A stretch of 64,000 nt of DNA, from positions 248-64,247 of the forward strand of contig NZ_JANFAK020000028.1 of the NCBI RefSeq assembly GCF_024721315.2. Reading direction: 5' to 3'. The position numbers and the translations under genes are program-made. Below the pieces are notes generated by a model. The model did not search any database, was not told the origin of the DNA, and worked only from the letters and a program-made list of their open reading frames with translations. This DNA is from Streptomyces sp. Isolate_45. GTDB taxonomy: Bacteria; Actinomycetota; Actinomycetes; Streptomycetales; Streptomycetaceae. Positions 1 to 64,000 of the stretch are shown one piece after another; the stretch's first letter is position 1; each line of letters opens with the position of its first letter.

Positions 1-889
1 TGCCGCCGGGCCCGGCCGACGGACCGCCGGAGTCCCGTACTGCGCCGCCCGCCCCGATGACGCGCAGCATCCGGGTGGCCTCCGCCGCGTCCAGCCGCCG
101 GTCCGGGTCCTTCCGTAGCAGCCCCTCCAGGACGGGCTCCAGGGGTCCGGCCCGGCGGGGCGGCGGCAACTCGCCGTCCACCACGGCCTGGAGCGTCGAG
201 AGCGGGGTGTCCTGCCGGAACGGCGAAACGCCCTCCACGGCCGCGTACAGCAGTACCCCGAGCGACCACAGGTCCGACTCCGGCCCCGGGTCGCGGCCGA
301 GGGCGCGTTCGGGAGCCACGAACTCCGGGGAGCCCACGACCTCTCCCGTCATCGTGATCGCCGAGGAGCCCTCCAGGCTCGCGATGCCGAAGTCTCCCAG
401 TACCACCCGCCCGTCGTTGGCGAGCAGCACGTTGGCCGGCTTGACGTCCCGGTGCAGCACCCCCGCCCCGTGCGCGGCACGCAGCGCCGCGAGGACCTGC
501 TCGCCGAGGTGCGCCGCCCGCTGCGGGCTCATCGGCCCCTCGGCCTCCAGCACTTCCGCCAGGGACAGCCCGCGCACCAGCTCCATCACGATCCAGGGCC
601 GGCCGTCCTCGGTCGCCACGTCGTAGACCGTGACGACCCCGCGGTGCGAGACCCGGGCCGCCGCCCAGGCCTCCCGCTCCAGGCGCCGGTACATGCGGGC
701 CATCCCCGCCGCGTCCATCCCGGCGGGCGCGCGCACCTCCTTGACGGCGACCTCGCGGCCCAGTACCTCGTCCCGCGCCCGCCACACGATCCCCATGCCA
801 CCACGACCGAGCGGACCGAGCAGCCGGTACCTTCCGGCGACGACACGCGCGGCGTCATCGCTTTCGTTCCCACTCACGCGCACCCCCAT
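1..889 (-). CDS. Ser/Thr protein kinase (Hanks type), 3' end beyond window
   Basis: This is the N-terminal kinase domain of a eukaryotic-type Ser/Thr kinase; the C-terminal part runs off the left edge. Counting from the ATG, the glycine loop GRGGMG is at about 28-33, the ATP-binding Lys (VAVKE) at 50, the catalytic loop HRDVKPAN at 147-154 and DFG at 166-168, followed by the SPEFVAPE activation segment. All catalytic residues are present, so it should be active. The sequence after about residue 280 turns Gly/Ser/Pro-rich, as juxtamembrane linkers do; whether a membrane segment or sensor follows cannot be seen. An in-frame GTG at 877 is an alternative start. Substrate unknown. Confidence 0.93.
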   Translation of the reverse strand, partial: MGVRVSGNESDDAARVVAGRYRLLGPLGRGGMGIVWRARDEVLGREVAVKEVRAPAGMDAAGMARMYRRLEREAWAAARVSHRGVVTVYDVATEDGRPWIVMELVRGLSLAEVLEAEGPMSPQRAAHLGEQVLAALRAAHGAGVLHRDVKPANVLLANDGRVVLGDFGIASLEGSSAITMTGEVVGSPEFVAPERALGRDPGPESDLWSLGVLLYAAVEGVSPFRQDTPLSTLQAVVDGELPPPRRAGPLEPVLEGLLRKDPDRRLDAAEATRMLRVIGAGGAVRDSGGPSAGPGG

Positions 890-1135
890 GCGTCACCGGG
901 CGATCACTCCAAGTTAGCGCAGGACGCGTTCCGCGGCCCCTGTTGTGACAGCACTGTCCGCAAGACTCCCCAAGTGGGCCGATTTGTGCGGAGAGTGACG
1001 GTCGACTCCGGTGAGTAATCGTCAACTACCCGTAAGGACAGGGGTAATTCACACCACCGGGATACCCGAGCGCGACGCGGGGGCGATAGGGTTAACCTGC
1101 CCGGGCCGGGTGCCCTCGTACGGGTGGGGAGAGAC

Positions 1136-1405
1136 ATGGAACAGATAGCAATGCGCAGCAGGCCGCCCCGCGTGCCTGCCATCACCTGCGGCAGCAAGGC
1201 GACAAGCTCGCGCCTCGACCGCCACCTCGCGGTATTGGGCGGCCCCGCCGTCCCGCACCACGAGGCCGCCGAGGCGACCCTGCTGATGCGTGAGCTCACG
1301 TCCCGCGACCACACGCACGTCCAGCGGAGCCGGAGCGCGCGCGTCGCGCTCTTCGCCCCGCTGCGCAGGCTGCGGCGCACGCTCTTCGGCAGCCGCCGCT
1401 CGTAA
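1136..1405 (+). CDS. Small basic conserved Streptomyces protein, function unknown
   Basis: An 89-residue Arg-rich protein (MEQIAMRSRPPR...) with no membrane segment or recognisable domain. The ATG is preceded by GGGGAGAG at about 5 nt, which favours it over the in-frame GTG 12 nt upstream. The C-terminus (RRLRRTLFGSRRS) is strongly basic and could bind nucleic acid or an acidic partner, but that is a guess. It is divergent from the kinase gene and convergent with the CoA-transferase gene. I remember near-identical proteins in other streptomycetes, which supports it being real. Confidence 0.72.
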   Translation: MEQIAMRSRPPRVPAITCGSKATSSRLDRHLAVLGGPAVPHHEAAEATLLMRELTSRDHTHVQRSRSARVALFAPLRRLRRTLFGSRRS

Positions 1406-1453
1406 CTGCCCCGCAGTGCAGCCGGCCGCTCCGGCCGCACCCGGCCCACGTCC

Positions 1454-2746
1454 CTACTCGCCGGCGTCTCCCCGGCCTTCGGCGATCACACCGTCCCGGC
1501 GCAGTCCCGCGATCTGCGCGCCCGTCATCCCCAGGGCGCGCAGCAGGGGCTCGTCGTGCTGGCCGAGCGCGGGCACCGCTCCCATCCGCGGTGCCGCGCC
1601 CCCCGGCAGCCCGATCGGCGGCAGCAGCGCCCGCAGCGGGCCCACCGGGGAGTCCACCTCCCGCCAGCGGTCACGCGCCGCCAACTGCGGATGCCCGGCC
1701 AGTTGCGCCACCGAGTTCAGTCGCGCGCAGGCGATCCCCGCCGCCTCCAACCGTCGGACCGCCTCGTCCGCCCCCAGCAGCGCCAGCGCTCCGGCCACCA
1801 CCGCGTCGGTCCGCCCGCGACCCCGGGTGCGTGCCGCGTTCGTCGCGAACGCCGGGTCCTCGGCCAGGTCCGGCCGTTCCAGTACCTGCCGCGCCAGTCG
1901 CCGCCACTCCCGGTCGTTCTGCACCGACAGGAGCACCCGGTCCCCGTCCGCCGTCGCGTAGGCGTCGTACGGCGCGATCACGGCGTGCGCGAGGCCCGTT
2001 CGCGCGGGCTGTTCCCCGCCGTGCATCGTGTGGTGCAGCGGATGGCCCATCCATTCGGCGAGCGAGTCCAGCATCGAGACCTCGACGGGGCCGCCGCGCC
2101 CGGTGATCCCGCGGCGCACCAGCGCGGCGAGGACGCCCGAGAAGGCGTACATGGCCGCCGCGATGTCCGCGGCCGGAATCCCCGCCTTCACCGGTTCGTC
2201 GGGGGTGCCGGTCACCGACACCAGGCCCGCCTCGCACTGCACGAGCATGTCGTAGGCCCGCTTGTGGGCGTACGGGCCCCGCGGGCCGTAGCCCGAGACG
2301 TCCACGGCGATCAGCCGCGGGTAGCGGGCGCACAGCGTGGCCGCGTCGAGCCCGAGCCGGGCGGCGGCCCCCTGCGCGAGGTTCTGGACGAAGACGTCGG
2401 CCCCGTCGAGCAGCCGGTGCAGCACCTCCAGGCCGCGCGGGTCCTTCAGGTCGAGCGTCAGGGACTCCTTGCCGCGGTTCGCCCAGACGAAGTGCGAGGC
2501 CAGCCCGTGGGCGGCGGTGTCGTAGGCGCGGGCGAAGTCCCCGCCGTCGGGACGCTCGACCTTGATCACGCGAGCGCCGAGGTCGGCGAGCTGGCGGGTG
2601 GCGAACGGCGCCGAGACGGCCTGCTCGACGGCGACGACGGTGAGGCCGGCGAGGGGGAGCGGCTCGGGGAGCGGCTCCGGGTGCGCGTCGGTCCGGGGCT
2701 GGGGCAGGGGTTCGTGGCCGGGCCGGGGGTGTGAGTCGGTGTCCAT
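1454..2746 (-). CDS. CaiB/BaiF family (class III) CoA-transferase
   Basis: About 430 residues, the usual family length. The start of the fold is clear: PLAGLTVVAVEQAVSAPFAT, then RQLADLGARVIKVERPDGGDFAR and the GKESLTLDLKD segment. The class III catalytic Asp is expected in the DMLVQCEAGL region. The enzyme moves CoA between organic acids and acyl-CoAs through an aspartyl-CoA thioester; the substrate cannot be deduced. The ATG chosen (MDTDSHPRP) follows a purine-rich AGGGA stretch; an upstream in-frame extension looks like low-complexity translation. The first 30 residues are Pro/Glu-rich and probably disordered. It sits alone, fed by the intergenic region that carries a 33-bp repeat. Confidence 0.88.
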   Translation of the reverse strand: MDTDSHPRPGHEPLPQPRTDAHPEPLPEPLPLAGLTVVAVEQAVSAPFATRQLADLGARVIKVERPDGGDFARAYDTAAHGLASHFVWANRGKESLTLDLKDPRGLEVLHRLLDGADVFVQNLAQGAAARLGLDAATLCARYPRLIAVDVSGYGPRGPYAHKRAYDMLVQCEAGLVSVTGTPDEPVKAGIPAADIAAAMYAFSGVLAALVRRGITGRGGPVEVSMLDSLAEWMGHPLHHTMHGGEQPARTGLAHAVIAPYDAYATADGDRVLLSVQNDREWRRLARQVLERPDLAEDPAFATNAARTRGRGRTDAVVAGALALLGADEAVRRLEAAGIACARLNSVAQLAGHPQLAARDRWREVDSPVGPLRALLPPIGLPGGAAPRMGAVPALGQHDEPLLRALGMTGAQIAGLRRDGVIAEGRGDAGE

Positions 2747-2821
2747 GACACCGATCCCTATCCCGGGACGCCCCGACCTGTCACCAGGGAGGGGCCGGAG
2801 CCCGCGCGGTTCGCCCCCGTT

Positions 2822-2906
2822 CGCACCCGTACGCGTACGGAACAGCACCCGGATCGCACCCGTACGCGTGCGGGACGCAACCCGGAGCGCACCCGTACGA
2901 GTACGG
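2822..2906. repeat. Three copies of a 33-bp tandem repeat upstream of the CoA-transferase gene
   Basis: The core CGCACCCGTACGCGTACGG begins at 2822, 2855 and 2888, an exact 33-bp period. In copy 1 the core contains the perfect 14-bp palindrome CCGTACGCGTACGG; copies 2 and 3 each carry one change. The array lies about 75-160 bp upstream of the CoA-transferase start and after the stop of the next gene. A period near three helical turns puts the palindromes on one DNA face, as in a multi-site operator. It could also be a simple duplication. Confidence 0.7.
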
Positions 2907-2914
2907 GACGGGAT

Positions 2915-4081
2915 TCAGAGCAGCGCGAACTGGCCGCCCGGGCCCTCCTCCTGGTGGTCCAGCACGGAGGCGGGCCGCCGGGCGGAGCGCGGCGGCGGCA
3001 ACACCCCGCCCGCCACGAGTTCCGCGGTCGGCAACAGTGGTCCCGGGGCGAACGCGGCCCGCTCCGGGGCCAGCTCGGCGAGCAGCGCGAGGGTCGTCAC
3101 CAGCGCGAGCAGCTCCGAGGTCCAGGCCTGCGGCCACCCGGCGGGGCCCAGCGCGTCCAGCCCGTCCGCGTCCGCCGCCCGGTGCGCGCACCGGGCGGCG
3201 AACCACGCCTCCAGTACGCGGACCCCCTGGGCCTCGTACTCCCACGCCGCCGCCGGCACGGGGGAGACGACGCCGTCCCCGAGGGTCAGCGTCTGCGACT
3301 CCGGGTCGTACCCGAGGCCGTCCGGCCATCCCGTGACCGCCGCCCGGACGTACGGCCGCCGTCCGCCGGGCAGCCTCGGCGGCTCCCCGCCCCGCGCCCC
3401 GCGCAACTGGACGGACAACAGCCGGTGCCCCAGCTCCAGCCCGGCCCGCCAGCGCTCCGGATCGGCCGCGAGGGGAACCTCGTACCCCCGGGGCCCCGGG
3501 CGGCCCGCGGCGAGGATCCAGCACAGTACGTCCTCCGGGGTGACCCAGCCGCCGTGGTGCTCGCCCAGCAGCGGCAGCAGGCCCGGCGCGAGATTCGGCT
3601 CGGCGCCGCCCGGCCGCCGGTGCAGCGGCCGGATCCGGCCGAGCCTGCCCGCCGGGAGGTGGGCGGTGACCAGTAGCTCCGGGGCCTCCACCGCGAACAG
3701 CTGGTAGCCGTCCCGGACCCGCCACAGCTCCGGCCGCGCCGCGTCGATGAGCCGCTGGTCGGGCAGCAGCCACTGCTCGTCGAAGGGGGCCCGGAGCACC
3801 CGTACGGGTTCGGGGAAGGGGCCGGGCGCGTCGGCGAACCGGGCCGTCGCGGAACGCCGGCCGGGCAGCGCGGCGGCGCCGGAGGTGGTCGTACGGCTCC
3901 GGGACGGGCGGAACAGCCGCTCCCGCTCGGCCCCTTCGGCACCCGTCAGGGCCGTCCAGCGGGCCCGCAACGTGGCCGGATCGGGCGCCGCGACCCAGTC
4001 CCTGCCCAGGCGCAGGCCGCCCACGGCCCAGGGCATCAGATCGTCCAGCAGCGGGTTCGGCGGCGGTGTCTCAGCGCTCAC
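2915..4081 (-). CDS. Stand-alone type ISP restriction/modification specificity-like protein
   Basis: A 388-residue protein starting at GTG (VSAETPPPNPLLDDLMPWAVGGLRLG). The order of motifs (LLDDLMPW, LFRPSRSRTTTSGAAALPG, PVRVLRAPFDEQWLLPDQRLIDAARPELWRV, GRIRPLHRRPGG, PNLAPGLL, RRPASVLDHQEEGPGGQFALL) is what I recall for actinobacterial proteins annotated as type ISP restriction/modification enzymes. There it corresponds to the C-terminal target-recognition part. No methyltransferase NPPY motif and no helicase motifs occur here or next door, so this is an orphan module. It may have a role unrelated to restriction. The start has a weak ribosome-binding site. Confidence 0.68.
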   Translation of the reverse strand: MSAETPPPNPLLDDLMPWAVGGLRLGRDWVAAPDPATLRARWTALTGAEGAERERLFRPSRSRTTTSGAAALPGRRSATARFADAPGPFPEPVRVLRAPFDEQWLLPDQRLIDAARPELWRVRDGYQLFAVEAPELLVTAHLPAGRLGRIRPLHRRPGGAEPNLAPGLLPLLGEHHGGWVTPEDVLCWILAAGRPGPRGYEVPLAADPERWRAGLELGHRLLSVQLRGARGGEPPRLPGGRRPYVRAAVTGWPDGLGYDPESQTLTLGDGVVSPVPAAAWEYEAQGVRVLEAWFAARCAHRAADADGLDALGPAGWPQAWTSELLALVTTLALLAELAPERAAFAPGPLLPTAELVAGGVLPPPRSARRPASVLDHQEEGPGGQFALL

Positions 4082-4196
4082 CCGGCAGATGGTAGCGACG
4101 CCCCGCGGGGCCGGGCCCCGCCCTGGCCGAAGCGTTACGCTCCTTATGGGGGTACATGTGGCATGTGTGCACATCCGTACCGACGGAGGAGCGGCC

Positions 4197-4361
4197 ATGA
4201 GCCAGTACGACGAGTACTCGACGCCCTCGCAGGCCGAGGGTGAGCGCCTCGACGAGGACATGGACGAGACCCAGCGCAAGCAGCGCCACCCGCAGACCAT
4301 GCGCACCACCCCCTCCCAGGCCGAGGGCGAGCGCACGGCGGACGACGACGACCGGAGGTGA
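4197..4361 (+). CDS. 54-residue acidic protein with duplicated TPSQAEGER motif
   Basis: A GGAGGA ribosome-binding site ends 6 nt before the ATG, one of the best in the window, so this short gene is almost certainly translated. The protein is very hydrophilic, with no predicted fold and an Asp-rich tail. TPSQAEGER appears at residues 9-17 and again at 38-46, which suggests an internal duplication around a functional linear motif. It is divergent from the ISP-like gene. I know of no assigned function. Confidence 0.78.
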   Translation: MSQYDEYSTPSQAEGERLDEDMDETQRKQRHPQTMRTTPSQAEGERTADDDDRR

Positions 4362-4416
4362 CGGCGGGCGCGGCGTGGACGGCGTGGGCAGCGGGGTTCG
4401 GGGCGCGGGTCGGGTC

Positions 4417-4464
4417 GGGGCTCCGGGTCGACTCGCGTGCGGGGCTCCGGGCCGACCCGCGGCC
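4417..4464. repeat. Two 24-bp imperfect direct repeats
   Basis: GGGGCTCCGGGYCGACYCG is repeated back to back in the GC-rich spacer between the small acidic protein gene and the convergent GntR gene. A shortened third copy (GGGGCTGCGGCC) follows. No function is visible. Confidence 0.5.
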
Positions 4465-4502
4465 GGGGCTGCGGCCGGTCGGGGCGTGCCTCGGGCCGAG
4501 GC

Positions 4503-5252
4503 TCAGGGCGCGTCGACCGTGACCGTGAAGGAGAACCGGTCGCCCCGGTACCGGATGCGGGCCACGTCGGCCACCCGACCGTCCTGGTCGTAGGTCACGC
4601 CCGTGTAGTGCAGGATCGGGCTCAGCAGCGGCACACCGAGCAGCTCGGCCGTCACCGGGTCCGCCAGTCGTGCCTCGACCGTGTCCGTGATCCGGCTGAT
4701 CCGCACACCGACCACGTCGCGCAGCACCTTCGTCATCGGCCACCGCGCCAGGTCGGCCAGGTCCACCCCTTCGGCGAGGTCCGGGCGCACCGCGTTCTCC
4801 GCCCAGTTCGACGGCTCGTCGCTCTCGCCGTCGTAACGGAGCCTGCGGTACGTGACCACCTCCGGCGTGTCCGGAAAGTGTTCCAGCAGCTCCCCGGACA
4901 CCGGGGTGCGCTCGTGGCCGAGGATCGTCGTCCGCTCGCCCGACTGCTGCGCCACGATCGCGTCCACCGAGCCCAGCAGTCGTACCGGGGCGCCCCGCCG
5001 CGCACCCGGCTCGATGAACGTGCCGCGCCGACGGTGCCGGCTGATCAGGCCCTCGCCCTCCAGCTCCTTGAGCGCCTGGCGCATCGTCAGGACGCTCACC
5101 CCGTAGTGCTCGGCGAGCTGTTCCTCGGTCGGCAGCCGCAGCGAGGCGTCCGGGGTGCGGCCGAGTATCGAGGCGCGCAGGGACTGCGACACCTGATACC
5201 AGAGCGGCAGCTTCCGGTTCAGTACGAGCGAGTCGGGGGCGAAGGCGGTCAC
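4503..5252 (-). CDS. GntR family (HutC/UTRA) transcriptional regulator
   Basis: About 249 residues. The N-terminal winged helix shows PLWYQVSQSLRASIL, LPTEEQLAEHYGVSVLTMRQ and LEGEGLISRHRRRGTFI. The C-terminal UTRA ligand-binding domain ends RIRYRGDRFSFTVTVD. A GTG start is preferred because GGAGAA lies about 7 nt upstream; an ATG 33 nt further up (MTSSQPYGEPP) is possible. It lies directly downstream of hmgA on the same strand, 160 bp away, so it may sense an aromatic or organic-acid metabolite and act on that region. This is position-based inference only. Confidence 0.9.
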   Translation of the reverse strand: MTAFAPDSLVLNRKLPLWYQVSQSLRASILGRTPDASLRLPTEEQLAEHYGVSVLTMRQALKELEGEGLISRHRRRGTFIEPGARRGAPVRLLGSVDAIVAQQSGERTTILGHERTPVSGELLEHFPDTPEVVTYRRLRYDGESDEPSNWAENAVRPDLAEGVDLADLARWPMTKVLRDVVGVRISRITDTVEARLADPVTAELLGVPLLSPILHYTGVTYDQDGRVADVARIRYRGDRFSFTVTVDAP

Positions 5253-5412
5253 GGGTGGTTCTCCGTACGGCTGGCTGGACGTCATGCGGTGCGGCGGGCG
5301 CGCGGGCGGGATTGCCGGCGGGAGTGCGGGCGGGAGCGCGGGCGGTGGTGGCGGACCGGGCCCGTGCCCGGTGTCGCCCCGCCGCCCACGCTCCCGCCCA
5401 CGCATGCGCATG

Positions 5413-6735
5413 TTAGGCGCGGAAGTGGCGTTCGAGACCCTGCCACACGTCGTCGTACGCGCGCTGGAGGTGGTCCGCGTCGGCCGCCTGCGGGGTGGCG
5501 GTGATCGGCCAGCGGGTCTCGAACATGAAGGCGAGGCCGTCGTCGATCTTCTGCGGCTTCAGTTCGGCGGCGCTCGCCTTGTCGAAGGTCTCCCGGTCCG
5601 GGCCGTGCGCCGACATCATGTTGTGCAGCGAGCCGCCGCCGGGGACGAAGCCCTCGGCCTTCGCGTCGTACGCGCCCTCGATCAGGCCCATGTACTCGCT
5701 CATCACGTTCCGGTGGAAGTACGGGGGACGGAACGTGTCCTCGCCGACCAGCCAGCGCGGCGCGAACACCACGAAGTCCACGCCCGCGAGCCCGGGGGTG
5801 TCGGAGGGCGAGGTCAGCACGGTGAAGATCGACGGGTCCGGGTGGTCGTAGCTGATCGACCCGATGACGTTGAAGCGCCGCAGGTCGTACACGTACGGGA
5901 CGTGCGTGCCGTGCCAGGCGACCACGTCGAGCGGGGAGTGGTCGTACGTCGCCGACCAGAGGTTGCCGCAGAACTTGTTGACCACCTGGGTCGGGCGCTC
6001 GCTGTCCTCGTACGCCGCCACCGGGGCCCGGAAGTCGCGGGCGGCGGCGAGGCCGTTGGCGCCGATCGGGCCAAGGTCGGGCAGCTCGAAGGGGCGGCCG
6101 TAGTTCTCGCACACGTACCCACGGGCGGGCGCGCCCTCGGAGTCCAGCGGCTCGACGCGGAACCGGACCCCGCGCGGGATCAGGGCCACCTCGCCGGGGC
6201 CGGCGCTCAGCAGGCCGAACTCGGTGCGCAGCAGCAGGCCGCCGCGCTCGGGGACGATCAGCAGCTCACCGTCCGAGCTGCTGAACACCCGGTCCGTCAT
6301 CGGGGCGTTGGTGGCGTAGAGGTGGATGGCCATGCCGCTGCGCTGTGCGGCGTCGCCGTTGCCGCCCAGGGTCCACAGACCGGCCAGGAAGTCGGTGCCG
6401 GCCGCCGGGTCGGGCAGCGGGTTCCAGCGCAGCCGGTTGGGGTCGGGGACCGCCTCGGTGAAGGGCGCCGTGCGCAGCGCGCCGTTGTCGACGCGGACGA
6501 AGGCCGGGTGCGCGGCCGACGGGCGGATCCGGTAGAGCCACGAGCGACGGTTGTCGGCGCGCGGCTCGGTGAAGGCGCTGCCGCTGAGCTGCTCGGCGTA
6601 GAGGCCGAGGGGGGCGCGCTGGGGCGAGTTCCGGCCGTGCGGGAGAGCGCCGGGCACGGCCTCCGAGCTGTGCTCGTTTCCGAAGCCGGTGAGGTATTCC
6701 AGCGCCTCCGCCGTCTTCCTGGCCTGCTCACTCAT
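5413..6735 (-). CDS. hmgA: Homogentisate 1,2-dioxygenase
   Basis: A 440-residue enzyme of normal length that opens the ring of homogentisate to maleylacetoacetate in tyrosine/phenylalanine breakdown. The family signature [19 protein letters not shown] is near the start. Metal-ligand segments typical of the family are present: [18 protein letters not shown] carries the His and Glu ligands and [11 protein letters not shown] the second His. The ATG follows GGGAGCAGCAG. An upstream in-frame ATG (MTAEPW) is not used, because it would place the start within the -35/-10 promoter region. No other pathway genes (fumarylacetoacetase, maleylacetoacetate isomerase) are adjacent. Confidence 0.97.
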
Positions 6736-6757
6736 CTGCTGCTCCCGCTCCGTCGAA

Positions 6758-6785
6758 GGAATCCTATGCCTGACAGTAGGATTCC
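6758..6785. promoter_or_regulatory. Perfect inverted repeat over the hmgA -10 and start point (operator)
   Basis: GGAATCCTA and TAGGATTCC form perfect 9-bp arms separated by 10 bp. The site covers the -10 box and the predicted transcription start, so a bound dimer would block RNA polymerase. The regulator is not identified; the nearby GntR protein is one candidate. Confidence 0.72.
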
Positions 6786-6801
6786 ACGGCTCCGCCGTCA
6801 A
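6773..6801 (-). promoter_or_regulatory. hmgA promoter, TTGACG-N17-TACTGT
   Basis: On the minus strand, -35 TTGACG (6796-6801) and -10 TACTGT (6773-6778) are separated by exactly 17 bp, a good match to the housekeeping HrdB consensus. Transcription should begin near 6766, giving a leader of about 30 nt that contains the ribosome-binding site. Confidence 0.75.
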
Positions 6802-6871
6802 CGCCCCCTCGACCGAACAGGGGGTCGTACGGATTCCCGCAGAGGGGGATCCGAAAAGATGAACATTGCTC

Positions 6872-6877
6872 TACTCT
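6872..6877 (+). promoter_or_regulatory. -10 box of a probably leaderless transcript (beta-helix gene)
   Basis: TACTCT ends 7 nt before the ATG at 6885 and no Shine-Dalgarno sequence is visible, the classic arrangement for a leaderless mRNA. No convincing -35 is seen. It shares the 149-bp divergent region with hmgA. Confidence 0.5.
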
Positions 6878-6884
6878 CTCGCGC

Positions 6885-9014
6885 ATGTCGTGGACCCGCA
6901 GGTTCCCTGCCGTGCCGGCGGCGCTCCTCGCCGCCCTCCTCGCCTTCCTGTCCCTCCTCGTCGCCGCGCCCACCGCCGGCGCGCACGAGGAGCGCCCCGT
7001 CACCTTCCCCGACGGCACCGGATCCGTCCCGCAGTACCGTTCCGCCGAGCCCGATCTGCTGGTCTGCAAGACCGACCGCGCCGCCTTCGAACGCCGCACG
7101 GCCGGCTTTCCGGACGCCCTGCGGCAACGCAACCTGGCCCTGTACGAGCGGTGCGAGAAGAGCGGCTACCGCCACCTCCAGGAGGCCGTCGACGCCGTCG
7201 ACCGCCCCGGCATGAACATCGCGATCCTCCCCGGCCTCTACGAGGAGGAGCCCTCGCTCCCGAAGCCGACGGGGGAGTGCGCCGCCCTCAAGGCCCCCAA
7301 CTCCTCCTTCGGCTACCAGATCCTGTCCTACGAGCAGCAGGCCCAGTGCCGCCACAACCAGAACCTCGTCGCCATCCTCGGCAAGACCGATCTGCAGATC
7401 GAGGGCACCGGAGCCTCCCGCACCGACGTCGTCATCGACGCCAAGTACCAGAAGCTGAACGGCCTGCGCGCCGACCGGTCCAACGGCATCTACTTCCGAA
7501 ACTTCACCGCGCAGCGCACCACCTTCAACTCGCTGTACGTCCTCGCGGGCGACGGCTTCGTCATCGACGACGTCCTGACCCGCTGGAACGACGAGTACGG
7601 CTTCCTGACCTTCGCCAGCGACCACGGCCTCTACAAGAACTGCGAGTCGTACGGCAACGGCGACTCCGGCATCTACCCCGGCAGCGCCTCCAACATCAAC
7701 GAGGGCCGCGGCTACGACGTCCCCCGCTACTCCATAGAGATCACCGGCTGCCGGAGCCACCACAACATGGTCGGCTACTCCGGCACCGCGGGCGACTCCG
7801 TGTGGGTCCACGACAACGAGTTCGACCAGAACATGGGCGGCGCCTCGATGGACAGCGCCTTCCCCGGGCACCCCGGCCTCCCACAGAACCACGCCCGGTT
7901 CGAACGGAACCTGATCCACGACAACAACCAGGACTACTACCGCCACGTCGCCGACGGCACCTGCGCCAAACCGCCCGCCGAACGCGGCTACGAGCAGGGC
8001 GTGGTCTGCCCGCAGATCTCCATGCCGCCCGGCACCGGCATCATCACCGCCGGCGGCAACTGGAACCTCTACGAGGACAACTGGGTGTACGGGCACAAAC
8101 GCGCGGGCTTCTTCCTCAGCGCCGTCCCCGCCTTCATCCGCGGCGAGGAGGAGTGGTCCAAGCAGACCGACACCTCCCACCACAACCGGTACGCCGGCAA
8201 CGTCCTCGGCAAGGACAGGTCCGGCGCCTCCCGCCCCAACGGCACGGACGTGTGGTGGGACGGACAGGGCAGGGGCAACTGCTGGCAGGACGGACCCGAC
8301 GGCTCCACCCCGGGCACCCTGCCCCGGTGCGGAGACGCCCGCGGCGACGTCAGCGGAGCCTCGGCCCGGCTGGTCGGCGAACCGGTGAAGCTCGCCCAAC
8401 TGCTGGTCTGCGCCGACTACAACGTCCAGGCGCGCAAGCTCCCGGCGGGCTGCGACTGGTACGGGGCCCGCGGCCTGGAGCGCGTCGAGACCCAGCTCGC
8501 GCTGGGAGTGGCCGCCGTCCTGCTGCTGGTCGGCGGGGTGCTGTGGCGGCGCCGGCTGGCCGGCTCACGGCTGGGCGCGGCAGCCTCCCTGCTGGGCTTC
8601 GCCGGGCTCGCCCTGGACGTCGCCGGATCCACGATGCCCCTCGTGGACACCTTCGTCCCCGCGCTCGCCCTGCTGCTGCTGGGCCTGTGGTGGACGGGCG
8701 CCGGACTGGTCCTGCGCGCGGGGCGCCCCTGGCTGGCACGCCTCACCCTGCTCCTGGGCGCCCTGACCCTGCTCGACGCCTTCGACAAGGCCGTCCTGAT
8801 GATCCCCTGGACCCCGCTGAGCCCCGCCTGGGTACGGGCCCTGGTCGCGGTGGTGTGGGTGCTGTGGGCCGCCGTCGCCTCGGCCCGCCCGGGCCCGCCC
8901 ACACCGGCCCGCCCCGCGGGCCCGGGCGACGGCCCGGAAGGCGACCGAACCCCGACCCCGACAACCCCGCCCCCACCCCTCACCACGACCGCCGCCCCCG
9001 CCCCCACCCCATGA
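6885..9014 (+). CDS. Exported right-handed beta-helix protein with C-terminal membrane domain
   Basis: A 709-residue protein with a cleavable-looking signal peptide (hydrophobic core about 10-30, AHEERP after). Residues about 95-450 are a parallel beta-helix of the NosD/pectate-lyase type: repeated asparagine- and glycine-rich turns such as VVIDAKYQKLNGL, GIYFRNFTAQ, GLYKNCESYGNGDSGIY and GNWNLYEDNWVYGHK. Four or five hydrophobic segments follow at about 536-666, then a Pro/Thr-rich tail. The extracytoplasmic helix is His-rich (SHHNMVGY, SHHNRYAG). It is first of three genes with a cupredoxin-like lipoprotein and a polytopic membrane protein. The substrate is unknown; a carbohydrate or metal role is possible. 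Confidence 0.8.
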   Translation: MSWTRRFPAVPAALLAALLAFLSLLVAAPTAGAHEERPVTFPDGTGSVPQYRSAEPDLLVCKTDRAAFERRTAGFPDALRQRNLALYERCEKSGYRHLQEAVDAVDRPGMNIAILPGLYEEEPSLPKPTGECAALKAPNSSFGYQILSYEQQAQCRHNQNLVAILGKTDLQIEGTGASRTDVVIDAKYQKLNGLRADRSNGIYFRNFTAQRTTFNSLYVLAGDGFVIDDVLTRWNDEYGFLTFASDHGLYKNCESYGNGDSGIYPGSASNINEGRGYDVPRYSIEITGCRSHHNMVGYSGTAGDSVWVHDNEFDQNMGGASMDSAFPGHPGLPQNHARFERNLIHDNNQDYYRHVADGTCAKPPAERGYEQGVVCPQISMPPGTGIITAGGNWNLYEDNWVYGHKRAGFFLSAVPAFIRGEEEWSKQTDTSHHNRYAGNVLGKDRSGASRPNGTDVWWDGQGRGNCWQDGPDGSTPGTLPRCGDARGDVSGASARLVGEPVKLAQLLVCADYNVQARKLPAGCDWYGARGLERVETQLALGVAAVLLLVGGVLWRRRLAGSRLGAAASLLGFAGLALDVAGSTMPLVDTFVPALALLLLGLWWTGAGLVLRAGRPWLARLTLLLGALTLLDAFDKAVLMIPWTPLSPAWVRALVAVVWVLWAAVASARPGPPTPARPAGPGDGPEGDRTPTPTTPPPPLTTTAAPAPTP

Positions 9015-9225
9015 CCGCCCGACGGCCACGACCGGCAGCCCCGACACGAAGGACGAGCCGGACACTGACGAGCCGGGCCCCGCGGGGGCGCGGTCCGCGG
9101 GGTCCGGGCCCGAGGGGCCGGGGTCCGTGGGGCCGGGGTTCGAGGGGCGGGGGTCCCTTCCGCCCCGCGCGCCGGGCGGATGGGGAGAAGACCGGCACGA
9201 CCCGAACCAGGACCGGAGGTCCGCA

Positions 9226-10140
9226 GTGAGCGTCCGCCCCGAAACCCGCGTCCGGTGCGACGCGTGCGGGATACCCGCCCGCGCCGCCAGGCCGTCCCGC
9301 CGGACCACCCGCGTCGCCGCGCTGGTCGCCGTCCTCCTCCTGCTCGCGGGCGGCGCGCTGGCGGGGTGCGGGGGCCGGGCCACGACCCACCACAAGCCCG
9401 GCACCACCCACGAGGAGGCGTCCGGCGGAGTCGGGACCCTCCTGGAGGCCCAGGACGGTACGGGCCACCGCCTGCGCGAGGTCCCCGCCCAGGGCGCGCC
9501 GGAGGTCGGGCTCTCCGCACGCCCCGACTCCGAGGACGGCTGGAACCTCCAACTGGCCGTGAAGAACTTCCGCTTCACCCCCGACAGCACCGGCGGCGGC
9601 GCCCTCCCGGGCGCCGGTCACGCCCACCTCGAACTCGACGGCCGCAAGCTGGCCCGGGTGTACGGCCCCTGGTTCCACCTGCCCGCGGCGCAGGTGCCGC
9701 AGGGCCCGCACACCCTGACCGTCCGCCTGTACGCCGACGACCACACCGCCTGGGCCGTCGCCGGCAAGGCGATCCAGGCGGCCGCCCCCCTGACCGCGGC
9801 CCCCGGGGGCAGTGCCGAGCACAGTCACCCGGCGGCCACCCCCAGCGACGCCGCCACACCCCCCGGGGCCTCGCCGCCCGACCGGACCGTCACCCTCGCC
9901 GTCCGGGACGGCAAGGCGCACCCCGCCCCCGACCGCACCGAGCTCAAGCGCGGCGAGCGCGTTGCCCTGCGCGTCACCAGCGACCGCGCCGACACCCTCC
10001 ACGTCCACGGCTACGACAAGGAACTCGCCCTGCCCGCGGGCCAGGAGGCGACCCTGGTCCTGACGGTCGACCGCACGGGCCTCTTCGAGGTCGAGACCCA
10101 CACCTCCGGCCTGCTCCTGACCCAGCTCCTCGTCCGATGA
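9226..10140 (+). CDS. Lipoprotein with C-terminal cupredoxin-like domain
   Basis: The GTG start has GGAGG 7 nt upstream and gives 304 residues. A long basic pre-region precedes a hydrophobic stretch ending LAGC, so Cys48 should be lipidated. The C-terminal ~60 residues have cupredoxin-like strands: TLHVHGYDKELAL, a middle strand, then GLFEVETHTSGLLLTQLLV. Copper sites of the family normally show His...Cys...His...Met. Here the His residues (259/261, 292) remain but the Cys position reads Thr and the Met position Leu, so a type 1 copper centre is unlikely. It lies 211 bp after the beta-helix gene and overlaps the next gene by ATGA. Confidence 0.78.
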   Translation: MSVRPETRVRCDACGIPARAARPSRRTTRVAALVAVLLLLAGGALAGCGGRATTHHKPGTTHEEASGGVGTLLEAQDGTGHRLREVPAQGAPEVGLSARPDSEDGWNLQLAVKNFRFTPDSTGGGALPGAGHAHLELDGRKLARVYGPWFHLPAAQVPQGPHTLTVRLYADDHTAWAVAGKAIQAAAPLTAAPGGSAEHSHPAATPSDAATPPGASPPDRTVTLAVRDGKAHPAPDRTELKRGERVALRVTSDRADTLHVHGYDKELALPAGQEATLVLTVDRTGLFEVETHTSGLLLTQLLVR

Positions 10141-11681
10141 ACCCCGGCACCACCGGCATGGGCACAGGCACCACCGGCGCCGCGACAACGCCCGGCCGGG
10201 TCACGTCCAGCACCACCTGGCCGGGCGGCGGCCCGGGTACGTGGCTCGACTCCTGGGTCCCGATGGGCGGCTCCACGGGGACGCCCATCGGGACGCCCAC
10301 GCAGACCCCCACCGGCATCGGTACCGGCCCCGGCGCGAGCCCGGTCGGCTGGTCCGGCCAGGGCGTGGTCCCTCACCCGGCCGACCCGTCGAACCTGCTG
10401 GCGCACGGGATCGGATCCCAGCACGACCTGCCCATCTCCCCCTTCTACGCGTTCGCCGGGGCCTTCACCGCCCTGTTCGTCTCCTTCCTGGCACTCGGCC
10501 TGCTCTGGTCCGTGTCCCGCTTCCGCGGCGACCGCTCCGGTCTCGCCGTGCCCGCCGGGTTCCAGCGGGTGGCCGACGCGCCGGCCACCCGCCTCACCCT
10601 GCGCGGACTCGGCCTCGCCGCAGCCCTCGCCGTACTCCTCCACCTCCTCCTCGGTCCCGACGACCCCGCCCGCAACCCCGCGCCGGGGGCCGTCTACGTC
10701 CTGTTCTGGGTCGGTCTCGTGCCCGCCTCCCTCCTGCTCGGCCCCGTCTGGCGCCTGGCCAACCCGCTGCGCACCCTCCACCGCCTCCTCACCCGGATCC
10801 GGACCCCGCTCCGGGGCCGCCCGCCCGGCCCCGGGCGCCCCCTGCCCGCCGGGTTGGGCCAATGGCCCGCCGCCGCAGGCCTGTTCGGCTTCACCTGGCT
10901 GGAGCTGGTCGCCCCCGATCCCGCGTCCACCACCACCCTCCTGATCGCACTCACCGCCTACGCCACCGTCCACCTGCTGTTCGCCGCCCGCTACGGCGAG
11001 CACTGGTTCACCGAAGCGGACGCCTTCGAGGCCTACTCCGGCCTCCTGGCCCGGCTTGCCGTCCTCGGCCGCCGGGCCGACGGCCGCCTGGTCCTCCGCA
11101 ACCCCTTCCACGGACTCGACGCGACGCCCGAGCGGCCCGGACTCGTCGCCACCGTCTGCGTCCTCCTCGGTTCCACCGCCTACGACGGCTACAGCGACAA
11201 CCCCTCCTGGATCAACGCCGTTCAGACCTCCCCCCTCGGCCGCACCCCCACGGCCACCCTCGGACTGCTCGCTTCCGTCGCTCTCGTCGCCACCCTCTAC
11301 TGCCTGTGCGCGGCGATCACCCGCCTCGTCGCCGGCCCTCACCCCGGCCCGCTGACCGCCTTCGCGCACTCACTCGTGCCGATCGCCCTCGGCTATCTCA
11401 TCGCCCACTACTTCTCCCTCCTCGTCACCGAAGGGCCACGCACAGTGAGCATCGCACTCGGCACTGACAACGGCTCCGATCCCGGTCCCCCCTTGGATCC
11501 TGGCGGGCTCGCCGCCCTTCAGGTCATCGCCGTCATCACCGGGCACGTACTCGGAGTGATCGCCGCGCACGACCGCTCCGTACGGCTCTTCCCACCCGCC
11601 AAGGCCGTCGCGGGTCAACTCCCGCTGCTCGCGCTGATGATCGCGTACACCATCGGCGGGCTCGCCCTGCTGCTCAACTGA
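10137..11681 (+). CDS. Polytopic membrane protein of the beta-helix/lipoprotein operon
   Basis: 514 residues starting at an ATG that overlaps the lipoprotein stop (ATGA), which implies translational coupling. The first ~95 residues are Thr/Gly/Pro-rich and probably extracytoplasmic. About nine or ten hydrophobic helices follow (around 103-125, 155-173, 185-206, 243-260, 265-284, 336-356, 374-398, 406-430, 456-476 and 490-513). Histidines in or near helices (H411, H424, H470, H478) could bind a metal or haem. I do not recognise the family. Its fixed position suggests it works with the two exported proteins upstream. Confidence 0.8.
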   Translation: MNPGTTGMGTGTTGAATTPGRVTSSTTWPGGGPGTWLDSWVPMGGSTGTPIGTPTQTPTGIGTGPGASPVGWSGQGVVPHPADPSNLLAHGIGSQHDLPISPFYAFAGAFTALFVSFLALGLLWSVSRFRGDRSGLAVPAGFQRVADAPATRLTLRGLGLAAALAVLLHLLLGPDDPARNPAPGAVYVLFWVGLVPASLLLGPVWRLANPLRTLHRLLTRIRTPLRGRPPGPGRPLPAGLGQWPAAAGLFGFTWLELVAPDPASTTTLLIALTAYATVHLLFAARYGEHWFTEADAFEAYSGLLARLAVLGRRADGRLVLRNPFHGLDATPERPGLVATVCVLLGSTAYDGYSDNPSWINAVQTSPLGRTPTATLGLLASVALVATLYCLCAAITRLVAGPHPGPLTAFAHSLVPIALGYLIAHYFSLLVTEGPRTVSIALGTDNGSDPGPPLDPGGLAALQVIAVITGHVLGVIAAHDRSVRLFPPAKAVAGQLPLLALMIAYTIGGLALLLN

Positions 11682-11759
11682 GGGCGCGGGGGAGAGGGGG
11701 CGTCGCATGCGATCCGTGAAGGCCGGACCGGAACGCTGGACCGAGGAGCCCGGAGCGGC

Positions 11760-12383
11760 ATGATGGACCCCGTGCCTCCCGCCCACCCCCTGCGCCGGAC
11801 CCCCGTCCAGCAACGCAGCGCCGACCGCCTCGTACGGATCCTCGACGCCTGCGCCGAGCTGCTCGACGAGACGGGCTACGAGAACCTCAGCACCCGGGCC
11901 GTTGCCCTTCGCGCCGGGGTGCCCATCGGCTCGGTCTACCGCTTCTTCGGCAACAAGCGGGCCATGGCCGTCGCCCTGGCCCACCGCAACCTCGACCGCT
12001 ACGCCGACGGCATCCAGCGGCGCCTCGCCGACCTGCCGGCCAGCCCCTGGCAGCCGGCGGTCGACGCGGTGCTCGACGAGTACCTGGCCATGAAGCGCAG
12101 CGTGCCCGGATTCGCCCTGGTCGACTTCGGCGTGCCCGCTCCGCCCGCCGACGGCCCGGCCTCCGACCCCAACCACCAGGTCGCCGCCCGGCTCACCGAA
12201 CTGCTCTGCGCACACCTCGGACTGACCCCCGACGCCGACCTCCGCAGGGCGGTCCTGGTCGCCGTCGAGGCGACCGACGCGCTGATCCAACTCGCCTTCC
12301 GGACGGACCCGGCCGGAGACCCCGGCATCATCTCCGAGACCCGGGCGATGATGCGGGCCTACCTCGCGCGCGTCCTCGACTGA
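11760..12383 (+). CDS. TetR family transcriptional regulator
   Basis: A 207-residue repressor. The N-terminal helix-turn-helix is clear (RILDACAELLDETGYENLSTRAVALRAGVPIGSVYRFFGNKRAM), with a typical all-helical ligand domain after it. GGAG lies 6 nt before the first of two adjacent ATGs. The gene stands between the membrane-protein operon and the molybdopterin oxidoreductase gene, all on the plus strand. A palindrome overlaps the promoter of the oxidoreductase gene downstream. This protein or another TetR in the window could bind it. Confidence 0.9.
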   Translation: MMDPVPPAHPLRRTPVQQRSADRLVRILDACAELLDETGYENLSTRAVALRAGVPIGSVYRFFGNKRAMAVALAHRNLDRYADGIQRRLADLPASPWQPAVDAVLDEYLAMKRSVPGFALVDFGVPAPPADGPASDPNHQVAARLTELLCAHLGLTPDADLRRAVLVAVEATDALIQLAFRTDPAGDPGIISETRAMMRAYLARVLD

Positions 12384-12725
12384 TCGGGCCAGGCCAGGCC
12401 AGGCCCAGCCAGGCTCGGCTCGGCCCGGGCGATACCCGGTCGAGGCGCTCCCCGAGTGAGGCCCCCGCCGCCGCGCCGGTGCTCCTGCCCCAGGCCCGCG
12501 GACCTCGGCCCTCCGGGTCGCCGCTCCCGTCGAGCCGTCGCCCTCGGCGCCCCACCCCGGCCCCCGCCCCTCCTCCGCCACGCCCCTCCCGCTCCCAACC
12601 CGTCGCCGCAGACCCCTCCCGCCCGTCCCTACCGGTCGGTATGCTCGGGGCGCCCGCAGCCCGGCCGCCCCGCGCCCGGGTCCGGACCGTGTCCGCGCCG
12701 CAGCCTGCCGCCCCCAGGAGCGTCC
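12384..12725. other. 342-bp intergenic region: short repeats and oxidoreductase promoter
   Basis: The first part (12387-12430) is a run of AGGCC/AGGCT-type pentamer repeats directly after the TetR stop. The middle is C-rich with no hairpin or gene that I can support. The last 100 bp hold a TATGCT -10-like box (12640-12645) overlapped by a short palindrome, and CAGGAG before the next start codon. Confidence 0.6.
12630..12641. promoter_or_regulatory. TACCGGTCGGTA palindrome over the oxidoreductase -10 box
   Basis: The arms TACCG/CGGTA flank a 2-bp centre and run into TATGCT (12640-12645), a good -10 candidate. GGTCGGTAT (12634-12642) equals the consensus right half of the operator seen before the SDR and kinase/ACAD operons, though the left half is poorer here. 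Confidence 0.45.
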
Positions 12726-15107
12726 ATGCCCCGCACCGCCCCGCGCATCTGCCCGCTCTGCGAAGCCACCTGCGGCCTCACCCTCACCATCGAGGGCACC
12801 GACGTGACCGGGGCCCGCGGCGACCGCGACGACGTCTTCAGCCGCGGGTTCATCTGCCCCAAGGGCGCCGCCTTCGGCTCCCTCGACGCCGACCCCGACC
12901 GGCTGCGCGCCCCCCTCGTCCGCCGCGACGGGCACCTGCGGGAGGCCACCTGGGAGGAGGCCTACGACGCCATCGCCGCCGCGGTGCCCGCACTCGTCGC
13001 GGAGCACGGAGCCCAGGCCGTCGGCGTCGTCCTCGGGAACCCCAACGTCCACACCATGGCCGGAGCCCTCTACCCGCCGCTCCTCGTCAACGCGCTCGGC
13101 ACCCGGAACCTGTTCACCGCCAGCACCCTCGACCAGATGCCCAAGCACGTGTCCAGCGGGCTCCTGTTCGGAGACCCCTTCGCCATCCCGGTCCCCGACC
13201 TGGACCGCACGGACTTCCTCCTGGTCCTCGGCGCCAATCCGGTCGAATCCAACGGATCGCTCTGCACCGCCCCCGACTTCCCCGGCCGCCTGAAGGCGCT
13301 ACGGGCCCGCGGTGGCACGCTCGTGGTCGTCGACCCGCGCCGTACGCGCACCGCCCGGCTGGCGGACCGTCACCTCGCCCCGCGCCCCGGCAGCGACGCC
13401 CTGTTGCTGGCCGCCCTCGCCCACACCCTGATGACGGAGAAACTCGCGGCGCCCGGCCCGCTCGCCGAGCACATCGAAGGACTCCGGGAACTCGCGGACG
13501 CCCTCGCTAGTTTCACCCCCGAGGCCGTCGCCCCCGCCTGCGACCTCCCGGCCACCGAGATCCGCGCCCTCGCCCGCGACCTCGCGGCCGCGCCGACCGC
13601 CGCCGTCTACGGGCGGATCGGCAGCTGCACCGTCGAGTACGGCACCCTCGCCAGTTGGCTGGTCGACGTGCTGAACATCCTCACCGGCAACCTCGACCGC
13701 CCGGGCGGAGCCCTCTTCCCGCTCGCCGCGGCCGGCCCGCGACCCCGCCCCGCCGGGCCGGGCCGGGGATTCGCCCTCGGCCGCTGGCACAGCCGGGTCA
13801 GCGGTCACCCCGAGGTGAAGAGCGAGCTGCCCAGCGCGGCACTGGCAGAGGAGATCGAGACACCCGGTGAAGGGCGGATCCGCGCCCTGATCTGCATCGC
13901 GGCCAACCCGGTGCTGTCCGCCCCGGACGGCCGCCGGCTCGATGCCGCCCTCGCCGGACTCGACTTCATGGTCAGCGTCGACCCCTACCTCAACGAGACC
14001 TCGCGCCACGCCCACGTCGTCCTGCCCCCGCCGCCGCCCTCCCGGAGCGCGCACCACGACTTCGCGTTCAACGGCTTCGCCGTCCACAACCAGGTCCGCT
14101 ACACGCGCCCGGCCGTCCCCCTCGAAGCGGACCGGCTCGACGAGTGCGAGATCCACGCCCGCCTCGTCCTCGCCGTCTCGGGCATGCACGGCGCCGCCGA
14201 GCCCTCAGCGGTGGACGAGCTCGCCATCCGGGCCACCCTCTCCAAGGAGACCTCCGACCGGCACTCCCCGCTGCACGGAGCCGACCCCGAACACCTCGCA
14301 GGGCTCCTCACCGGCGAGAACGGACCCGAGCGACGACTCGACCTGATGCTCCGACTCGGCCCGTACGGGGACCGCTTCGGGGCGGCCGGGCACGACACCG
14401 CCGGCGCGGGTGACGACCCGGGCGCGGGCAGAAGCCGGGGCGGTGCCGGAACGGCCGGCAGCGGAACGGCCGGGGACGCAACGACCGGCGCCCCGGCCGG
14501 CCTCGGGGCGCCGGACGGTGACGCCGGCGGGACGACGCACGAGGCAGGGCTCAACCTCGAACGGCTTCTCGCCCACCCGCACGGCATTGACCTGGGCCCG
14601 CTGCGGCCACGCCTTCCGGGCGTGCTCAGGACCCGCAGCGGCAGGATCGAGCTGCTGCCGGACCCGATCGCGGCCGAGCTGCCCAGGCTCCGCGCCGCGC
14701 TCGCCGAACGCCCCGCCGCCCTGGTGCTCGTGGGCCGCCGCCATCTGCGGTCCAACAACAGCTGGTTGCACAACGTCCCGGCCCTCACCGGAGGTTCCAA
14801 CCGCTGCACCCTCCAGGTCCACCCGGAGGACGCGGCGCGCCACGGCCTCACCGACGGCGGTCGCGCCAGGATCAGCGCGGACGGCGGCAGCCTGGACGTG
14901 CCGGTCGAGGTCACCGACACCGTCCGTGCGGGCGTCGTCAGCCTCCCGCACGGCTGGGGCCACGACCGGCCCGGCACCCGGCTCGCGGTGGCCGCCGCCG
15001 ATCCCGGTGCCAACGTGAACCAGCTGCTCGACGGCACCCGGCTGGACCCCCTGTCCGGCACGGCAGTGCTCAACGCCTTCCCCGTCCAGCTGGCACCCCT
15101 GCCCTGA
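12726..15107 (+). CDS. Molybdopterin-dependent oxidoreductase (formate dehydrogenase/BisC-like), Fe4S4
   Basis: A 793-residue member of the DMSO-reductase superfamily. Cys9, Cys12, Cys16 and Cys44 (CPLCEATCGL ... GFICPKG) form the N-terminal [4Fe-4S] site. Molybdopterin-binding blocks follow (LLVLGANPVESNG, VVDPRRT, NILTGNLDRPGGALFP), and the C-terminal dinucleotide domain begins about residue 660 (LVGRRHLRSNNSWLHNVP, VSLPHGWGH). An insertion of about 50 residues rich in Gly/Ala/Asp (about 555-605) separates the domains. No electron-transfer partner or FdhD/FdhE gene is adjacent. There is no Tat signal, so it is cytoplasmic. The substrate is unknown. Confidence 0.9.
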   Translation: MPRTAPRICPLCEATCGLTLTIEGTDVTGARGDRDDVFSRGFICPKGAAFGSLDADPDRLRAPLVRRDGHLREATWEEAYDAIAAAVPALVAEHGAQAVGVVLGNPNVHTMAGALYPPLLVNALGTRNLFTASTLDQMPKHVSSGLLFGDPFAIPVPDLDRTDFLLVLGANPVESNGSLCTAPDFPGRLKALRARGGTLVVVDPRRTRTARLADRHLAPRPGSDALLLAALAHTLMTEKLAAPGPLAEHIEGLRELADALASFTPEAVAPACDLPATEIRALARDLAAAPTAAVYGRIGSCTVEYGTLASWLVDVLNILTGNLDRPGGALFPLAAAGPRPRPAGPGRGFALGRWHSRVSGHPEVKSELPSAALAEEIETPGEGRIRALICIAANPVLSAPDGRRLDAALAGLDFMVSVDPYLNETSRHAHVVLPPPPPSRSAHHDFAFNGFAVHNQVRYTRPAVPLEADRLDECEIHARLVLAVSGMHGAAEPSAVDELAIRATLSKETSDRHSPLHGADPEHLAGLLTGENGPERRLDLMLRLGPYGDRFGAAGHDTAGAGDDPGAGRSRGGAGTAGSGTAGDATTGAPAGLGAPDGDAGGTTHEAGLNLERLLAHPHGIDLGPLRPRLPGVLRTRSGRIELLPDPIAAELPRLRAALAERPAALVLVGRRHLRSNNSWLHNVPALTGGSNRCTLQVHPEDAARHGLTDGGRARISADGGSLDVPVEVTDTVRAGVVSLPHGWGHDRPGTRLAVAAADPGANVNQLLDGTRLDPLSGTAVLNAFPVQLAPLP

Positions 15108-15144
15108 GCTGGGGTTTTGCTCGTATTGCTCACGCGCGGACATC

Positions 15145-15174
15145 TTGTTGGGCGCAGCGGGGGGCACCTACGTT
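15145..15174 (+). promoter_or_regulatory. citM promoter TTGTTG-N18-TACGTT, leaderless
   Basis: The -35 TTGTTG (15145-15150) and -10 TACGTT (15169-15174) have an 18-bp spacer. The -10 box ends 6 nt before the ATG at 15181, and no ribosome-binding site fits. The mRNA probably starts at or next to the ATG. This also argues against a longer protein starting at the TTG that forms the -35. Confidence 0.6.
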
Positions 15175-15180
15175 CCCAGC

Positions 15181-16668
15181 ATGCTGACCTTCCTCGGCTT
15201 CGCCATGATCGCGACCTTCCTGGTCCTGATCATGCTGAAGAAAATGTCGCCCATCGCGGCGCTCGTGCTCATCCCCGCGCTCTTCTGCGTGTTCGCCGGA
15301 AAGGGCGCGCACCTCGGGGACTACGTCATCGACGGGGTCGGCAAACTCGCGCCGACCGCCGCGATGCTGATGTTCGCCATCGTCTACTTCGGCCTGATGA
15401 TCGACGTCGGCCTCTTCGACCCGATCGTGCGAGGCATCCTGCGCTTCTGCAAGGCCGACCCGATGCGGGTGGTGGTGGGCACGGCCGTGCTCGCCGCCAT
15501 CGTCTCGCTCGACGGGGACGGCTCGACCACCTTCATGATCACGGTCTCGGCCATGTATCCGCTGTACAAGCGGCTCGGCCTGAGCCTGGTGGTCATGACC
15601 GGTGTCGCCGCCACCGCCAACGGCGTCATGAACACCCTTCCCTGGGGCGGCCCCACGGCCCGCGCCGCCACGGCCCTCAAGCTCGACGCCGGCGACATCT
15701 TCGTCCCGATGATCCCCGCACTCGCCGTCGGCCTGCTCTTCGTCTTCGCCCTGGCCTACGTCCTGGGCATCAAGGAGCGCCGCCGGGTCGGGTCCCTGGT
15801 GATGCCCGGCGGGGAGGGTGAGGAGAGCGCTGATGAGGCCGGTACGGAGGTACTGGTTCCGGCCGGCGTCCGTACCGGCGGCGCCGCCGACGCCTCCGAC
15901 GCCCGCACCGTCCCCCCGGCCTCCGGCGGCGTACACGGATCCGACGGAGCCGAGGCCGACCGGACCGCGAGTACCGGTCAGCCGACAGGCTCCGCCCCGA
16001 CCGACGTCCCGCCGGACGCGGACGGCTTCCAGGGACTCGACCCCCACCGCCCGACGCTGCGCCCCCGCCTGTACTGGTTCAACGCGGGACTGACGGTCGC
16101 CCTGCTGACAGCCATGATCATGGAGCTGCTGCCGATCCCGGTGCTCTTCCTGCTCGGCGCCGCCCTCGCGCTCACCGTGAACTTCCCGCACATGCCCGAC
16201 CAGAAGGCCCGGATCGCCGCGCATGCCGAGAACGTGCTGAACGTGGCGGGCATGGTCTTCGCCGCCGCCGTCTTCACCGGGGTCCTCACCGGTACGGGCA
16301 TGGTCAAGGACATGGCCGACTGGTTGGTCGGTGCCATCCCCGAGGGCATGGGGCCGCACATGGCCCTGGTCACCGGACTGCTCAGCCTGCCCCTCACCTA
16401 CTTCATGTCGAACGACGGCTTCTACTTCGGCGTCCTGCCGGTGCTCGCCGAGGCGGGCGCCGCCCACGGGGTGTCCCCGCTGGAGATCGCCCGCGCCTCC
16501 CTGGTCGGCCAGGCCCTCCACATGTCCAGCCCGCTGGTTCCGGCCGTCTACGTGCTCGTCGGCATGGCCAAGGTCGAGTTCGGTGACCACACCCGCTTCA
16601 CCGTGAAATGGGCGGCCCTCACCTCCCTCGTGGTTCTCGCGGCGGGGATGCTTTTCGGCATCATCTGA
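15181..16668 (+). CDS. citM: Citrate-Mg2+:H+/CitM family citrate transporter
   Basis: A 495-residue secondary transporter of the CitMHS family that imports divalent-metal-citrate complexes with protons. Family blocks include MLTFLGFAMIATFLVLIMLKK at the N-terminus, VSLDGDGSTTFMITVSAMYPLYK, NTLPWGGPTARAATAL and the C-terminal LTYFMSNDGFYFGVLPVL and HMSSPLVPAVYVLVG. A hydrophilic, Gly/Ala/Asp-rich cytoplasmic loop of about 75 residues (about 220-295) separates the halves and is longer than I expect for the family. No two-component genes are adjacent. Confidence 0.92.
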   Translation: MLTFLGFAMIATFLVLIMLKKMSPIAALVLIPALFCVFAGKGAHLGDYVIDGVGKLAPTAAMLMFAIVYFGLMIDVGLFDPIVRGILRFCKADPMRVVVGTAVLAAIVSLDGDGSTTFMITVSAMYPLYKRLGLSLVVMTGVAATANGVMNTLPWGGPTARAATALKLDAGDIFVPMIPALAVGLLFVFALAYVLGIKERRRVGSLVMPGGEGEESADEAGTEVLVPAGVRTGGAADASDARTVPPASGGVHGSDGAEADRTASTGQPTGSAPTDVPPDADGFQGLDPHRPTLRPRLYWFNAGLTVALLTAMIMELLPIPVLFLLGAALALTVNFPHMPDQKARIAAHAENVLNVAGMVFAAAVFTGVLTGTGMVKDMADWLVGAIPEGMGPHMALVTGLLSLPLTYFMSNDGFYFGVLPVLAEAGAAHGVSPLEIARASLVGQALHMSSPLVPAVYVLVGMAKVEFGDHTRFTVKWAALTSLVVLAAGMLFGII

Positions 16669-16692
16669 TCCCGGCCACCCCTGGCGCCCGGA

Positions 16693-16711
16693 AAACTACC
16701 GACGCTAGTTT
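16693..16711. promoter_or_regulatory. Operator AAACTA-N7-TAGTTT before the aldehyde dehydrogenase operon
   Basis: A perfect 6-bp inverted repeat spaced by CCGACGC. TAGGGT (16713-16718) just downstream is a plausible -10, so the site covers the region between -35 and -10. The same element lies between the TetR and acyl-CoA dehydrogenase genes at 20108-20126. Confidence 0.72.
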
Positions 16712-16766
16712 GTAGGGTGTTGGTGACGTCAGGTCTACGCGCTCGTGCGTGCTCGGGAGGAATGAC

Positions 16767-18179
16767 ATGAAGGCCCACGACGGGATGTACATCGGCGGGG
16801 CGTGGGTGCCCGCAGTCGGCGCCGGCCGGATCGAGGTCGTCAACCCGGCGGACGAGCAGGTCATCGCCGAGGTCCCGGCCGGCAGCGCCGAGGACGTGGA
16901 CGCGGCCGTACGGGCCGCCCGCGCGGCCTTCCCCGGCTGGGCGGCCACCGCCCCGGCCGACCGGGCGGCCCTGATCGGCGCCCTGCGTGACGTCCTGGCC
17001 GCCCGGAAGGGCGAGATGGCCGAGACGGTCACCGCCGAGCTCGGTTCCCCGCTCGGCTTCGCGGAAGCGGTGCACGTCGGGTCGCCGATCGCGGTGGCCG
17101 GCTCGTACGCCGAGCTGGGGGCCTCGTACGGCTTCGAGGAGCGGATCGGGAACTCCACCGTGCTGCTGGAGCCGGTCGGTGTGGTCGGGGCGATCACGCC
17201 CTGGAACTACCCGCTGCACCAGATCGTTGCCAAGGTGGCACCCGCACTCGCCGCCGGCTGCACCGTCGTCCTCAAGCCCGCCGAGGACACCCCGCTGACC
17301 GCACAGCTCTTCGCCGAAGCCGTGCACGAGGCGGGCATCCCGGCCGGGGTCTTCAACCTGGTGACCGGAACCGGTCCGGTCGCCGGGCAGGCCCTGGCCG
17401 AACACGAAGGGGTCGACCTCGTCTCCTTCACCGGCTCGACCGCCGTCGGGAAGAAGATCGGCGCCATAGCCGGCGCCGCCATCAAGCGCGTCGCCCTCGA
17501 ACTGGGCGGCAAATCGGCCAATGTCATCCTGCCCGGGGCGGACCTCGCCAAGGCCGTCTCGGTGGGCGTCGGCCACGTCATGAACAACTCCGGTCAGAGC
17601 TGCAACGCCCTCACGCGCATGCTCGTCCACCGGGACCAGCACGAGGAGGCCGTCACCCTCGCGGCCGCCGCCGTCGCCAAGTACCCGTCCGGGGACCCCC
17701 GCGACCCGGGCACCCGACTCGGCCCGGTCGTCAACGCCACCCAGCGCGACCGCGTCCGCGCGTACATCGCAAAGGGCGTCGAGGAAGGCGCGCGCCTCGT
17801 CGCGGGCGGCCTCGACAGCCCCCATGCGCAGGGGTACTTCGTCGCCCCGACGGTCTTCGCGGACGTCACCCCCGGGATGACCATCGCCCAGGAGGAGATC
17901 TTCGGCCCCGTCCTGGCGATCCTCCCCTACGAGGACGAGGACGATGCCCTGCGCATCGCCAACGGCACCGTCTACGGCCTGGGCGGCGCGGTGTGGGCCG
18001 CCGACGAGGAGACGGCCGTGGCGTTCGCCCGCCGCATGGACACCGGACAGGTGGACATCAACGGGGGCCGCTTCAACGTGCGCGCGCCCTTCGGCGGGTA
18101 CAAGCAGTCGGGTGTCGGCCGCGAACTGGGCCCGCACGGCCTGGGGGAGTACCTCCAGACCAAGTCCCTGCAGTTCTGA
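16767..18179 (+). CDS. NAD(P)+-dependent aldehyde dehydrogenase
   Basis: 470 residues with a GGGAGGA ribosome-binding site 5 nt before the ATG. It oxidises an aldehyde to the acid. The catalytic set is intact: the oxyanion Asn in ITPWNYPLHQ, the general base Glu in ALELGGKSANVIL, and the nucleophile Cys in NNSGQSCNALTRM, then EEIFGPVLAI. It is the first gene of a two-gene operon with an alcohol dehydrogenase 23 nt downstream, so the pair could take an alcohol to its carboxylate. Control by the nearby TetR protein (19435-20079) is inferred from the shared operator. Confidence 0.94.
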   Translation: MKAHDGMYIGGAWVPAVGAGRIEVVNPADEQVIAEVPAGSAEDVDAAVRAARAAFPGWAATAPADRAALIGALRDVLAARKGEMAETVTAELGSPLGFAEAVHVGSPIAVAGSYAELGASYGFEERIGNSTVLLEPVGVVGAITPWNYPLHQIVAKVAPALAAGCTVVLKPAEDTPLTAQLFAEAVHEAGIPAGVFNLVTGTGPVAGQALAEHEGVDLVSFTGSTAVGKKIGAIAGAAIKRVALELGGKSANVILPGADLAKAVSVGVGHVMNNSGQSCNALTRMLVHRDQHEEAVTLAAAAVAKYPSGDPRDPGTRLGPVVNATQRDRVRAYIAKGVEEGARLVAGGLDSPHAQGYFVAPTVFADVTPGMTIAQEEIFGPVLAILPYEDEDDALRIANGTVYGLGGAVWAADEETAVAFARRMDTGQVDINGGRFNVRAPFGGYKQSGVGRELGPHGLGEYLQTKSLQF

Positions 18180-18202
18180 CCGCCCGAGACGGAGAAAAGA
18201 TC

Positions 18203-19282
18203 ATGGTCCGCGCCGCCGTCCTGCCCGCCGTCGGAGCCCCGCTGGAGATACGGGAGATCGTGCTGCCCGAGCCCGGCCCCGGCCAGGTCCGGGTGCGGCT
18301 CGCCGCAGCCGGCGTCTGCCACTCCGACCTCTCCCTCACCAACGGCACCATGCGGGTGCCCGTTCCGGCCGTGCTCGGGCACGAGGGCGCGGGGACGGTC
18401 CTCGCCGTCGGCGAGGGCGTCACCCACGTCGCCCCGGGGGACGGGGTGGTCCTCAACTGGGCGCCGTCCTGCGGGGAGTGCCACCACTGCCGGATCGGCG
18501 AGGTCTGGCTCTGCGCCAAGGCGCTGACGGGCGTCGGGGCCGTTCACGCCCATGACGCCGAGGGGACCGAGCTGCACCCCGGGCTCAACGTCGCCGCCTT
18601 CGCCGAGGAGACCGTCGTCGCGGCGAACTGCGTGCTGCCCGCGCCCGCCGGGATCCCGCTCACCGAGGCCGCCCTCCTCGGCTGCGCCGTCCTCACCGGC
18701 TACGGCGCCGTCCACCACAGCGCGCAGGTCTTCCCGGGCGAATCGGTGGTCGTGTTCGGGGTCGGCGGGGTCGGCCTGGCCGCGCTCCAGGCGGCCCGGA
18801 TCGGTCAGGCGGGCCCCATCGTCGCCGTGGACGTCTCCCCGGCCAAGGAGGAGCTCGCCCGGGCCGCCGGAGCCACCGAGTTCGTGCTCGCCTCGGACAC
18901 CACGGCCAAGGAGGTCCGCGCGGTCACAGGCGGGCGGGGCGCGGACGTCGCCATCGAGTGCGTGGGCCGCGCGGAGTCCATCCGCGCCGCCTGGGATTCG
19001 ACGCGGCGGGGCGGCCGGACGACGGTCGTCGGCATCGGCGGCAAGGAGCAGCAGGTCACCTTCCACGCGCTGGAGATCTTCCACTTCGCGCGCACGCTCA
19101 GCGGCTGCGTCTACGGCAACAGCGACCCCGCCCGCGACCTCCCGGTGATCGCCGACCACGTCCGTGCGGGCCGCCTCGACCTCGGGAGCCTCGTCACCGA
19201 CCGCATCACCCTCGACGGCATCCCGGCCGCGTTCGACGCGATGCTCGCGGGCAAGGGAGGCCGCTCGCTGGTCGTCTTCTGA
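18203..19282 (+). CDS. Zinc-dependent alcohol dehydrogenase (MDR family)
   Basis: 359 residues, start preceded by GGAGAAAAGA. Catalytic zinc ligands are in AAGVCHSDLS and LGHEGAG; structural zinc cysteines are in the CGECHHCRIGEVWLC region. The Rossmann motif VFGVGGVGLAALQAA is near the middle. It should interconvert a primary alcohol and an aldehyde with NAD, feeding the aldehyde dehydrogenase upstream in the same operon. The stop codon is followed at once by a 12-bp tandem repeat. Confidence 0.94.
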   Translation: MVRAAVLPAVGAPLEIREIVLPEPGPGQVRVRLAAAGVCHSDLSLTNGTMRVPVPAVLGHEGAGTVLAVGEGVTHVAPGDGVVLNWAPSCGECHHCRIGEVWLCAKALTGVGAVHAHDAEGTELHPGLNVAAFAEETVVAANCVLPAPAGIPLTEAALLGCAVLTGYGAVHHSAQVFPGESVVVFGVGGVGLAALQAARIGQAGPIVAVDVSPAKEELARAAGATEFVLASDTTAKEVRAVTGGRGADVAIECVGRAESIRAAWDSTRRGGRTTVVGIGGKEQQVTFHALEIFHFARTLSGCVYGNSDPARDLPVIADHVRAGRLDLGSLVTDRITLDGIPAAFDAMLAGKGGRSLVVF

Positions 19283-19378
19283 CCCGTGCCGGGGCCCGTG
19301 CCGGGGCCCGTGCCGGGGCCCGTGCCGGGGCCCGTGCCGGGGCCCGTACCGGGGCCCGTACCGGGGCCCATATCGGGT
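19283..19378. repeat. 12-bp tandem repeat, seven copies, after the alcohol dehydrogenase
   Basis: CCCGTGCCGGGG occurs five times without a break, then CCCGTACCGGGG twice, then one degraded copy (CCCATATCGGGT). The array begins at the first base after the stop codon. Neighbouring GGGG/CCCG blocks can pair in many registers, so the RNA could fold as a hairpin ladder and act as an intrinsic terminator. Copy number is likely to vary between strains. Confidence 0.85.
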
Positions 19379-19434
19379 CGGGCCCCTACCCCTGCCCGCG
19401 CCGCGACCTCCGCCCCACCGGGACCGGGCGGAGG

Positions 19435-20079
19435 TCAGGCGGGGTCGGGCGGGAGGGCTTCGAACTGGAGGGCCAGGCCGTCGAGGAGTGCGGCCAGGCC
19501 CGTCTCGAAGGCGCCGTCGTCGACTTCGCGGTGCCGCTCCGCCAATAGGTGCGCCTGGCCCAGGTGGGGGTAGTCCGCCGGGTCGTAGGCCGTCTCGTCG
19601 TCGACGAAACCGCCGGCGAAGGAGGCCACCGCCGAGCCCAGGATGAAGTACCGCATCAGCGCGCCGATCCGGGTCGCGTGAGCCGGGGGCCACCCGGCCT
19701 CCGTCATCGCGCCGAACACCGAGTCCGCCAGCCGCAGCCCCGCCGGGCGTCGACCCGGCCCCCGGGCCAGGACCGGCACGATGTTCGGATGGTCCGACAG
19801 GGCGTCGCGGTACGAGTGGGCCCAGGCGCGCAGCGCCCGCCGCCAGTCCCGGCAGTCCTCGAACATCGACAGGTCGACCCGCGCGCTCACCGCGTCCGCG
19901 ACCGCCTCCAGGATCTCGTCCTTCGTGCGGAAGTGGTTGTACAGGGACGGCCCGCTGACCCCGAGGGCGGCGGCGAGCCGGCGTGTCGACAAGGCCTCCA
20001 GGCCCTCCGCGTCCACCAGCGCACCCGCCGCCTCGACGATGCGGTCCCGGCTGAGGAGGGGCTTGCGCGGTCTGGCCAT
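19435..20079 (-). CDS. TetR family regulator (with TetR C-terminal tetracycline-repressor-like domain)
   Basis: 214 residues. The DNA-binding domain reads LSRDRIVEAAGALVDAEGLEALSTRRLAAALGVSGPSLYNHFRTKDEI. The chosen ATG has a TACTAT box exactly 7 nt upstream and no ribosome-binding site, implying a leaderless message; an ATG 9 nt upstream (MWRMAR) overlaps the -10 box. It is divergent from the acyl-CoA dehydrogenase gene across a 78-bp gap that holds an AAACTA-N7-TAGTTA palindrome. It probably represses itself, that gene, and the aldehyde/alcohol dehydrogenase operon 3 kb away. Confidence 0.9.
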   Translation of the reverse strand: MARPRKPLLSRDRIVEAAGALVDAEGLEALSTRRLAAALGVSGPSLYNHFRTKDEILEAVADAVSARVDLSMFEDCRDWRRALRAWAHSYRDALSDHPNIVPVLARGPGRRPAGLRLADSVFGAMTEAGWPPAHATRIGALMRYFILGSAVASFAGGFVDDETAYDPADYPHLGQAHLLAERHREVDDGAFETGLAALLDGLALQFEALPPDPA

Positions 20080-20086
20080 GCGCCAC

Positions 20087-20092
20087 ATAGTA
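20087..20092 (-). promoter_or_regulatory. -10 box TACTAT of the leaderless TetR gene
   Basis: On the minus strand TACTAT is followed by exactly 7 nt and then the ATG at 20079. The AAACTA palindrome sits where the -35 region should be. Confidence 0.55.
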
Positions 20093-20107
20093 GGGCCTGC
20101 CCGCCAT

Positions 20108-20126
20108 AAACTACCGGTGCTAGTTA
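20108..20126. promoter_or_regulatory. Operator AAACTA-N7-TAGTTA between TetR and acyl-CoA dehydrogenase genes
   Basis: This matches the site before the aldehyde dehydrogenase gene in both arms (one base differs at the end) and in spacer length. Its central position between divergent genes fits a repressor controlling both directions. Confidence 0.72.
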
Positions 20127-20157
20127 AAGGCCGGTCGAGACGCCCCGGAGGTGCCCG

Positions 20158-21309
20158 GTGAACCTGGAGCCGAGCGAGGAACAGAGCGCCGTACGCCGGC
20201 TGGCCCGCGCGTTCACCGAGCGCGAGATCGTTCCGTACGCCGCCGCGTGGGACCGGGCCGAGAGCGTGGACCGGGGCATCGTGAAGAAGCTCGGCGACCT
20301 CGGGTTCCTCGGTATGACGGTGCCCGAGGAATACGGGGGCTCCGGCGGGGACCACCTGTCCTACGTCCTGGTCACCGAGGAACTCGGTCGCGGCGACTCC
20401 GCCGTGCGCGGCATCGTCTCCGTCTCCCTCGGCCTCGTCGCCAAGACCATCGCGGCCTGGGGCGACGAGGAGCAGAAGCGGGACTGGCTGCCCCGCCTGT
20501 GCTCCGGCGACGCACTCGGCTGCTTCGGCCTGACGGAGCCCGGCACCGGCTCCGACGCGGGCAACCTCACCACCCGGGCCGTGCGCGAGGGTGACTCGTA
20601 CGTCGTCAGCGGCAGCAAGATGTTCATCACCAACGGCACCTGGGCCGACGTCGTCCTGCTCTTCGCCCGCACGAACGACACCCCCGGCCATCGCGGGATC
20701 TCCGCCTTCCTCGTGCCCGCCGACGCCCCCGGGCTCACCCGCCGCGAGGTGCACGGGAAACTAGGCCTGCGCGGCCAGGCCACCGCCGAACTCGTCCTCG
20801 ACGCGGTCCGCGTGCCCGCCTCCGCCATGCTCGGCCCCGAGGGCAAGGGCTTCTCCGTCGCGATGTCCGCCCTGGCCAAGGGACGCATGTCGGTCGCCGC
20901 CGGCTGCGTCGGCATCGCCCAGGCGGCGCTGGAGGCGGCCGTCTCGTACGCCGCCGGGCGCGAGCAGTTCGGCAGGCCGATCGCCCACCACCAGCTCGTC
21001 CAGGAACTCATCGCCGACATCTCGGTCGACGTCGACGCCGCCCGGCTCCTGACCTGGCGGGTCGCCGACCTCATCGACCGCGGGCAACCCTTCGCCACCG
21101 AGTCCTCCACCGCCAAGCTCTTCGCCTCGGAAGCCGCCGTGCGCGCCGCGGGCAACGCCCTCCAGGTGCACGGCGGCTACGGCTACATCGACGAGTACCC
21201 CGTCGGCAAACTGCTGCGCGACGCCCGCGTGATGACCCTCTACGAGGGCACCAGCCAGATCCAGAAGCTGCTGATCGGCCGCGCCCGCACGGGGGTCTCC
21301 GCGTTCTGA
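20158..21309 (+). CDS. Acyl-CoA dehydrogenase
   Basis: 383 residues, GTG start with CGGAGG about 7 nt upstream. It is a standard FAD-dependent acyl-CoA dehydrogenase: CFGLTEPGTGSDAGNL (FAD/substrate), GSKMFITNG, ALAKGRMSVAAGCVGIAQAAL, REQFGRPIAHHQLVQ, and the catalytic Glu in TLYEGTSQIQKLLIGR near the C-terminus. It introduces the alpha,beta double bond in an acyl-CoA. The substrate chain cannot be told from sequence. It is divergent from its likely TetR repressor. Confidence 0.95.
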   Translation: MNLEPSEEQSAVRRLARAFTEREIVPYAAAWDRAESVDRGIVKKLGDLGFLGMTVPEEYGGSGGDHLSYVLVTEELGRGDSAVRGIVSVSLGLVAKTIAAWGDEEQKRDWLPRLCSGDALGCFGLTEPGTGSDAGNLTTRAVREGDSYVVSGSKMFITNGTWADVVLLFARTNDTPGHRGISAFLVPADAPGLTRREVHGKLGLRGQATAELVLDAVRVPASAMLGPEGKGFSVAMSALAKGRMSVAAGCVGIAQAALEAAVSYAAGREQFGRPIAHHQLVQELIADISVDVDAARLLTWRVADLIDRGQPFATESSTAKLFASEAAVRAAGNALQVHGGYGYIDEYPVGKLLRDARVMTLYEGTSQIQKLLIGRARTGVSAF

Positions 21310-21368
21310 GTACGTAGCTGAGTACGTGCGCCCATGTGCGCCCGGCCGCCGCCGCCGATGCTGGACCC

Positions 21369-21674
21369 ATGAACGAGACACCGGTCAAGCAGCAGAACAC
21401 GGGGGCCTACTACGGCCAGGCCGTCGCCTCCTTCGGCGTCGCCATCGCCGCCGTGGCGCTCGGGATCTACAACATGGACGCGGACGGCTGGGTCCGCGCC
21501 TTCCTCGGCATCGCGGTGCTCTACCTCACCACCTCGGCGTTCACCCTCGCCAAGGTGATCAGGGACCGCCAGGAGGTGACGCAGATCGTCACCCGCGTCG
21601 ACCAGGCCCGGATGGAGAAGATCATGACGGGCTACGACCCCTTCGCGCCGAAGCCCCCCGCCCAGGACCGTTGA
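21369..21674 (+). CDS. YiaA/YiaB-type small inner membrane protein
   Basis: 101 residues with two hydrophobic segments (about 15-34 and 41-62) in the YiaAB pattern: GAYYGQAVASFGVAIAAVALGIYNMD and AFLGIAVLYLTTSAFTLAKVIRDRQE. A charged C-terminal tail follows. No ribosome-binding site is obvious before the ATG. The function of the family is unknown. It lies 59 bp after the acyl-CoA dehydrogenase gene. Confidence 0.85.
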   Translation: MNETPVKQQNTGAYYGQAVASFGVAIAAVALGIYNMDADGWVRAFLGIAVLYLTTSAFTLAKVIRDRQEVTQIVTRVDQARMEKIMTGYDPFAPKPPAQDR

Positions 21675-21744
21675 GCGCGCCCCCGGAGCACCCCGGGACG
21701 CGCCCAGCCCGATGCGACCCGACCACCCGGCCCGCCCGGAGCGC

Positions 21745-21758
21745 TAAGCGCTTGCTCA
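21745..21758. promoter_or_regulatory. Operator TAAGCGCTTGCTCA before the TetR gene
   Basis: The same 14 bases recur upstream of the MaoC gene at 22974-22987. The AGCGCT core is palindromic. It lies just upstream of a TAAGGT -10 candidate (21767-21772). Confidence 0.7.
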
Positions 21759-21806
21759 CCCTCCGGTAAGGTGTTCCTTCCTACAAGCGGAAGAGGTGGA
21801 CGGGCC

Positions 21807-22454
21807 ATGCGGAGCGCGGCGGAAACCGGCGGATACCAGCCGTGGTCGGAGGTCACCCCCGACGCCGCGCGGCGGCTGCTCGTCGCCGCCGTGGAGGCCT
21901 TCGCCGAGCGCGGATACCACGCGACCACCACCCGGGACATCGCCGGCCGGGCCGGGATGAGTCCGGCCGCGCTCTACATCCACTACAAGACCAAGGAAGA
22001 ACTGCTCCACCGGATCAGTCGCATCGGTCACGACAAGGCGCTGGAGATCCTGGAGACCGCCGCGTGCGGTCCGGGCACCGCCGCCGATCGGCTCGACGGC
22101 GCAGTGCGGTCCTTCGTGGGTTGGCACGCGGCGCACCACACCACCGCCCGCGTCGTCCAGTACGAGCTCGACGCCCTCGCGCCGGAGCACCGCTCCGAGA
22201 TCGTGGCCCTGCGCCGGCAGACCGACGCGGCCGTGCGGCGCATCATCGCCGACGGTGTCAGGGCGGGGGAGTTCGCGGTCCCGGACGTCCCGGGCACCAC
22301 CCTCGCGGTGCTGTCGCTGTGCATCGACGTGGCCCGCTGGTTCAGCGCGGCCGGACCGCGCACGCCCGACGAGGTCGGCGCGCTCTACGCCGACCTCGTG
22401 CTCCGCATGGTGGGCGCGACGTCCGCCGGGACGGCCCCACCCGCTCAGAAGTAG
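21807..22454 (+). CDS. TetR family regulator of the MaoC hydratase gene
   Basis: 215 residues, ATG preceded by AAGAGGTGG. DNA-binding domain: [45 protein letters not shown]. It is of the type often found beside fatty-acid genes. It converges with, and overlaps by 10 bp, the MaoC gene. Both have the TAAGCGCTTGCTCA element in their upstream regions, so autoregulation plus control of MaoC is likely. Confidence 0.92.
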
Positions 22455-22906
22455 TAGCGCGACACCGACTCCGCCACGCACACCGGCTTCTCGGCGCCCT
22501 CGCGCTCCACGGTCACCGTCGCCGCCACCTGCACACCTTCGCCCACCTCGGTCACCGAGGTGATCAGCGCGGTGGCGCGCAGCCGCGAACCGACCGGCAC
22601 GGGAGCGGGGAAGCGGACCTTGTCCACGCCGTAGTTGATGCCCATGCGCATGCCCTCGACCAGCATGATCTGCGGCACCAGGCTCGGCAGCAGCGACAAC
22701 GTCAGGTAGCCGTGCGCGATCGTCGAACCGAACGGTCCGGAAGCCGCCCGTTCGGGGTCGACGTGGATCCACTGGTGGTCACCGGTCGCGTCCGCGAACA
22801 GGTCGATCCGCTTCTGGTCCACCTCCAACCACCCGCTCGGGCCGAGCGGCTCGCCGATGCCGGCGCGCAGTTCCTCGGCGGATGTGAAGATCCTCGGTCC
22901 GGCCAT
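22445..22906 (-). CDS. MaoC-like hot-dog enoyl-CoA hydratase/dehydratase
   Basis: 153 residues. The (R)-specific hydratase signature is intact: [40 protein letters not shown], which contains the catalytic Asp and His. It hydrates trans-2-enoyl-CoA to the (R)-3-hydroxyacyl-CoA. The 3' end overlaps the convergent TetR gene by 10 bp. Control through TAAGCGCTTGCTCA about 70 bp upstream of the start is inferred. Confidence 0.93.
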
Positions 22907-22973
22907 GCCCTGCCCCTGTCTGTCGATGTCTGCGCGCGCTCTTCCCGCGCGCCCACCTGCACGCCCAGACGAA

Positions 22974-22987
22974 TAAGCGCTTGCTCA
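22974..22987. promoter_or_regulatory. Operator TAAGCGCTTGCTCA before the MaoC gene
   Basis: An exact copy of the element upstream of the TetR gene at 21745-21758. It lies between the MaoC and SoxR genes, which are divergent. Confidence 0.7.
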
Positions 22988-23041
22988 GCATGCTGCGCCG
23001 CGTGTGTGAATGTCAACGCGCCTCCGGCTAGGCTCGGCAGG

Positions 23042-23491
23042 GTGCCGCAGATTCCCGAGAAGGTCCACGAACTCACCGTCGGTCAGCTGTCCGCGCGCAG
23101 CGGAGTCGCCGTCTCGGCGCTCCACTTCTACGAGACCAAGGGCCTGATCAGCAGTCGGCGCACCTCCGGCAACCAGCGCCGCTACACCCGTGACGCGCTG
23201 CGCCGGGTCGCGTTCGTGCGCGCCGCGCAGCGCGTGGGCATCCCGCTCGCCGACATCGGCGAGGCGCTGTCCCAACTGCCGGAAGGGCGCACGCCGAACC
23301 GTGAGGACTGGGCCCTCCTGTCGGAGGCCTGGCGTTCCGAACTCGACCAGCGCATCGCACAACTCAGCGACCTGCGCGACCGGTTGACGGACTGCATCGG
23401 CTGCGGCTGCCTCTCCATGAAGACCTGCGCGCTGTCGAACCCGGACGACGTCTTCGGCGACCGCATGGCCGGCTCCAGGCTCGCGTACTGA
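23042..23491 (+). CDS. soxR: SoxR redox-sensing MerR-family activator
   Basis: 149 residues starting at GTG. The MerR winged helix reads [26 protein letters not shown]. The [2Fe-2S] cluster cysteines are at 118, 121, 123 and 129 ([12 protein letters not shown]), the exact SoxR spacing. In Streptomyces SoxR responds to redox-active metabolites such as the organism's own pigments. TAGGCT lies 7 nt before the GTG with no proper ribosome-binding site, so the message may be leaderless. No obvious SoxR-regulated oxidoreductase is adjacent; targets are elsewhere in known species. Confidence 0.95.
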
Positions 23492-23546
23492 CACCGCCCC
23501 CACCCGGGCCGGGAATCACCGCCCGCAGGCCGCCGGCTCCTCGGGC

Positions 23547-23612
23547 CTGTCGTCGAACTCCCGTCTGCCCCGCGAGGCCGCCCCCCGGGCGACGACGGGA
23601 GTTCGACGACAG
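23547..23612. terminator. Long inverted repeat between soxR and the BKACE-like gene
   Basis: CTGTCGTCGAACTCCCGTC and its exact reverse complement form 19-bp arms around a 28-nt GC-rich loop. The site sits between convergent genes, so it probably ends transcription from both sides. Confidence 0.75.
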
Positions 23613-23615
23613 TCC

Positions 23616-24410
23616 CTAAGCCCCCGCCGGAACGGTCCCGGCGGTGATCTCCATGGCGGCAGCCACCAGTTCGGCGTTCGACCGGGCGGGCCGGCCGTCC
23701 GGCAGGTGAAGGACCTCCCCTACGCCGATCCGCGCACCGGCGCCGCACCGGGAGGCCAGCCGCAACACAGGCCATGCCTCGCCCTCCCTCCCGTACAGCA
23801 CCACGGGCACGGGAGGCAGCCACCGCAGCCCCGCCACCAGTGCGGGATCGGCCCGCGCCAGCTCCGCCACCAGCCGCACCCGCCTGTGGTCGGCCGGGGC
23901 CCAGGCCAGGAACCGGGCCAGTGGCTCAGGCCCGGCCCCACCGCCCAGCGGCACCACCGCGTCGACCGCCACCCCGCGCGCCAGCAGGGCGAGGCCCAGC
24001 TCGCAAGCACCGGGTTCCGCGAAGGACACCGTCGCCCGGTCCGGCAGCACCGACCAGTCCCGCACCCGCTCCCGGCGTGCCGCCGGATCCGGCTCCGCCG
24101 TGATGGAAGCGGGCACCGCCAGGGGTACGCGGACCCCCGCGCCGCGCAACTCCTCCAGCAGGGGCCCGACCACCCGGGGCGAGAGGCTCTCCCGGCCGCA
24201 AGGGGTCCGCGGGTGCACCAGTACCTCGCCGGCCCCGGCGGCGACCGCGGCCAGCGCCGACTCCGCGAGCGCCTGCGGGGACATCGGTACGGCCGCCCCG
24301 TCGGAGGCGCCCCGCGAACCGTTGAGCCCGACCTGGAGCCGCCCGCCCCGGCCGGCCGACCCCGCGCCCGACCCCGCGCCCGACTCCGACCCCGCGCCCG
24401 TCCCGCTCAT
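23616..24410 (-). CDS. BKACE-family (beta-keto acid cleavage) protein with altered metal site
   Basis: 264 residues starting at ATG overlapping the upstream stop (ATGA). The barrel start LQVGLNGSRG and the segment EVLVHPRTPCGRESLSP identify the BKACE fold, whose members cleave beta-keto acids with acetyl-CoA on a zinc centre. The usual HxH pair reads LVH here, so one zinc ligand appears lost. The N-terminal ~20 residues are a Gly/Ser/Ala repeat. The protein may have changed activity. It is coupled to an unknown zinc-ribbon-like protein. Confidence 0.75.
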   Translation of the reverse strand: MSGTGAGSESGAGSGAGSAGRGGRLQVGLNGSRGASDGAAVPMSPQALAESALAAVAAGAGEVLVHPRTPCGRESLSPRVVGPLLEELRGAGVRVPLAVPASITAEPDPAARRERVRDWSVLPDRATVSFAEPGACELGLALLARGVAVDAVVPLGGGAGPEPLARFLAWAPADHRRVRLVAELARADPALVAGLRWLPPVPVVLYGREGEAWPVLRLASRCGAGARIGVGEVLHLPDGRPARSNAELVAAAMEITAGTVPAGA

Positions 24411-25006
24411 GCCGCGTCCACCGCGGCCGGATGCACCACCGCCGCGTAGGTCAGGGCCGGTCTGGGAACCACGATCCCGCAGCCCCCGCACACCGGCCCG
24501 TCCCACGCCCACGTCCCGGTCCAGTCGCCGTGTCCGGCCGGCGCGGCCGGCCAGCGCAGCTCCTCCTCGCCGCACACCGGACACGAGGTGCCCGGTTCCG
24601 ATTCCAGCACCGTCACCAGCCGCCGCAGCACCTCGCCCAGCGTTCCCTCCGGCCGGACCCCCGGGTCGGCGCAGCGCACCACCGCGTCCCCGTTGGCGCC
24701 CCAGGCCCACTCCGGGCGACGCACCCCGTCGTGCTTCTCACGTCTGCGTCGCGCCGCGAACTGCCTCTCGTACTCCAGCCAGACCGCCCGCGCCTCTTCC
24801 AGTTCCTCCAGCGCCGCGACCAGCCGCAGGGGGTCGGCACCCCGGTCCTCGGGGGCGATCCCGTGCCGGTCGCACAGGTGCCACCACGTCGCACGGTGCC
24901 CGTACGGGGCGAACCGTTCCAGGCAGCGGCGCAGCGAATGGCGCCGCAGGGCCCGGTCGTTGCGCGCGTCGCGCACCTGATAGGCCAGACTTCGAAAACC
25001 CGCCAT
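24407..25006 (-). CDS. Conserved protein with putative zinc ribbon, function unknown
   Basis: 199 residues, ATG after GGAGGTGAAGG. It begins MAGFRSLAYQVRDARNDRALRRHSLRRCLERFAPYG, a basic helical region, and ends with two CxxC pairs (CPVCGEEELRW ... CGGCGIVVPRP) that fit a zinc ribbon. I do not recognise the family. Its stop overlaps the BKACE-like start by ATGA, so the two are made together. Confidence 0.72.
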   Translation of the reverse strand: MAGFRSLAYQVRDARNDRALRRHSLRRCLERFAPYGHRATWWHLCDRHGIAPEDRGADPLRLVAALEELEEARAVWLEYERQFAARRRREKHDGVRRPEWAWGANGDAVVRCADPGVRPEGTLGEVLRRLVTVLESEPGTSCPVCGEEELRWPAAPAGHGDWTGTWAWDGPVCGGCGIVVPRPALTYAAVVHPAAVDAA

Positions 25007-25153
25007 CGCACCTTCACCTCCGCCGTCCCCCCACACCTGTGCCCGTGCCACTCCGTCGAACGAAGCAGCCCGCCCCGACGTGCCCAACATGCCCGGCCGG
25101 ATGTGGGCGCATGCGGGGGCGGTCGAGGCGTGTGGGTGGCACATGGCCGGAAC

Positions 25154-26683
25154 TCAGCGCCCCATGCGCCCCGCGGACACCACGAGCCGGGCCAGTTCCT
25201 CGTGGCAGATGTCACTGTGCGCCCCCGACGGAGCCCCGCCCCGGCGGACCACCGAGCCCGCGTCGACGCTGACGCAGCCGGTCCGCGGCAGCCCGTCGCG
25301 CAACGCGGCGGCGAGGTCGAGCCGGGGCGCGCCCGGCACGGCCCGCACCCCGTCGTGCCCGATCGCGCCCCACCGCTCGTCGAAACCGAGGAGTCCGGCC
25401 GAATCCCCCGCCATCCGGGACGCCAGCGGATAGAACACCCCGAGCGAGGAATCGTGCGCGGAGTGGCAGGCCACGACCGGCCCGTCCACCCGGCGCTGGA
25501 GCCCGCGCAGGGCACCGCCGCGCCGCGGATCGTGGGGGAGCCGCTCGCTGAAGGCGTAGTGGGAGAAGGCCCCTTGGAGCAGCGTCAACGACTTCGGGTT
25601 CCCCACCCCGTCGGGCAGGGCCCGCAACGCGAAGGACACCACGCGGGCGCCGAAGCTGTGGCCGATGAGGTGGATCCGCAGGGCGGGCCGGCGTCCGGCC
25701 AGGTCCGTCAGGACCGGGCCGAGTCCGCGTTCGCCGACCACCCCGGCCCGCTTCTTCATCTCGTAGTACGTAGCCTGCCGCAGCAGTTCCTTGGCCCCGT
25801 CCCACAGGGTCCGCGGCCCGCCCCCGAGCGCGAGGCCCGGCGCCCCGGGAGGTACGGGCCCCGCGTCCGTGCCGGCGTCCCGTGAGCCTTCGACCTGCTC
25901 CAGCGCGTGCGCGAGGGTCCGACAGACCGCGAGGACGTCCTCGGCGAAAATGGCCGGTACGTCGTGCCGCGCGACCCTGCCGCCCGGCCCGGCGGGCGTC
26001 GGGGTCGGGGCCGGCATCGGGCCCAACAGGTTGACGGGCGTGCCGACCCGGTCGGCCCGCAGCAGCTCCCGTACGAGCGCCCCGAACTCGACGAGGGCCG
26101 CCGCCGAGTCGGGGCGGTCCTCCAACAGCTCGGCGATCCGGTCGAGTTCCGCGTCGCGGCACGGCCAGAACTCCGCGAGGGCCCGCCGCGTATCGGGGTC
26201 CAGGGCCGTTCCGGAGCCCGGCGGTGCCGCCGCGCCGCGTGCCTCGAAGTCGGGTATCGGCTCGTCGGAGAACCGGATCGACGGCCAGACGACGCCCACG
26301 TACCCGAGCCGCACGCCCGTCCCCACCAGCTCGGGGAAGGGGGCGAAGAAGCGGTCGTAGAGCCGGGTCGCCGTCGAGCGGTCGCTGTTCCAGCCGTGCG
26401 CGAAGACCAGCAGGTCCGTGGCCTCGATCCGGGCCACCGTCTCCCGGGCCGCCGGGTCCACGTCGCCCTGCGCGTCGATGGTCAGCTCCCGGTACGGGCC
26501 GACCCCGATCCCCGCCGCGACCGCGCCACCGCCCGCGACGCCCGCCGGGCCCCGGCCCCCGACCCCCACCCCCACCCTGGTGCAGCCACCCACCCCGGTG
26601 AAGCCCCGCGCCGCGGCCCGGGGCCCCGGCCCCGCCCCGCCCGTGCCCGTGGTCCCGGATCCGCCCGGCCGTCCACCCGCCAT
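25154..26683 (-). CDS. Alpha/beta hydrolase (lipase/esterase-like)
   Basis: 509 residues with GGAGGGGGGA upstream of the ATG. The nucleophile elbow is GHSFG in LRIHLIGHSFGARVVSFAL, and the oxyanion strand is LLVFAHGWNSDRST. A candidate His lies near VACHSAHDSSLGVFYPLA. A Gly-rich, probably disordered 60-residue N-terminus and a Pro/Thr linker around 235-250 are notable. No signal peptide is evident, so it is likely cytoplasmic. The substrate is unknown. Confidence 0.8.
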   Translation of the reverse strand: MAGGRPGGSGTTGTGGAGPGPRAAARGFTGVGGCTRVGVGVGGRGPAGVAGGGAVAAGIGVGPYRELTIDAQGDVDPAARETVARIEATDLLVFAHGWNSDRSTATRLYDRFFAPFPELVGTGVRLGYVGVVWPSIRFSDEPIPDFEARGAAAPPGSGTALDPDTRRALAEFWPCRDAELDRIAELLEDRPDSAAALVEFGALVRELLRADRVGTPVNLLGPMPAPTPTPAGPGGRVARHDVPAIFAEDVLAVCRTLAHALEQVEGSRDAGTDAGPVPPGAPGLALGGGPRTLWDGAKELLRQATYYEMKKRAGVVGERGLGPVLTDLAGRRPALRIHLIGHSFGARVVSFALRALPDGVGNPKSLTLLQGAFSHYAFSERLPHDPRRGGALRGLQRRVDGPVVACHSAHDSSLGVFYPLASRMAGDSAGLLGFDERWGAIGHDGVRAVPGAPRLDLAAALRDGLPRTGCVSVDAGSVVRRGGAPSGAHSDICHEELARLVVSAGRMGR

Positions 26684-26792
26684 GAGGTCCCCCCTCCGCG
26701 CCGCGCCTGTGGTGCTGCTCGCAGCATCCCGCCGCGCGGGCCGCCCGACCAGCCCCGCGACGTCCCGGATCGGGGGCGGGGCCGCCCGGGGG

Positions 26793-28055
26793 TCAGGGGT
26801 AGAGCAGGTACTTCTCCCGTACCGCCGCGAAGCGCGCCAGTCCGGCCGACCAGTCGTCCACGATCTCCTGCACCCCCGCCCCGGCGTCCACCATCGTGCG
26901 AACCCGGTCCGACCCGGTCAGCTTGTCGATCCAGTGGTCGGAGCGCCACGCGAACCCGGAGCACACCCGGCGCGCGGTGACCAACAGACCGATCCCGGTC
27001 CGCACCGGATCGAAGGCGTCCCGGTCGTGCACGATCAGCCGGACCCCGCCGCATACCTTCCCGGAGTGCTTGGAGAAGGACGGGGTGAACCAGGTCTCCC
27101 GGAACCACACCCCGGGCAGCTCCAGGCCGTTCGCCGCCTCGGCCCACCGCCGGTCGACGCCCTCCGCGCCCACCACCTCGAAGGGGGTGGTGGTGCCCCG
27201 GCCCTCCGACAGGTTGGTCCCCTCGAACAGGCAGGTCCCCGCGTACGCCAGCGCCGTGTCGGGGGTCGGCACGTTCGGGCTCGGCGGCACCCAGGGCAGC
27301 CCGGTCGCCCCGAAGAACGACTCCCGCCGCCACCCGGCCATCCGTACGGTCAGCAGCCGCACCGGCCCTTGCGGGAAGGCCGTACCGCTCAGGAACTCGC
27401 CGTTGAACAGCAGAGCCAGTTCGGCCGCGGTCATCCCGTGCGCGAGCGCGATCGGCTCCCGGCCCACGAAGCTCGCGTACGGCCGTTCCAGCACCGGTCC
27501 GGCCGCCCGCCGACCGCCGACCGGGTTCGGCCGGTCCAGCACCACCACCGACTTGCCCGCCAGGGCGGCCGCGCGCATGCAGTCGTAGAGGGTCCAGACG
27601 TAGGTGTAGAACCGCGCCCCGACGTCCTGGATGTCGAAGACGACCGTGTCGATGCCCGCCTTCGTGAACAGGTCCGCGAGCCGCTGCCCGCTGGTGGCGT
27701 ACGTGTCGTACACGGGCAGCCCCGTCGCGGGATCGCGCCCCGCCCCCTCCGAGCCACCGGCCTGCGCCGTGCCCCGGAAGCCGTGCTCCGGCCCGAACAC
27801 CGCGACCAGGTCGACCCGTTCGTCCGCGTGCAGTACGTCGACCAGGTGACGGGCGTCCGCGGTGATCCCGGTGGGATTGGTGACCACCCCGACCCGCAGG
27901 CCGGCCAGTGCCGCGTACCCGTCGGCGGCGAGCCGCTCGAACCCCGTACGCACCCGCTCCGACCCGGGTCCCGTGGCCGAGGCGGGCCCCGCGCCCGCCC
28001 CCAGGGTCCCCACGGCTCCCGCCAGTCCCAGCATCCCGCGTCGTGACAGCGTCAT
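26793..28055 (-). CDS. DUF1343/NamZ-like exo-beta-N-acetylmuramidase, Tat-exported
   Basis: 420 residues. The N-terminus LSRRGMLGLAGAVGTLGAG looks like a twin-arginine signal, with cleavage near ASATGP. The body matches DUF1343: GLRVGVVTNPTGIT, AVFGPEHGFRGTAQAG, VFDIQDVGARFYTYVWTLY, VLDRPNPVGG and LFEGTNLSEGRGTTTPFE. The founding member, NamZ of Bacillus subtilis, removes terminal MurNAc from peptidoglycan fragments, so this protein probably takes part in cell-wall turnover outside the membrane. Conserved acidic residues in the EGTNLSEGRG loop are intact. Confidence 0.88.
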   Translation of the reverse strand: MTLSRRGMLGLAGAVGTLGAGAGPASATGPGSERVRTGFERLAADGYAALAGLRVGVVTNPTGITADARHLVDVLHADERVDLVAVFGPEHGFRGTAQAGGSEGAGRDPATGLPVYDTYATSGQRLADLFTKAGIDTVVFDIQDVGARFYTYVWTLYDCMRAAALAGKSVVVLDRPNPVGGRRAAGPVLERPYASFVGREPIALAHGMTAAELALLFNGEFLSGTAFPQGPVRLLTVRMAGWRRESFFGATGLPWVPPSPNVPTPDTALAYAGTCLFEGTNLSEGRGTTTPFEVVGAEGVDRRWAEAANGLELPGVWFRETWFTPSFSKHSGKVCGGVRLIVHDRDAFDPVRTGIGLLVTARRVCSGFAWRSDHWIDKLTGSDRVRTMVDAGAGVQEIVDDWSAGLARFAAVREKYLLYP

Positions 28056-28175
28056 CCCGCCACGCTAGGCCCTGCCTTTCGGATCCTGCCCGACCCACGC
28101 CGTCCGGTGTCGCGGCCGCGCGCGTCGACGGGGCGCCCGAGCGACCCGATGGGCGTCGCACCCTTCCGGCCGGGC

Positions 28176-28193
28176 ATACCGACTGGTTAGTCT
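28176..28193. promoter_or_regulatory. Operator ATACCGACTGGTTAGTCT before the SDR-ligase-TetR operon
   Basis: Fifteen bases, GGCATACCGACTGGT (28173-28187), are identical to the minus strand at 37753-37767 upstream of the kinase/ACAD operon. The 18-bp element is an imperfect palindrome around ACCGACYRGTCGGT. TAGTCT (28188-28193) at its end is a -10 candidate, so binding would block initiation. Confidence 0.72.
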
Positions 28194-28235
28194 GCCCGGG
28201 ACCGGCCCCCAGGGCAGCGACGAAAGGTGACCCCC

Positions 28236-29000
28236 GTGAGCGCGTACCAGGAACAGCGAGTCGTCGTCACCGGCGCGGGCGGCGGCATCGGAGCGGCACT
28301 CGCGCACCGGTTCGCCGCCGAGGGGGCGACCGTCGTCGTCAACGACCTCGACCCCGCCAAGGCCGCCTCCGTGGCGGCCGCGATCGGATCCCGGGCCGTC
28401 GCCGTGCCCGGCGACGCCTCGACGGTCGTGGCCGAGGCCCGGGAAGCCCTGGGCGGCGCCGTGGACGTGTACTGCGCCAACGCCGGCCTCGCCTCGGGCG
28501 GTGACGCCTTCGCGGACGAAGCCGTCTGGGAAGCCGCCTGGGACACCAACGTCATGGCCCACGTGCGCGCCGCCCGGACCCTGCTGCCCGACTGGCTGGA
28601 GCGGGGCGGCGGCCGTTTCGTGTCCACCGTCTCGGCCGCCGGTCTGCTGACCATGATCGGAGCGGCGCCGTACAGTGTCACCAAGCACGGCGCCCTCGCC
28701 TTCGCGGAATGGCTCTCGCTGACCTACCGCCACCGGGGCGTGCGGGTCCACGCCATCTGTCCGCAAGGGGTGCGCACCGACATGCTGACAGCCGCCGGGT
28801 CGGCGGGCGAGCTGGTCCTGGCGCCGACCGCGATCGAGCCCGACGCGGTCGTGGAGGCACTGTTCGACGGTATGGAGAAGGGCCGGTTCTTGATCCTCCC
28901 GCACCCCGAGGTGGCGGACTACTACGCCGCGCGCGCCACGGAACCCGACCGCTGGCTGAGCGGCATGAACCACCTCCAGCAGAAGTGGGAGTCCTCGTGA
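28236..29000 (+). CDS. Short-chain dehydrogenase/reductase
   Basis: 254 residues. GTG at 28236 is preferred because GAAAGG lies 8 nt upstream; another GTG 9 nt earlier is in frame. NAD(P) motif TGAGGGIG is near the N-terminus, the NAG equivalent reads CANAGL, and the catalytic Ser and YSVTK are present (STVSAAGLL, YSVTKHG). It is first in an operon with an acyl-CoA ligase (4-bp overlap) and a TetR regulator. It probably oxidises a hydroxyacyl intermediate. Confidence 0.93.
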   Translation: MSAYQEQRVVVTGAGGGIGAALAHRFAAEGATVVVNDLDPAKAASVAAAIGSRAVAVPGDASTVVAEAREALGGAVDVYCANAGLASGGDAFADEAVWEAAWDTNVMAHVRAARTLLPDWLERGGGRFVSTVSAAGLLTMIGAAPYSVTKHGALAFAEWLSLTYRHRGVRVHAICPQGVRTDMLTAAGSAGELVLAPTAIEPDAVVEALFDGMEKGRFLILPHPEVADYYAARATEPDRWLSGMNHLQQKWESS

Positions 29001-30808
29001 CCCCGGCCCACGCCGCCGCCCCGACCTCCGAGGCCGAGGCCGAGCCCGGCTTGCCGGCCCCCGACGCCGCCCCCGCGGACGTCGTCCCGCCCGCCGACGC
29101 CGCCCCCGGCTCCCGGTACGCCGCCCGCCCCTGGTTGCGGCAGCTGAGTCCGGCCCAACTGGCCGCCGTCTCGCCGCCGCCCAGCGTGCTGCACGCGTTC
29201 CGGGCGGCCGTCGCCCGCGCCCCCGGCCATCCGGCCCTCGCGTACTTCGACGGCAGGATCTCCTACGCGCAGGCCGACGCCCTCTCCGACTCCCTCGCCG
29301 GGCACCTGGCCGCGCGGGGCGTCGGCCGGGGCGACCGGGTCGCCGTCATGCTGCAGAACACCCCGCACTTCGTGCTCGCCGTGCTGGCCGCCTGGAAGGC
29401 CGGGGCGGTGGTCGTCCCGCTCAACCCGATGTACAAGTCCGCCGAGGTCCGCCGGGCCCTGCGCGACTCCGGCGCCGCCGCGCTGGTCTGCGAGGAGCGG
29501 GCCTGGCCGGCGTACCTGCGGGAGTCCGTGCGCGGGACGGGAGTACGGACCGTCCTGACCGCCCGCGACCGGGACTTCCAGACCCGCGACGACCCCCGGG
29601 TCCTGCCCGAGCGGCACGCGCGGGCCGAGCCCCCGCACCCCGCGGTCCCCGCCCCCGCCTCCCCGCGCGAGGGGGACGCCCCCACCCCCGCCGACCTCGC
29701 CACCACGGCCCGCCGGGGCCACCCGGCGCCGCCCGACCCGCACCTCACGGCCGCCGACACCGCCCTCATCAGCTACACCTCCGGTACCTCCGGCACCCCC
29801 AAGGGCGCGATGAACCCGCACGGCGCGCTCACCTACAACGCCACCCGCCAGGTCACCGGGCACCCCCTCCCCGAGGGCGCCGGCTACTTCGCCCTCGCCC
29901 CGCTCTTCCACATCACCGGCATGGTCTGCGAGCTCGCCGCCTGTTTCACCAACGCCGGCACCCTCGTCCTCGCCCACCGCTTCGACGCCGGGACCGTCCT
30001 GGACGCCTTCCTCGAACACCGCCCCGCCTACACCATCGGCCCGGCCACGGCCTTCATCGCGCTCGCCGCCCACCCCGCGGCCACCCGCGACCACTTCGCC
30101 TCCTTCCAGGTGGTCTCCTCCGGCGGCGCACCGCTCCCGCCCGCGCTCGTCGCGCGGCTGCGCACCGCCTTCGGCTTCCACCTGCGCAACGGCTACGGCC
30201 TCACCGAGTGCACCGCCCCGTGCGCCTCGGTCCCCGCCCACCTCGAAGCCCCGGTCGACCCCGCCTCCGGCACCCTCTCGGTCGGTGTCCCCGGCGCGCA
30301 GACCCTCGTACGGATCCTCGACGAGCGGGGCGCCGAGGTCCCCTTCGGCGAGACCGGTGAGATAGCCGTCCGCGGGCCCCAGGTCGTGCCCGGCTACTGG
30401 GGGTTGCCCGAGGAGAGCGCGAAGACCTTCCCGGACGGCGAACTGCGCACCGGGGACGTCGGCTTCATGGACCCCGACGGCTGGCTCTACGTCGTCGACC
30501 GGAAGAAGGACATGATCAACGCCGCCGGGTTCAAGGTCTGGCCGCGCGAGGTGGAGGACGTCCTCTACACCCACCCCGCCGTCCGCGAGGCGGCCGTCGT
30601 CGGGGTACCCGACCCGTACCGCGGGGAGAGCGTGAAGGCGTACGTGAGTCTGCGGCCCGGCGCCTCGGTGGAGCCCGCCGAACTGGCCGCGCACTGCGCC
30701 GAGCGCATCGCCGCGTACAAGTACCCGCGCGTAGTCGAGATCCTGCCTGTTCTTCCCCGGACGACCAGTGGCAAGATCCTGCGACGGGAACTGCGCGAGC
30801 GAGGCTGA
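28997..30808 (+). CDS. AMP-dependent acyl-CoA synthetase (fatty/aryl acid-CoA ligase)
   Basis: 603 residues, GTG start overlapping the SDR stop (GTGA), with GGGAG upstream. It activates a carboxylic acid to its CoA thioester through an acyl-AMP. The P-loop ISYTSGTSGTPKGAM, the GYGLTE motif, ELRTGDVGFMDPDGWLYVVDR and the C-terminal Lys in TTSGKILRREL are intact. A Pro/Ala-rich insert of about 45 residues (about 205-250) and an Ala/Pro-rich N-terminal tail of about 45 residues are unusual for the family. The substrate is probably a medium or branched acid; this is a guess. Confidence 0.94.
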   Translation: MTPAHAAAPTSEAEAEPGLPAPDAAPADVVPPADAAPGSRYAARPWLRQLSPAQLAAVSPPPSVLHAFRAAVARAPGHPALAYFDGRISYAQADALSDSLAGHLAARGVGRGDRVAVMLQNTPHFVLAVLAAWKAGAVVVPLNPMYKSAEVRRALRDSGAAALVCEERAWPAYLRESVRGTGVRTVLTARDRDFQTRDDPRVLPERHARAEPPHPAVPAPASPREGDAPTPADLATTARRGHPAPPDPHLTAADTALISYTSGTSGTPKGAMNPHGALTYNATRQVTGHPLPEGAGYFALAPLFHITGMVCELAACFTNAGTLVLAHRFDAGTVLDAFLEHRPAYTIGPATAFIALAAHPAATRDHFASFQVVSSGGAPLPPALVARLRTAFGFHLRNGYGLTECTAPCASVPAHLEAPVDPASGTLSVGVPGAQTLVRILDERGAEVPFGETGEIAVRGPQVVPGYWGLPEESAKTFPDGELRTGDVGFMDPDGWLYVVDRKKDMINAAGFKVWPREVEDVLYTHPAVREAAVVGVPDPYRGESVKAYVSLRPGASVEPAELAAHCAERIAAYKYPRVVEILPVLPRTTSGKILRRELRERG

Positions 30809-30868
30809 AAACAGTCGGATGGTCGTACGACGCAGCAGGTGAGGGATCAGGAAAGGAAGGCGAGCGAC

Positions 30869-31480
30869 ATGGCAGCCAGGACCACCACGGAGCCGGCGGA
30901 GAACAACCGGGAGACCCCGGTGCCGCAGCGGCTGCTGGCCGTGGCCACCAGGCTGTTCGCCGAACGTGGCTACGACCGCACCTCCGTCCAGGAGATCGTC
31001 GAGGCCGCCGGCGTCACCAAGGGCGCGCTGTACCACTACTTCGGGTCGAAGGACGACCTGCTGCACGAGGTGTACGCGCGGATGCTGCGCCTCCAGCAGC
31101 AGCGGCTCGACGCGGTGGCCGGATCCGACGCCCCCGTCGAGGAGCGGCTGCGGGCCGCGGCCGCCGACGTGGTGGTCACCACCATCGAGAACCTCGACGA
31201 CGCGATGATCTTCTTCCGGTCGATGCACCAGCTCAGCCCGGAGAAGTACAAGCAGGTGAGGGCCGAGCGCAGGCGCTACCACGAGCGCTTCCGGGCCCTG
31301 GTCGAGGAGGGTCAGCGCACCGGGGTGTTCGCCACGGCCACGCCCGCCGACCTGGTGGTCGACTTCTACTTCGGGTCCGTCCACCACCTGTCCACCTGGT
31401 ACCGCACGGACGGGCCGCTCACCCCGCACCAGGTCGCCGACCACCTCGCCGACCTGCTGCTGCGCTCCCTGCGCCCCTGA
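30869..31480 (+). CDS. TetR family regulator of the acyl-CoA genes
   Basis: 203 residues, ATG preceded by GGAAAGGAAGG. DNA-binding domain: RLLAVATRLFAERGYDRTSVQEIVEAAGVTKGALYHYFGSKDDLL; the ligand domain resembles KstR2/FadR-like regulators that bind acyl-CoAs. It is the last gene of the SDR-ligase operon, 60 bp after the ligase. It is the best candidate to bind the GGCATACCGACTGGT element found here and before the kinase/ACAD operon. Confidence 0.92.
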   Translation: MAARTTTEPAENNRETPVPQRLLAVATRLFAERGYDRTSVQEIVEAAGVTKGALYHYFGSKDDLLHEVYARMLRLQQQRLDAVAGSDAPVEERLRAAAADVVVTTIENLDDAMIFFRSMHQLSPEKYKQVRAERRRYHERFRALVEEGQRTGVFATATPADLVVDFYFGSVHHLSTWYRTDGPLTPHQVADHLADLLLRSLRP

Positions 31481-31493
31481 GCGGCGGTCCCGC

Positions 31494-32603
31494 TCACACC
31501 CGGGCCAGGGCCGGGTAGTCGGTGTACCCCTGCGCACCCTGTACGTGCATCAGGAACTCCGGGCGGAGCTCGTTGAGCGGGGCGCCCGTGCGCAACCTCT
31601 CCACGAAGTCCGGGTTGGCGAGGAAGCCCCGGCCGAGCGCGATCAGGTCGGCGCCCGCCTCCAACAGCCGCTCGCCCCGCCGCTTGCCCCCGTCGTCCGC
31701 GACCTCCTCGCGCGAGAGCGCGGGGTTGGCGATGAGCGTGCCCGGCCAGGCCGCGCGGAGCGCGGCGAAACCCGGCCGGTCCGGGTCGGCGTACACCTGG
31801 TGCAGGTAGACCGGCCCGAGCTCCGCCAGGGCCCGGGTGAGCGCCGGGTAGATCTCCTCGGTGTCGCCCTCCTCGATGCCGTTGACCTCCAGGCCGGGGG
31901 AGACGCGCACGCCCACCCGGTCCGCGCCGATCGCCTCGATGACGGCCCGGACCACCTCGACGGTGAAGCGGATGCGGTTGCCCACGGGGCCGCCCCACTC
32001 GTCGGTGCGGCGGTTCGTGTTCCGCGAGAGGAACTGGTGGAGCAGGTGGCCGTTGGCCGAGTGCACCTCCACACCGGCGAAGCCCGCCCCGACGGCGTTG
32101 CGGGCGGCGGTCGCGAAGTCCGCGATGGTGGCCCGGACGTCCGCGTCGGTCATCTCGCGGGGCGGGAGGGCGTCCTGGAACCCGGAGGGGGTGTGCAGCG
32201 GCTCCGGGAAGCGGACCGCGGACGGGGCGAGCGGGACGTGCCCGCTGGTATCGGGGTGGCCGACCCGCCCGCCGTGCTGGAGCTGGAGGAACATCCGCCC
32301 GCCTGCGGCGCGCACCGCGTCGGTGACCCGCCGCCAGCCGGCGATCTGCCCGGGGGAGTGGATGCCGGGGATGTGCGGGTACGTCTGCCCGACGGCGTTC
32401 GGCGTGGTGCCCTCGGCGATGATCAGGCCGGCCGAGGCGCGCTGCGCGTAGTAGGCGGCCATGAGGGCGCCCGGCACGCCGTCGGCGTCCGCGCGGTTGC
32501 GGGTCAGCGGCGCCATCACCAGGCGACCGGGCAGCTCCAGACCGCCGAGGCGGACGGGCTCGAAGAGGCGGGAGGCGGTGGGTACCTGCTCGGTGTTCGT
32601 CAT
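31494..32603 (-). CDS. Old yellow enzyme-family NADH:flavin oxidoreductase
   Basis: 369 residues. FMN barrel motifs: LFEPVRLGGLELPGRLVMAPLTRNRAD, AGLIIAEGTTPN, FLQLQHGGRVGH, GVEVHSANGHLLHQFLSRNTNRRTDEWGG and ALGRGFLANPDFVERL. The HSAN pair (in place of HSHN-type variants) and the Tyr after it fit ene-reductases that reduce electrophilic enones, nitroesters or quinones. The ATG lies 6 nt from a TACGGT -10 box, so it is probably leaderless. The promoter has MerR-type architecture and faces a MerR gene. Confidence 0.94.
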   Translation of the reverse strand: MTNTEQVPTASRLFEPVRLGGLELPGRLVMAPLTRNRADADGVPGALMAAYYAQRASAGLIIAEGTTPNAVGQTYPHIPGIHSPGQIAGWRRVTDAVRAAGGRMFLQLQHGGRVGHPDTSGHVPLAPSAVRFPEPLHTPSGFQDALPPREMTDADVRATIADFATAARNAVGAGFAGVEVHSANGHLLHQFLSRNTNRRTDEWGGPVGNRIRFTVEVVRAVIEAIGADRVGVRVSPGLEVNGIEEGDTEEIYPALTRALAELGPVYLHQVYADPDRPGFAALRAAWPGTLIANPALSREEVADDGGKRRGERLLEAGADLIALGRGFLANPDFVERLRTGAPLNELRPEFLMHVQGAQGYTDYPALARV

Positions 32604-32609
32604 GCCGGT

Positions 32610-32641
32610 ACCGTAGAACCTCACACTGATGTCAGGTTCAA
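32610..32641 (-). promoter_or_regulatory. MerR-type promoter of the old yellow enzyme gene, 20-bp spacer
   Basis: On the minus strand -35 TTGAAC (32636-32641) and -10 TACGGT (32610-32615) are 20 bp apart, longer than the 17 optimum. This is the hallmark of MerR-family-activated promoters. The spacer and edges hold an inverted repeat (GAACCT...AGGTTC, 32616-32639) with 9 of 12 positions symmetric. Confidence 0.75.
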
Positions 32642-32663
32642 GGCCTTGGGTCGGGGGATGGTC

Positions 32664-33044
32664 ATGCGGATCGGTGAGCTGGCGGCGCGCACGGGGGTCG
32701 GCGCGCGGTCGCTGCGTTACTACGAGGAGCAGGGGCTGTTGGCGTCCGACCGGACGCCGGGCGGCCACCGCGACTACCCCGAGCGGGCGGTCGACCGGGT
32801 GATCCGGATCCAGGAGCTCTACGCGGCCGGACTGCACAGCGCCAAGATCGCCCGGATCCTGCCCTGCATGCGCGACGAGGACGGCGGCCCGTCGGTGCGC
32901 GCGACCCCGCTGCTGGTGGCCGAACTGACCGCCGAACGGGAGCGGATCGACCGGATGATCGGTGATCTGGAGCGCTCCCGCGACGTCCTGGACGAGGTCA
33001 TCGGCACGGCCGCCGGTCTGATCGCCGCCGCCGGCCCCGCCTGA
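32664..33044 (+). CDS. MerR family transcriptional regulator
   Basis: 126 residues with GGGGGA upstream of the ATG (an ATG 6 nt earlier is possible). DNA-binding domain: MRIGELAARTGVGARSLRYYEEQGLLASDRTPGGHRDY. A dimerisation helix follows and a short C-terminal end. Only one Cys is present (ILPCMRDED), so it is neither a metal-thiolate sensor of the MerR type nor SoxR. It is divergent from the old yellow enzyme gene and probably activates it by untwisting the 20-bp-spacer promoter when an electrophile or drug is sensed. Confidence 0.92.
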   Translation: MRIGELAARTGVGARSLRYYEEQGLLASDRTPGGHRDYPERAVDRVIRIQELYAAGLHSAKIARILPCMRDEDGGPSVRATPLLVAELTAERERIDRMIGDLERSRDVLDEVIGTAAGLIAAAGPA

Positions 33045-33058
33045 TCGGTCCCGCTGCC

Positions 33059-33703
33059 TCAGCCCAGGGGGAGGACTTTGCGGCCCCAGGTCTCCTCGGC
33101 CACCCCGGCGAAGGAGACGTACCAGGCGATGCCCGCGCACAGCAGGCCGAGGAATCCGCCGACGTGGCCGAGGGCGGTGACCCGGGTGAGGTCGCCCAGG
33201 GCCAGGAAGAGGAAGGTCAGGGCGAGCACGGTGAAGAGCAGCCGGTGCGCCAGGTCCAGCTTCAGGGCGGCGACGGCCATGTAGGCGGTGAAGACGAACC
33301 AGGCGATGAGGAACCACCCGGTCGCGATGTGGGCCTGGCCGGCGGGCAGCGTCGGGACGACGAACTTGACGTACCCGGCGAAGGACATCCAGAACGCGCC
33401 GTACGAGACGAAGGCCGTGGTGGCGAAGGTGTTGCCGCGGCGGAACTCCATCGCACCGGCGACGAACTGCGCGAGGCCCCCGTAGAAGAGGGCGAGCGGC
33501 AGGACCACCGCGCTCAGTGCCGTATCCGCGATCAGGCCCGAGTTGAAGAGGCTGAGCACGAAGGTGGTCAGCGCGAACGCGGCCAGGCCCAGCGGCCCGG
33601 GGTTGGCGACGCCGGCCGCCGGAGCCTGCGGGGCGGTCTGCGGTGCGGCGTACTGCGGGGCGGTCGGGGCGGGGGCGGCCGGGGTCAGGGTGGAGCTGGG
33701 CAT
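33059..33703 (-). CDS. Acetate/succinate transporter, GPR1/FUN34/SatP family
   Basis: 214 residues. The family signature NPGPLGLAAFALTTFVLSLFNSG begins near residue 33, followed by about six membrane segments (GGLAQFVAGAMEFRRGNTFATTAFVSYGAFWMSF). It should carry acetate or succinate with protons. The first 30 residues are Ala/Pro-rich and cytoplasmic. The ATG is preceded by GAAGG. It converges with the MerR gene across 14 bp. TATATT (33737-33742) is a good -10 about 35 bp upstream of the start. Confidence 0.93.
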   Translation of the reverse strand: MPSSTLTPAAPAPTAPQYAAPQTAPQAPAAGVANPGPLGLAAFALTTFVLSLFNSGLIADTALSAVVLPLALFYGGLAQFVAGAMEFRRGNTFATTAFVSYGAFWMSFAGYVKFVVPTLPAGQAHIATGWFLIAWFVFTAYMAVAALKLDLAHRLLFTVLALTFLFLALGDLTRVTALGHVGGFLGLLCAGIAWYVSFAGVAEETWGRKVLPLG

Positions 33704-33755
33704 GGCGATATGCACCTTCGGTGGGGGGATGTTCCGAATATAGCCCACCGTGCGC

Positions 33756-33866
33756 GACACCTCCGACCGGTTCGCCCGGGACCCGGCGGGACCGAGGTCC
33801 CGTCCCGACGGGGCCGACCGGCCGGGTCGTGCGACCCGGCCGGACCGGTGACCGGTCGGAGGTGTC
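33756..33866. repeat. Perfect 16-bp inverted repeat with 79-bp loop
   Basis: GACACCTCCGACCGGT (33756-33771) and its exact complement (33851-33866) enclose an inner perfect hairpin at 33818-33843 (11-bp arms, CCGGCCGGGTC, 4-nt loop GTGC). Together they could form a long cruciform or a stepped terminator. Confidence 0.75.
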
Positions 33867-33875
33867 CCGCACGGC

Positions 33876-33933
33876 GGACCGGCCCGTCCTCCGGCGCGCC
33901 CCTGGTGGGGGCGGCCGGAGGACGGGCCGGTCC
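33876..33933. terminator. Strong hairpin after the subtilisin gene
   Basis: Perfect 20-bp arms beginning GGACCGGCCCGTCC, with a loop that itself pairs (CGCCCC/GGGGCG). It lies about 70 bp after the stop codon of the subtilisin gene, on its transcript side. There is no U-tract, as is common in Streptomyces. Confidence 0.75.
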
Positions 33934-34005
33934 GGTTCGTCGACTACGTCCGGTGCGTCGGCCGCATCCGGTTCATCCACCGCGTCCGGTGCGTCCGGTC
34001 ACCCG

Positions 34006-35205
<1,200 letters not shown>

Positions 35206-35395
35206 GTGGAGGGTTCTCCTTGTGGGTGACGTGTGGGGCGTCGAACCTTCTGGAGAACCCTGTTCCGATTGACAGGCGCAAATCAAGATCGCCCCTGCCT
35301 TTCAGCCTTATTCAACAAGGTTTCTTAAAAGGCCCCACGCATCGCCTTCACCGTGCACACACGTTCACCCGAACTCCCGCACGAATGCCCCACTT

Positions 35396-36640
35396 TCAGG
35401 ATCGGCCGCCCGCGTACTTCCTCAACTCCCGCAGCGCGAGCGAGCGCTGGTGCACCTCGTCGGGTCCGTCGGCCAGCTGCAAGGTCCTTGCCGCGGCCCA
35501 GAGTTCGGCCAGCGGGAAGTCCTGGCTCACCCCGCCCGCGCCGTGCAACTGCACCGCCCGGTCCAGGATCCCCACGACCGTGCGCGGGGTCGCGATCTTG
35601 ATGGCCTGGATCTCCGTGTGCGCTCCCCTGTTGCCCACCGTGTCCATCAGCCAGGCCGTCTTCAGCACCAGCAGCCGCAACTGCTCGACGGCGACCCGCG
35701 CGTCCGCGATCCAGCCCTGTACGACCCCCTGGGCGGCCAGTTCCTTCCCGAAGGCCGTACGTCCCACCGCGCGTCGGCACATCAACTCGATGGCGCGCTC
35801 CGCCATGCCGATCAGCCGCATGCAGTGGTGGATCCGACCCGGGCCGAGCCGGGCCTGGGCGATGGCGAAGCCGCCGCCCTCCTCGCCGATCAGGTTGCCC
35901 ACCGGGACCCGGGCCCCGTCGAAGACCACCTCGGCGTGCCCGCCGTGGTCGTGGTCCTCGTACCCGTACACCTTCATCGCCCGGCGGACCTCCACGCCCG
36001 GGGTGTCGCGCGGGACCAGGACCATGGACTGCCGGCGGCGCGGATCGGCGCCCTCCGGGTCGGTCTTGCCCATCACGATGAAGACCTTGCAGTCCGGGTT
36101 CATCGCACCGGAGATGTACCACTTGCGTCCGGAGACCACGTACTCGTCGCCCACCCGCTCGATCCGCGTCTCGACGTTCGTCGCGTCCGAGGAGGCGACC
36201 TCGGGCTCGGTCATCGCGAACGCGGAGCGGATCTCGCCCGCCAACAGGGGCTCCAGCCACTGCTTCTTCTGCGCCTCGTCCCCGAACTGGGCGAGCAACT
36301 CCATGTTCCCCGTGTCCGGGGCCGCGCAGTTCGTCGCCATCGGTGCCAGGTGCGGACTGCGGCCGGTGATCTCGGCCAGCGGGGCGTACTGGAGGTTGGT
36401 CAGCCCGGCGCCGTACTCCGCGCCGGGCCCGCCGTGCTGGTTCACGAAGAACAGGTTCCACAGGCCCTGCCGGCGCGCCTCGGCCTTCAGCTCACCGAAG
36501 ACGGCCGGGGTGTCCCAGGGCGAGGCCAGCCGTGCGCGCTGCTCGGTGGCGACGGCTTCCGCCGGGTACACGTACTCCTCCATGAACGCGACCAGCCGCT
36601 CGCGGAGTTCCTCGGTCCGGGTGTCGAATGCGAAGTCCAT
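35396..36640 (-). CDS. ACAD10/11-type acyl-CoA dehydrogenase
   Basis: 414 residues. Flavin/substrate motifs: SAFAMTEPEVASSDATN, GRKWYISGAMNPDCKV and KVYGYEDHDHGGHAEVVFD. In place of the usual YEGT catalytic region near the C-terminus it reads LADGPDEVHQRSLA, as in the ACAD10/11-like branch. It is coupled (10-bp gap) to a kinase-fold protein. The human ACAD10/11 proteins join the same two domains and break down 4-hydroxyacyl-CoAs by phosphorylation and phosphate loss, so a similar reaction is likely here. This is inference from domain pairing. Confidence 0.9.
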   Translation of the reverse strand: MDFAFDTRTEELRERLVAFMEEYVYPAEAVATEQRARLASPWDTPAVFGELKAEARRQGLWNLFFVNQHGGPGAEYGAGLTNLQYAPLAEITGRSPHLAPMATNCAAPDTGNMELLAQFGDEAQKKQWLEPLLAGEIRSAFAMTEPEVASSDATNVETRIERVGDEYVVSGRKWYISGAMNPDCKVFIVMGKTDPEGADPRRRQSMVLVPRDTPGVEVRRAMKVYGYEDHDHGGHAEVVFDGARVPVGNLIGEEGGGFAIAQARLGPGRIHHCMRLIGMAERAIELMCRRAVGRTAFGKELAAQGVVQGWIADARVAVEQLRLLVLKTAWLMDTVGNRGAHTEIQAIKIATPRTVVGILDRAVQLHGAGGVSQDFPLAELWAAARTLQLADGPDEVHQRSLALRELRKYAGGRS

Positions 36641-36650
36641 GGGGAGTGCC

Positions 36651-37691
36651 TCAGCCTTCCTGAAGTTCTTTGAGGGTGGTCAGACCGTGCTCGATGAAGA
36701 CGGGGACGAGCTCGCCGATCCGGTCGAAGCCCGCCCCGACGGTCTGCCCGAGCGTGTAGCGGTAGTGGATGCCTTCGAGGATCACCGCGAGCTTGAACCA
36801 GGCGAAGGCCGTGTACCAGGCGATGGCGCCGGTGTCCCGCCCGGAGCGCGCGGCGTAGCGCTCGATCAGCTCGGAGGGTGCCGGATGCCCCGGGGCCCGG
36901 CTCGTGGTGCTGACCGGCGAATCGGCGAGGCCCAGGTCGGAGCTGTACATCACCAGCAGTCCGAGGTCGGTCAACGGGTCGCCCAGCGTGGACATCTCCC
37001 AGTCCAGCACCGCCCTGATCGTGTCGTCCGGCCCGCCGATCAGTACGTTGTCCAGCCGGAAGTCCCCGTGCACCACGGTCGGCGCGGGGGAGCGGGGCAG
37101 GTTCCGGCCGAGCGCGTCGTGCAACTCCTCGATCCCGGCGAGCTCCCGGCCCCGGGAGGCCGCGAGCTGCTTGCCCCAACGCCGCAACTGCCTTTCCAGG
37201 AAGCCGTCGGGCCGGCCGAAGTCGCCCAGGCCCACCGCCTCCGGATCGACGGCGTGCAGGTCGACCAGGGTGTCCACCAGGGCGAGCACCGCCCGCCGGG
37301 TGCGCTCCGGCCCGATCCCGGCGAGCTGGTCCGCCGTCCGGTACGGGACGCCGTCCACGTACTCCATGACGTAGAACGGCGCCCCCAGCACGGCGTCGTC
37401 CTCGCACAGCAGCAGCGGCTCCGGCACCGGCACGGCCGTCCCGTGGAGGGCCGCGATCACCCGGTGCTCGCGGCGCATGTCGTGCGCGGTGGCCAGGACG
37501 TGGCCGAGCGGCGGGCGGCGCACCACCCAGTGGCCCGCCCCGTCGGTGACGGCGTACGTCAGGTTCGAGCGACCGCCCTCGATCAGCCGGCCGCTCAGCG
37601 GGCCGGACACGAGGCCGGGCAGATCGGTGTCGAGGCGGTCGCGCAGCCGCTCCAGGTCGAGGCCTCGCGGATCGTCCGGGGCTGGGGGCAT
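36651..37691 (-). CDS. Aminoglycoside phosphotransferase (APH)-fold kinase partnered with ACAD
   Basis: 346 residues, start MPPAPDDPRGLDLERLRD with GGAGGTG upstream. Kinase-fold motifs: SNLTYAVTDGAGHWVVRRPP, YVMEYVDGVPY, the catalytic VVHGDFRLDNVLIGG and the metal-binding AVLDWEMSTLGDPLTDLG. It is first of the two-gene operon and 10 bp before the acyl-CoA dehydrogenase gene. It matches the kinase half of ACAD11, so it probably phosphorylates a hydroxyacyl-CoA rather than an antibiotic. Confidence 0.9.
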   Translation of the reverse strand: MPPAPDDPRGLDLERLRDRLDTDLPGLVSGPLSGRLIEGGRSNLTYAVTDGAGHWVVRRPPLGHVLATAHDMRREHRVIAALHGTAVPVPEPLLLCEDDAVLGAPFYVMEYVDGVPYRTADQLAGIGPERTRRAVLALVDTLVDLHAVDPEAVGLGDFGRPDGFLERQLRRWGKQLAASRGRELAGIEELHDALGRNLPRSPAPTVVHGDFRLDNVLIGGPDDTIRAVLDWEMSTLGDPLTDLGLLVMYSSDLGLADSPVSTTSRAPGHPAPSELIERYAARSGRDTGAIAWYTAFAWFKLAVILEGIHYRYTLGQTVGAGFDRIGELVPVFIEHGLTTLKELQEG

Positions 37692-37746
37692 GGTGGGCAC
37701 CTCCGTACGGAGTGGACGGCATGGGGCGGAACGCCCGGGAGCCATC

Positions 37747-37764
37747 ATGCCGACCAGTCGGTAT
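37747..37764. promoter_or_regulatory. Operator ATGCCGACCAGTCGGTAT before the kinase/ACAD operon
   Basis: An 18-bp near-palindrome with 7 of 9 half-site positions matching. Read on the minus strand its left part extends to GGCATACCGACTGGT, identical over 15 bp to the site before the SDR operon. It lies about 55-75 bp upstream of the kinase start. Confidence 0.75.
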
Positions 37765-37889
37765 GCCGTCCAGAGCGCGGCCGCGGGAAACCTCTTCCGG
37801 CCGCACACCAGCACCTGGTCCGGGCCGCGCCGCGAACGGCACGGCGCCCACCCCACCCGGGGCCCGGCGCCGACGGCGCCGCGCTCACC

Positions 37890-38801
37890 TCACGCGTGAC
37901 ACAGGATCGGCGTCCCGCCGTTCATCACCGTCATGTCCCGCAGCACCGCCAGGATGTCCAGCGGCGCCCCCTCCGGTTCCCCGGCCAGCTCCGCGTACGC
38001 CCGGTGGACGTTCGCCACGAGCCGCTCGCTCTCCCGCCAGGCGGCGAACTCGCCCAGGTCGGCCCGACCCGCCGTCTCCAGAGGGGTCAGTCCCCGCGCC
38101 CGCCCGTCCCGGGCGAGCTCGCCCACGTACCGCAGGTACCGCTCGGTCGACTCGTACGCCGACGGGTCGGTCAGCGGCCCGTGGCCCGGAACGACGGTCT
38201 CCGCGCCCAACTCCCGCAGCCGCTCCAGCGCGCGCAGCGAGCCCGACAGCGAGCCCATCGCCAGGAACGGGGTACCGCCGGCGAATATCAGGTCCCCCGT
38301 GAACACGACCCTCTGCCGGGGCAGCCACACGACCGAGTCCCCGGTGGTGTGCGCGACACCGGGGTGGAGGACCCTTACCTCGATGTCGCCGACGTGCAGG
38401 GTCAGCCGGTCGGCGTACGTCAGGTCCGGCGGGGTGATCTCGACCTTGCCGAAGTCCGTCGCGGGCCAGATCAGCTCCAGTTGGTGCCCGGCGGCGAGCT
38501 GCTCCGCCCGCGCCGCCTCGTGCCCGAGGACCAGCGCCTCCGGGGCGAAGACGCCGTTGCCGTAGGTGTGGTCGCCGTGGTGGTGGGTGTTCACCACCGT
38601 CCGGGGCAGTGGCACCCCGGCCGCGAGGACGGTCCCGCGCAGGGCCAGCGCCCGCCGTTCGGTGGCGGCCGTGTCGACGAGGAGCGTCCGCCCGCCGTCG
38701 CTCACGAATCCGGCGTTGTTCAGGCACCAGCCGCCGTCCGGCTGGACGTACGCGTACACGCCGGGCGCGGGCTGGACGAGGTACGGCTCTTCGACGGACA
38801 T
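37890..38801 (-). CDS. Metallo-beta-lactamase-fold hydrolase
   Basis: 303 residues starting MSVEEPYLVQPAPGVYAYVQPDGGW; GGGGAGAG precedes the ATG. Metal ligands: THHHGDHTYGN (HxHxDH), the later His in HPGVAHTTGDS, the Asp in VVFTGDLIFAGGTP and the His in VPGHGPL. This is a complete di-metal site, so it should be an active thioesterase/lactonase-type hydrolase; the substrate is not deducible. In-frame sequence upstream looks non-coding. Confidence 0.88.
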   Translation of the reverse strand: MSVEEPYLVQPAPGVYAYVQPDGGWCLNNAGFVSDGGRTLLVDTAATERRALALRGTVLAAGVPLPRTVVNTHHHGDHTYGNGVFAPEALVLGHEAARAEQLAAGHQLELIWPATDFGKVEITPPDLTYADRLTLHVGDIEVRVLHPGVAHTTGDSVVWLPRQRVVFTGDLIFAGGTPFLAMGSLSGSLRALERLRELGAETVVPGHGPLTDPSAYESTERYLRYVGELARDGRARGLTPLETAGRADLGEFAAWRESERLVANVHRAYAELAGEPEGAPLDILAVLRDMTVMNGGTPILCHA

Positions 38802-38845
38802 CCTGACTCTCCCCGGGTCGCTGTGACGGTCCGTCGGCATCCTGT

Positions 38846-38884
38846 CACCCGGCGCCCCGCACGGGGAGGGCGGGGCGCCGGGTG
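38846..38884. terminator. Hairpin after the His-rich protein gene
   Basis: Perfect 15-bp arms (CACCCGGCGCCCCGC) around a 9-nt loop, starting 6 bp beyond the stop codon of the His-rich gene on its transcript side. Confidence 0.8.
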
Positions 38885-38890
38885 GCCGGG

Positions 38891-39187
38891 TCAGTGGTCG
38901 TCGTAGTGGCCCTCGTGCTCCGCGTGCCGGTGCCCGTCGTGCAGGTAGTCCACGTGGTCGCCGTGGGGGACCGCGTCGTGCCCGCAGTCCGATCCGTGTG
39001 CGTGCGGGTGGGCCTCGTGCGTGGTGTGCCCGGGGGTCTCGCACTCGTCCCAGTGCCCGGAGTGCTCCCGGTGCAGGTGCCCGTCGTGCGCGTAGTCGAC
39101 GTGGTCTCCGTGCGGGACGGCCCGGTGTCCGCAGTCCGGGCCGTGGGTGTGCGCGTGCGTCGGGTGTTCGTGGTGCAGGGTCGTCAT
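38891..39187 (-). CDS. Histidine-rich metal-binding protein built from two repeats
   Basis: 98 residues with 28 His, 4 Cys-containing spots and many Asp/Glu. Two near-identical ~33-residue units share HxHGxDCGHxAVPHGDHVDY followed by xHDGHxHxEHxGH. There is no signal peptide, so it is probably a cytoplasmic metal store or chaperone (zinc, nickel or copper). TAGCCT lies 7 nt before the ATG without a ribosome-binding site, suggesting a leaderless message. I see no Zur- or nickel-box upstream. Confidence 0.82.
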   Translation of the reverse strand: MTTLHHEHPTHAHTHGPDCGHRAVPHGDHVDYAHDGHLHREHSGHWDECETPGHTTHEAHPHAHGSDCGHDAVPHGDHVDYLHDGHRHAEHEGHYDDH

Positions 39188-39317
39188 GGCGCAGAGGCTA
39201 GTGCGCTTCGCCCCGGAACGCCCGGTGTGTCCCCCTTCGTGTCGCACGCGCAGGCGCAAGCGCAGGCGCGGGGCCACGGGTACAGGGGCAGCGGCAGGGG
39301 CAACCGCGCCGCGCCGC

Positions 39318-39635
39318 TCAGAGGATCACCGCGATGGCGAAGACCGCCAGCGCCACCGTGCAGGCCACCACCCCCAGGGCCGCCCGCGGCGGCAACCCCC
39401 GGGGGCGGGCGGCCGCGAGCTCCCGCACCCGCCGGTGCGCCACCCACAGGAAGGCGACCCAGATCAGGACGGTCACCGCCGCCCCGGCCACCTCGGTGGG
39501 GCTGCCCGTCCCCCGCATCGCCTGCCGCACGGCCAGCACGGCCACCACGGAGCAGGCCAGCGTCGTACGCCGCCACGCGAGCCGGGTCCGCTCCGGCTGG
39601 AGCCCCGCGTCGCGGACCTCGCCGGAAACGCTCAC
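39318..39635 (-). CDS. DUF202 small membrane protein (second of pair)
   Basis: 105 residues, GTG start overlapping the upstream stop (GTGA). DUF202 signature: GLQPERTRLAWRRTTLACSVVAVLAVR, then two more membrane segments. The function of the family is unknown. It is made together with the larger DUF202 protein before it. Confidence 0.85.
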   Translation of the reverse strand: MSVSGEVRDAGLQPERTRLAWRRTTLACSVVAVLAVRQAMRGTGSPTEVAGAAVTVLIWVAFLWVAHRRVRELAAARPRGLPPRAALGVVACTVALAVFAIAVIL

Positions 39636-40030
39636 CGCTCCGACGTCCAGCCCAGCAGGACGACGAAGATCATCGCCACGGCGACCAGCCCCACGCACAG
39701 GCTCAGCATCACGGGGAACCGCGACAGCGGGAGGTCCTCGCCCCGCCGCATCGCCCGCTCGCACCGCGTCCAGTGGTTCACCGCCCGCAGGGCGCACGCC
39801 GCGCCCACCGCCAGCAGCGCGAAGGCCATCCCGACCCGCACCCCCCACCGCAGGTCGGGCAGGAACTGGTCCACCGCGAACCCGCCGCCCACCAGGGCCA
39901 GGGCGGTCCGGATCCAGGCCAGGAAGGTCCGCTCGTTGGCCAGCGAGAAGCGGTAGTCGGGGGTCTCGCCCTCGTCCTTCAGCCGCGATGGTGCGAACCA
40001 GAGGCGCACGTCCTTGACGAAGTCGATCAC
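39632..40030 (-). CDS. YidH/DUF202 family membrane protein
   Basis: 132 residues with about three membrane helices. Signature: DYRFSLANERTFLAWIRTALALVGGGFAVDQF. It lies 9 bp after the Nudix gene and overlaps the next DUF202 gene by 4 bp, so the three genes form an operon. A pair of unequal DUF202 proteins suggests a hetero-oligomer. Confidence 0.88.
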   Translation of the reverse strand: MIDFVKDVRLWFAPSRLKDEGETPDYRFSLANERTFLAWIRTALALVGGGFAVDQFLPDLRWGVRVGMAFALLAVGAACALRAVNHWTRCERAMRRGEDLPLSRFPVMLSLCVGLVAVAMIFVVLLGWTSER

Positions 40031-40039
40031 CCGGCCAAT

Positions 40040-40570
40040 CTACTGGCGCGGCCCCCGGAACTCCCGCAGCCGCCGGTACGCCTCCAGCCCGTCCGGCACC
40101 CAGGGCCACCGCGCGTCCGCGACGCGCCGCTCCAGTTCGCCGGGCGTCAGCCAGGCGTGCCAGTCCACCTCCGAGACCTGCGGGGACACCGGCAGGTCGC
40201 ACCGCACCTCGTACACCGAGGACCACCAGGCCCCGCCCGGACCCTCGTACAGGAACTTGAAGAGCGGCGCCGGCGACTCCAGCCCCCGCACCCCCAGCTC
40301 CTCCTCGGCCTCCCGCAGCGCGGCTCCCGCGTAGTCCTCGCCGGCGCCCAGCACCCCGCCCACGAACATGTCGTAGTACGAGGGGAAGACCAGCTTCGAC
40401 GCGGTCCTGCGGTGCACGAAGACCCGCCCCCGCGCGTCCGTCGCCCGGACGAACACGCACCGGTGGATCAGCCCCCGGGCGTACACCTCGCCCCGCGGGG
40501 CCCGCCCGATGACCCGGTCGTCCCGGTCGACCACGTCCAGTACTTCATCAGCGGCACTCACACGATCCAT
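40040..40570 (-). CDS. Nudix hydrolase (IPP isomerase-like layout)
   Basis: 176 residues. The Nudix box GAGEDYAGAALREAEEELGV matches GX5EX7REUXEEXGU, with the metal-binding Glu set intact. The N-terminus DEVLDVVDRDDRVIGRAPRGEVYARGLIHRCVFV resembles the YfcD/IPP-isomerase-like Nudix subgroup. Substrate unknown. The ATG has only a weak ribosome-binding site; a GTG 9 nt on is also possible. First gene of the DUF202 operon. Confidence 0.9.
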   Translation of the reverse strand: MDRVSAADEVLDVVDRDDRVIGRAPRGEVYARGLIHRCVFVRATDARGRVFVHRRTASKLVFPSYYDMFVGGVLGAGEDYAGAALREAEEELGVRGLESPAPLFKFLYEGPGGAWWSSVYEVRCDLPVSPQVSEVDWHAWLTPGELERRVADARWPWVPDGLEAYRRLREFRGPRQ

Positions 40571-40648
40571 CCAACCACCGCTGTTGACTGGTTACCGCTC
40601 CGTAGCCAAGGATCTGCCCCACCACCGAATCCGGAGGACGGGCAACGC

Positions 40649-42304
40649 ATGACGTACGACGCTGACGTGATCGTGATCGGAGCGGGGCTCGCCGGCCTCG
40701 TGGCCACCGCCGAGCTCGTCGACGCGGGCCGCAAGGTCATCCTCGTCGACCAGGAACCCGAGCAGTCGATCGGCGGCCAGGCCCACTGGTCCTTCGGCGG
40801 CCTGTTCTTCGTGGACTCGCCCGAGCAGCGCCGCATGCGCATCAAGGACAGCCACGAACTCGCCCTCCAGGACTGGCTCGGCACGGCCGGGTTCGACCGG
40901 GACGAGGACGCCTGGCCGCGCCGCTGGGCCGAGGCGTACGTCGACTTCGCGGCCGGCGAGAAGCGGTCCTGGCTGCACGCGCAGGGCGTCCGCTTCTTCC
41001 CCGTCGTCGGCTGGGCGGAGCGCGGCGGCTACGACGCCAACGGCCACGGGAACTCCGTCCCCCGCTTCCACATCACCTGGGGCACCGGCCCGGGGCTCGT
41101 CGCTCCCTTCGAGCGGCGGGTCCGCGCCGGGGTCGCCCGCGGCCTGGTCCGGCTCGCGTTCCGTCACCGCGTCACCGGCCTCGCCTCGACGGCCGGCGTC
41201 GTCGACACCGTCACCGGGGAGGTCCTGGCCCCGTCGGACGCCGAACGGGGCGGCGCGAGCAGCCGCGAGAGCGCCGGCGCCTTCAGCCTGCGGGCCCAGG
41301 CCGTGATCGTGACCAGCGGGGGCATCGGCGGCAACCACGACCTCGTCCGCCGGCAGTGGCCCGCCCGCCTCGGCACCCCGCCCGAGCGGATGCTCTCCGG
41401 AGTGCCCGCCCACGTGGACGGGCTGATGCTCGGGATCACCGAGGACGCCGGCGCGAGCCACATCAACAAGGACCGGATGTGGCACTACACCGAAGGCATC
41501 GAGAACTGGAACCCGATCTGGGCCCGCCACGGCATCCGGATCCTGCCCGGCCCGTCCTCCCTGTGGCTGGACGCCACCGGCCGACGGCTGCCCGTACCGC
41601 TCTTCCCGGGCTTCGACACCCTCGGCACCCTCGAACACATCATGCGGACCGGCCACGACCACACCTGGTTCGTCCTCAACGAGCGCATCATCGGCAAGGA
41701 GTTCGCCCTCTCCGGCTCCGAGCAGAACCCGGACCTCACCGGCAAGTCCGTCCGCGACGTCATCACCCGCGCCCGCCAGGCCGTGCCCGGCCCGGTGAAG
41801 GCCTTCATGGACAACGGCGCCGACTTCGTCGTCGAGCGCGACCTGTCGGCCCTGGTGCGCGGCATGAACGCCGTCACCAAGGAGAACCTCCTCGACGAGG
41901 CCACAGTCCGGCACGAGCTGGTGGCCCGTGACCGGGAGATCGCCAACCCCTTCACCAAGGACCTCCAGGTGACGGCGATCCACGGCGCCCGCCGCTACCT
42001 CGGCGACAAGCTGATCCGCACCGTGGCCCCGCACCGGATCCTGGACCCCGCGGCGGGCCCGCTGATCGCCGTCCGGCTCTCGATCCTGACCCGCAAGTCG
42101 CTCGGCGGCCTGGAGACCGACCTGTCCTCGCGGGTCCTGACCCCCGCCGGCGAGCCGCTGCCCGGGGTGTACGCGGCCGGTGAGGCGGCCGGCTTCGGCG
42201 GCGGGGGAGTCCACGGCTACCGCGCCCTGGAGGGAACCTTCCTCGGCGGCTGCCTCTTCTCGGGCCGCGCCGCGGGCCGCGCCGCGGCGAAGGCGGTGGG
42301 CTGA
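40649..42304 (+). CDS. FAD-dependent dehydrogenase (fumarate reductase/ketosteroid dehydrogenase-like)
   Basis: 551 residues, ATG with GGAGG 11 nt upstream. The dinucleotide-binding motif VIVIGAGLAGLVATAELVDAG starts the protein. The C-terminal FAD block reads LPGVYAAGEAAGFGGGGVHGYRALEGTFLGGCLFSGRAAG. It resembles the single-subunit FAD-binding dehydrogenases found beside steroid or fatty-acid genes. It is divergent from the Nudix operon. The substrate is unknown. Confidence 0.9.
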   Translation: MTYDADVIVIGAGLAGLVATAELVDAGRKVILVDQEPEQSIGGQAHWSFGGLFFVDSPEQRRMRIKDSHELALQDWLGTAGFDRDEDAWPRRWAEAYVDFAAGEKRSWLHAQGVRFFPVVGWAERGGYDANGHGNSVPRFHITWGTGPGLVAPFERRVRAGVARGLVRLAFRHRVTGLASTAGVVDTVTGEVLAPSDAERGGASSRESAGAFSLRAQAVIVTSGGIGGNHDLVRRQWPARLGTPPERMLSGVPAHVDGLMLGITEDAGASHINKDRMWHYTEGIENWNPIWARHGIRILPGPSSLWLDATGRRLPVPLFPGFDTLGTLEHIMRTGHDHTWFVLNERIIGKEFALSGSEQNPDLTGKSVRDVITRARQAVPGPVKAFMDNGADFVVERDLSALVRGMNAVTKENLLDEATVRHELVARDREIANPFTKDLQVTAIHGARRYLGDKLIRTVAPHRILDPAAGPLIAVRLSILTRKSLGGLETDLSSRVLTPAGEPLPGVYAAGEAAGFGGGGVHGYRALEGTFLGGCLFSGRAAGRAAAKAVG

Positions 42305-42369
42305 CCCGGCGCCCCGCGCCCGTCCCCGCCCGTAGGCGCCGTCCGCGGCGGGCCCGCCGGCCGGAGGTG

Positions 42370-42795
42370 TCAGACGAGCCGCTCCGTGACCCGGAACCGC
42401 TCCGCGACGACCAGGGTGTCGTCGTCGACCGTGTACCCCGGGTCGCCGAGCGCCGCGCGCACCGGCTCGGAGTGCCAGAAGCCCTCGTGTGCCGTGCGCC
42501 ATTCGGCCACCGACGCGTACCCCTCGCCCTCGTCGAGGGCGTGCCGCAGGGAGACGTCCGCCAGCCGCAGCACCTCCACGCCGGTGACCTCGACCACGGC
42601 CAGTCCCGCCTCGTCCGAGTCGACCAGGACGGCCCGGTCGCCCGGCGCCGGCAGCGGCTCGCCCTCGGCCTCGTACTCCGCGAGGAGGCCGGTGGTGCTG
42701 GTCTTCGCCCCGCTCAGCACCGCCGCGACCAGCTGGTCGCGCAGCGGCCCGGGGAAGCCGAGGAGGTAGGGAGGAAGATCGTCGAGGGATGTCAT
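42370..42795 (-). CDS. ASCH domain protein
   Basis: 141 residues, ATG preceded by AGGGTGG. The ASCH pattern is visible: LAAVLSGAKTSTTGLL-type start (QLVAAVLSGAKTSTTGLLAEY), GDRAVLVDSDEAGLAVVEVTGVEVLRLADVS, and WRTAHEGFW. The fold resembles PUA and may bind RNA; some members are amidohydrolases acting on modified nucleosides. Cytoplasmic. Confidence 0.88.
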   Translation of the reverse strand: MTSLDDLPPYLLGFPGPLRDQLVAAVLSGAKTSTTGLLAEYEAEGEPLPAPGDRAVLVDSDEAGLAVVEVTGVEVLRLADVSLRHALDEGEGYASVAEWRTAHEGFWHSEPVRAALGDPGYTVDDDTLVVAERFRVTERLV

Positions 42796-43055
42796 GGGGC
42801 CACCCTAGCCACCACCCCCCGGCCGCTCCGAACGATATGGGGAGCGCTCCAACTGGGTTCTCGGAAACACCAGTTGAAACCCGCCACGCAGTGGACTGGA
42901 CCTTGACGTGGAGCTGTGCGTACCGCTTAGCTGTATGTGATCATCCGAGTCCTCACCGGCATGATCCAACCCGCACCACCGCACCGTTTCTCCACCCCCG
43001 TGCGCGCTCCGCGCACGTCGTCCACCCGCGCCCGCGCTCTGGAGGGAACCCGCGG

Positions 43056-44006
43056 ATGTCCCCGCCTCCGCCGCCTCTCGGCCGCGCCCGCAAGCGGGAC
43101 GCACAGCTCTTCGACCCGGCCCTGTGCGACACCGAACTCGTCGACGTACGGACCCAGTTCGCGCAAGGCCGATGGGCCAGGGCCCGCGCCCTCCTGGTGG
43201 GCACCGGCGACGACTGGGACCGCCGCGGCCACCGCGTCGTCGTCCTGGCCGAAACCCCGGCCGCCACCGCCTGGGCCCGCGAATGGCTGCTCGCCGAACC
43301 CGACAGCGCCGACGCGGCCACCCTCCTCGCCTGCGCCACCGTCTTCACGGCCCTGCGGCACAAGGGCACCCCCGAGGCCGCCGACGAGGCCTGCCGCCGC
43401 GCGGCGGGCCTGCTCCCCGCCGACCCCACCCCCTGGCTGGGCCTGCTCATGCTCTCCGGGTCCTTCGGCACGGAGGAGGAGTTCAGCCGGCACTTCGACC
43501 AGGTCCGGGCCCGCCACCGCGAGCACCACCACGCCCACCACCTGATGGTCGCCCGGCTCGCCGAACGCACCCCCGCCACCGGCCAGGACCCCCTCCACGA
43601 GGTCTACGACTTCGCCGCCTGGGCCGCCGAGGAGTCCCCGGCGGACTCCCCGCTCGCCGTGCTCCCCGTCATCGCCCACGCCGAGCGCTACCGGGTCCTC
43701 GCCGCGGCCCAGGGCCGCACCAACCCCGGGGCCGCCGCCGAGCACTGGTCCGGCCGCCGCGCCCGCACCGTGCTGCGCTCCGCCTTCGACTGGTGGCTGG
43801 AGTGGGAGCGCGAGGACCACCCCCGCAACCGGGTCGACCTCAACTTCCTGGCCCACGCCAAGCTCTGCGAGGGCCGCTCCGCCGAGGCCGCCGCCCTCTT
43901 CCACCGCATCGGCGCCCACGCCACCCCGGCTCCCTGGTCCTATCCCGACCGGGACCCGCACAAGGCCTTCCTCGCCGCGCGCAGCGTCGCGCTCGGCACC
44001 GCCTAG
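43056..44006 (+). CDS. Conserved helical-repeat (TPR-like) protein
   Basis: 316 residues, ATG with GGAGGG 9 nt upstream. After a short Pro-rich N-terminus it is wholly alpha-helical with alternating small/aromatic residues (ARALLVGTGDDWDRRGHRVVVLAE, LLACATVFTALRHKGTPEAADEACRRAAGLLPADPTPWLGLLML), as in tetratricopeptide-type scaffolds. I do not recognise a named family. It precedes an amino-acid permease gene by 62 bp and may be co-transcribed with it. Confidence 0.78.
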   Translation: MSPPPPPLGRARKRDAQLFDPALCDTELVDVRTQFAQGRWARARALLVGTGDDWDRRGHRVVVLAETPAATAWAREWLLAEPDSADAATLLACATVFTALRHKGTPEAADEACRRAAGLLPADPTPWLGLLMLSGSFGTEEEFSRHFDQVRARHREHHHAHHLMVARLAERTPATGQDPLHEVYDFAAWAAEESPADSPLAVLPVIAHAERYRVLAAAQGRTNPGAAAEHWSGRRARTVLRSAFDWWLEWEREDHPRNRVDLNFLAHAKLCEGRSAEAAALFHRIGAHATPAPWSYPDRDPHKAFLAARSVALGTA

Positions 44007-44068
44007 CCCCGCCCCGATCCCCCGACCGTCCCCGCAGACCGCTCCCGCTCCCGGAAGGAAGCCCCGCC

Positions 44069-45613
44069 ATGCCGACGGGCAGATCCACCACGCTCAGCGA
44101 ACCGACCGAGATACGCACGTACAAGGGTCAGGACCGCGCCCTGCGCGCCGACCGGCTCGGCACCGCCGGACTGCTGCTCTCCGTACTCGCGGCCAGCGCG
44201 CCCCTCATGGTCGTCGCCGGTGTCATGCCCACGATCTTCGGGGTCATGGGCATCGTCGGACAGCCACTGCTCTTCGTGATCCTCGGCGTCGTCCTCGCCC
44301 TCTTCAGCATCGGCTACGCCGAGATGAGCCGGCACGTCCACAACGCCGGCGCCTTCTACGCCTACATCGCCCGCGGCCTCGGCCCCACCGCCGGAGCGTG
44401 CGCCTCCGTCGTCGCCCTCGTCGCGTACAGCGCCATGCAGGTCGGCGTCTACGGCATCCTCGGCTTCGAGATATCCGGCCTCTTCGCCACCTACCTCGAC
44501 ACCGAGGTCGCCTGGTGGATCCCGGCCCTGCTCGCCGTCGCCGCCACCGGCGCCCTCGGCTGGCTGAAGATCGACCTGAACGCCAAGGTGCTCGGCGTCC
44601 TGCTCCTCATCGAGTGCGCCCTCGTCGTCATCTTCGACGTCGCCGCCCTCGGCAAGCCCGGACCCGAGGGCCTGTCCCTCAGCGCCTTCGACCCGAGCAC
44701 CCTCTCCGGCGCCGGCCTCGGCACCGCCCTGTGCTTCTGCATCGCCGCCTTCGTCGGCTTCGAGCAGTCCCCGGTGTACGCCGAGGAGACCAGCAAGCCG
44801 CACATCGTCGTCTCCCGCGTGATGTTCCTCGGCGTCGGCTTCGTCGCCCTCTTCTTCGCCTTCAGCGCCTGGGCCCTGACCGTCGCCACCGGCCCCGCCG
44901 CGATCACCGACGCGGCCGCGGCCTCCGGCCCCGGCCTGCTCTTCGAGCTGACCGAGACCCGACTCGGCGCCACCTTCACCGACGTCCTGCACGTGCTCTT
45001 CGTCACCGGCATGTTCGCGGCGATGCTGAGCTTCCACAACGTCGTCGCCCGCTACGCCTTCGCCATGGGCCGCGAGGGCCTGCTCCCGGCCCGCTTCGGC
45101 CGCACCAACCCCGGCACCGGCGCCCCGGCCACGGGCTCCCTCCTGCAGACCGGCATCGCCGCCCTCGTCGTCGCGGCCTTCGCGCTCACCGACGACCTGC
45201 CGACGGGCGACCCGACCGCGCCCGTCCTGCGCCTGTTCACCTGGATGGGCAGCGTCGGCGCCCTCGGAGTGACCGTCCTCATGGCCGCGTCCTCCTTCGC
45301 CGTCATCGCCTTCTTCGTCCGCCGCGGCACCGCCGGCGCCCAGGTCTGGCGACTCGTCGCGGCCGGCCTCGCCGGACTGGCCCTGGTCGGGATCGCCCTC
45401 TACACCGTCAAGGACTTCGCCGTCCTGGTCGGCGCCGAGGAGGGCTCCGCGCTCAGCTGGGCCCTGCCCGCCATCATCGCCGTCGCGGCCCTGGGGGGCC
45501 TGGCCCACGGGCTGTACCTGAAGTCCCGCCGCCCCGAGGCGCACGCCCGCATCGGCCTCGGCAACGAGGCGTTCCGGCTGGACCAGGCAGCGGAGTCCAC
45601 CCCGCAAGACTGA
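44069..45613 (+). CDS. APC superfamily amino acid permease
   Basis: 514 residues with 12 or so membrane segments; ATG preceded by GGAAGGAA. It begins cytoplasmic (ADRLGTAGLLLSVLAASAPLMVVAG is helix 1) and shows the APC pattern IARGLGPTAGACASVVALVAYSAMQ and CIAAFVGFEQSPVYAEETSKP, the substrate-binding helix 6 region. Substrate undetermined; probably an amino acid or amine. A perfect hairpin ends the transcript. Confidence 0.9.
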   Translation: MPTGRSTTLSEPTEIRTYKGQDRALRADRLGTAGLLLSVLAASAPLMVVAGVMPTIFGVMGIVGQPLLFVILGVVLALFSIGYAEMSRHVHNAGAFYAYIARGLGPTAGACASVVALVAYSAMQVGVYGILGFEISGLFATYLDTEVAWWIPALLAVAATGALGWLKIDLNAKVLGVLLLIECALVVIFDVAALGKPGPEGLSLSAFDPSTLSGAGLGTALCFCIAAFVGFEQSPVYAEETSKPHIVVSRVMFLGVGFVALFFAFSAWALTVATGPAAITDAAAASGPGLLFELTETRLGATFTDVLHVLFVTGMFAAMLSFHNVVARYAFAMGREGLLPARFGRTNPGTGAPATGSLLQTGIAALVVAAFALTDDLPTGDPTAPVLRLFTWMGSVGALGVTVLMAASSFAVIAFFVRRGTAGAQVWRLVAAGLAGLALVGIALYTVKDFAVLVGAEEGSALSWALPAIIAVAALGGLAHGLYLKSRRPEAHARIGLGNEAFRLDQAAESTPQD

Positions 45614-45642
45614 CGCTTCCACCTCGCATTCGTGCCCCCGAG

Positions 45643-45680
45643 AAGCCCCCGGCGACCGTTTCCATGGTCGCCGGGGGCTT
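45643..45680 (+). terminator. Terminator of the first permease gene
   Basis: Perfect 15-bp arms (AAGCCCCCGGCGACC) with loop GTTTCCAT, 30 bp after the stop codon, followed by CTTCC. Confidence 0.9.
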
Positions 45681-45830
45681 CCGTGCGCAGGGAGTCGATT
45701 TTGGCGGGGAACGGAGCCTCATGGTCTCCTGGGGCGACAAAACCACCGGATCGCGGCACGGGCGACACCACCCAGCTCTCCCGCGCGGCCGTTCCGCCCT
45801 GCCTGTCCGACCCACGAAGGCGAAGACCGT

Positions 45831-47270
45831 ATGAGTGACCGCACCTTGACCGAGGCCCCCGCCGAGGCGTCTTCCCGCCCCGTCGACGCCGGCGACGAGG
45901 GCTACAGCAAGGACCTCAAGTCCCGCCACATCAACATGATCGCCATCGGCGGGGCGATAGGCACCGGCCTGTTCCTCGGCGCCGGCGGCCGCCTCGCCGG
46001 AGCGGGCCCCTCGCTCGCCATCGCCTACGCGGTCTGCGGCGTCTTCGCCTTCTTCGTGGTCCGGGCCCTCGGCGAGCTGGTCCTGTACCGGCCCTCCTCG
46101 GGCGCCTTCGTCAGCTACGCGCGCGAGTTCATGGGGGAGAAGGGCGCCTACACGGCGGGCTGGCTCTACTTCCTCAACTGGTCCACCACCACCGTGGCCG
46201 ACATCACGGCCGCCGCGACCTACGCCCACTTCTGGTCGATGTTCACCGACGTCCCCCAGTGGGTGCTCGCCTTCATCGCCCTGGCCGTGGTCCTCACCGC
46301 GAACCTGATCTCGGTGAAGTACTTCGGCGAGATGGAGTTCTGGTTCTCCCTGGTCAAGGTGGCCGCCCTGACGATCTTCCTGATCGTCGGCATCTACCTC
46401 GTCGCCACCAGCCACGACATCGGCGGCAACACCCCGGGCCTCGCCAACATCACCGACAACGGCGGCATCTTCCCGGCCGGCGTCCTGCCCATGCTCCTGG
46501 TCATCCAGGGCGTGGTCTTCGCGTACGCCTCCGTCGAGCTCTGCGGAGTCGCCGCGGGCGAGACCGAGAACCCCGAGAAGATCATGCCGAGGGCGATCAA
46601 CTCGATCATGTGGCGCGTGGGCATCTTCTACGTCGGCTCGGTCGTCCTGCTGGCCCTGCTGCTCCCCTACACCGCCTACTCGGACGGCCAGAGCCCGTTC
46701 GTCACCGTCTTCGACAAGCTCGGCGTCCCGGGCGCCGCGGGCATCATGAACCTGGTCGTCCTGACGGCCGCCCTGTCCAGCCTGAACTCCGGCCTCTACT
46801 CCACCGGCCGGATCCTGCGCTCGATGGCCATGTCCGGCTCCGCGCCCAAGTTCACCGGTGTCATGAACAAGGGCAAGGTCCCCTACGGCGGGGTCCTCTT
46901 CACCGCCGCCTTCGGCGTCGCCGGCGTCGGCCTGAACTACCTGATGCCCGAGGACGCCTTCGAGATCGTCCTCAACTTCGCCTCGCTCGGCATCCTCGGC
47001 ACCTGGGCGATGGTCATGCTCTGCTCGCTCCACTTCTGGCGGAGGGCGAAGCAGGGCCGACTGGAGCGCCCCTCCTACCGGCTGCCCTGGGCCCCGTACA
47101 CGCAGATCGTGACGCTGGTCTTCCTCGTCACGGTCCTGGTCCTGATGTGGTGCGACGGCGGCGTCGGCCGCACCACCGTCCTGTTCGTCCCCGTCATCGG
47201 CGCCGCCCTGGTCGGCGGCTGGTTCCTGGTCCGCGGCCGGGTGGCGGAGATCGCCGCCTCCCGCCGCTGA
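45831..47270 (+). CDS. Amino acid permease of the AnsP/AAT type (probably asparagine)
   Basis: 479 residues, ATG preceded by GAAGGCGAAG. The family start is clear: KDLKSRHINMIAIGGAIGTGLFLGAGGRLAGAGPSLAIAY, followed by ELVLYRPSSGAFVSYAREFMGEKGAYTAGWLYFLNW and the helix 6 region VFAYASVELCGVAAGETENPEKIMPRAI. It most resembles L-asparagine permease (AnsP) of actinobacteria. It imports an amino acid with protons. The 217-bp upstream region holds no gene I can support. Confidence 0.88.
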   Translation: MSDRTLTEAPAEASSRPVDAGDEGYSKDLKSRHINMIAIGGAIGTGLFLGAGGRLAGAGPSLAIAYAVCGVFAFFVVRALGELVLYRPSSGAFVSYAREFMGEKGAYTAGWLYFLNWSTTTVADITAAATYAHFWSMFTDVPQWVLAFIALAVVLTANLISVKYFGEMEFWFSLVKVAALTIFLIVGIYLVATSHDIGGNTPGLANITDNGGIFPAGVLPMLLVIQGVVFAYASVELCGVAAGETENPEKIMPRAINSIMWRVGIFYVGSVVLLALLLPYTAYSDGQSPFVTVFDKLGVPGAAGIMNLVVLTAALSSLNSGLYSTGRILRSMAMSGSAPKFTGVMNKGKVPYGGVLFTAAFGVAGVGLNYLMPEDAFEIVLNFASLGILGTWAMVMLCSLHFWRRAKQGRLERPSYRLPWAPYTQIVTLVFLVTVLVLMWCDGGVGRTTVLFVPVIGAALVGGWFLVRGRVAEIAASRR

Positions 47271-47284
47271 CGCGACGCACGCAC

Positions 47285-47324
47285 GAGGGGCCCGGCCCGG
47301 GATCGATCCCGGGCCGGGCCCCTC
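47285..47324. terminator. 40-bp perfect palindrome after the AnsP-like gene
   Basis: GAGGGGCCCGGCCCGGGATC is followed directly by its exact complement, so the whole 40 bp is self-complementary with no spacer. It lies 14 bp after the permease stop. As RNA it folds into a very stable stem with a minimal loop. Confidence 0.85.
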
Positions 47325-47348
47325 CGCCGTCCCCCGTACGCGGGAAAC

Positions 47349-47382
47349 GAAGAAGGACCCCGCCGCAGCGGGGTCCTTCTTC
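47349..47382. terminator. Terminator of tRNA-Leu (and backup for the permease)
   Basis: Perfect 15-bp arms (GAAGAAGGACCCCGC) with a 4-nt loop CGCA, directly after the 3' end of the tRNA on the minus strand. It also works for plus-strand transcripts, where TTACTT follows. Confidence 0.88.
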
Positions 47383-47389
47383 TTACTTG

Positions 47390-47474
47390 TGTCCGAGGGG
47401 GGACTTGAACCCCCACGCCCGATAAAGGGCACTAGCACCTCAAGCTAGCGCGTCTGCCATTCCGCCACCCGGAC
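47390..47474 (-). tRNA. tRNA-Leu (anticodon GAG)
   Basis: The 85-nt minus-strand sequence folds as a class II tRNA. The acceptor stem GTCCGGG pairs with CTCGGAC (one G-T), with discriminator A at 47390. The anticodon stem CTAGC/GCTAG encloses loop TTGAGGT with GAG at 47439-47441. A long variable arm and a T arm (GGGGGTTCAAGTCCCCC) follow. It reads CUC and CUU leucine codons. CCA is not encoded. Confidence 0.97.
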
Positions 47475-47641
47475 AAGGTGTCTGTCTCGCGTCCCTCGCG
47501 GGCCGTTCCGACGTGGAAAACATTACCAAACATTCCGGGGGCCCGATCACACCCCCCGGTGACCGGGGAGCGCCCTTGGGCGGAGCGCCGCGGCGAGGGA
47601 GGATGGGGAGGTAGCCGGTACTGATCAGCGGGAGGAACAGC

Positions 47642-48967
47642 GTGAGCGAATCGGGCGCGGGCAGGACCGTCTCCGGCCAGGACGAGGTCGTCGACCTCTG
47701 CCGGGACCTCATCCGGATCGACACCAGCAACTACGGGGACCACTCGGGCCCGGGCGAGCGCAAGGCGGCCGAGTGGATCGCGGAGCAGCTGGCCGAGGTG
47801 GGACTGGAGCCCCAGATCTTCGAGTCCCACAAGGGCCGCGCCTCGACCGTGGCCCGGATCGAGGGGGAGGACCCCTCGCGGCCGGCCCTGCTGATCCACG
47901 GGCACACCGACGTGGTCCCGGCCAACGCCGCCGACTGGACCTACGACCCGTTCTCGGGCGAGATCGCCGACGGGTGCGTGTGGGGCCGCGGCGCGGTCGA
48001 CATGAAGGACATGGACGCGATGACGCTGGCCGTCGTGCGCGACCGCATGCGCAGCGGACGCAAGCCCCCGCGCGACATCGTGCTGGCCTTCCTCGCCGAC
48101 GAGGAGGCGGGCGGCATCTACGGGGCCCGCCACCTCGTCGACAAGCACCCCGGCCTCTTCGAGGGCGTGACGGAGGCGATCGGCGAGGTCGGCGGCTTCT
48201 CCTTCACCGTGAACGAGAACCTGCGCCTGTACCTCGTCGAGACCGCGCAGAAGGGCATGCACTGGATGCGGCTCACGGTGGAGGGCACCGCGGGCCACGG
48301 GTCGATGACCAACAACGACAACGCCATCACGGAGCTCTGCGAGGCCGTGGGCCGCCTCGGCCGCCACCAGTGGCCCGTCCGCGTCACCAAGACCGTGCGG
48401 TCGTTCCTGGACGAGCTCTCGGACGCCCTGGGCACCCCGCTGGACCCCGACAACATGGACGAGACCCTCGCCAAGCTCGGCGGCATCGCCAAGATGGTCG
48501 GCGCGACCCTGCGCAACTCGGCCGCCCCGACGATGCTCGGCGCCGGCTACAAGGTCAACGTCATCCCCGGTCAGGCCACGGCGCACGTCGACGGCCGTTT
48601 CCTGCCCGGTTACGAGGACGAGTTCTTCGCCGACCTCGACCGGATCCTCGGCCCCCGCGTGAAGTACGAGGACGTCCACGCGGACAAGGCCCTGGAGACG
48701 GACTTCGACGGGAAGCTAGTCGACGCCATGCAGGGCGCCCTCAAGGCCGAGGACCCGATCGCGCGGGCCGTCCCGTACATGCTCTCGGGCGGTACGGACG
48801 CGAAGTCCTTCGACGACCTCGGCATCCGCTGCTTCGGCTTCGCCCCGCTCCAGCTGCCCCCCGAGCTGGACTTCGCGGGCATGTTCCACGGAGTGGACGA
48901 GCGGGTTCCGGTCGACGGCCTCAAGTTCGGCGTCCGGGTCCTCGACCGTTTCATCGACAACGCGTGA
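47642..48967 (+). CDS. M20 family metallopeptidase (ArgE/DapE/CPG2 type)
   Basis: 441 residues, GTG start with GGGAGGAACAGC upstream. The di-zinc site is complete: LLIHGHTDVVPA (His-x-Asp), GRGAVDMKDMDA, FLADEEAGG (catalytic Glu pair) and the C-terminal His in GMFHGVDERVPVD. The lid domain contains GTAGHGSMTNNDNAI. It should hydrolyse a peptide or acyl-amino acid bond. Cytoplasmic, with no signal. Divergent from the tRNA and its own unit. Confidence 0.93.
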   Translation: MSESGAGRTVSGQDEVVDLCRDLIRIDTSNYGDHSGPGERKAAEWIAEQLAEVGLEPQIFESHKGRASTVARIEGEDPSRPALLIHGHTDVVPANAADWTYDPFSGEIADGCVWGRGAVDMKDMDAMTLAVVRDRMRSGRKPPRDIVLAFLADEEAGGIYGARHLVDKHPGLFEGVTEAIGEVGGFSFTVNENLRLYLVETAQKGMHWMRLTVEGTAGHGSMTNNDNAITELCEAVGRLGRHQWPVRVTKTVRSFLDELSDALGTPLDPDNMDETLAKLGGIAKMVGATLRNSAAPTMLGAGYKVNVIPGQATAHVDGRFLPGYEDEFFADLDRILGPRVKYEDVHADKALETDFDGKLVDAMQGALKAEDPIARAVPYMLSGGTDAKSFDDLGIRCFGFAPLQLPPELDFAGMFHGVDERVPVDGLKFGVRVLDRFIDNA

Positions 48968-49074
48968 CGGGCCACTCCTAACGCCGGGGAATCGGGAAGG
49001 TGTGCGGATTCCACTGAGAAGAGTGAATGCGCTCATACGCTCGTAGCCCCGGTGGGAACTCCTCGTTACAGGTG

Positions 49075-49099
49075 GTGCGGTCCGCGGCTGGGACCGCAC
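49075..49099 (+). promoter_or_regulatory. Hairpin in the chpH leader, just upstream of the ribosome-binding site
   Basis: GTGCGGTCC and GGACCGCAC form perfect 9-bp arms around a 7-nt loop. The stem ends 10 nt before AGGAGGAAC. Leader structures near short chaplin starts may tune translation. I could not find a convincing BldN-type promoter by eye. Confidence 0.5.
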
Positions 49100-49118
49100 T
49101 TGCCTACTAGGAGGAACA

Positions 49119-49352
49119 ATGCTCAAGAAGGTTGTCGCCGCTGCGGCTGCTACCGGTGGTCTGGTTCTCGCGGGTGCGGGCCTGGCTGTCGCCGACGCGG
49201 GTGCCCAGGGTGCGGCCATCGGCTCCCCCGGTGTCCTGTCCGGCAACGTCGTCCAGGTTCCGGTCCACGTGCCCGTGAACGTCTGCGGCAACACGATCTC
49301 CGTGATCGGCCTGCTGAACCCGGCCTTCGGCAACACCTGCGTCAACGCCTGA
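49119..49352 (+). CDS. chpH: Short chaplin ChpH
   Basis: 77 residues with AGGAGGAAC before the ATG. Signal peptide about 1-26 (MLKKVVAAAAATGGLVLAGAGLAVA), then one mature chaplin domain: SPGVLSGNVVQVPVHVPVNVCGNTISVIGLLNPAFGNTC. Cys56 and Cys74 are the conserved disulphide pair. Chaplins are secreted, assemble into amyloid-like films and coat aerial hyphae, lowering surface tension. Followed by the cell-wall-anchored chaplin, in the same order as S. coelicolor. Confidence 0.97.
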   Translation: MLKKVVAAAAATGGLVLAGAGLAVADAGAQGAAIGSPGVLSGNVVQVPVHVPVNVCGNTISVIGLLNPAFGNTCVNA

Positions 49353-49366
49353 CGCGTCTGAAGACC

Positions 49367-49400
49367 CGGCCCCGGAGCGCTTTCCAGCGCTCCGGGGCCG
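49367..49400 (+). terminator. Terminator of chpH
   Basis: CGGCCCCGGAGCGCT and its exact complement (15-bp arms) with loop TTCC, 15 bp after the chpH stop. Confidence 0.9.
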
Positions 49401-49505
49401 CCGGGCTTTCACGGCCCGATCCATCGACTTTTCGGCGTACCAGGCGGGGGAGCCTGGACGGCCCGGCCGCCGCGCGGCGGCCGTCGACGTACCAACAGGG
49501 GACGA

Positions 49506-50261
49506 GTGCAGATGCGACGACCGATCCAGGTCACGAGGAAGACGCTGATCACCATGGCGGCCGCGGGGGGTGTGCTCGCGCTGGCCGGCGGTCAGGCGCA
49601 GGCGGCCTCCGGGGCGTCCGGCCATGCCGCGAACTCGCCGGGCGTGCTGTCCGGGAACAACGTGCAGGCCCCGGTGGACGCGCCGGTGAACCTCTGCGGC
49701 AACACCGTCAACGTGATCGCCCTGCTGAACCCGGCCTTCGGGAACGGCTGCGCGAACGAGTCGGGCAAGCACCGCCCGCCGGGCAAGCCGCAGCACCCGG
49801 ACCACCCGGGCGGCCACGAGGAGCCCTGCGACGACCACCCGGGCAACCCGGGCGGCGGGAACCCCGGCGGTGGCACGCCCGGTGGCGGTAACCCGGGCGG
49901 TGGGACGCCGGGTGGTGGGACCCCCGGTGGTGGCACGCCCGGTGGTGGGAACCCGGGTGGTGGCACTCCGGGTGGTGAGACCCCCGGTGGCGGTAACCCG
50001 GGCGGTGGCACCCCGGGCGGTGGCACCCCCGGCGGTGGCACTCCGGGTGGTGAGACCCCCGGCGGCGGTAACCCGGGCGGCGGTACCCCCGGCAGCCCGG
50101 GCGGGCAGACGCCCGGCCAGGGCCCCGGTCAGGGGACGGGCGGCCACGGCGGACTCGCGGCCACGGGCGCCGGCGACGCGCTCACGGCCGGAGTGCCCCT
50201 CGCGGGCGGACTGCTCCTCGCCGGAGCCGTGCTCTACCGGCGCGCCCGCAACTCCGCCTGA
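49506..50261 (+). CDS. chpC: Cell-wall-anchored chaplin with one chaplin domain and a PGGG repeat region
   Basis: 251 residues, GTG start with AGGGG 5 nt upstream (ATG at 49512 is an alternative). Signal peptide to about residue 34. One chaplin domain at about 41-85 with Cys64 and Cys82. Then 113-196 consists of about 16 pentapeptides PGGG(N/T), some PGGE. A sortase signal LAATG (217-221), a hydrophobic span and RRARNSA end the protein. Long chaplins ChpA-C usually have two chaplin domains; here the repeat seems to take the second one's place. It should be anchored to the wall and help nucleate chaplin fibres. Confidence 0.92.
   Translation: MQMRRPIQVTRKTLITMAAAGGVLALAGGQAQAASGASGHAANSPGVLSGNNVQAPVDAPVNLCGNTVNVIALLNPAFGNGCANESGKHRPPGKPQHPDHPGGHEEPCDDHPGNPGGGNPGGGTPGGGNPGGGTPGGGTPGGGTPGGGNPGGGTPGGETPGGGNPGGGTPGGGTPGGGTPGGETPGGGNPGGGTPGSPGGQTPGQGPGQGTGGHGGLAATGAGDALTAGVPLAGGLLLAGAVLYRRARNSA
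49845..50093 (+). repeat. 15-bp repeat tract encoding (T/N)PGGG in the long chaplin
   Basis: About 16 tandem units of GGTGGCACGCCCGGT-like sequence. The tract is in frame, so copy-number changes alter only spacer length. Synonymous third-base variation suggests it is not very recent. Confidence 0.85.
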
Positions 50262-50272
50262 CGGATGCTCAC

Positions 50273-50302
50273 GACGCGGGTCCCGCTCCCGGGGCCCGCG
50301 TC
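50273..50302. terminator. Terminator between the long chaplin and DUF5703 genes
   Basis: GACGCGGG and CCCGCGTC form 8-bp arms, extended by GGG/CCC pairs in the loop. It overlaps the stop codon of the convergent DUF5703 gene. Confidence 0.65.
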
Positions 50303-50489
50303 ACCAGGTCGCGCGGACCTGACGGATGATCCGGCGGCGCAACCGCACCCTGCGGCTGCCGTCCCGGTGGAGCGTCAGGCGGTCCAGTTCCCAGTGGCCG
50401 TACTCGGCGTGGTCGGTCAGTAGTCGGGTCGCCTCCTGGCGGGGGGTCCCGCGAGGCACGTACACGTCGACGAATTCGTATTCCGGCAT
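50301..50489 (-). CDS. DUF5703 family protein
   Basis: 62 residues: MPEYEFVDVYVPRGTPRQEATRLLTDHAEYGHWELDRL, then RRVRLRRRIIRQVRATW. I recall this as a very conserved short actinobacterial protein of unknown function. The basic C-terminus suggests nucleic-acid or membrane-surface contact. Divergent from the acidic protein gene. Confidence 0.9.
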   Translation of the reverse strand: MPEYEFVDVYVPRGTPRQEATRLLTDHAEYGHWELDRLTLHRDGSRRVRLRRRIIRQVRATW

Positions 50490-50523
50490 CGCATCTATTG
50501 TGCGGGCAGAGCCCCGCTACGGA

Positions 50524-50529
50524 TAGCGT
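50524..50529 (+). promoter_or_regulatory. -10 box TAGCGT of a leaderless gene
   Basis: TAGCGT is followed by 7 nt and then the ATG at 50537, with no ribosome-binding site. Confidence 0.5.
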
Positions 50530-50536
50530 CTGCACT

Positions 50537-51217
50537 ATGTCTGATGCCGCTCTGCCCACTGTTGCCGAGGTACGCGCCGCCGCCGAGGCGGTCAAGGCCG
50601 CTCTCGACCGCCACCTCGCCGCGGTCGAGAGCAGGATCGGGGACGAGGACCCGGCCGTCTACGCCGCCTTCAACGAACTCGCCGCCGCCGCCGAGGAATA
50701 CGACGAACTGCTCTACGACCGCTACGACGAGGTCACCCCGTTCGAGATCCCCACGCCGGAGGACGGAGTTCCGTACACCGGGCCGGCGGAACCAGCGGCC
50801 TTCAGCGTGTTCATCCGCCGTGACTACGCCGTCGTCGAACCGGCCCGGCTGGTCGCCCAGGCGGAACGCGTCGCCGCGCACGACCGCGAATCCGAGTTCG
50901 TCGACGACAGCGGCACGGCCGGTGCGCTCGGCGTGCTCTTCGGGGAGTACGAGCCCGACGAGATCGCCTCCCGCTACAAGGAGTTCGGACTGGAGGAGGG
51001 CGACTCCACCCTTTGGATCGCGGCGCTCGAAGAGGTGGCGGAACCGGGTGATTGGCTCGACGCGCCCTTCGGACAGACCGACCCCCAGGACGTCCTGCAC
51101 CGCTTCGACGTCAGCTCCGTCTTCGACGAGGATCCGGAGGACGCCGAGGACGCCGAGGATCCCGAGGAGCCGGGGGAGTTCGAGGAGGCGGCCGAGCCCG
51201 GTCTGACCCCGGCCTGA
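50537..51217 (+). CDS. Conserved acidic protein, function unknown
   Basis: 226 residues, mostly alpha-helical at the N-terminus (VAEVRAAAEAVKAALDRHLAAVESRIG) and ending in a long Asp/Glu tail (EDPEDAEDAEDPEEPGEFEEAAEP). No catalytic motif, Cys or membrane segment is seen. I do not recognise a family beyond a general resemblance to conserved Streptomyces proteins. Confidence 0.82.
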   Translation: MSDAALPTVAEVRAAAEAVKAALDRHLAAVESRIGDEDPAVYAAFNELAAAAEEYDELLYDRYDEVTPFEIPTPEDGVPYTGPAEPAAFSVFIRRDYAVVEPARLVAQAERVAAHDRESEFVDDSGTAGALGVLFGEYEPDEIASRYKEFGLEEGDSTLWIAALEEVAEPGDWLDAPFGQTDPQDVLHRFDVSSVFDEDPEDAEDAEDPEEPGEFEEAAEPGLTPA

Positions 51218-51234
51218 TCCCGCCCGACGCGTGC

Positions 51235-51264
51235 GCCGCCCCCGCCCTTCCGGTCGGGGGCGGC
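51235..51264. terminator. Bidirectional terminator between convergent genes
   Basis: GCCGCCCCCG and CGGGGGCGGC form perfect 10-bp arms with a 10-nt loop; the stem extends imperfectly through GTGCG/CGCAC. It separates the acidic protein gene from the RecD-like gene. Confidence 0.7.
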
Positions 51265-51278
51265 GCCGCACGTTCCCG

Positions 51279-53663
51279 CTACTGCGGCGCGGCCTCCTGA
51301 GCGGCCGTCAAGGCCCGCAACAGGCCCGTGAGCCGGGTCGTGCGCGGCTTCGGCAGCACCTGCGCCACCGCGTGCGGCAGCGCCTGGTCGACCCCGTGGA
51401 CGACGGACAGGTGCCGCTCCGCCCGCCCGAACGCCGTGTACACCCAGTCCCGGGACAGGGCCTGCGCGGCGTCCCCCGGAAGGACGACCACCACCGCGGG
51501 CCAGCGCGTCCCGACGGCCTGGTGCGCCGTGACCGCCCAGCCGTGCCGCACCTGGGACTCGACCCGTTCCTTCGGTACGACGACCCGGGCCCCCGCGAGG
51601 TCCAGGTGCAGCCCCTCCGCGTCGGCCGACACCACCCGGCCCGGCAGCGCCCGCCCGGGGGAGGGCACGTGGACGACCCGGTCGCCGGGGTCGAACCCGC
51701 CGAACCGGCCGGGGCCGGGATTCAGCCGCTCCTTGAGGGCCGCGTTCAGCGCGCGGGTGCCCGCCGAGCCGCCGTGGCCCGGGGTGATGACCTGCACGGC
51801 ATCGGCCGGGATCCCGAACGCGCGCGGCACCGACTCGGCGACCAGTTGCACGGTGCGGTGCACCGCCTCACCGGCGTCCTGCACCGGGACGATGACGACC
51901 TCCTTGCCCGGGGCGTGTACCTGGTTGAGCTCCCCGATCCCGACGCCCGAGACCAGCTCGCCGACCGGGCCGGGGTCCGGCGTCCGGGACACGACCTGCG
52001 GCCAGGCCCGCGCCGCCAGCACATCGGCGAACACGCGCCCGGGACCGGCCGACCCGAGCACCCCGGGGTCCCCGGACAGCACCAGACGGGCCCCGTCCGG
52101 GACGGACTCCACCAGGGCGGCGGCCGTCTCCACGTCCAGCTGCGGCGCGTCCAGTACCACGAGGAGGTCCAGCTCGAACCGGCCGTCGGCGTCCCGCCCG
52201 GGGCCCTGCGTCCCGGCCAGCAGTCCGGCCGGGGTGACCCGGTCCGGGCCAGGGGCGTGCGCCGCCAGGACGGCCCGCAGACCCAGCTTCCGGGCCGCCT
52301 CCAGCAGGGCCGGCGGCTCGGCACGGGCGGCCTCGCCGCCGGTGTGGGTCACCACCCCGTGGCCGGCGACGGCCCTGATCAACTCGCCGCCGGTGCCGGT
52401 GCCGGTGGTGGCCCGCGACCAGTCGGCGGGGTCGGTGACGCCGGCTGCCAGCCGGGCCAGGCCGTCGGCGAGGCTCTCCTCGGCGAGGGCGTACTCCTCC
52501 AGCCCCACGAGGACCCGTACGGGCCGCTCCGCCTCTTCGGCCTCCGCGTCGGCGTCCGCGGCGGGGGTCGGCGCGATGCCGTCCAGCGGCTCCTCGAACA
52601 CGAGCACCGCGCCCTCGCCGACGGCGTTCTCAAGGGCCCCGGCCGGTTCCGGCACCCCGTACTGGGCCAAGGCCTTCTCCAACACCGGGGCCTCCAGAGC
52701 GGTGTGCCCCTTCTCGGCGGCCCGGTCCAGCAGCCAGCCCACCAGGGCGGCGCCGCGGCGTTCGTCGGCGGGACCGGCCCCGCCGCCCAGCAGGGCCTGC
52801 GCGAAGCCGTCAGCCTGGGCCGGGCGGACGCCGGCGACCGCCAGCAGCCGCCAGGGGTCCTCGACGAGCCGGCCCGCGGCGCCCTCACCGAGGATCCGGG
52901 CGGCCGGCCCGGCCAGTGCCTCGGGGGCACCGCCGCGGGCCAGCACGGCCCGTACGCCCTCGATCTCGGCCGCGGCGGGCTCGGCGCCGGCAGTGACGGG
53001 CCGGGGTTGCTGCGGGGGAGCGGGGGCGGCCTTGCGGGGGGCGGCCGGGGCCTCGTCGAAGTACACCGGGGCCGGCGCGGCGCCGCTCTCCACGGCCCGT
53101 ACGGCGGCCAGCAGGTCGGCGGCCTTCCCGCTGAGCTTCGCGCCCGCCTCGACGGGAGCCTCACGCTCGGCCTTGCGCCGTGCGATGCGCTCCCGCTCGA
53201 CCTTCTGCGCCGCCAGCTCGGCCTGCGCCTCGGTGAGCGACGGCGCCGCCCCCTCGGCGCCCGCGGCCGCGGTTACGCCCGGGGCGTCCGCACCCGATTC
53301 GGCGTCCTCGCCGGAAGCGCCCGCGTCCGGTTCACCGTCTCCGGCGCCCGCGGCCGCCGCCGCGTCCTGGGCGTCGGCGTCGGGAGCCTCGTCGTCCGGT
53401 TCGCCCTCCGCGGTGCCCGCGGTCGCCGCGGCGGCCCCGACCTCGGGGTCCCCGCCCGGCTCGCCGGCCGCGTCGGATCCGGCGCGGGCCCGCGGCGCGT
53501 CCCCGTCCCCCGTGTCCTCCGACGGCTCCGGGGCGAGGTCGGCCTCGGGTTCCGGGTGGGCCTCCGGCCTCGCGGGGTCCTCGGGCGCGGCCCCGCCGGC
53601 CCCGGCCCCTTCCTCCGCGGCAGCGGGCGCGGCGGCGGCGGTGGTCTCGGGGTCCGTACTCAC
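51279..53663 (-). CDS. RecD-like helicase-fold protein lacking a Walker A motif
   Basis: 794 residues, GTG start overlapping the aldo/keto reductase stop (GTGA). The first ~150 residues are Ala/Glu/Pro-rich and disordered. The rest follows RecD2: a helix-hairpin-helix region (about 230-300), a first helicase domain and a C-terminal domain with VRHGWAVTAHQAVGTRWPAVVVVLP and DWVYTAFGRAERHLSVVHG. Where RecD has GGPGTGKT it reads TGGEAARAEP, and Walker B reads LLVVLDAPQLD. ATP hydrolysis is therefore doubtful. It may be a pseudo-helicase with a structural DNA role. Confidence 0.78.
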   Translation of the reverse strand: MSTDPETTAAAAPAAAEEGAGAGGAAPEDPARPEAHPEPEADLAPEPSEDTGDGDAPRARAGSDAAGEPGGDPEVGAAAATAGTAEGEPDDEAPDADAQDAAAAAGAGDGEPDAGASGEDAESGADAPGVTAAAGAEGAAPSLTEAQAELAAQKVERERIARRKAEREAPVEAGAKLSGKAADLLAAVRAVESGAAPAPVYFDEAPAAPRKAAPAPPQQPRPVTAGAEPAAAEIEGVRAVLARGGAPEALAGPAARILGEGAAGRLVEDPWRLLAVAGVRPAQADGFAQALLGGGAGPADERRGAALVGWLLDRAAEKGHTALEAPVLEKALAQYGVPEPAGALENAVGEGAVLVFEEPLDGIAPTPAADADAEAEEAERPVRVLVGLEEYALAEESLADGLARLAAGVTDPADWSRATTGTGTGGELIRAVAGHGVVTHTGGEAARAEPPALLEAARKLGLRAVLAAHAPGPDRVTPAGLLAGTQGPGRDADGRFELDLLVVLDAPQLDVETAAALVESVPDGARLVLSGDPGVLGSAGPGRVFADVLAARAWPQVVSRTPDPGPVGELVSGVGIGELNQVHAPGKEVVIVPVQDAGEAVHRTVQLVAESVPRAFGIPADAVQVITPGHGGSAGTRALNAALKERLNPGPGRFGGFDPGDRVVHVPSPGRALPGRVVSADAEGLHLDLAGARVVVPKERVESQVRHGWAVTAHQAVGTRWPAVVVVLPGDAAQALSRDWVYTAFGRAERHLSVVHGVDQALPHAVAQVLPKPRTTRLTGLLRALTAAQEAAPQ

Positions 53664-54643
53664 AGCGTGCTCCAGTCCTGATCGGGGTAGCGGTGCACCG
53701 GGACGGAAACGTCGTCCAGCGCACGGCAGATCTCCTCGGGAAGACTAAGGGCCTCCACCGACAGCGCCGCCCCGAGCTGTGTCGACGTCCGCGCGCCGAC
53801 GATCGGGGCGACCACTCCCGGCCGGTCCCTCACCCACGCCAGCGCCACGTGCAGGGGCGTCACCCCCAACCCCTGGGCGGCGGTCACCACCGCGTCGACG
53901 ATCCGGCCCGCCGGCTCGTCGAGGTACGGGTCCACGAAGGCGGCCAGGGACTCCGAGGCACCCCGTGAGTCGGCGGGCGTGCCGTCGCGGTACTTGCCCG
54001 TCAGCACCCCGCGGCCCAGCGGGGAGGAGGGGAGCAGGCCCACGCCCAGGTCCAGCGCGGCGGGCAACACCTCCCGCTCCACGCCCCGCTGGAGGAGCGA
54101 GTACTCCATCTGCGTCGAGGCGAGCCGGGTCCGCACCCCCGGCACGGCCAGCTGCCACGTCGCGGCCTTCGCGAGCTGCCAGCCACTGAAGTTGGACACC
54201 CCCGCGTACCGGGCCCGGCCGCTGCTGACGGCGAGGTCCAGCGTCTGCAGGGTTTCCTCCAACGGGGTACGGGGGTCGAAGGCGTGCACCTGCCACAGGT
54301 CCACGTAGTCGGTGCCCAGCCGGTCCAGCGAGTCGTCGAGGGCGCTCAGCAGGTGCCCGCGAGAGCCGTCGAAGCGCCGGTCGGGATCCGGCACGCTGCC
54401 CGCCTTCGTCGCGATGACCAGGTCGCGGCGCGGAACCAGCCCGGCCACCAGTTGCCCCAGGATGTACTCGGCCTCGCCGCCCCCGTACACGTCGGCCGTG
54501 TCGACGAGCGTGCCGCCCGCCTCCCAGAACGTCTTCAACTGCTCGGCGGCGACTTCCTCGCCGGTGTCGCGGCCCCAGGTCAGGGTGCCGAGGCCGATCC
54601 GGGAGACGCGCAGTCCGGTGCGGCCGAGATGCCTCTGCTCCAT
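53660..54643 (-). CDS. Aldo/keto reductase
   Basis: 327 residues. The tetrad Asp-Tyr-Lys-His is visible: GGTLVDTADVYGGGEAE, LVIATKAG and YVDLWQVHAFD. NADPH-binding end: APIVGARTSTQLGAALS. It reduces an aldehyde or ketone; the subfamily resembles oxidoreductases linked to stress or sugar metabolism. The start has its own ATG; the 3' end is coupled to the RecD-like gene. Divergent from the LLM gene. Confidence 0.94.
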   Translation of the reverse strand: MEQRHLGRTGLRVSRIGLGTLTWGRDTGEEVAAEQLKTFWEAGGTLVDTADVYGGGEAEYILGQLVAGLVPRRDLVIATKAGSVPDPDRRFDGSRGHLLSALDDSLDRLGTDYVDLWQVHAFDPRTPLEETLQTLDLAVSSGRARYAGVSNFSGWQLAKAATWQLAVPGVRTRLASTQMEYSLLQRGVEREVLPAALDLGVGLLPSSPLGRGVLTGKYRDGTPADSRGASESLAAFVDPYLDEPAGRIVDAVVTAAQGLGVTPLHVALAWVRDRPGVVAPIVGARTSTQLGAALSVEALSLPEEICRALDDVSVPVHRYPDQDWSTL

Positions 54644-54665
54644 GAGCGCTGAGACTACTGGGGCG

Positions 54666-54695
54666 CTGACGCGGGAGACCTTGGCGCGCTACAGT
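54666..54695 (+). promoter_or_regulatory. Promoter CTGACG-N18-TACAGT of the LLM oxidoreductase gene
   Basis: -35 CTGACG (54666-54671) and -10 TACAGT (54690-54695) with an 18-bp spacer. Transcription should start near 54702. Confidence 0.6.
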
Positions 54696-54711
54696 CCCCC
54701 GCAGACCCACG

Positions 54712-54725
54712 TTACTGATCGGTAA
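54712..54725. promoter_or_regulatory. TTACTGATCGGTAA palindrome in the LLM gene leader
   Basis: A 14-bp palindrome with one mismatched pair (TTAC-Y-GATC-R-GTAA), about 10 bp after the predicted start point and 27 bp before the ATG. This is a typical roadblock or repressor position. Regulator unknown. Confidence 0.6.
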
Positions 54726-54752
54726 ATCGGCTTCACCGTTAGGGGACGACAC

Positions 54753-55802
54753 ATGCGGCTCGGCATCAATCTCGGCTACTGGGGTGCGGGCATGGACGCC
54801 GACAACCTCTCCGTCGCCCAGGAGGCCGACCGGCTCGGCTACGACGTCTGCTGGGCCGCCGAGGCCTACGGTTCGGACGCGGCCACCGTGCTGGCCTGGG
54901 TCGCGGCCCAGACGGAGCGGATCGACGTCGGCTCGGCCATCTTCCAGATCCCGGCCCGCCAGCCCGCGATGACGGCGATGACCGCCGCCACCCTGGACTC
55001 GCTCACCAAGGGCCGCTTCCGACTCGGCCTCGGCGTCTCGGGGCCACAGGTCTCCGAGGGCTGGTACGGCGTCAAGTTCGACAAGCCCCTGGCCCGGACC
55101 CGCGAGTACGTGGAGATCGTCCGCAAGGCGATGACCCGCGAGCGGCTGTCCTACGACGGCGCCCACTGGACCCTCCCGCTGCCCGACGGTCCGGGCAAGC
55201 CCCTCAAGCTGACCGTCCACCCGGAGCGCGAGCACATCCCGCTCTACATCGCCGCCATCGGGCCGAAGAACCTGGAGCAGACCGGCGAGATCGCCGACGG
55301 CGCCCTGCTGATCTTCCCGGCCGCCGAGCACCTGGAGGAGACGGCCCTGCGCCACATCCGCGCGGGCCGCGAGAAGGCCGGCCTGACCATGGACGGCTTC
55401 GACGTCTGCCCGACGGTGCCGCTGGCCCTCGGCGAGGACGTGACGGCCCTCGCCGACATGTTCCGCCCCTACACCGCCCTGTACGTCGGCGGCATGGGCA
55501 GCCCGAAGCAGAACTTCTACAACCAGCTCGCCCAGCGGATGGGCTACGAGAAGGAGGCCGCCGAGATCCAGACCAAGTACCTGGGCGGCGACAAGACCGG
55601 CGCGGCCGCGGCCGTCCCGCACTCCCTGATCGACTCGACCACCCTGCTGGGCTCCGTCGAGCGGATCGCCGACGGCATGCGCGCCTACGCCGACGCCGGG
55701 GTCACCACCCTCACCCTGGCCCCGGCCGGCTTCACCCTGGACGAGCGGATCGCCGCCCTGCGGGCCGGCACCGAGGCCCTGGAGCTCGCCGGCCTCGCCT
55801 GA
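54753..55802 (+). CDS. LLM-class F420-dependent oxidoreductase
   Basis: 349 residues, ATG after AGGGGACGACAC. The luciferase-like barrel starts MRLGINLGYWGAGMDADNLSVAQEADRLGYDVCWAAEAYGSDA and continues GRFRLGLGVSGPQVSEGWYGV. The pattern fits F420-dependent rather than FMN-dependent members. Substrate unknown. It is alone between two units and ends at a hairpin. Confidence 0.9.
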   Translation: MRLGINLGYWGAGMDADNLSVAQEADRLGYDVCWAAEAYGSDAATVLAWVAAQTERIDVGSAIFQIPARQPAMTAMTAATLDSLTKGRFRLGLGVSGPQVSEGWYGVKFDKPLARTREYVEIVRKAMTRERLSYDGAHWTLPLPDGPGKPLKLTVHPEREHIPLYIAAIGPKNLEQTGEIADGALLIFPAAEHLEETALRHIRAGREKAGLTMDGFDVCPTVPLALGEDVTALADMFRPYTALYVGGMGSPKQNFYNQLAQRMGYEKEAAEIQTKYLGGDKTGAAAAVPHSLIDSTTLLGSVERIADGMRAYADAGVTTLTLAPAGFTLDERIAALRAGTEALELAGLA

Positions 55803-55830
55803 GTCCGGCCCCGACGGCCCCCGACACGAC

Positions 55831-55863
55831 GACGGAGCCGCGCGTGGTGCGCGCGGCTCCGTC
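55831..55863 (+). terminator. Terminator of the LLM oxidoreductase gene
   Basis: GACGGAGCCGCGCG and its exact complement (14-bp arms), 5-nt loop TGGTG, about 28 bp after the stop. Confidence 0.9.
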
Positions 55864-56045
55864 ATCAGGTCCTGCGGCCGTGGTGGGGGCTCGGGGGGTC
55901 TTCCCCGCCACGGCCGACACAGCCAACAACGCCCCGCCCCGCCCCCGGGTTACGCCCTCGCGACGAGCCGCCGATTTCGTTCATTCGGCCGAGTCGGGCG
56001 GCCCTCTCGGTTGCCTGTCCGATCGATCCGCATTTGACTCGTTCC

Positions 56046-56834
56046 ATGCTCTCTGCCCGCAGCCTGTTCCAGGAGATCGTCGACCACGACGACTCCTTCC
56101 AGCTGTTCTGCTCCATCGCCGCGAGCGGGGAGTCCCAGGGCGGCTGGGAGAACGCCCGGATCGCCGCGCTCGTCCCCGAGCCGATGCGCGACCTGGCCCC
56201 CAAGATCACCCGGCACGGCGCCGACGAGGACAAGCACGGCAGGATCTTCCAGGCCCTGCTCCGCAAACGCGGCCTGTCGCCCGTCCCCGTACCCCCCGAG
56301 GTCGACTACACGATGCTGCTGGAACGCCGCGGCATCGGCCTCGCCCACGAGAAGCTGCGCGGCGACCGGCCGCTGACCGAGGAGGACATCGTCGTCTACC
56401 TCGCGCACAGCCGGGTCACCGAGCAGCGCGCGGCCGACCAGATGGTCATGCTCGTCCGGTACTTCGGCGACCACCCCGAGCTCGGCAGGGCCGTCCGCAT
56501 GATCAGCGCCGACGAGGACAACCACCTCGCGTACTGCCACGAGGAACTGCTGCGCCTCGCCCGCCTCGGACACGGCCGCACCATCCACCGGATCCTGCGC
56601 GAGAGCGCCCTCGCCGAGATCGGCGTCTACCGGGACGTCAGCCTCGCCGTCATGGCTCACATGGGCCGGCTCCTGCGCTGGCCCGCGCCCAAGTCCGCCG
56701 CCCTCGCCGCAGGCATCCGCGCCGCGTACGCCTACGAGCGCTTCAGCGGCTGGCACCGGGCGGTCCGCCTGACCCCGCCCGAGCGGGTCGACGCCCTCGG
56801 CGGCGCCCCCGTACCCGCGCCCGGACTCGCCTGA
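56046..56834 (+). CDS. Ferritin-like (diiron) protein
   Basis: 262 residues, all-helical. Metal-binding pairs look like DEDKHGRIFQALLRKR (ExxH-type) and ISADEDNHLAYCHEELLRLAR, with further Glu in REAL-type helices. The N-terminus FQEIVDHDDSFQLFCSIAASGESQ is distinctive. It may bind iron and act as an oxidase or storage protein. No ribosome-binding site is clear before the ATG; a TTG 12 nt earlier is in frame but less likely. Converges with corA. Confidence 0.82.
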   Translation: MLSARSLFQEIVDHDDSFQLFCSIAASGESQGGWENARIAALVPEPMRDLAPKITRHGADEDKHGRIFQALLRKRGLSPVPVPPEVDYTMLLERRGIGLAHEKLRGDRPLTEEDIVVYLAHSRVTEQRAADQMVMLVRYFGDHPELGRAVRMISADEDNHLAYCHEELLRLARLGHGRTIHRILRESALAEIGVYRDVSLAVMAHMGRLLRWPAPKSAALAAGIRAAYAYERFSGWHRAVRLTPPERVDALGGAPVPAPGLA

Positions 56835-56862
56835 GCGGGCCGCCGCACCACCCGCCCCGCCC

Positions 56863-57855
56863 TCACAGCCAGCCGCGACGCTTGAACATCCGGTGCAGGC
56901 CCAGGCACAGGGCGGCCATGAGGGCCACCACCCCCGGATAGCCCCAGTCGTGCCGCAGCTCCGGCATGTGATCGAAGTTCATCCCGTAGACGCCCGCGAC
57001 CATCGTCGGGACCGCGGCCATCGCCGCCCAGGCCGAGATCTTGCGCATGTCGTCGTTCTGCCGGACGCCCATCTGCGCCAGGTGCGCGGCCAGCGCGTCC
57101 GACAGCAACCGGTCCAGGCCCTCGACGTACTCGTTCGCCTTCGTCAGGTGGTCGGCCACGTCCCGGAAGAAGGGCTGCGCGTGCTCGTGCACGAACGGCA
57201 CGCGCCCGAACGCGAGCCGGTCCATCGGCTGGAGCAGCGGGCTCGTCGCCCGACGGAACTCCAGCACCTGCCGCTTGAAGCCGTAGATCCGGGACGCCGT
57301 GTTCTTCGAGTCCGGGGCGTTCGGCGCGAACACCTCCGCCTCCAGCTCCTCCAGGTCGCCCTGGAGCTCGGCGGCCACCTCGATGTAGTGGTCCACCACC
57401 GCGTCGGACACCGCGTACAGCACCGCCGTCGGGCCGTGCCGCAACACCTGCGGATCCTGCTCCAGCCGGTGGCGCACCGCGGCGAGCGCCGCGCCCTCGC
57501 CGTGCCGGACGGTCACCACGAAGGCGTCGCCGACGAACACCATCAGCTCGCCCGTCGTCACCGTGTCCGCGGCGTCGTCGTAGAGCACCGGCTTCAGGAC
57601 GACGAACAGCGAATCGTCGTACACCTCCAGCTTCGGCCGCTGGTGCGCCGTCAGCGCGTCCTCCACCGCCAGCGCGTGCAGCCCGAACTCCCGGCTCACG
57701 TGCTCGAACTCGGCCTCCGTCGGCTCGTGCACGCCGATCCACACGAAGGCGTCGCCCCCGGCCCGCGCCTCGGCCAGGGCGTCCGAGAAATCGGCGGGCG
57801 CCGCGGAACGGCGGCCGTCACGGTACATCGCACAGTCGACAATCACGCGGCGCAT
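56863..57855 (-). CDS. corA: CorA family Mg2+/Co2+ transporter
   Basis: 330 residues, ATG after GGGGGAGA. Large cytoplasmic N-terminal domain, then two C-terminal membrane helices with the signature GMN at 291-293 (VAGVYGMNFDHMPEL). The loop carries acidic residues (DHMPE) as in metal-selecting CorA proteins. It forms a pentameric magnesium channel. The basic end (HRMFKRRGWL) matches the family. Confidence 0.95.
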   Translation of the reverse strand: MRRVIVDCAMYRDGRRSAAPADFSDALAEARAGGDAFVWIGVHEPTEAEFEHVSREFGLHALAVEDALTAHQRPKLEVYDDSLFVVLKPVLYDDAADTVTTGELMVFVGDAFVVTVRHGEGAALAAVRHRLEQDPQVLRHGPTAVLYAVSDAVVDHYIEVAAELQGDLEELEAEVFAPNAPDSKNTASRIYGFKRQVLEFRRATSPLLQPMDRLAFGRVPFVHEHAQPFFRDVADHLTKANEYVEGLDRLLSDALAAHLAQMGVRQNDDMRKISAWAAMAAVPTMVAGVYGMNFDHMPELRHDWGYPGVVALMAALCLGLHRMFKRRGWL

Positions 57856-57864
57856 TCTCCCCCG

Positions 57865-57897
57865 CCCGCACCCGGCCCGCACCCGGCCCGCACCCGG
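57865..57897. repeat. Three copies of an 11-bp repeat between corA and the phosphomutase gene
   Basis: CCCGCACCCGG is repeated three times exactly in the short divergent spacer, next to a TACCCT -10 box (57908-57913). Confidence 0.7.
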
Positions 57898-57907
57898 GCG
57901 ACACCCC

Positions 57908-57913
57908 TACCCT
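57908..57913 (+). promoter_or_regulatory. -10 box TACCCT of the leaderless phosphomutase gene
   Basis: TACCCT ends 6 nt before the ATG at 57920, and no ribosome-binding site is present. Confidence 0.5.
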
Positions 57914-57919
57914 GTACCC

Positions 57920-58627
57920 ATGGCCACGTTGATCCTCGTACGGCACGGGCGTTCCACCGCCAACACCGCGGGCTTGCTCGCCGGATGGACTCCGGGAGTC
58001 GGCCTCGACGAACACGGCGCCGGGCAGGCCGTCGCGCTGCCGGACCGGCTCGCCGGGGTACCGCTGGCCGCCGCCGTCACCAGCCCCCTCCAGCGCTGCC
58101 GGGAAACCCTGGCGCCGCTCCTCGCCGCCCGCCCCGAGCTGCCCCTGCACACCGACGAACGCATCGGCGAGTGCCACTACGGCGACTGGTCGGGCCGCAA
58201 ACTCTCCGAACTCGCCGGAGAACCCCTCATGAAGATCGTCCAGCAGCACCCCTCGGCAGCGGCCTTCCCCGGCGGCGAGTCCATGCGCGCCATGCAGGCC
58301 CGCGCCGTGGACGCCGTACGGGAGTGGAACACCCGGATCGAGGACGAGCACGGCAGCGACGCCGTGTTCCTGATGTGCTCGCACGGCGACATCATCAAGT
58401 CCCTCGTCGCCGACGCGCTCGGCATGCACCTCGACCTCTTCCAGCGGATCCACGTCGACCCCTGCTCGGTCACCGCCGTCCGCTACACCCCCACCCGCCC
58501 CTTCCTGCTGCGCCTCGGCGACACCGGCGACCTCTCCCCGCTGATCCCGCGCCCGGCCCCGGCCGCCGAGGGCGAGTCCGAAGGCACCGGGAACGCCGTC
58601 GTGGGGGGCGGTGCGGGCGCGGCGTGA
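57920..58627 (+). CDS. Histidine phosphatase family protein (MSMEG_4193-type phosphomutase)
   Basis: 235 residues. The phosphoglycerate-mutase catalytic motif LILVRHGRSTAN begins at residue 4; the second Arg/His set appears in SPLQRCRETL and MCSHGDIIKSLVAD. It belongs to the actinobacterial phosphomutase group that occurs with DUF3090 and the SCO1664-type kinase, as here. The biochemical role of this three-gene cassette is not known. The gene starts 64 bp from divergent corA. Confidence 0.92.
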   Translation: MATLILVRHGRSTANTAGLLAGWTPGVGLDEHGAGQAVALPDRLAGVPLAAAVTSPLQRCRETLAPLLAARPELPLHTDERIGECHYGDWSGRKLSELAGEPLMKIVQQHPSAAAFPGGESMRAMQARAVDAVREWNTRIEDEHGSDAVFLMCSHGDIIKSLVADALGMHLDLFQRIHVDPCSVTAVRYTPTRPFLLRLGDTGDLSPLIPRPAPAAEGESEGTGNAVVGGGAGAA

Positions 58628-58702
58628 TCGAACGGCGCAGTAGGGTGGCAGGGCCGATACGCGTGCGCGGACCCGCCCACGCCTGAGACTTGGAGACTGG
58701 AC

Positions 58703-59293
58703 GTGCCCCGTCAGGTGTTCCTTTACGATCCACCGGACCGCTTCGTGGCCGGCACGGTCGGTCTGCCTGGGCGCCGTACGTTCTTCCTGCAGGCCTCCGT
58801 GGGTACCCGCGTCACCAGCGTCTCCCTGGAGAAGACCCAGGTGGCGGCGCTGGCCGAGCGGATGGACGAGCTGCTGGACGAGGTCGTGCGGCGCACCGGC
58901 GGCAACGCCCCCGTCCCGGCCGTCGCCTCCACCGAGGCCGCCGACACCGCGCCCCTCGACGTGCCCGTCGAGGAGGAGTTCCGGGTCGGCACCATGGCCC
59001 TCGCCTGGGACGGCGAGGAACAGCGGATGATCGTCGAGGCCCAGGCGCTCGTCGAACTCGACGCCGACTCGGACGAGGACCTCGCCGAAGCGGAGGAACG
59101 CCTCCTCCAGGACGAGGAGAACGGCCCGCCGATGCTCCGGGTCCGGCTCTCCGGAGCCCAGGCCCGGGCCTTCGCCAAGCGCGCCCTCGACGTGGTCAAC
59201 GCCGGCCGCCCCCCGTGCCCCCTGTGCAGCCTCCCGCTCGACCCAGAGGGACACGTGTGCCCCCGCCAGAACGGCTACCGGCGCCAGGCGTGA
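58703..59293 (+). CDS. DUF3090 family protein
   Basis: 196 residues, GTG start with GGAG about 10 nt upstream. It starts MPRQVFLYDPPDRFVAGTVGLPGRRTFFLQA and ends with a small zinc site CPLCSLPLDPEGHVCPR. It is the middle gene of the cassette and its stop overlaps the next start (GTGA). Function unknown. Confidence 0.92.
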   Translation: MPRQVFLYDPPDRFVAGTVGLPGRRTFFLQASVGTRVTSVSLEKTQVAALAERMDELLDEVVRRTGGNAPVPAVASTEAADTAPLDVPVEEEFRVGTMALAWDGEEQRMIVEAQALVELDADSDEDLAEAEERLLQDEENGPPMLRVRLSGAQARAFAKRALDVVNAGRPPCPLCSLPLDPEGHVCPRQNGYRRQA

Positions 59294-60093
59294 GCGCCGT
59301 GAGCCCGATCGAGGAGCTGCTCACCCGCGGTGAGCTCACCGTCCGGGGACGGATCGCCGAGGCCTCCAACGCGGTCCTGCTGTGCACCGTCGTCCACGAC
59401 GGCCGCAGCGCGGACTGCGTCTACAAGCCGGTCAAGGGCGAGCGCCCGCTGTGGGACTTCCCCGACGGGAACCTCGCCCGCCGCGAGCGCGCCGCCTACC
59501 TCGTCTCCGAGGCCACCGGCTGGGGCCTGGTCCCCGCCACCGTCCTGCGCGACGGACCGTACGGCGAGGGCATGGTCCAGTACTGGATCGACCCCGGGGA
59601 GACGCCCGAGGCGGAACTCCTCGCGCTCGTCGAGGGCGAGGAGGCGGCGGAGGGTTGGAAGCCCGTCGCGCTCGCCGAGGTCGGCGAGGGCCGCACCGCC
59701 CTCCTCGTGCACGCCGACGACCCCCGGCTGCGCCGCCTCGCCGTACTCGACGCCGTGATCAACAACGGCGACCGCAAGGGCGGCCACCTACTGCCCGCCC
59801 CCGACGGCCGGCTGTACGGCATCGACCACGGCGTCACCTTCCACGCCGACGACAAGCTGCGCACCCTCCTGTGGGGCTGGGCGGGGGAGCCCCTCACCGA
59901 CGAGGCCCGCACGGTGCTGCTCTCCCTGGAATCCCAGCTGGCCGCGGGAGAGCCGCTCGCCACCCGGTTGGCCGAACTGATCACCGACGCGGAGCTGGAC
60001 GCCGTACGGGCCCGCGTGGCCGCCCTGCTGCGCACGGGGACGCATCCGCAGCCCTCGGGACAGTGGCCCGCCATCCCCTGGCCCCCCGTCTGA
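59290..60093 (+). CDS. SCO1664-family phosphatidylinositol kinase-like protein
   Basis: 267 residues, GTG start overlapping the DUF3090 stop. Kinase-like motifs: VYKPVKGERPLWDFPDGNLARRERAAY (Lys for ATP), the catalytic VINNGDRKGGHLL and GIDHGVTFHADD, as in PI3/PI4-kinase-like bacterial proteins. All key residues are present. It lies 110 bp before mshC. Substrate unknown. Confidence 0.92.
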   Translation: MSAVSPIEELLTRGELTVRGRIAEASNAVLLCTVVHDGRSADCVYKPVKGERPLWDFPDGNLARRERAAYLVSEATGWGLVPATVLRDGPYGEGMVQYWIDPGETPEAELLALVEGEEAAEGWKPVALAEVGEGRTALLVHADDPRLRRLAVLDAVINNGDRKGGHLLPAPDGRLYGIDHGVTFHADDKLRTLLWGWAGEPLTDEARTVLLSLESQLAAGEPLATRLAELITDAELDAVRARVAALLRTGTHPQPSGQWPAIPWPPV

Positions 60094-60191
60094 CCAGGCA
60101 CGGCCCGGGACGCACAGAACCGGCCAGACGGCAAGAGCGCGGTTCAGGCCAAGAGTGCTGCTCCGGTTCGTTTCCGGAACACTCGTCCGGT

Positions 60192-60197
60192 TAGTCT
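60192..60197 (+). promoter_or_regulatory. -10 box TAGTCT of the leaderless mshC gene
   Basis: TAGTCT ends 6 nt before the ATG at 60204. No ribosome-binding site is visible. Confidence 0.5.
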
Positions 60198-60203
60198 CAA
60201 GGC

Positions 60204-61433
60204 ATGCATGCCTGGCCCGCTTCTGAGGTCCCCGCCCTGCCCGGCAAGGGCCGCGACCTCCAGATCCACGACACCGCGACCCAAGGGACGATCACCCTCG
60301 CCCCCGGTCCCGTCGCCCGTATCTACGTCTGCGGGATCACCCCGTACGACGCGACCCACATCGGTCACGCGGCGACCTACAACGCGTTCGACCTCGTCCA
60401 GCGCGTGTGGCTCGACAACAAGCGGCAGGTCCACTACGTCCAGAACGTCACGGACGTGGACGACCCGCTCCTGGAGCGGGCGCTTCGCGACGGACACGAC
60501 TGGACCGAACTCGCCGAGCGCGAGACCGCCCTCTTCCGCGAGGACATGACCGCCCTGCGGATGCTGCCCCCGCAGCACTACATCGGAGCGGTCGAGGCCA
60601 TACCCGGCATCGTGCCGCTGGTCGAGCGGCTCCGCGACGCCGGCGCCGCCTACGAGCTCGACGGCGACGTCTACTTCTCCGTGGAGTCCGACCCGCACTT
60701 CGGCGGGGTCTCCCACCTCGACGCGGAGGCGATGCGGCTGCTCTCCGCGGAGCGCGGCGGCGACCCGGACCGCCCGGGTAAGAAGAACCCGCTCGACCCG
60801 ATGCTGTGGATGGCCGCCCGCGAGGGCGAGCCGAGCTGGGACGGCGGCTCGCTGGGCCGCGGCCGGCCCGGCTGGCACATCGAGTGCGTCGCCATCGCCC
60901 TGGACCACCTGGGCATGGGCTTCGACATCCAGGGCGGCGGCTCCGACCTGGCGTTCCCGCACCACGAGATGGGTGCCTCGCACGCCCAGGCGCTGACGGG
61001 CGAGTTCCCGATGGCCAAGGCCTACGTCCACGCCGGCATGGTCGGCCTGAACGGCGAGAAGATGTCGAAGTCCAAGGGCAACCTGGTCTTCGTCTCGACG
61101 CTGCGCCGCTCCGGGGTCGACCCGGCGGCCATCCGCCTCGCCCTGCTGTCGCACCACTACCGGGCCGACTGGGAGTGGACGGACGCGGTCCTCGCCGAGG
61201 CGGTGGCCCGTCTGGAGCGCTGGCGCGCGGCGGTCTCGCGCCCGGACGGAGTACCGGCGGACGCCCTGGTCGAGGAGGTCCGCGAGGCCCTCTCCCGCGA
61301 CCTGGACGCCCCCGCCGCGCTGGCCGCCGTGGACCGCTGGGTCGAGCTCCAGCTGGCCACGGACGCCGACGACGAGTCGGCCCCGGGCCTGGTCTCCCGC
61401 ACGGTCGACGCCCTGCTCGGCGTCGCCCTCTAG
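60204..61433 (+). CDS. mshC: Mycothiol ligase MshC (cysteine:GlcN-inositol ligase)
   Basis: 409 residues, a shortened cysteinyl-tRNA-synthetase paralogue that joins cysteine to glucosaminyl-inositol with ATP in mycothiol synthesis. Zinc ligands Cys43, Cys228 and His253 fit the family. The nucleotide motifs are HIGH (52-55) and KMSKS (286-290). It lacks the anticodon-binding domain of CysS, which distinguishes it. It stands next to the phosphomutase/DUF3090/SCO1664 cassette and convergent with PAC2, a context conserved in actinobacteria. Confidence 0.96.
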
Positions 61434-61454
61434 AGCATCGCTCCCTCAGGGGGC

Positions 61455-61504
61455 AACGAGAACGCCGGACCGGCCGCGGCTGCGGCCGGTCCGGCGTTCT
61501 CGTT
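61455..61504. terminator. Bidirectional terminator between mshC and PAC2 genes
   Basis: Perfect 23-bp arms starting AACGAGAACGCCGGACCGGC, with loop GGCT. AA/TT ends on both sides give short U-runs in both directions. Confidence 0.93.
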
Positions 61505-61511
61505 CGACGAC

Positions 61512-62645
61512 CTAGGCGTCGGGGGAGGAGCCCGGCGTCCCGGGCGGCTCAGGAGCCTCCGGCTTCTCCGGCGACTCGGGCGTCGCGGGCGTACCCGCGG
61601 TCCCGGGCGTCCCCGTCGCCTCCTGGGCCCCGGACGCCCCGGCAGCTCCGGACGCCTCCTCGGACCCGCTCCCGGACCCACCGGCGGCCCCGTCGGGCGT
61701 CGAAGCCGCGGGCGGCTCCGGCTCCGGCCTGCGCTTCGGAGGCCGGGGCGGGCCGCCGGCGGTGTCCCGCAGGTACGAGGCGTCGCCCGGATCCGCTGTG
61801 GCGGAAGGGTCCCGCCGCCGCAGGTACCGTTCGAACTCCCGGGCGATCGCGTCCCCGGAGGCCTCCGGCAGGTCCGCCGTGTCCCGCGCCTCCTCCAGCG
61901 TCTGGACGTACTCCGCGACCTCGCTGTCCTCGGCGGCCAGCTGGTCCACGCCCAGCTGCCAGGCACGCGCGTCCTCGGGCAGCTCGCCCAGCGGGATCCT
62001 GATGTCGATCAGGTCCTCCAACCGGTTGAGCAGCGCCAGCGTGGCCTTCGGGTTGGGCGGCTGGGACACGTAGTGCGGCACCGCCGCCCACAGCGACACC
62101 GCGGGAACGCCCGCGTGCGTGCAGGCCTCCTGCAGCACGCCCACGATCCCGGTCGGACCCTCGTACTTCGTCTCCTCCAGGTCCATCGTCCGCGCCAGGT
62201 CGGCGTCCGACGTCACCCCGCTGACGGGCACGGGCCGCGTGTGCGGGGTGTCCCCGAGCAGCGCGCCCAGGATGACCACCATCTCCACGCCCAGCTCGTG
62301 CGCGAAGCCGAGCAGCTCGTTGCAGAACGACCGCCACCGCATGGACGGTTCGATGCCCCGCACCAGCACCAGGTCACGCGGCTTCGCACCGCCGATCCGG
62401 ACCACGGACAGCCTTGTTGTCGGCCAGGTGATCTTCCTGACCCCGTTGTCCAGCCACACCGTCGGCCGGTTGACCTGGAAGTCGTAGTAGTCCTCGGCGT
62501 CCAGAGCCGCGAAGACCTCGCCCTTCCACTCCCGGTCCAGGTGCGCCACCGCACCGGAGGCGGCGTCACCCGCGTCGTTCCAGCCCTCGAACGCGGCCAC
62601 CATGACCGGGTCGATCAGCTCGGGCACGCCCTCAAGCTCGATCAC
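61512..62645 (-). CDS. PAC2 family protein (proteasome-assembly chaperone-like)
   Basis: 377 residues, GTG start with AAGGAGACCTGG upstream. PAC2 fold from about 5 to 260: ELIDPVMVAAFEGWNDAGDAASGAV, MVVILGALLGDTPHTRPVPVSG and VPAVSLWAAVPHYVSQPPNPKATLALL. The last ~100 residues are Pro/Glu/Ala/Gly-rich and disordered. Related proteins assist proteasome assembly in eukaryotes; in actinobacteria the role is unproven. Convergent with mshC. Confidence 0.93.
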   Translation of the reverse strand: MIELEGVPELIDPVMVAAFEGWNDAGDAASGAVAHLDREWKGEVFAALDAEDYYDFQVNRPTVWLDNGVRKITWPTTRLSVVRIGGAKPRDLVLVRGIEPSMRWRSFCNELLGFAHELGVEMVVILGALLGDTPHTRPVPVSGVTSDADLARTMDLEETKYEGPTGIVGVLQEACTHAGVPAVSLWAAVPHYVSQPPNPKATLALLNRLEDLIDIRIPLGELPEDARAWQLGVDQLAAEDSEVAEYVQTLEEARDTADLPEASGDAIAREFERYLRRRDPSATADPGDASYLRDTAGGPPRPPKRRPEPEPPAASTPDGAAGGSGSGSEEASGAAGASGAQEATGTPGTAGTPATPESPEKPEAPEPPGTPGSSPDA

Positions 62646-62723
62646 CCAGGTCTCCTTCCGAAGTTCCCTTGCGTACGTGGGTCAGCCTAAGCCTTGAGGC
62701 GGCACCGACCACAGCCCACGACG

Positions 62724-62753
62724 GAGGGGCGGTTCCCCTCGGAACCGCCCCTC
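62724..62753 (-). terminator. Terminator of glpD
   Basis: GAGGGGCGGTTCC and its complement (13-bp arms) with loop CTCC, about 20 bp after the glpD stop on its transcript side. Confidence 0.85.
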
Positions 62754-62772
62754 TTCCCCACCAGCGCGGGAG

Positions 62773-64000
62773 CTATGCCTTGCGGCCCAGCATCTCCTCG
62801 ACCCGGGCGCGCACGGAGGCGTCGTCCAGACCGCGGATCGTCACCGTCGTGCGCCGGCGCAGCACGTCGTCGACCGTCTCGGCCCACTCGTTGTCACGGG
62901 CGTAGGCGACCTGCGCCCAGATCTCCGGACCGTCCGGGTGGATGCGCTCGGCCAGCGCCGGGTCCTCGTTCGCGATGCGCGCGATGTCGAAGGCCAACGA
63001 GCCGTAGTGCGACGCGAGGTGGCGGGCCGTCAGCGGGTCCATCCGGGTACCGGGCTCGCGGTCCACCAGCAGCCGGTGCGCGACCGCGTTCGGGTTCGCG
63101 ACACCGGGCAGCGGGATCCGGCGCACGAGCGACTTCGCGGGCTCCATGTCCTCGGTCAGCGGGCTGCCCGGGAGCTTGGCCAGCTTGTCCATCACCACAC
63201 GGCCGATGTGACGGTAGGTCGTCCACTTGCCGCCGGCCACCGACAGCATGCCGCCCGCGCCCTCGGAGACGACCGTCTCGCGCTTGGCCTTCTCCACGCC
63301 GCCGGGGCCGCCGGGCAGCACCCGCAGGCCCGCGAAGGCGTACGTCATCAGGGAGCGGTCGAGGTCCGCGTCGTTCACGGAGAACGCCGCCTCGTCGAGT
63401 ATCTGCTGGATGTCGGACTCGGTGGCGCGCACGTCCGCCGGGTCGCCCTCGTAGACCTCGTCGGTCGTGCCGAGCAGCAGCTGGTCCTCCCACGGGAGGG
63501 CGAAGGTGATGCGGTACTTGTCGATCGGGGTGGCCATGGCGGCCTTCCACGGCGACTTGCGCTTCATGACGATGTGCGCGCCCTTGGACAGGCGGATCGA
63601 CGGCATCGAGTGCTTGTCCTCCATGCGCCGCAGGTGGTCCACCCACGGGCCGGTGGCGTTGAGCACGACGCGGGCGTCGACGCCGAACTCGGTGCCGTCC
63701 AGCCGGTCCTTGAGCTCGGCACCGGTGACCCGGCCGCGCGTCATGCGCAGGCCGGTGACCTCGGCGTGGTTGAGGACGACCGCACCCGACTCGACGGCCG
63801 CGCGGACCGTCATGACGGCGACGCGGGAGTCGTTCATCTGGTGGTCGTAGTAGACCGCGACGGCCTTCAGGTTGTCCGTCTTCAGGCCCGGGTTGTCGGC
63901 GACGGCGCGGGCCGGCGAGATGACCTTGCCGATCCCGTCACCGAAGGCCGAGAGCGCCGAGTACGCGAACACGCCCGCGCCCAGCTTCGCCGCACCGACC
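62773..64000 (-). CDS. glpD: Glycerol-3-phosphate dehydrogenase GlpD, 5' end beyond window
   Basis: The C-terminal ~409 residues of the FAD-dependent aerobic enzyme that oxidises glycerol-3-phosphate to DHAP and feeds electrons to quinone. Visible blocks: AVYYDHQMNDSRVAVMTVRAA, VVLNATGPWVDHLRRM, RLSKGAHIVM, WEDQLLLGTTDEVYEGDP, LMTYAFAGLRVLPGG and LSVAGGKWTTYRHIGR. The N-terminal FAD-binding GxGxxG lies past the right edge. In other streptomycetes glpK and glpF follow upstream; they are not in this window. Confidence 0.96.
   Translation of the reverse strand, partial: VGAAKLGAGVFAYSALSAFGDGIGKVISPARAVADNPGLKTDNLKAVAVYYDHQMNDSRVAVMTVRAAVESGAVVLNHAEVTGLRMTRGRVTGAELKDRLDGTEFGVDARVVLNATGPWVDHLRRMEDKHSMPSIRLSKGAHIVMKRKSPWKAAMATPIDKYRITFALPWEDQLLLGTTDEVYEGDPADVRATESDIQQILDEAAFSVNDADLDRSLMTYAFAGLRVLPGGPGGVEKAKRETVVSEGAGGMLSVAGGKWTTYRHIGRVVMDKLAKLPGSPLTEDMEPAKSLVRRIPLPGVANPNAVAHRLLVDREPGTRMDPLTARHLASHYGSLAFDIARIANEDPALAERIHPDGPEIWAQVAYARDNEWAETVDDVLRRRTTVTIRGLDDASVRARVEEMLGRKA

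What the first reader, a model, noticed from the sequence alone, without database searches (positions are those of the whole stretch)
6885..11681. Three-gene envelope operon: beta-helix membrane protein, cupredoxin-like lipoprotein and His-containing membrane protein
The beta-helix protein carries its own C-terminal membrane segments, which is unusual for NosD/pectate-lyase-type helices. The lipoprotein has a cupredoxin-like C-terminus without Cys and Met ligands, and the third protein has paired histidines in or near helices (H411/H424, H470/H478). The last two genes overlap (ATGA). I know of no named system with this make-up; a role in metal or haem handling at the cell surface, or in modifying a surface polymer, is possible.
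Basis: partly seen in the sequence, partly recalled or inferred. Interest (0 to 1): 0.68.

Follow-up and report, generated by a model that had tools for sequence, protein, structure and literature searches.

The report
Probable copper-handling operon, new membrane family
Three neighbouring Streptomyces genes encode a surface beta-helix protein, a copper-protein-like lipoprotein and an unnamed membrane protein; the last two form an old pair that often sits beside copper genes in other microbes, so this is probably an undescribed way of handling copper at the cell surface.

Summary
Genes A (beta-helix with membrane tail), B (lipoprotein) and C (membrane protein) form an operon: all 23 of 101 same-genus genomes with C also have A and B.

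The old core is B-C. A domain like B's cupredoxin C-terminus lies just upstream of C in 29 of 46 loci outside Streptomyces; a true CopC takes its place in 2 more; 15 have neither. No Pfam, NCBIfam or PDB relative of C was found, and it is not detectably CopD or CtaG.

Copper genes recur near B-C: copper monooxygenase, SCO1, CopC, and PCuAC fused to B's other domain. Best reading: B binds copper outside and hands it to C, which takes it into or through the membrane, as CopC-CopD does but with an unrelated membrane protein. A's mature form should start with a conserved His; its job is unclear, and A's distant relatives showed no copper neighbours. Metal binding and transport are untested.

The parts
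6885..9014 (+). Gene A, 709 aa: signal peptide, right-handed beta-helix, C-terminal hydrophobic segments (residues 531-666, about 8475-8882)
   Evidence: PF13229 E 2.1e-9; hydropathy; ORF
6984..6986 (+). A His34, predicted first residue of the mature protein (A-G-A | H-E-E-R)
   Evidence: H-x-E-R after a cleavage-site-like triplet in 93 of 96 distinct A homologues; His34 17 of 17 in a diverse alignment
9226..10140 (+). Gene B, 304 aa from GTG 9226 (a longer frame starts at GTG 9127): lipoprotein, lipobox Cys48 at 9367-9369
   Evidence: ORF; lipobox read from sequence
9391..9795 (+). B N-terminal domain (Bn), weakly like DUF4399; in Sulfitobacter it is fused to PCuAC
   Evidence: profile matches, Pfam, alignment
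9835..10137 (+). B C-terminal cupredoxin-like domain (Bc); HxH of LHVHGY at 10000-10008
   Evidence: model and fold match; alignment
10137..11681 (+). Gene C, 514 aa membrane protein; conserved part from about 10386
   Evidence: ORF; homologue alignment; no Pfam or NCBIfam match
10404..10406 (+). C His90, nearly invariant N-terminal His (AHG) before the first membrane helix
11406..11408 (+). C His424, invariant
11544..11570 (+). C His470 and His478 on one predicted helix, both invariant
11637..11639 (+). C Met501, invariant

Best explanation
The operon encodes an envelope copper-handling system that works like CopC-CopD (YcnJ) but with a different membrane protein. B, a lipoprotein on the outer face of the membrane, binds a copper ion through histidines (HxH and neighbours) and passes it to C. 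C, a polytopic membrane protein with an N-terminal His and invariant His/Met residues in its last helices, takes the ion across or into the membrane, for the cytosol or for loading a membrane copper enzyme. A is a secreted beta-helix protein held by its membrane tail, whose mature form should begin with His; it would be an accessory loading scaffold (compare NosD) or the protein served. Shown: operon and co-occurrence, predicted cupredoxin fold of B, conserved residues, B-C pairing in distant groups, CopC in B's place, copper genes nearby. Inferred: that the metal is copper, the direction of flow, and what A does.
For: Bc directly upstream of C in 29 of 46 non-Streptomyces loci. CopC (PF04234, E 2e-13 and 4e-13) overlaps C by 4 nt in L104 and L103, in Bc's place. 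SCO1-SenC within 5 kb of 5 of 54 C loci, 0.065 expected; CopC within 5 kb of 3 of 54, 0.17 expected. PCuAC fused to a Bn domain, divergent from C, in Sulfitobacter. Copper monooxygenase genes within 10 kb on 4 of 8 annotated actinobacterial plasmids opened. One chromosomal amoCAB-Bc-C run. Invariant H424, H470, H478, M501 in C and HxH in Bc. Bc fold matches copper proteins. For YcnJ, a His in the CopC domain and a His in the membrane CopD domain are both needed under copper limitation (PMC13344008, abstract and section 8).
Against: No metal measurement exists. 15 of 46 loci have neither Bc nor CopC beside C. Only 1 of 3 AmoC genomes has B-C near. The Bc profile was built from the same loci. 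SCO1 neighbours come from two families and the overlapping CopC from one, so independent events are few. The window's own neighbours show no copper gene that I recognised (read by eye), and 11 loci around A's distant relatives showed no Bc, Bn or C. The genome already has two CopC-CopD fusions, so the need for another system is unclear. Pfam did not reach its cut-off for Cupredoxin_1 in B.
Confidence: 0.5

Rival explanations
1. C is a membrane haem or redox protein and B its electron-carrying cupredoxin, so the pair moves electrons rather than copper.
For: Three invariant membrane histidines; cupredoxin fold of B.
Against: Bc has no Cys, which blue-copper electron carriers use (general knowledge; sequence). 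CopC, a copper-binding protein, replaces Bc in two loci. No match of C to a cytochrome family.
Confidence: 0.13
2. A is an enzyme on a surface polymer and B-C serve it, for instance by supplying its metal.
For: Invariant Asp, Tyr and His in A's beta-helix; two distant A relatives carry cell-wall-binding domains; A relatives occur without C.
Against: No match of A to a named lyase or glycosidase family or to a PDB sequence. B-C occur without A in other lineages.
Confidence: 0.14
3. The system handles another metal, such as zinc, nickel or cobalt.
For: His-only sites bind several metals (general knowledge); a Cupredoxin_1 protein, 4hcg, was solved with zinc (title); CbtA lies near C on two plasmids.
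Against: SCO1, CopC, PCuAC and copper monooxygenase neighbours all point to copper.
Confidence: 0.12

Closest known systems
CopC-CopD / YcnJ copper acquisition (PF04234, PF05425)
   Same: A secreted copper-binding-type protein encoded directly with a polytopic membrane protein that has conserved histidines; CopC itself sits in B's place in two loci
   Different: B is cupredoxin-like, not CopC; C shows no detectable relation to CopD (hhalign probability 0.1%)
NosD-NosFY with lipoprotein NosL (recalled)
   Same: A secreted beta-helix protein plus a lipoprotein in a copper setting
   Different: No ABC transporter genes recognised beside A (by eye); A has its own membrane tail
Extended pmo/amo operons with copC, copD and PCuAC (PMC6189053, passages)
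   Same: Copper-handling genes beside copper monooxygenase
   Different: On the actinobacterial plasmids the B-C pair is near; no CopC or CopD is annotated within the 10 kb shown
Caa3_CtaG copper-insertion membrane proteins (PF09678)
   Same: Membrane protein linked to copper
   Different: No detectable relation (hhalign probability 0.1%)
TIGR03805 parallel beta-helix proteins
   Same: Weak profile match to A (31.7 bits)
   Different: Far below the curated cut-off of 141.5 bits

Membership tests
CopC-CopD | CopC domain in the extracellular partner | tested here: not met
   B matches no CopC; only a sub-threshold Cupredoxin_1
CopC-CopD | CopD domain in the membrane partner | tested here: not met
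   No Pfam match; hhalign probability 0.1% against 18 CopD proteins
CopC-CopD | Extracellular metal protein and polytopic partner encoded together | tested here: met
CopC-CopD | Copper binding and copper uptake | not testable with these tools
   needs experiment
Cupredoxin fold (PF13473 Cupredoxin_1) | Cupredoxin fold | tested here: met
   Model pLDDT 88, Z 12.3 to 1as6
Cupredoxin fold (PF13473 Cupredoxin_1) | Pfam gathering score | tested here: not met
   B 16.2 bits against 27; homologue L107 passes with 39.9
Blue copper (type 1) proteins | Cys ligand | tested here: not met
   No Cys in Bc (sequence; alignment)
Right-handed beta-helix (PF13229) | Pfam gathering score | tested here: met
   A 37.7 bits against 25.9
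TIGR03805 beta_helix_1 | Curated cut-off | tested here: not met
   31.7 bits against 141.5
NosD with NosF and NosY | ABC transporter genes beside the beta-helix gene | tested here: inconclusive
   None recognised by eye in the translations; no profile search made
Caa3_CtaG (PF09678) | Detectable profile similarity of C | tested here: not met
   hhalign probability 0.1% against 16 proteins
DUF4399 (PF14347) | Gathering score for the Bn domain | tested here: not met
   No match in B; relatives L095 19.5 and L104 25.1 bits against 28
His-brace copper proteins | Mature N-terminal His | tested here: inconclusive
   Predicted from sequence for A and for 10 of 37 C homologues; the window's C has no such leader; no N-terminus was measured
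His-brace copper proteins | Second His completing the copper site | not tested
   No structure of A was predicted

The most novel reading that the evidence does not exclude
C founds a new class of copper membrane transporter or insertase, present in Actinomycetota, Proteobacteria and haloarchaea, which fills the place of CopD beside actinobacterial copper monooxygenases; and A is a new kind of beta-helix copper protein with a His-brace formed at its mature N-terminus.
Probability: 0.22. Interest if true: 0.82.

Novelty: new variant of a known kind. Interest (0 to 1): 0.62.

Why it matters
How bacteria take copper in is less understood than how they export it; CopC-CopD (YcnJ) is a main worked example. 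A second membrane family, not detectably related, doing the same kind of job beside copper monooxygenases of alkane-oxidising mycobacteria and rhodococci would make it directly testable how those enzymes get their copper. It would also give a function to a protein that the annotated records opened here call only 'hypothetical protein'.

Tried and rejected
Set aside: C as CopD (hhalign probability 0.1%) or CtaG (0.1%). C as a known fold: Foldseek best E 0.14 and no row at or below 0.001; VIA-align best Z 6.6, helical rows without a pattern. The C model has pLDDT 72, so this does not show a new fold. C by sequence in PDB: one chance-level row, E 0.052.

Fenitrothion hydrolase (FedA/FedB) came from memory as a name given to some actinobacterial membrane proteins; two literature searches listed nothing on it, so it stays an untested memory.

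A's distant relatives: in 11 loci around them no Bc, Bn or C was found and the 8 proteins scanned by Pfam were no copper proteins. This counts against tying A firmly to copper. I had first taken the end of two A relatives for a Cu/Zn superoxide dismutase domain by eye; Pfam found cell-wall-binding domains and no such domain, so I dropped it.

The Bc profile was built from homologues in the same loci, so 29 of 46 leans towards finding them; tblastn with the window's domain alone found fewer. The printed list was cut; the CopC genes beside C in G101 and G254 come from Pfam scans.

Full report
What is there. The window lies in a 9.07-Mb genome whose nearest named relatives of C are Streptomyces. 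Gene A (6885-9014) has a signal peptide, a right-handed beta-helix (PF13229, E 2.1e-9) and five C-terminal hydrophobic segments. Gene B (9226-10140) is a lipoprotein; its AlphaFold model (pLDDT 88) is all beta, and its last ~95 residues match copper proteins (Z 12.3 to nitrite reductase 1as6, Z 11.0 to the copper chaperone CupA 4f2e). Gene C (10137-11681) has no Pfam or NCBIfam match. In relative L060 the three genes overlap by 4 nt each, so there they are one translation-coupled operon.

Co-occurrence. Among 101 same-genus genomes C is in 23, A with E below 1e-290 in 24, and B in the same 23 as C (in G047 only B's C-terminal half). Another 32 genomes match B, 31 of them only in its N-terminal half. 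The one genome with A but no C (G050) is 82% complete, with A at a contig edge. Exceptions to tight linkage: G012 (C about 0.9 Mb from A-B), G071 (A on another contig, near its edge), G041 (C a fragment). In the named-genome collection 506 stretches encode a relative of C, and the best 80 loci were returned: 68 have A upstream; the other 12 reach a contig end within 2.3 kb of C. One of the 68 is Nocardioides speluncae, the rest Streptomyces.

The old core is B-C. C is found in 50 of 296 genomes across the phylum and in 26 plasmid records, including Mycobacterium, Rhodococcus, Pseudonocardia, rhizobia, Variovorax, Sulfitobacter and Haladaptatus. I opened 15 of the 26; 2 of these carry no gene annotation there. 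In 46 loci outside Streptomyces a domain like B's C-terminus lies just upstream of C in 29, a CopC in 2, neither in 15. Seven same-class loci add a membrane protein of about 610-650 aa upstream; three of the seven were scanned and had no Pfam match.

Residues. In 37 C homologues H424, H470, H478 and M501 (514-aa numbering) are invariant, with W191, P210, G241, G287, D350, P415, I416 and A423; H90 is present in at least 90% (35 of 37 by pattern). In 10 of 37 a leader that looks like a signal peptide ends just before this His; the window's C has no such leader. In 42 Bc sequences both histidines of HxH are invariant. In A, H-x-E-R follows a cleavage-site-like triplet in 93 of 96 distinct homologues; the other 3 showed no such motif in the frame read. 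H34 and H329 are in 17 of 17 diverse homologues.

Copper setting. SCO1-SenC within 5 kb of 5 of 54 C loci (four genomes, two families), 0.065 expected. CopC within 5 kb of 3 of 54, 0.17 expected; two of the three overlap C and come from one family. In Sulfitobacter a PCuAC protein fused to a Bn-like domain is divergent from C. Copper monooxygenase lies within 10 kb on 4 of 8 annotated actinobacterial plasmids opened: M. dioxanotrophicus, M. chubuense NBB4 and two Rhodococcus. The other four show none in view, two of them with CopC. The converse test is weaker: 3 of 401 genomes of one family have AmoC; in 1 of the 3 Bc-C follows amoCAB directly, in the other 2 (one genus) there is none within 17 kb.

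How it most likely works. B holds copper outside and passes it to C, which moves it into or through the membrane. This is CopC-CopD logic (PMC13344008, abstract and section 8 read) with a membrane protein not detectably related to CopD. That the metal is copper, the direction, and A's part are inferred. A is the weakest link: it is kept with B-C in Streptomyces, but around its distant relatives I found no copper gene.

Literature. Six protein or locus names of C homologues gave no paper in the held library. A review of NBB4 gene clusters, seen in passages only, lists regulators near hmoCAB and does not mention the pair in the passages shown (PMC8784404). Methanotroph pmo operons with copC, copD and PCuAC are described in PMC6189053 (passages). 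Further listings gave nothing on this pair by title or abstract. The library lacks most subscription papers, so absence from print is not shown.

Noticed in passing
L074:4595-6436, L082:4475-6355 and five more same-class loci: A membrane protein family of about 610-650 aa lies upstream of Bc-C, with shared His-containing motifs (LHIG, NPAHY, WHR, PTHLM) and no Pfam match in the three scanned.
   Followed up: partly
L117-L128: In 31 other same-genus genomes B's N-terminal domain occurs as a separate short lipoprotein-like protein without the cupredoxin half (12 loci fetched); their neighbours were not studied.
   Followed up: no
L266:5749-8793, L267:5596-8838: Two distant A relatives carry three cell-wall-binding repeats (PF04122) after the beta-helix.
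   Followed up: partly
L111, L115: In Neorhizobium and Sulfitobacter plasmids C homologues lie inside nicotinate-degradation gene clusters (6-hydroxynicotinate reductase, molybdenum hydroxylase).
   Followed up: no
L112:7773-9053 and 13510-14889: A Haladaptatus plasmid has two C homologues within 6 kb.
   Followed up: no
window 9015-9225: The A-B gap holds G-rich near-repeats (ggggtccg/gggccgggg), while in relative L060 A and B overlap.
   Followed up: no
window 12726-15107: A molybdopterin oxidoreductase with a formate dehydrogenase/nitrate reductase-like profile lies downstream of the operon.
   Followed up: no
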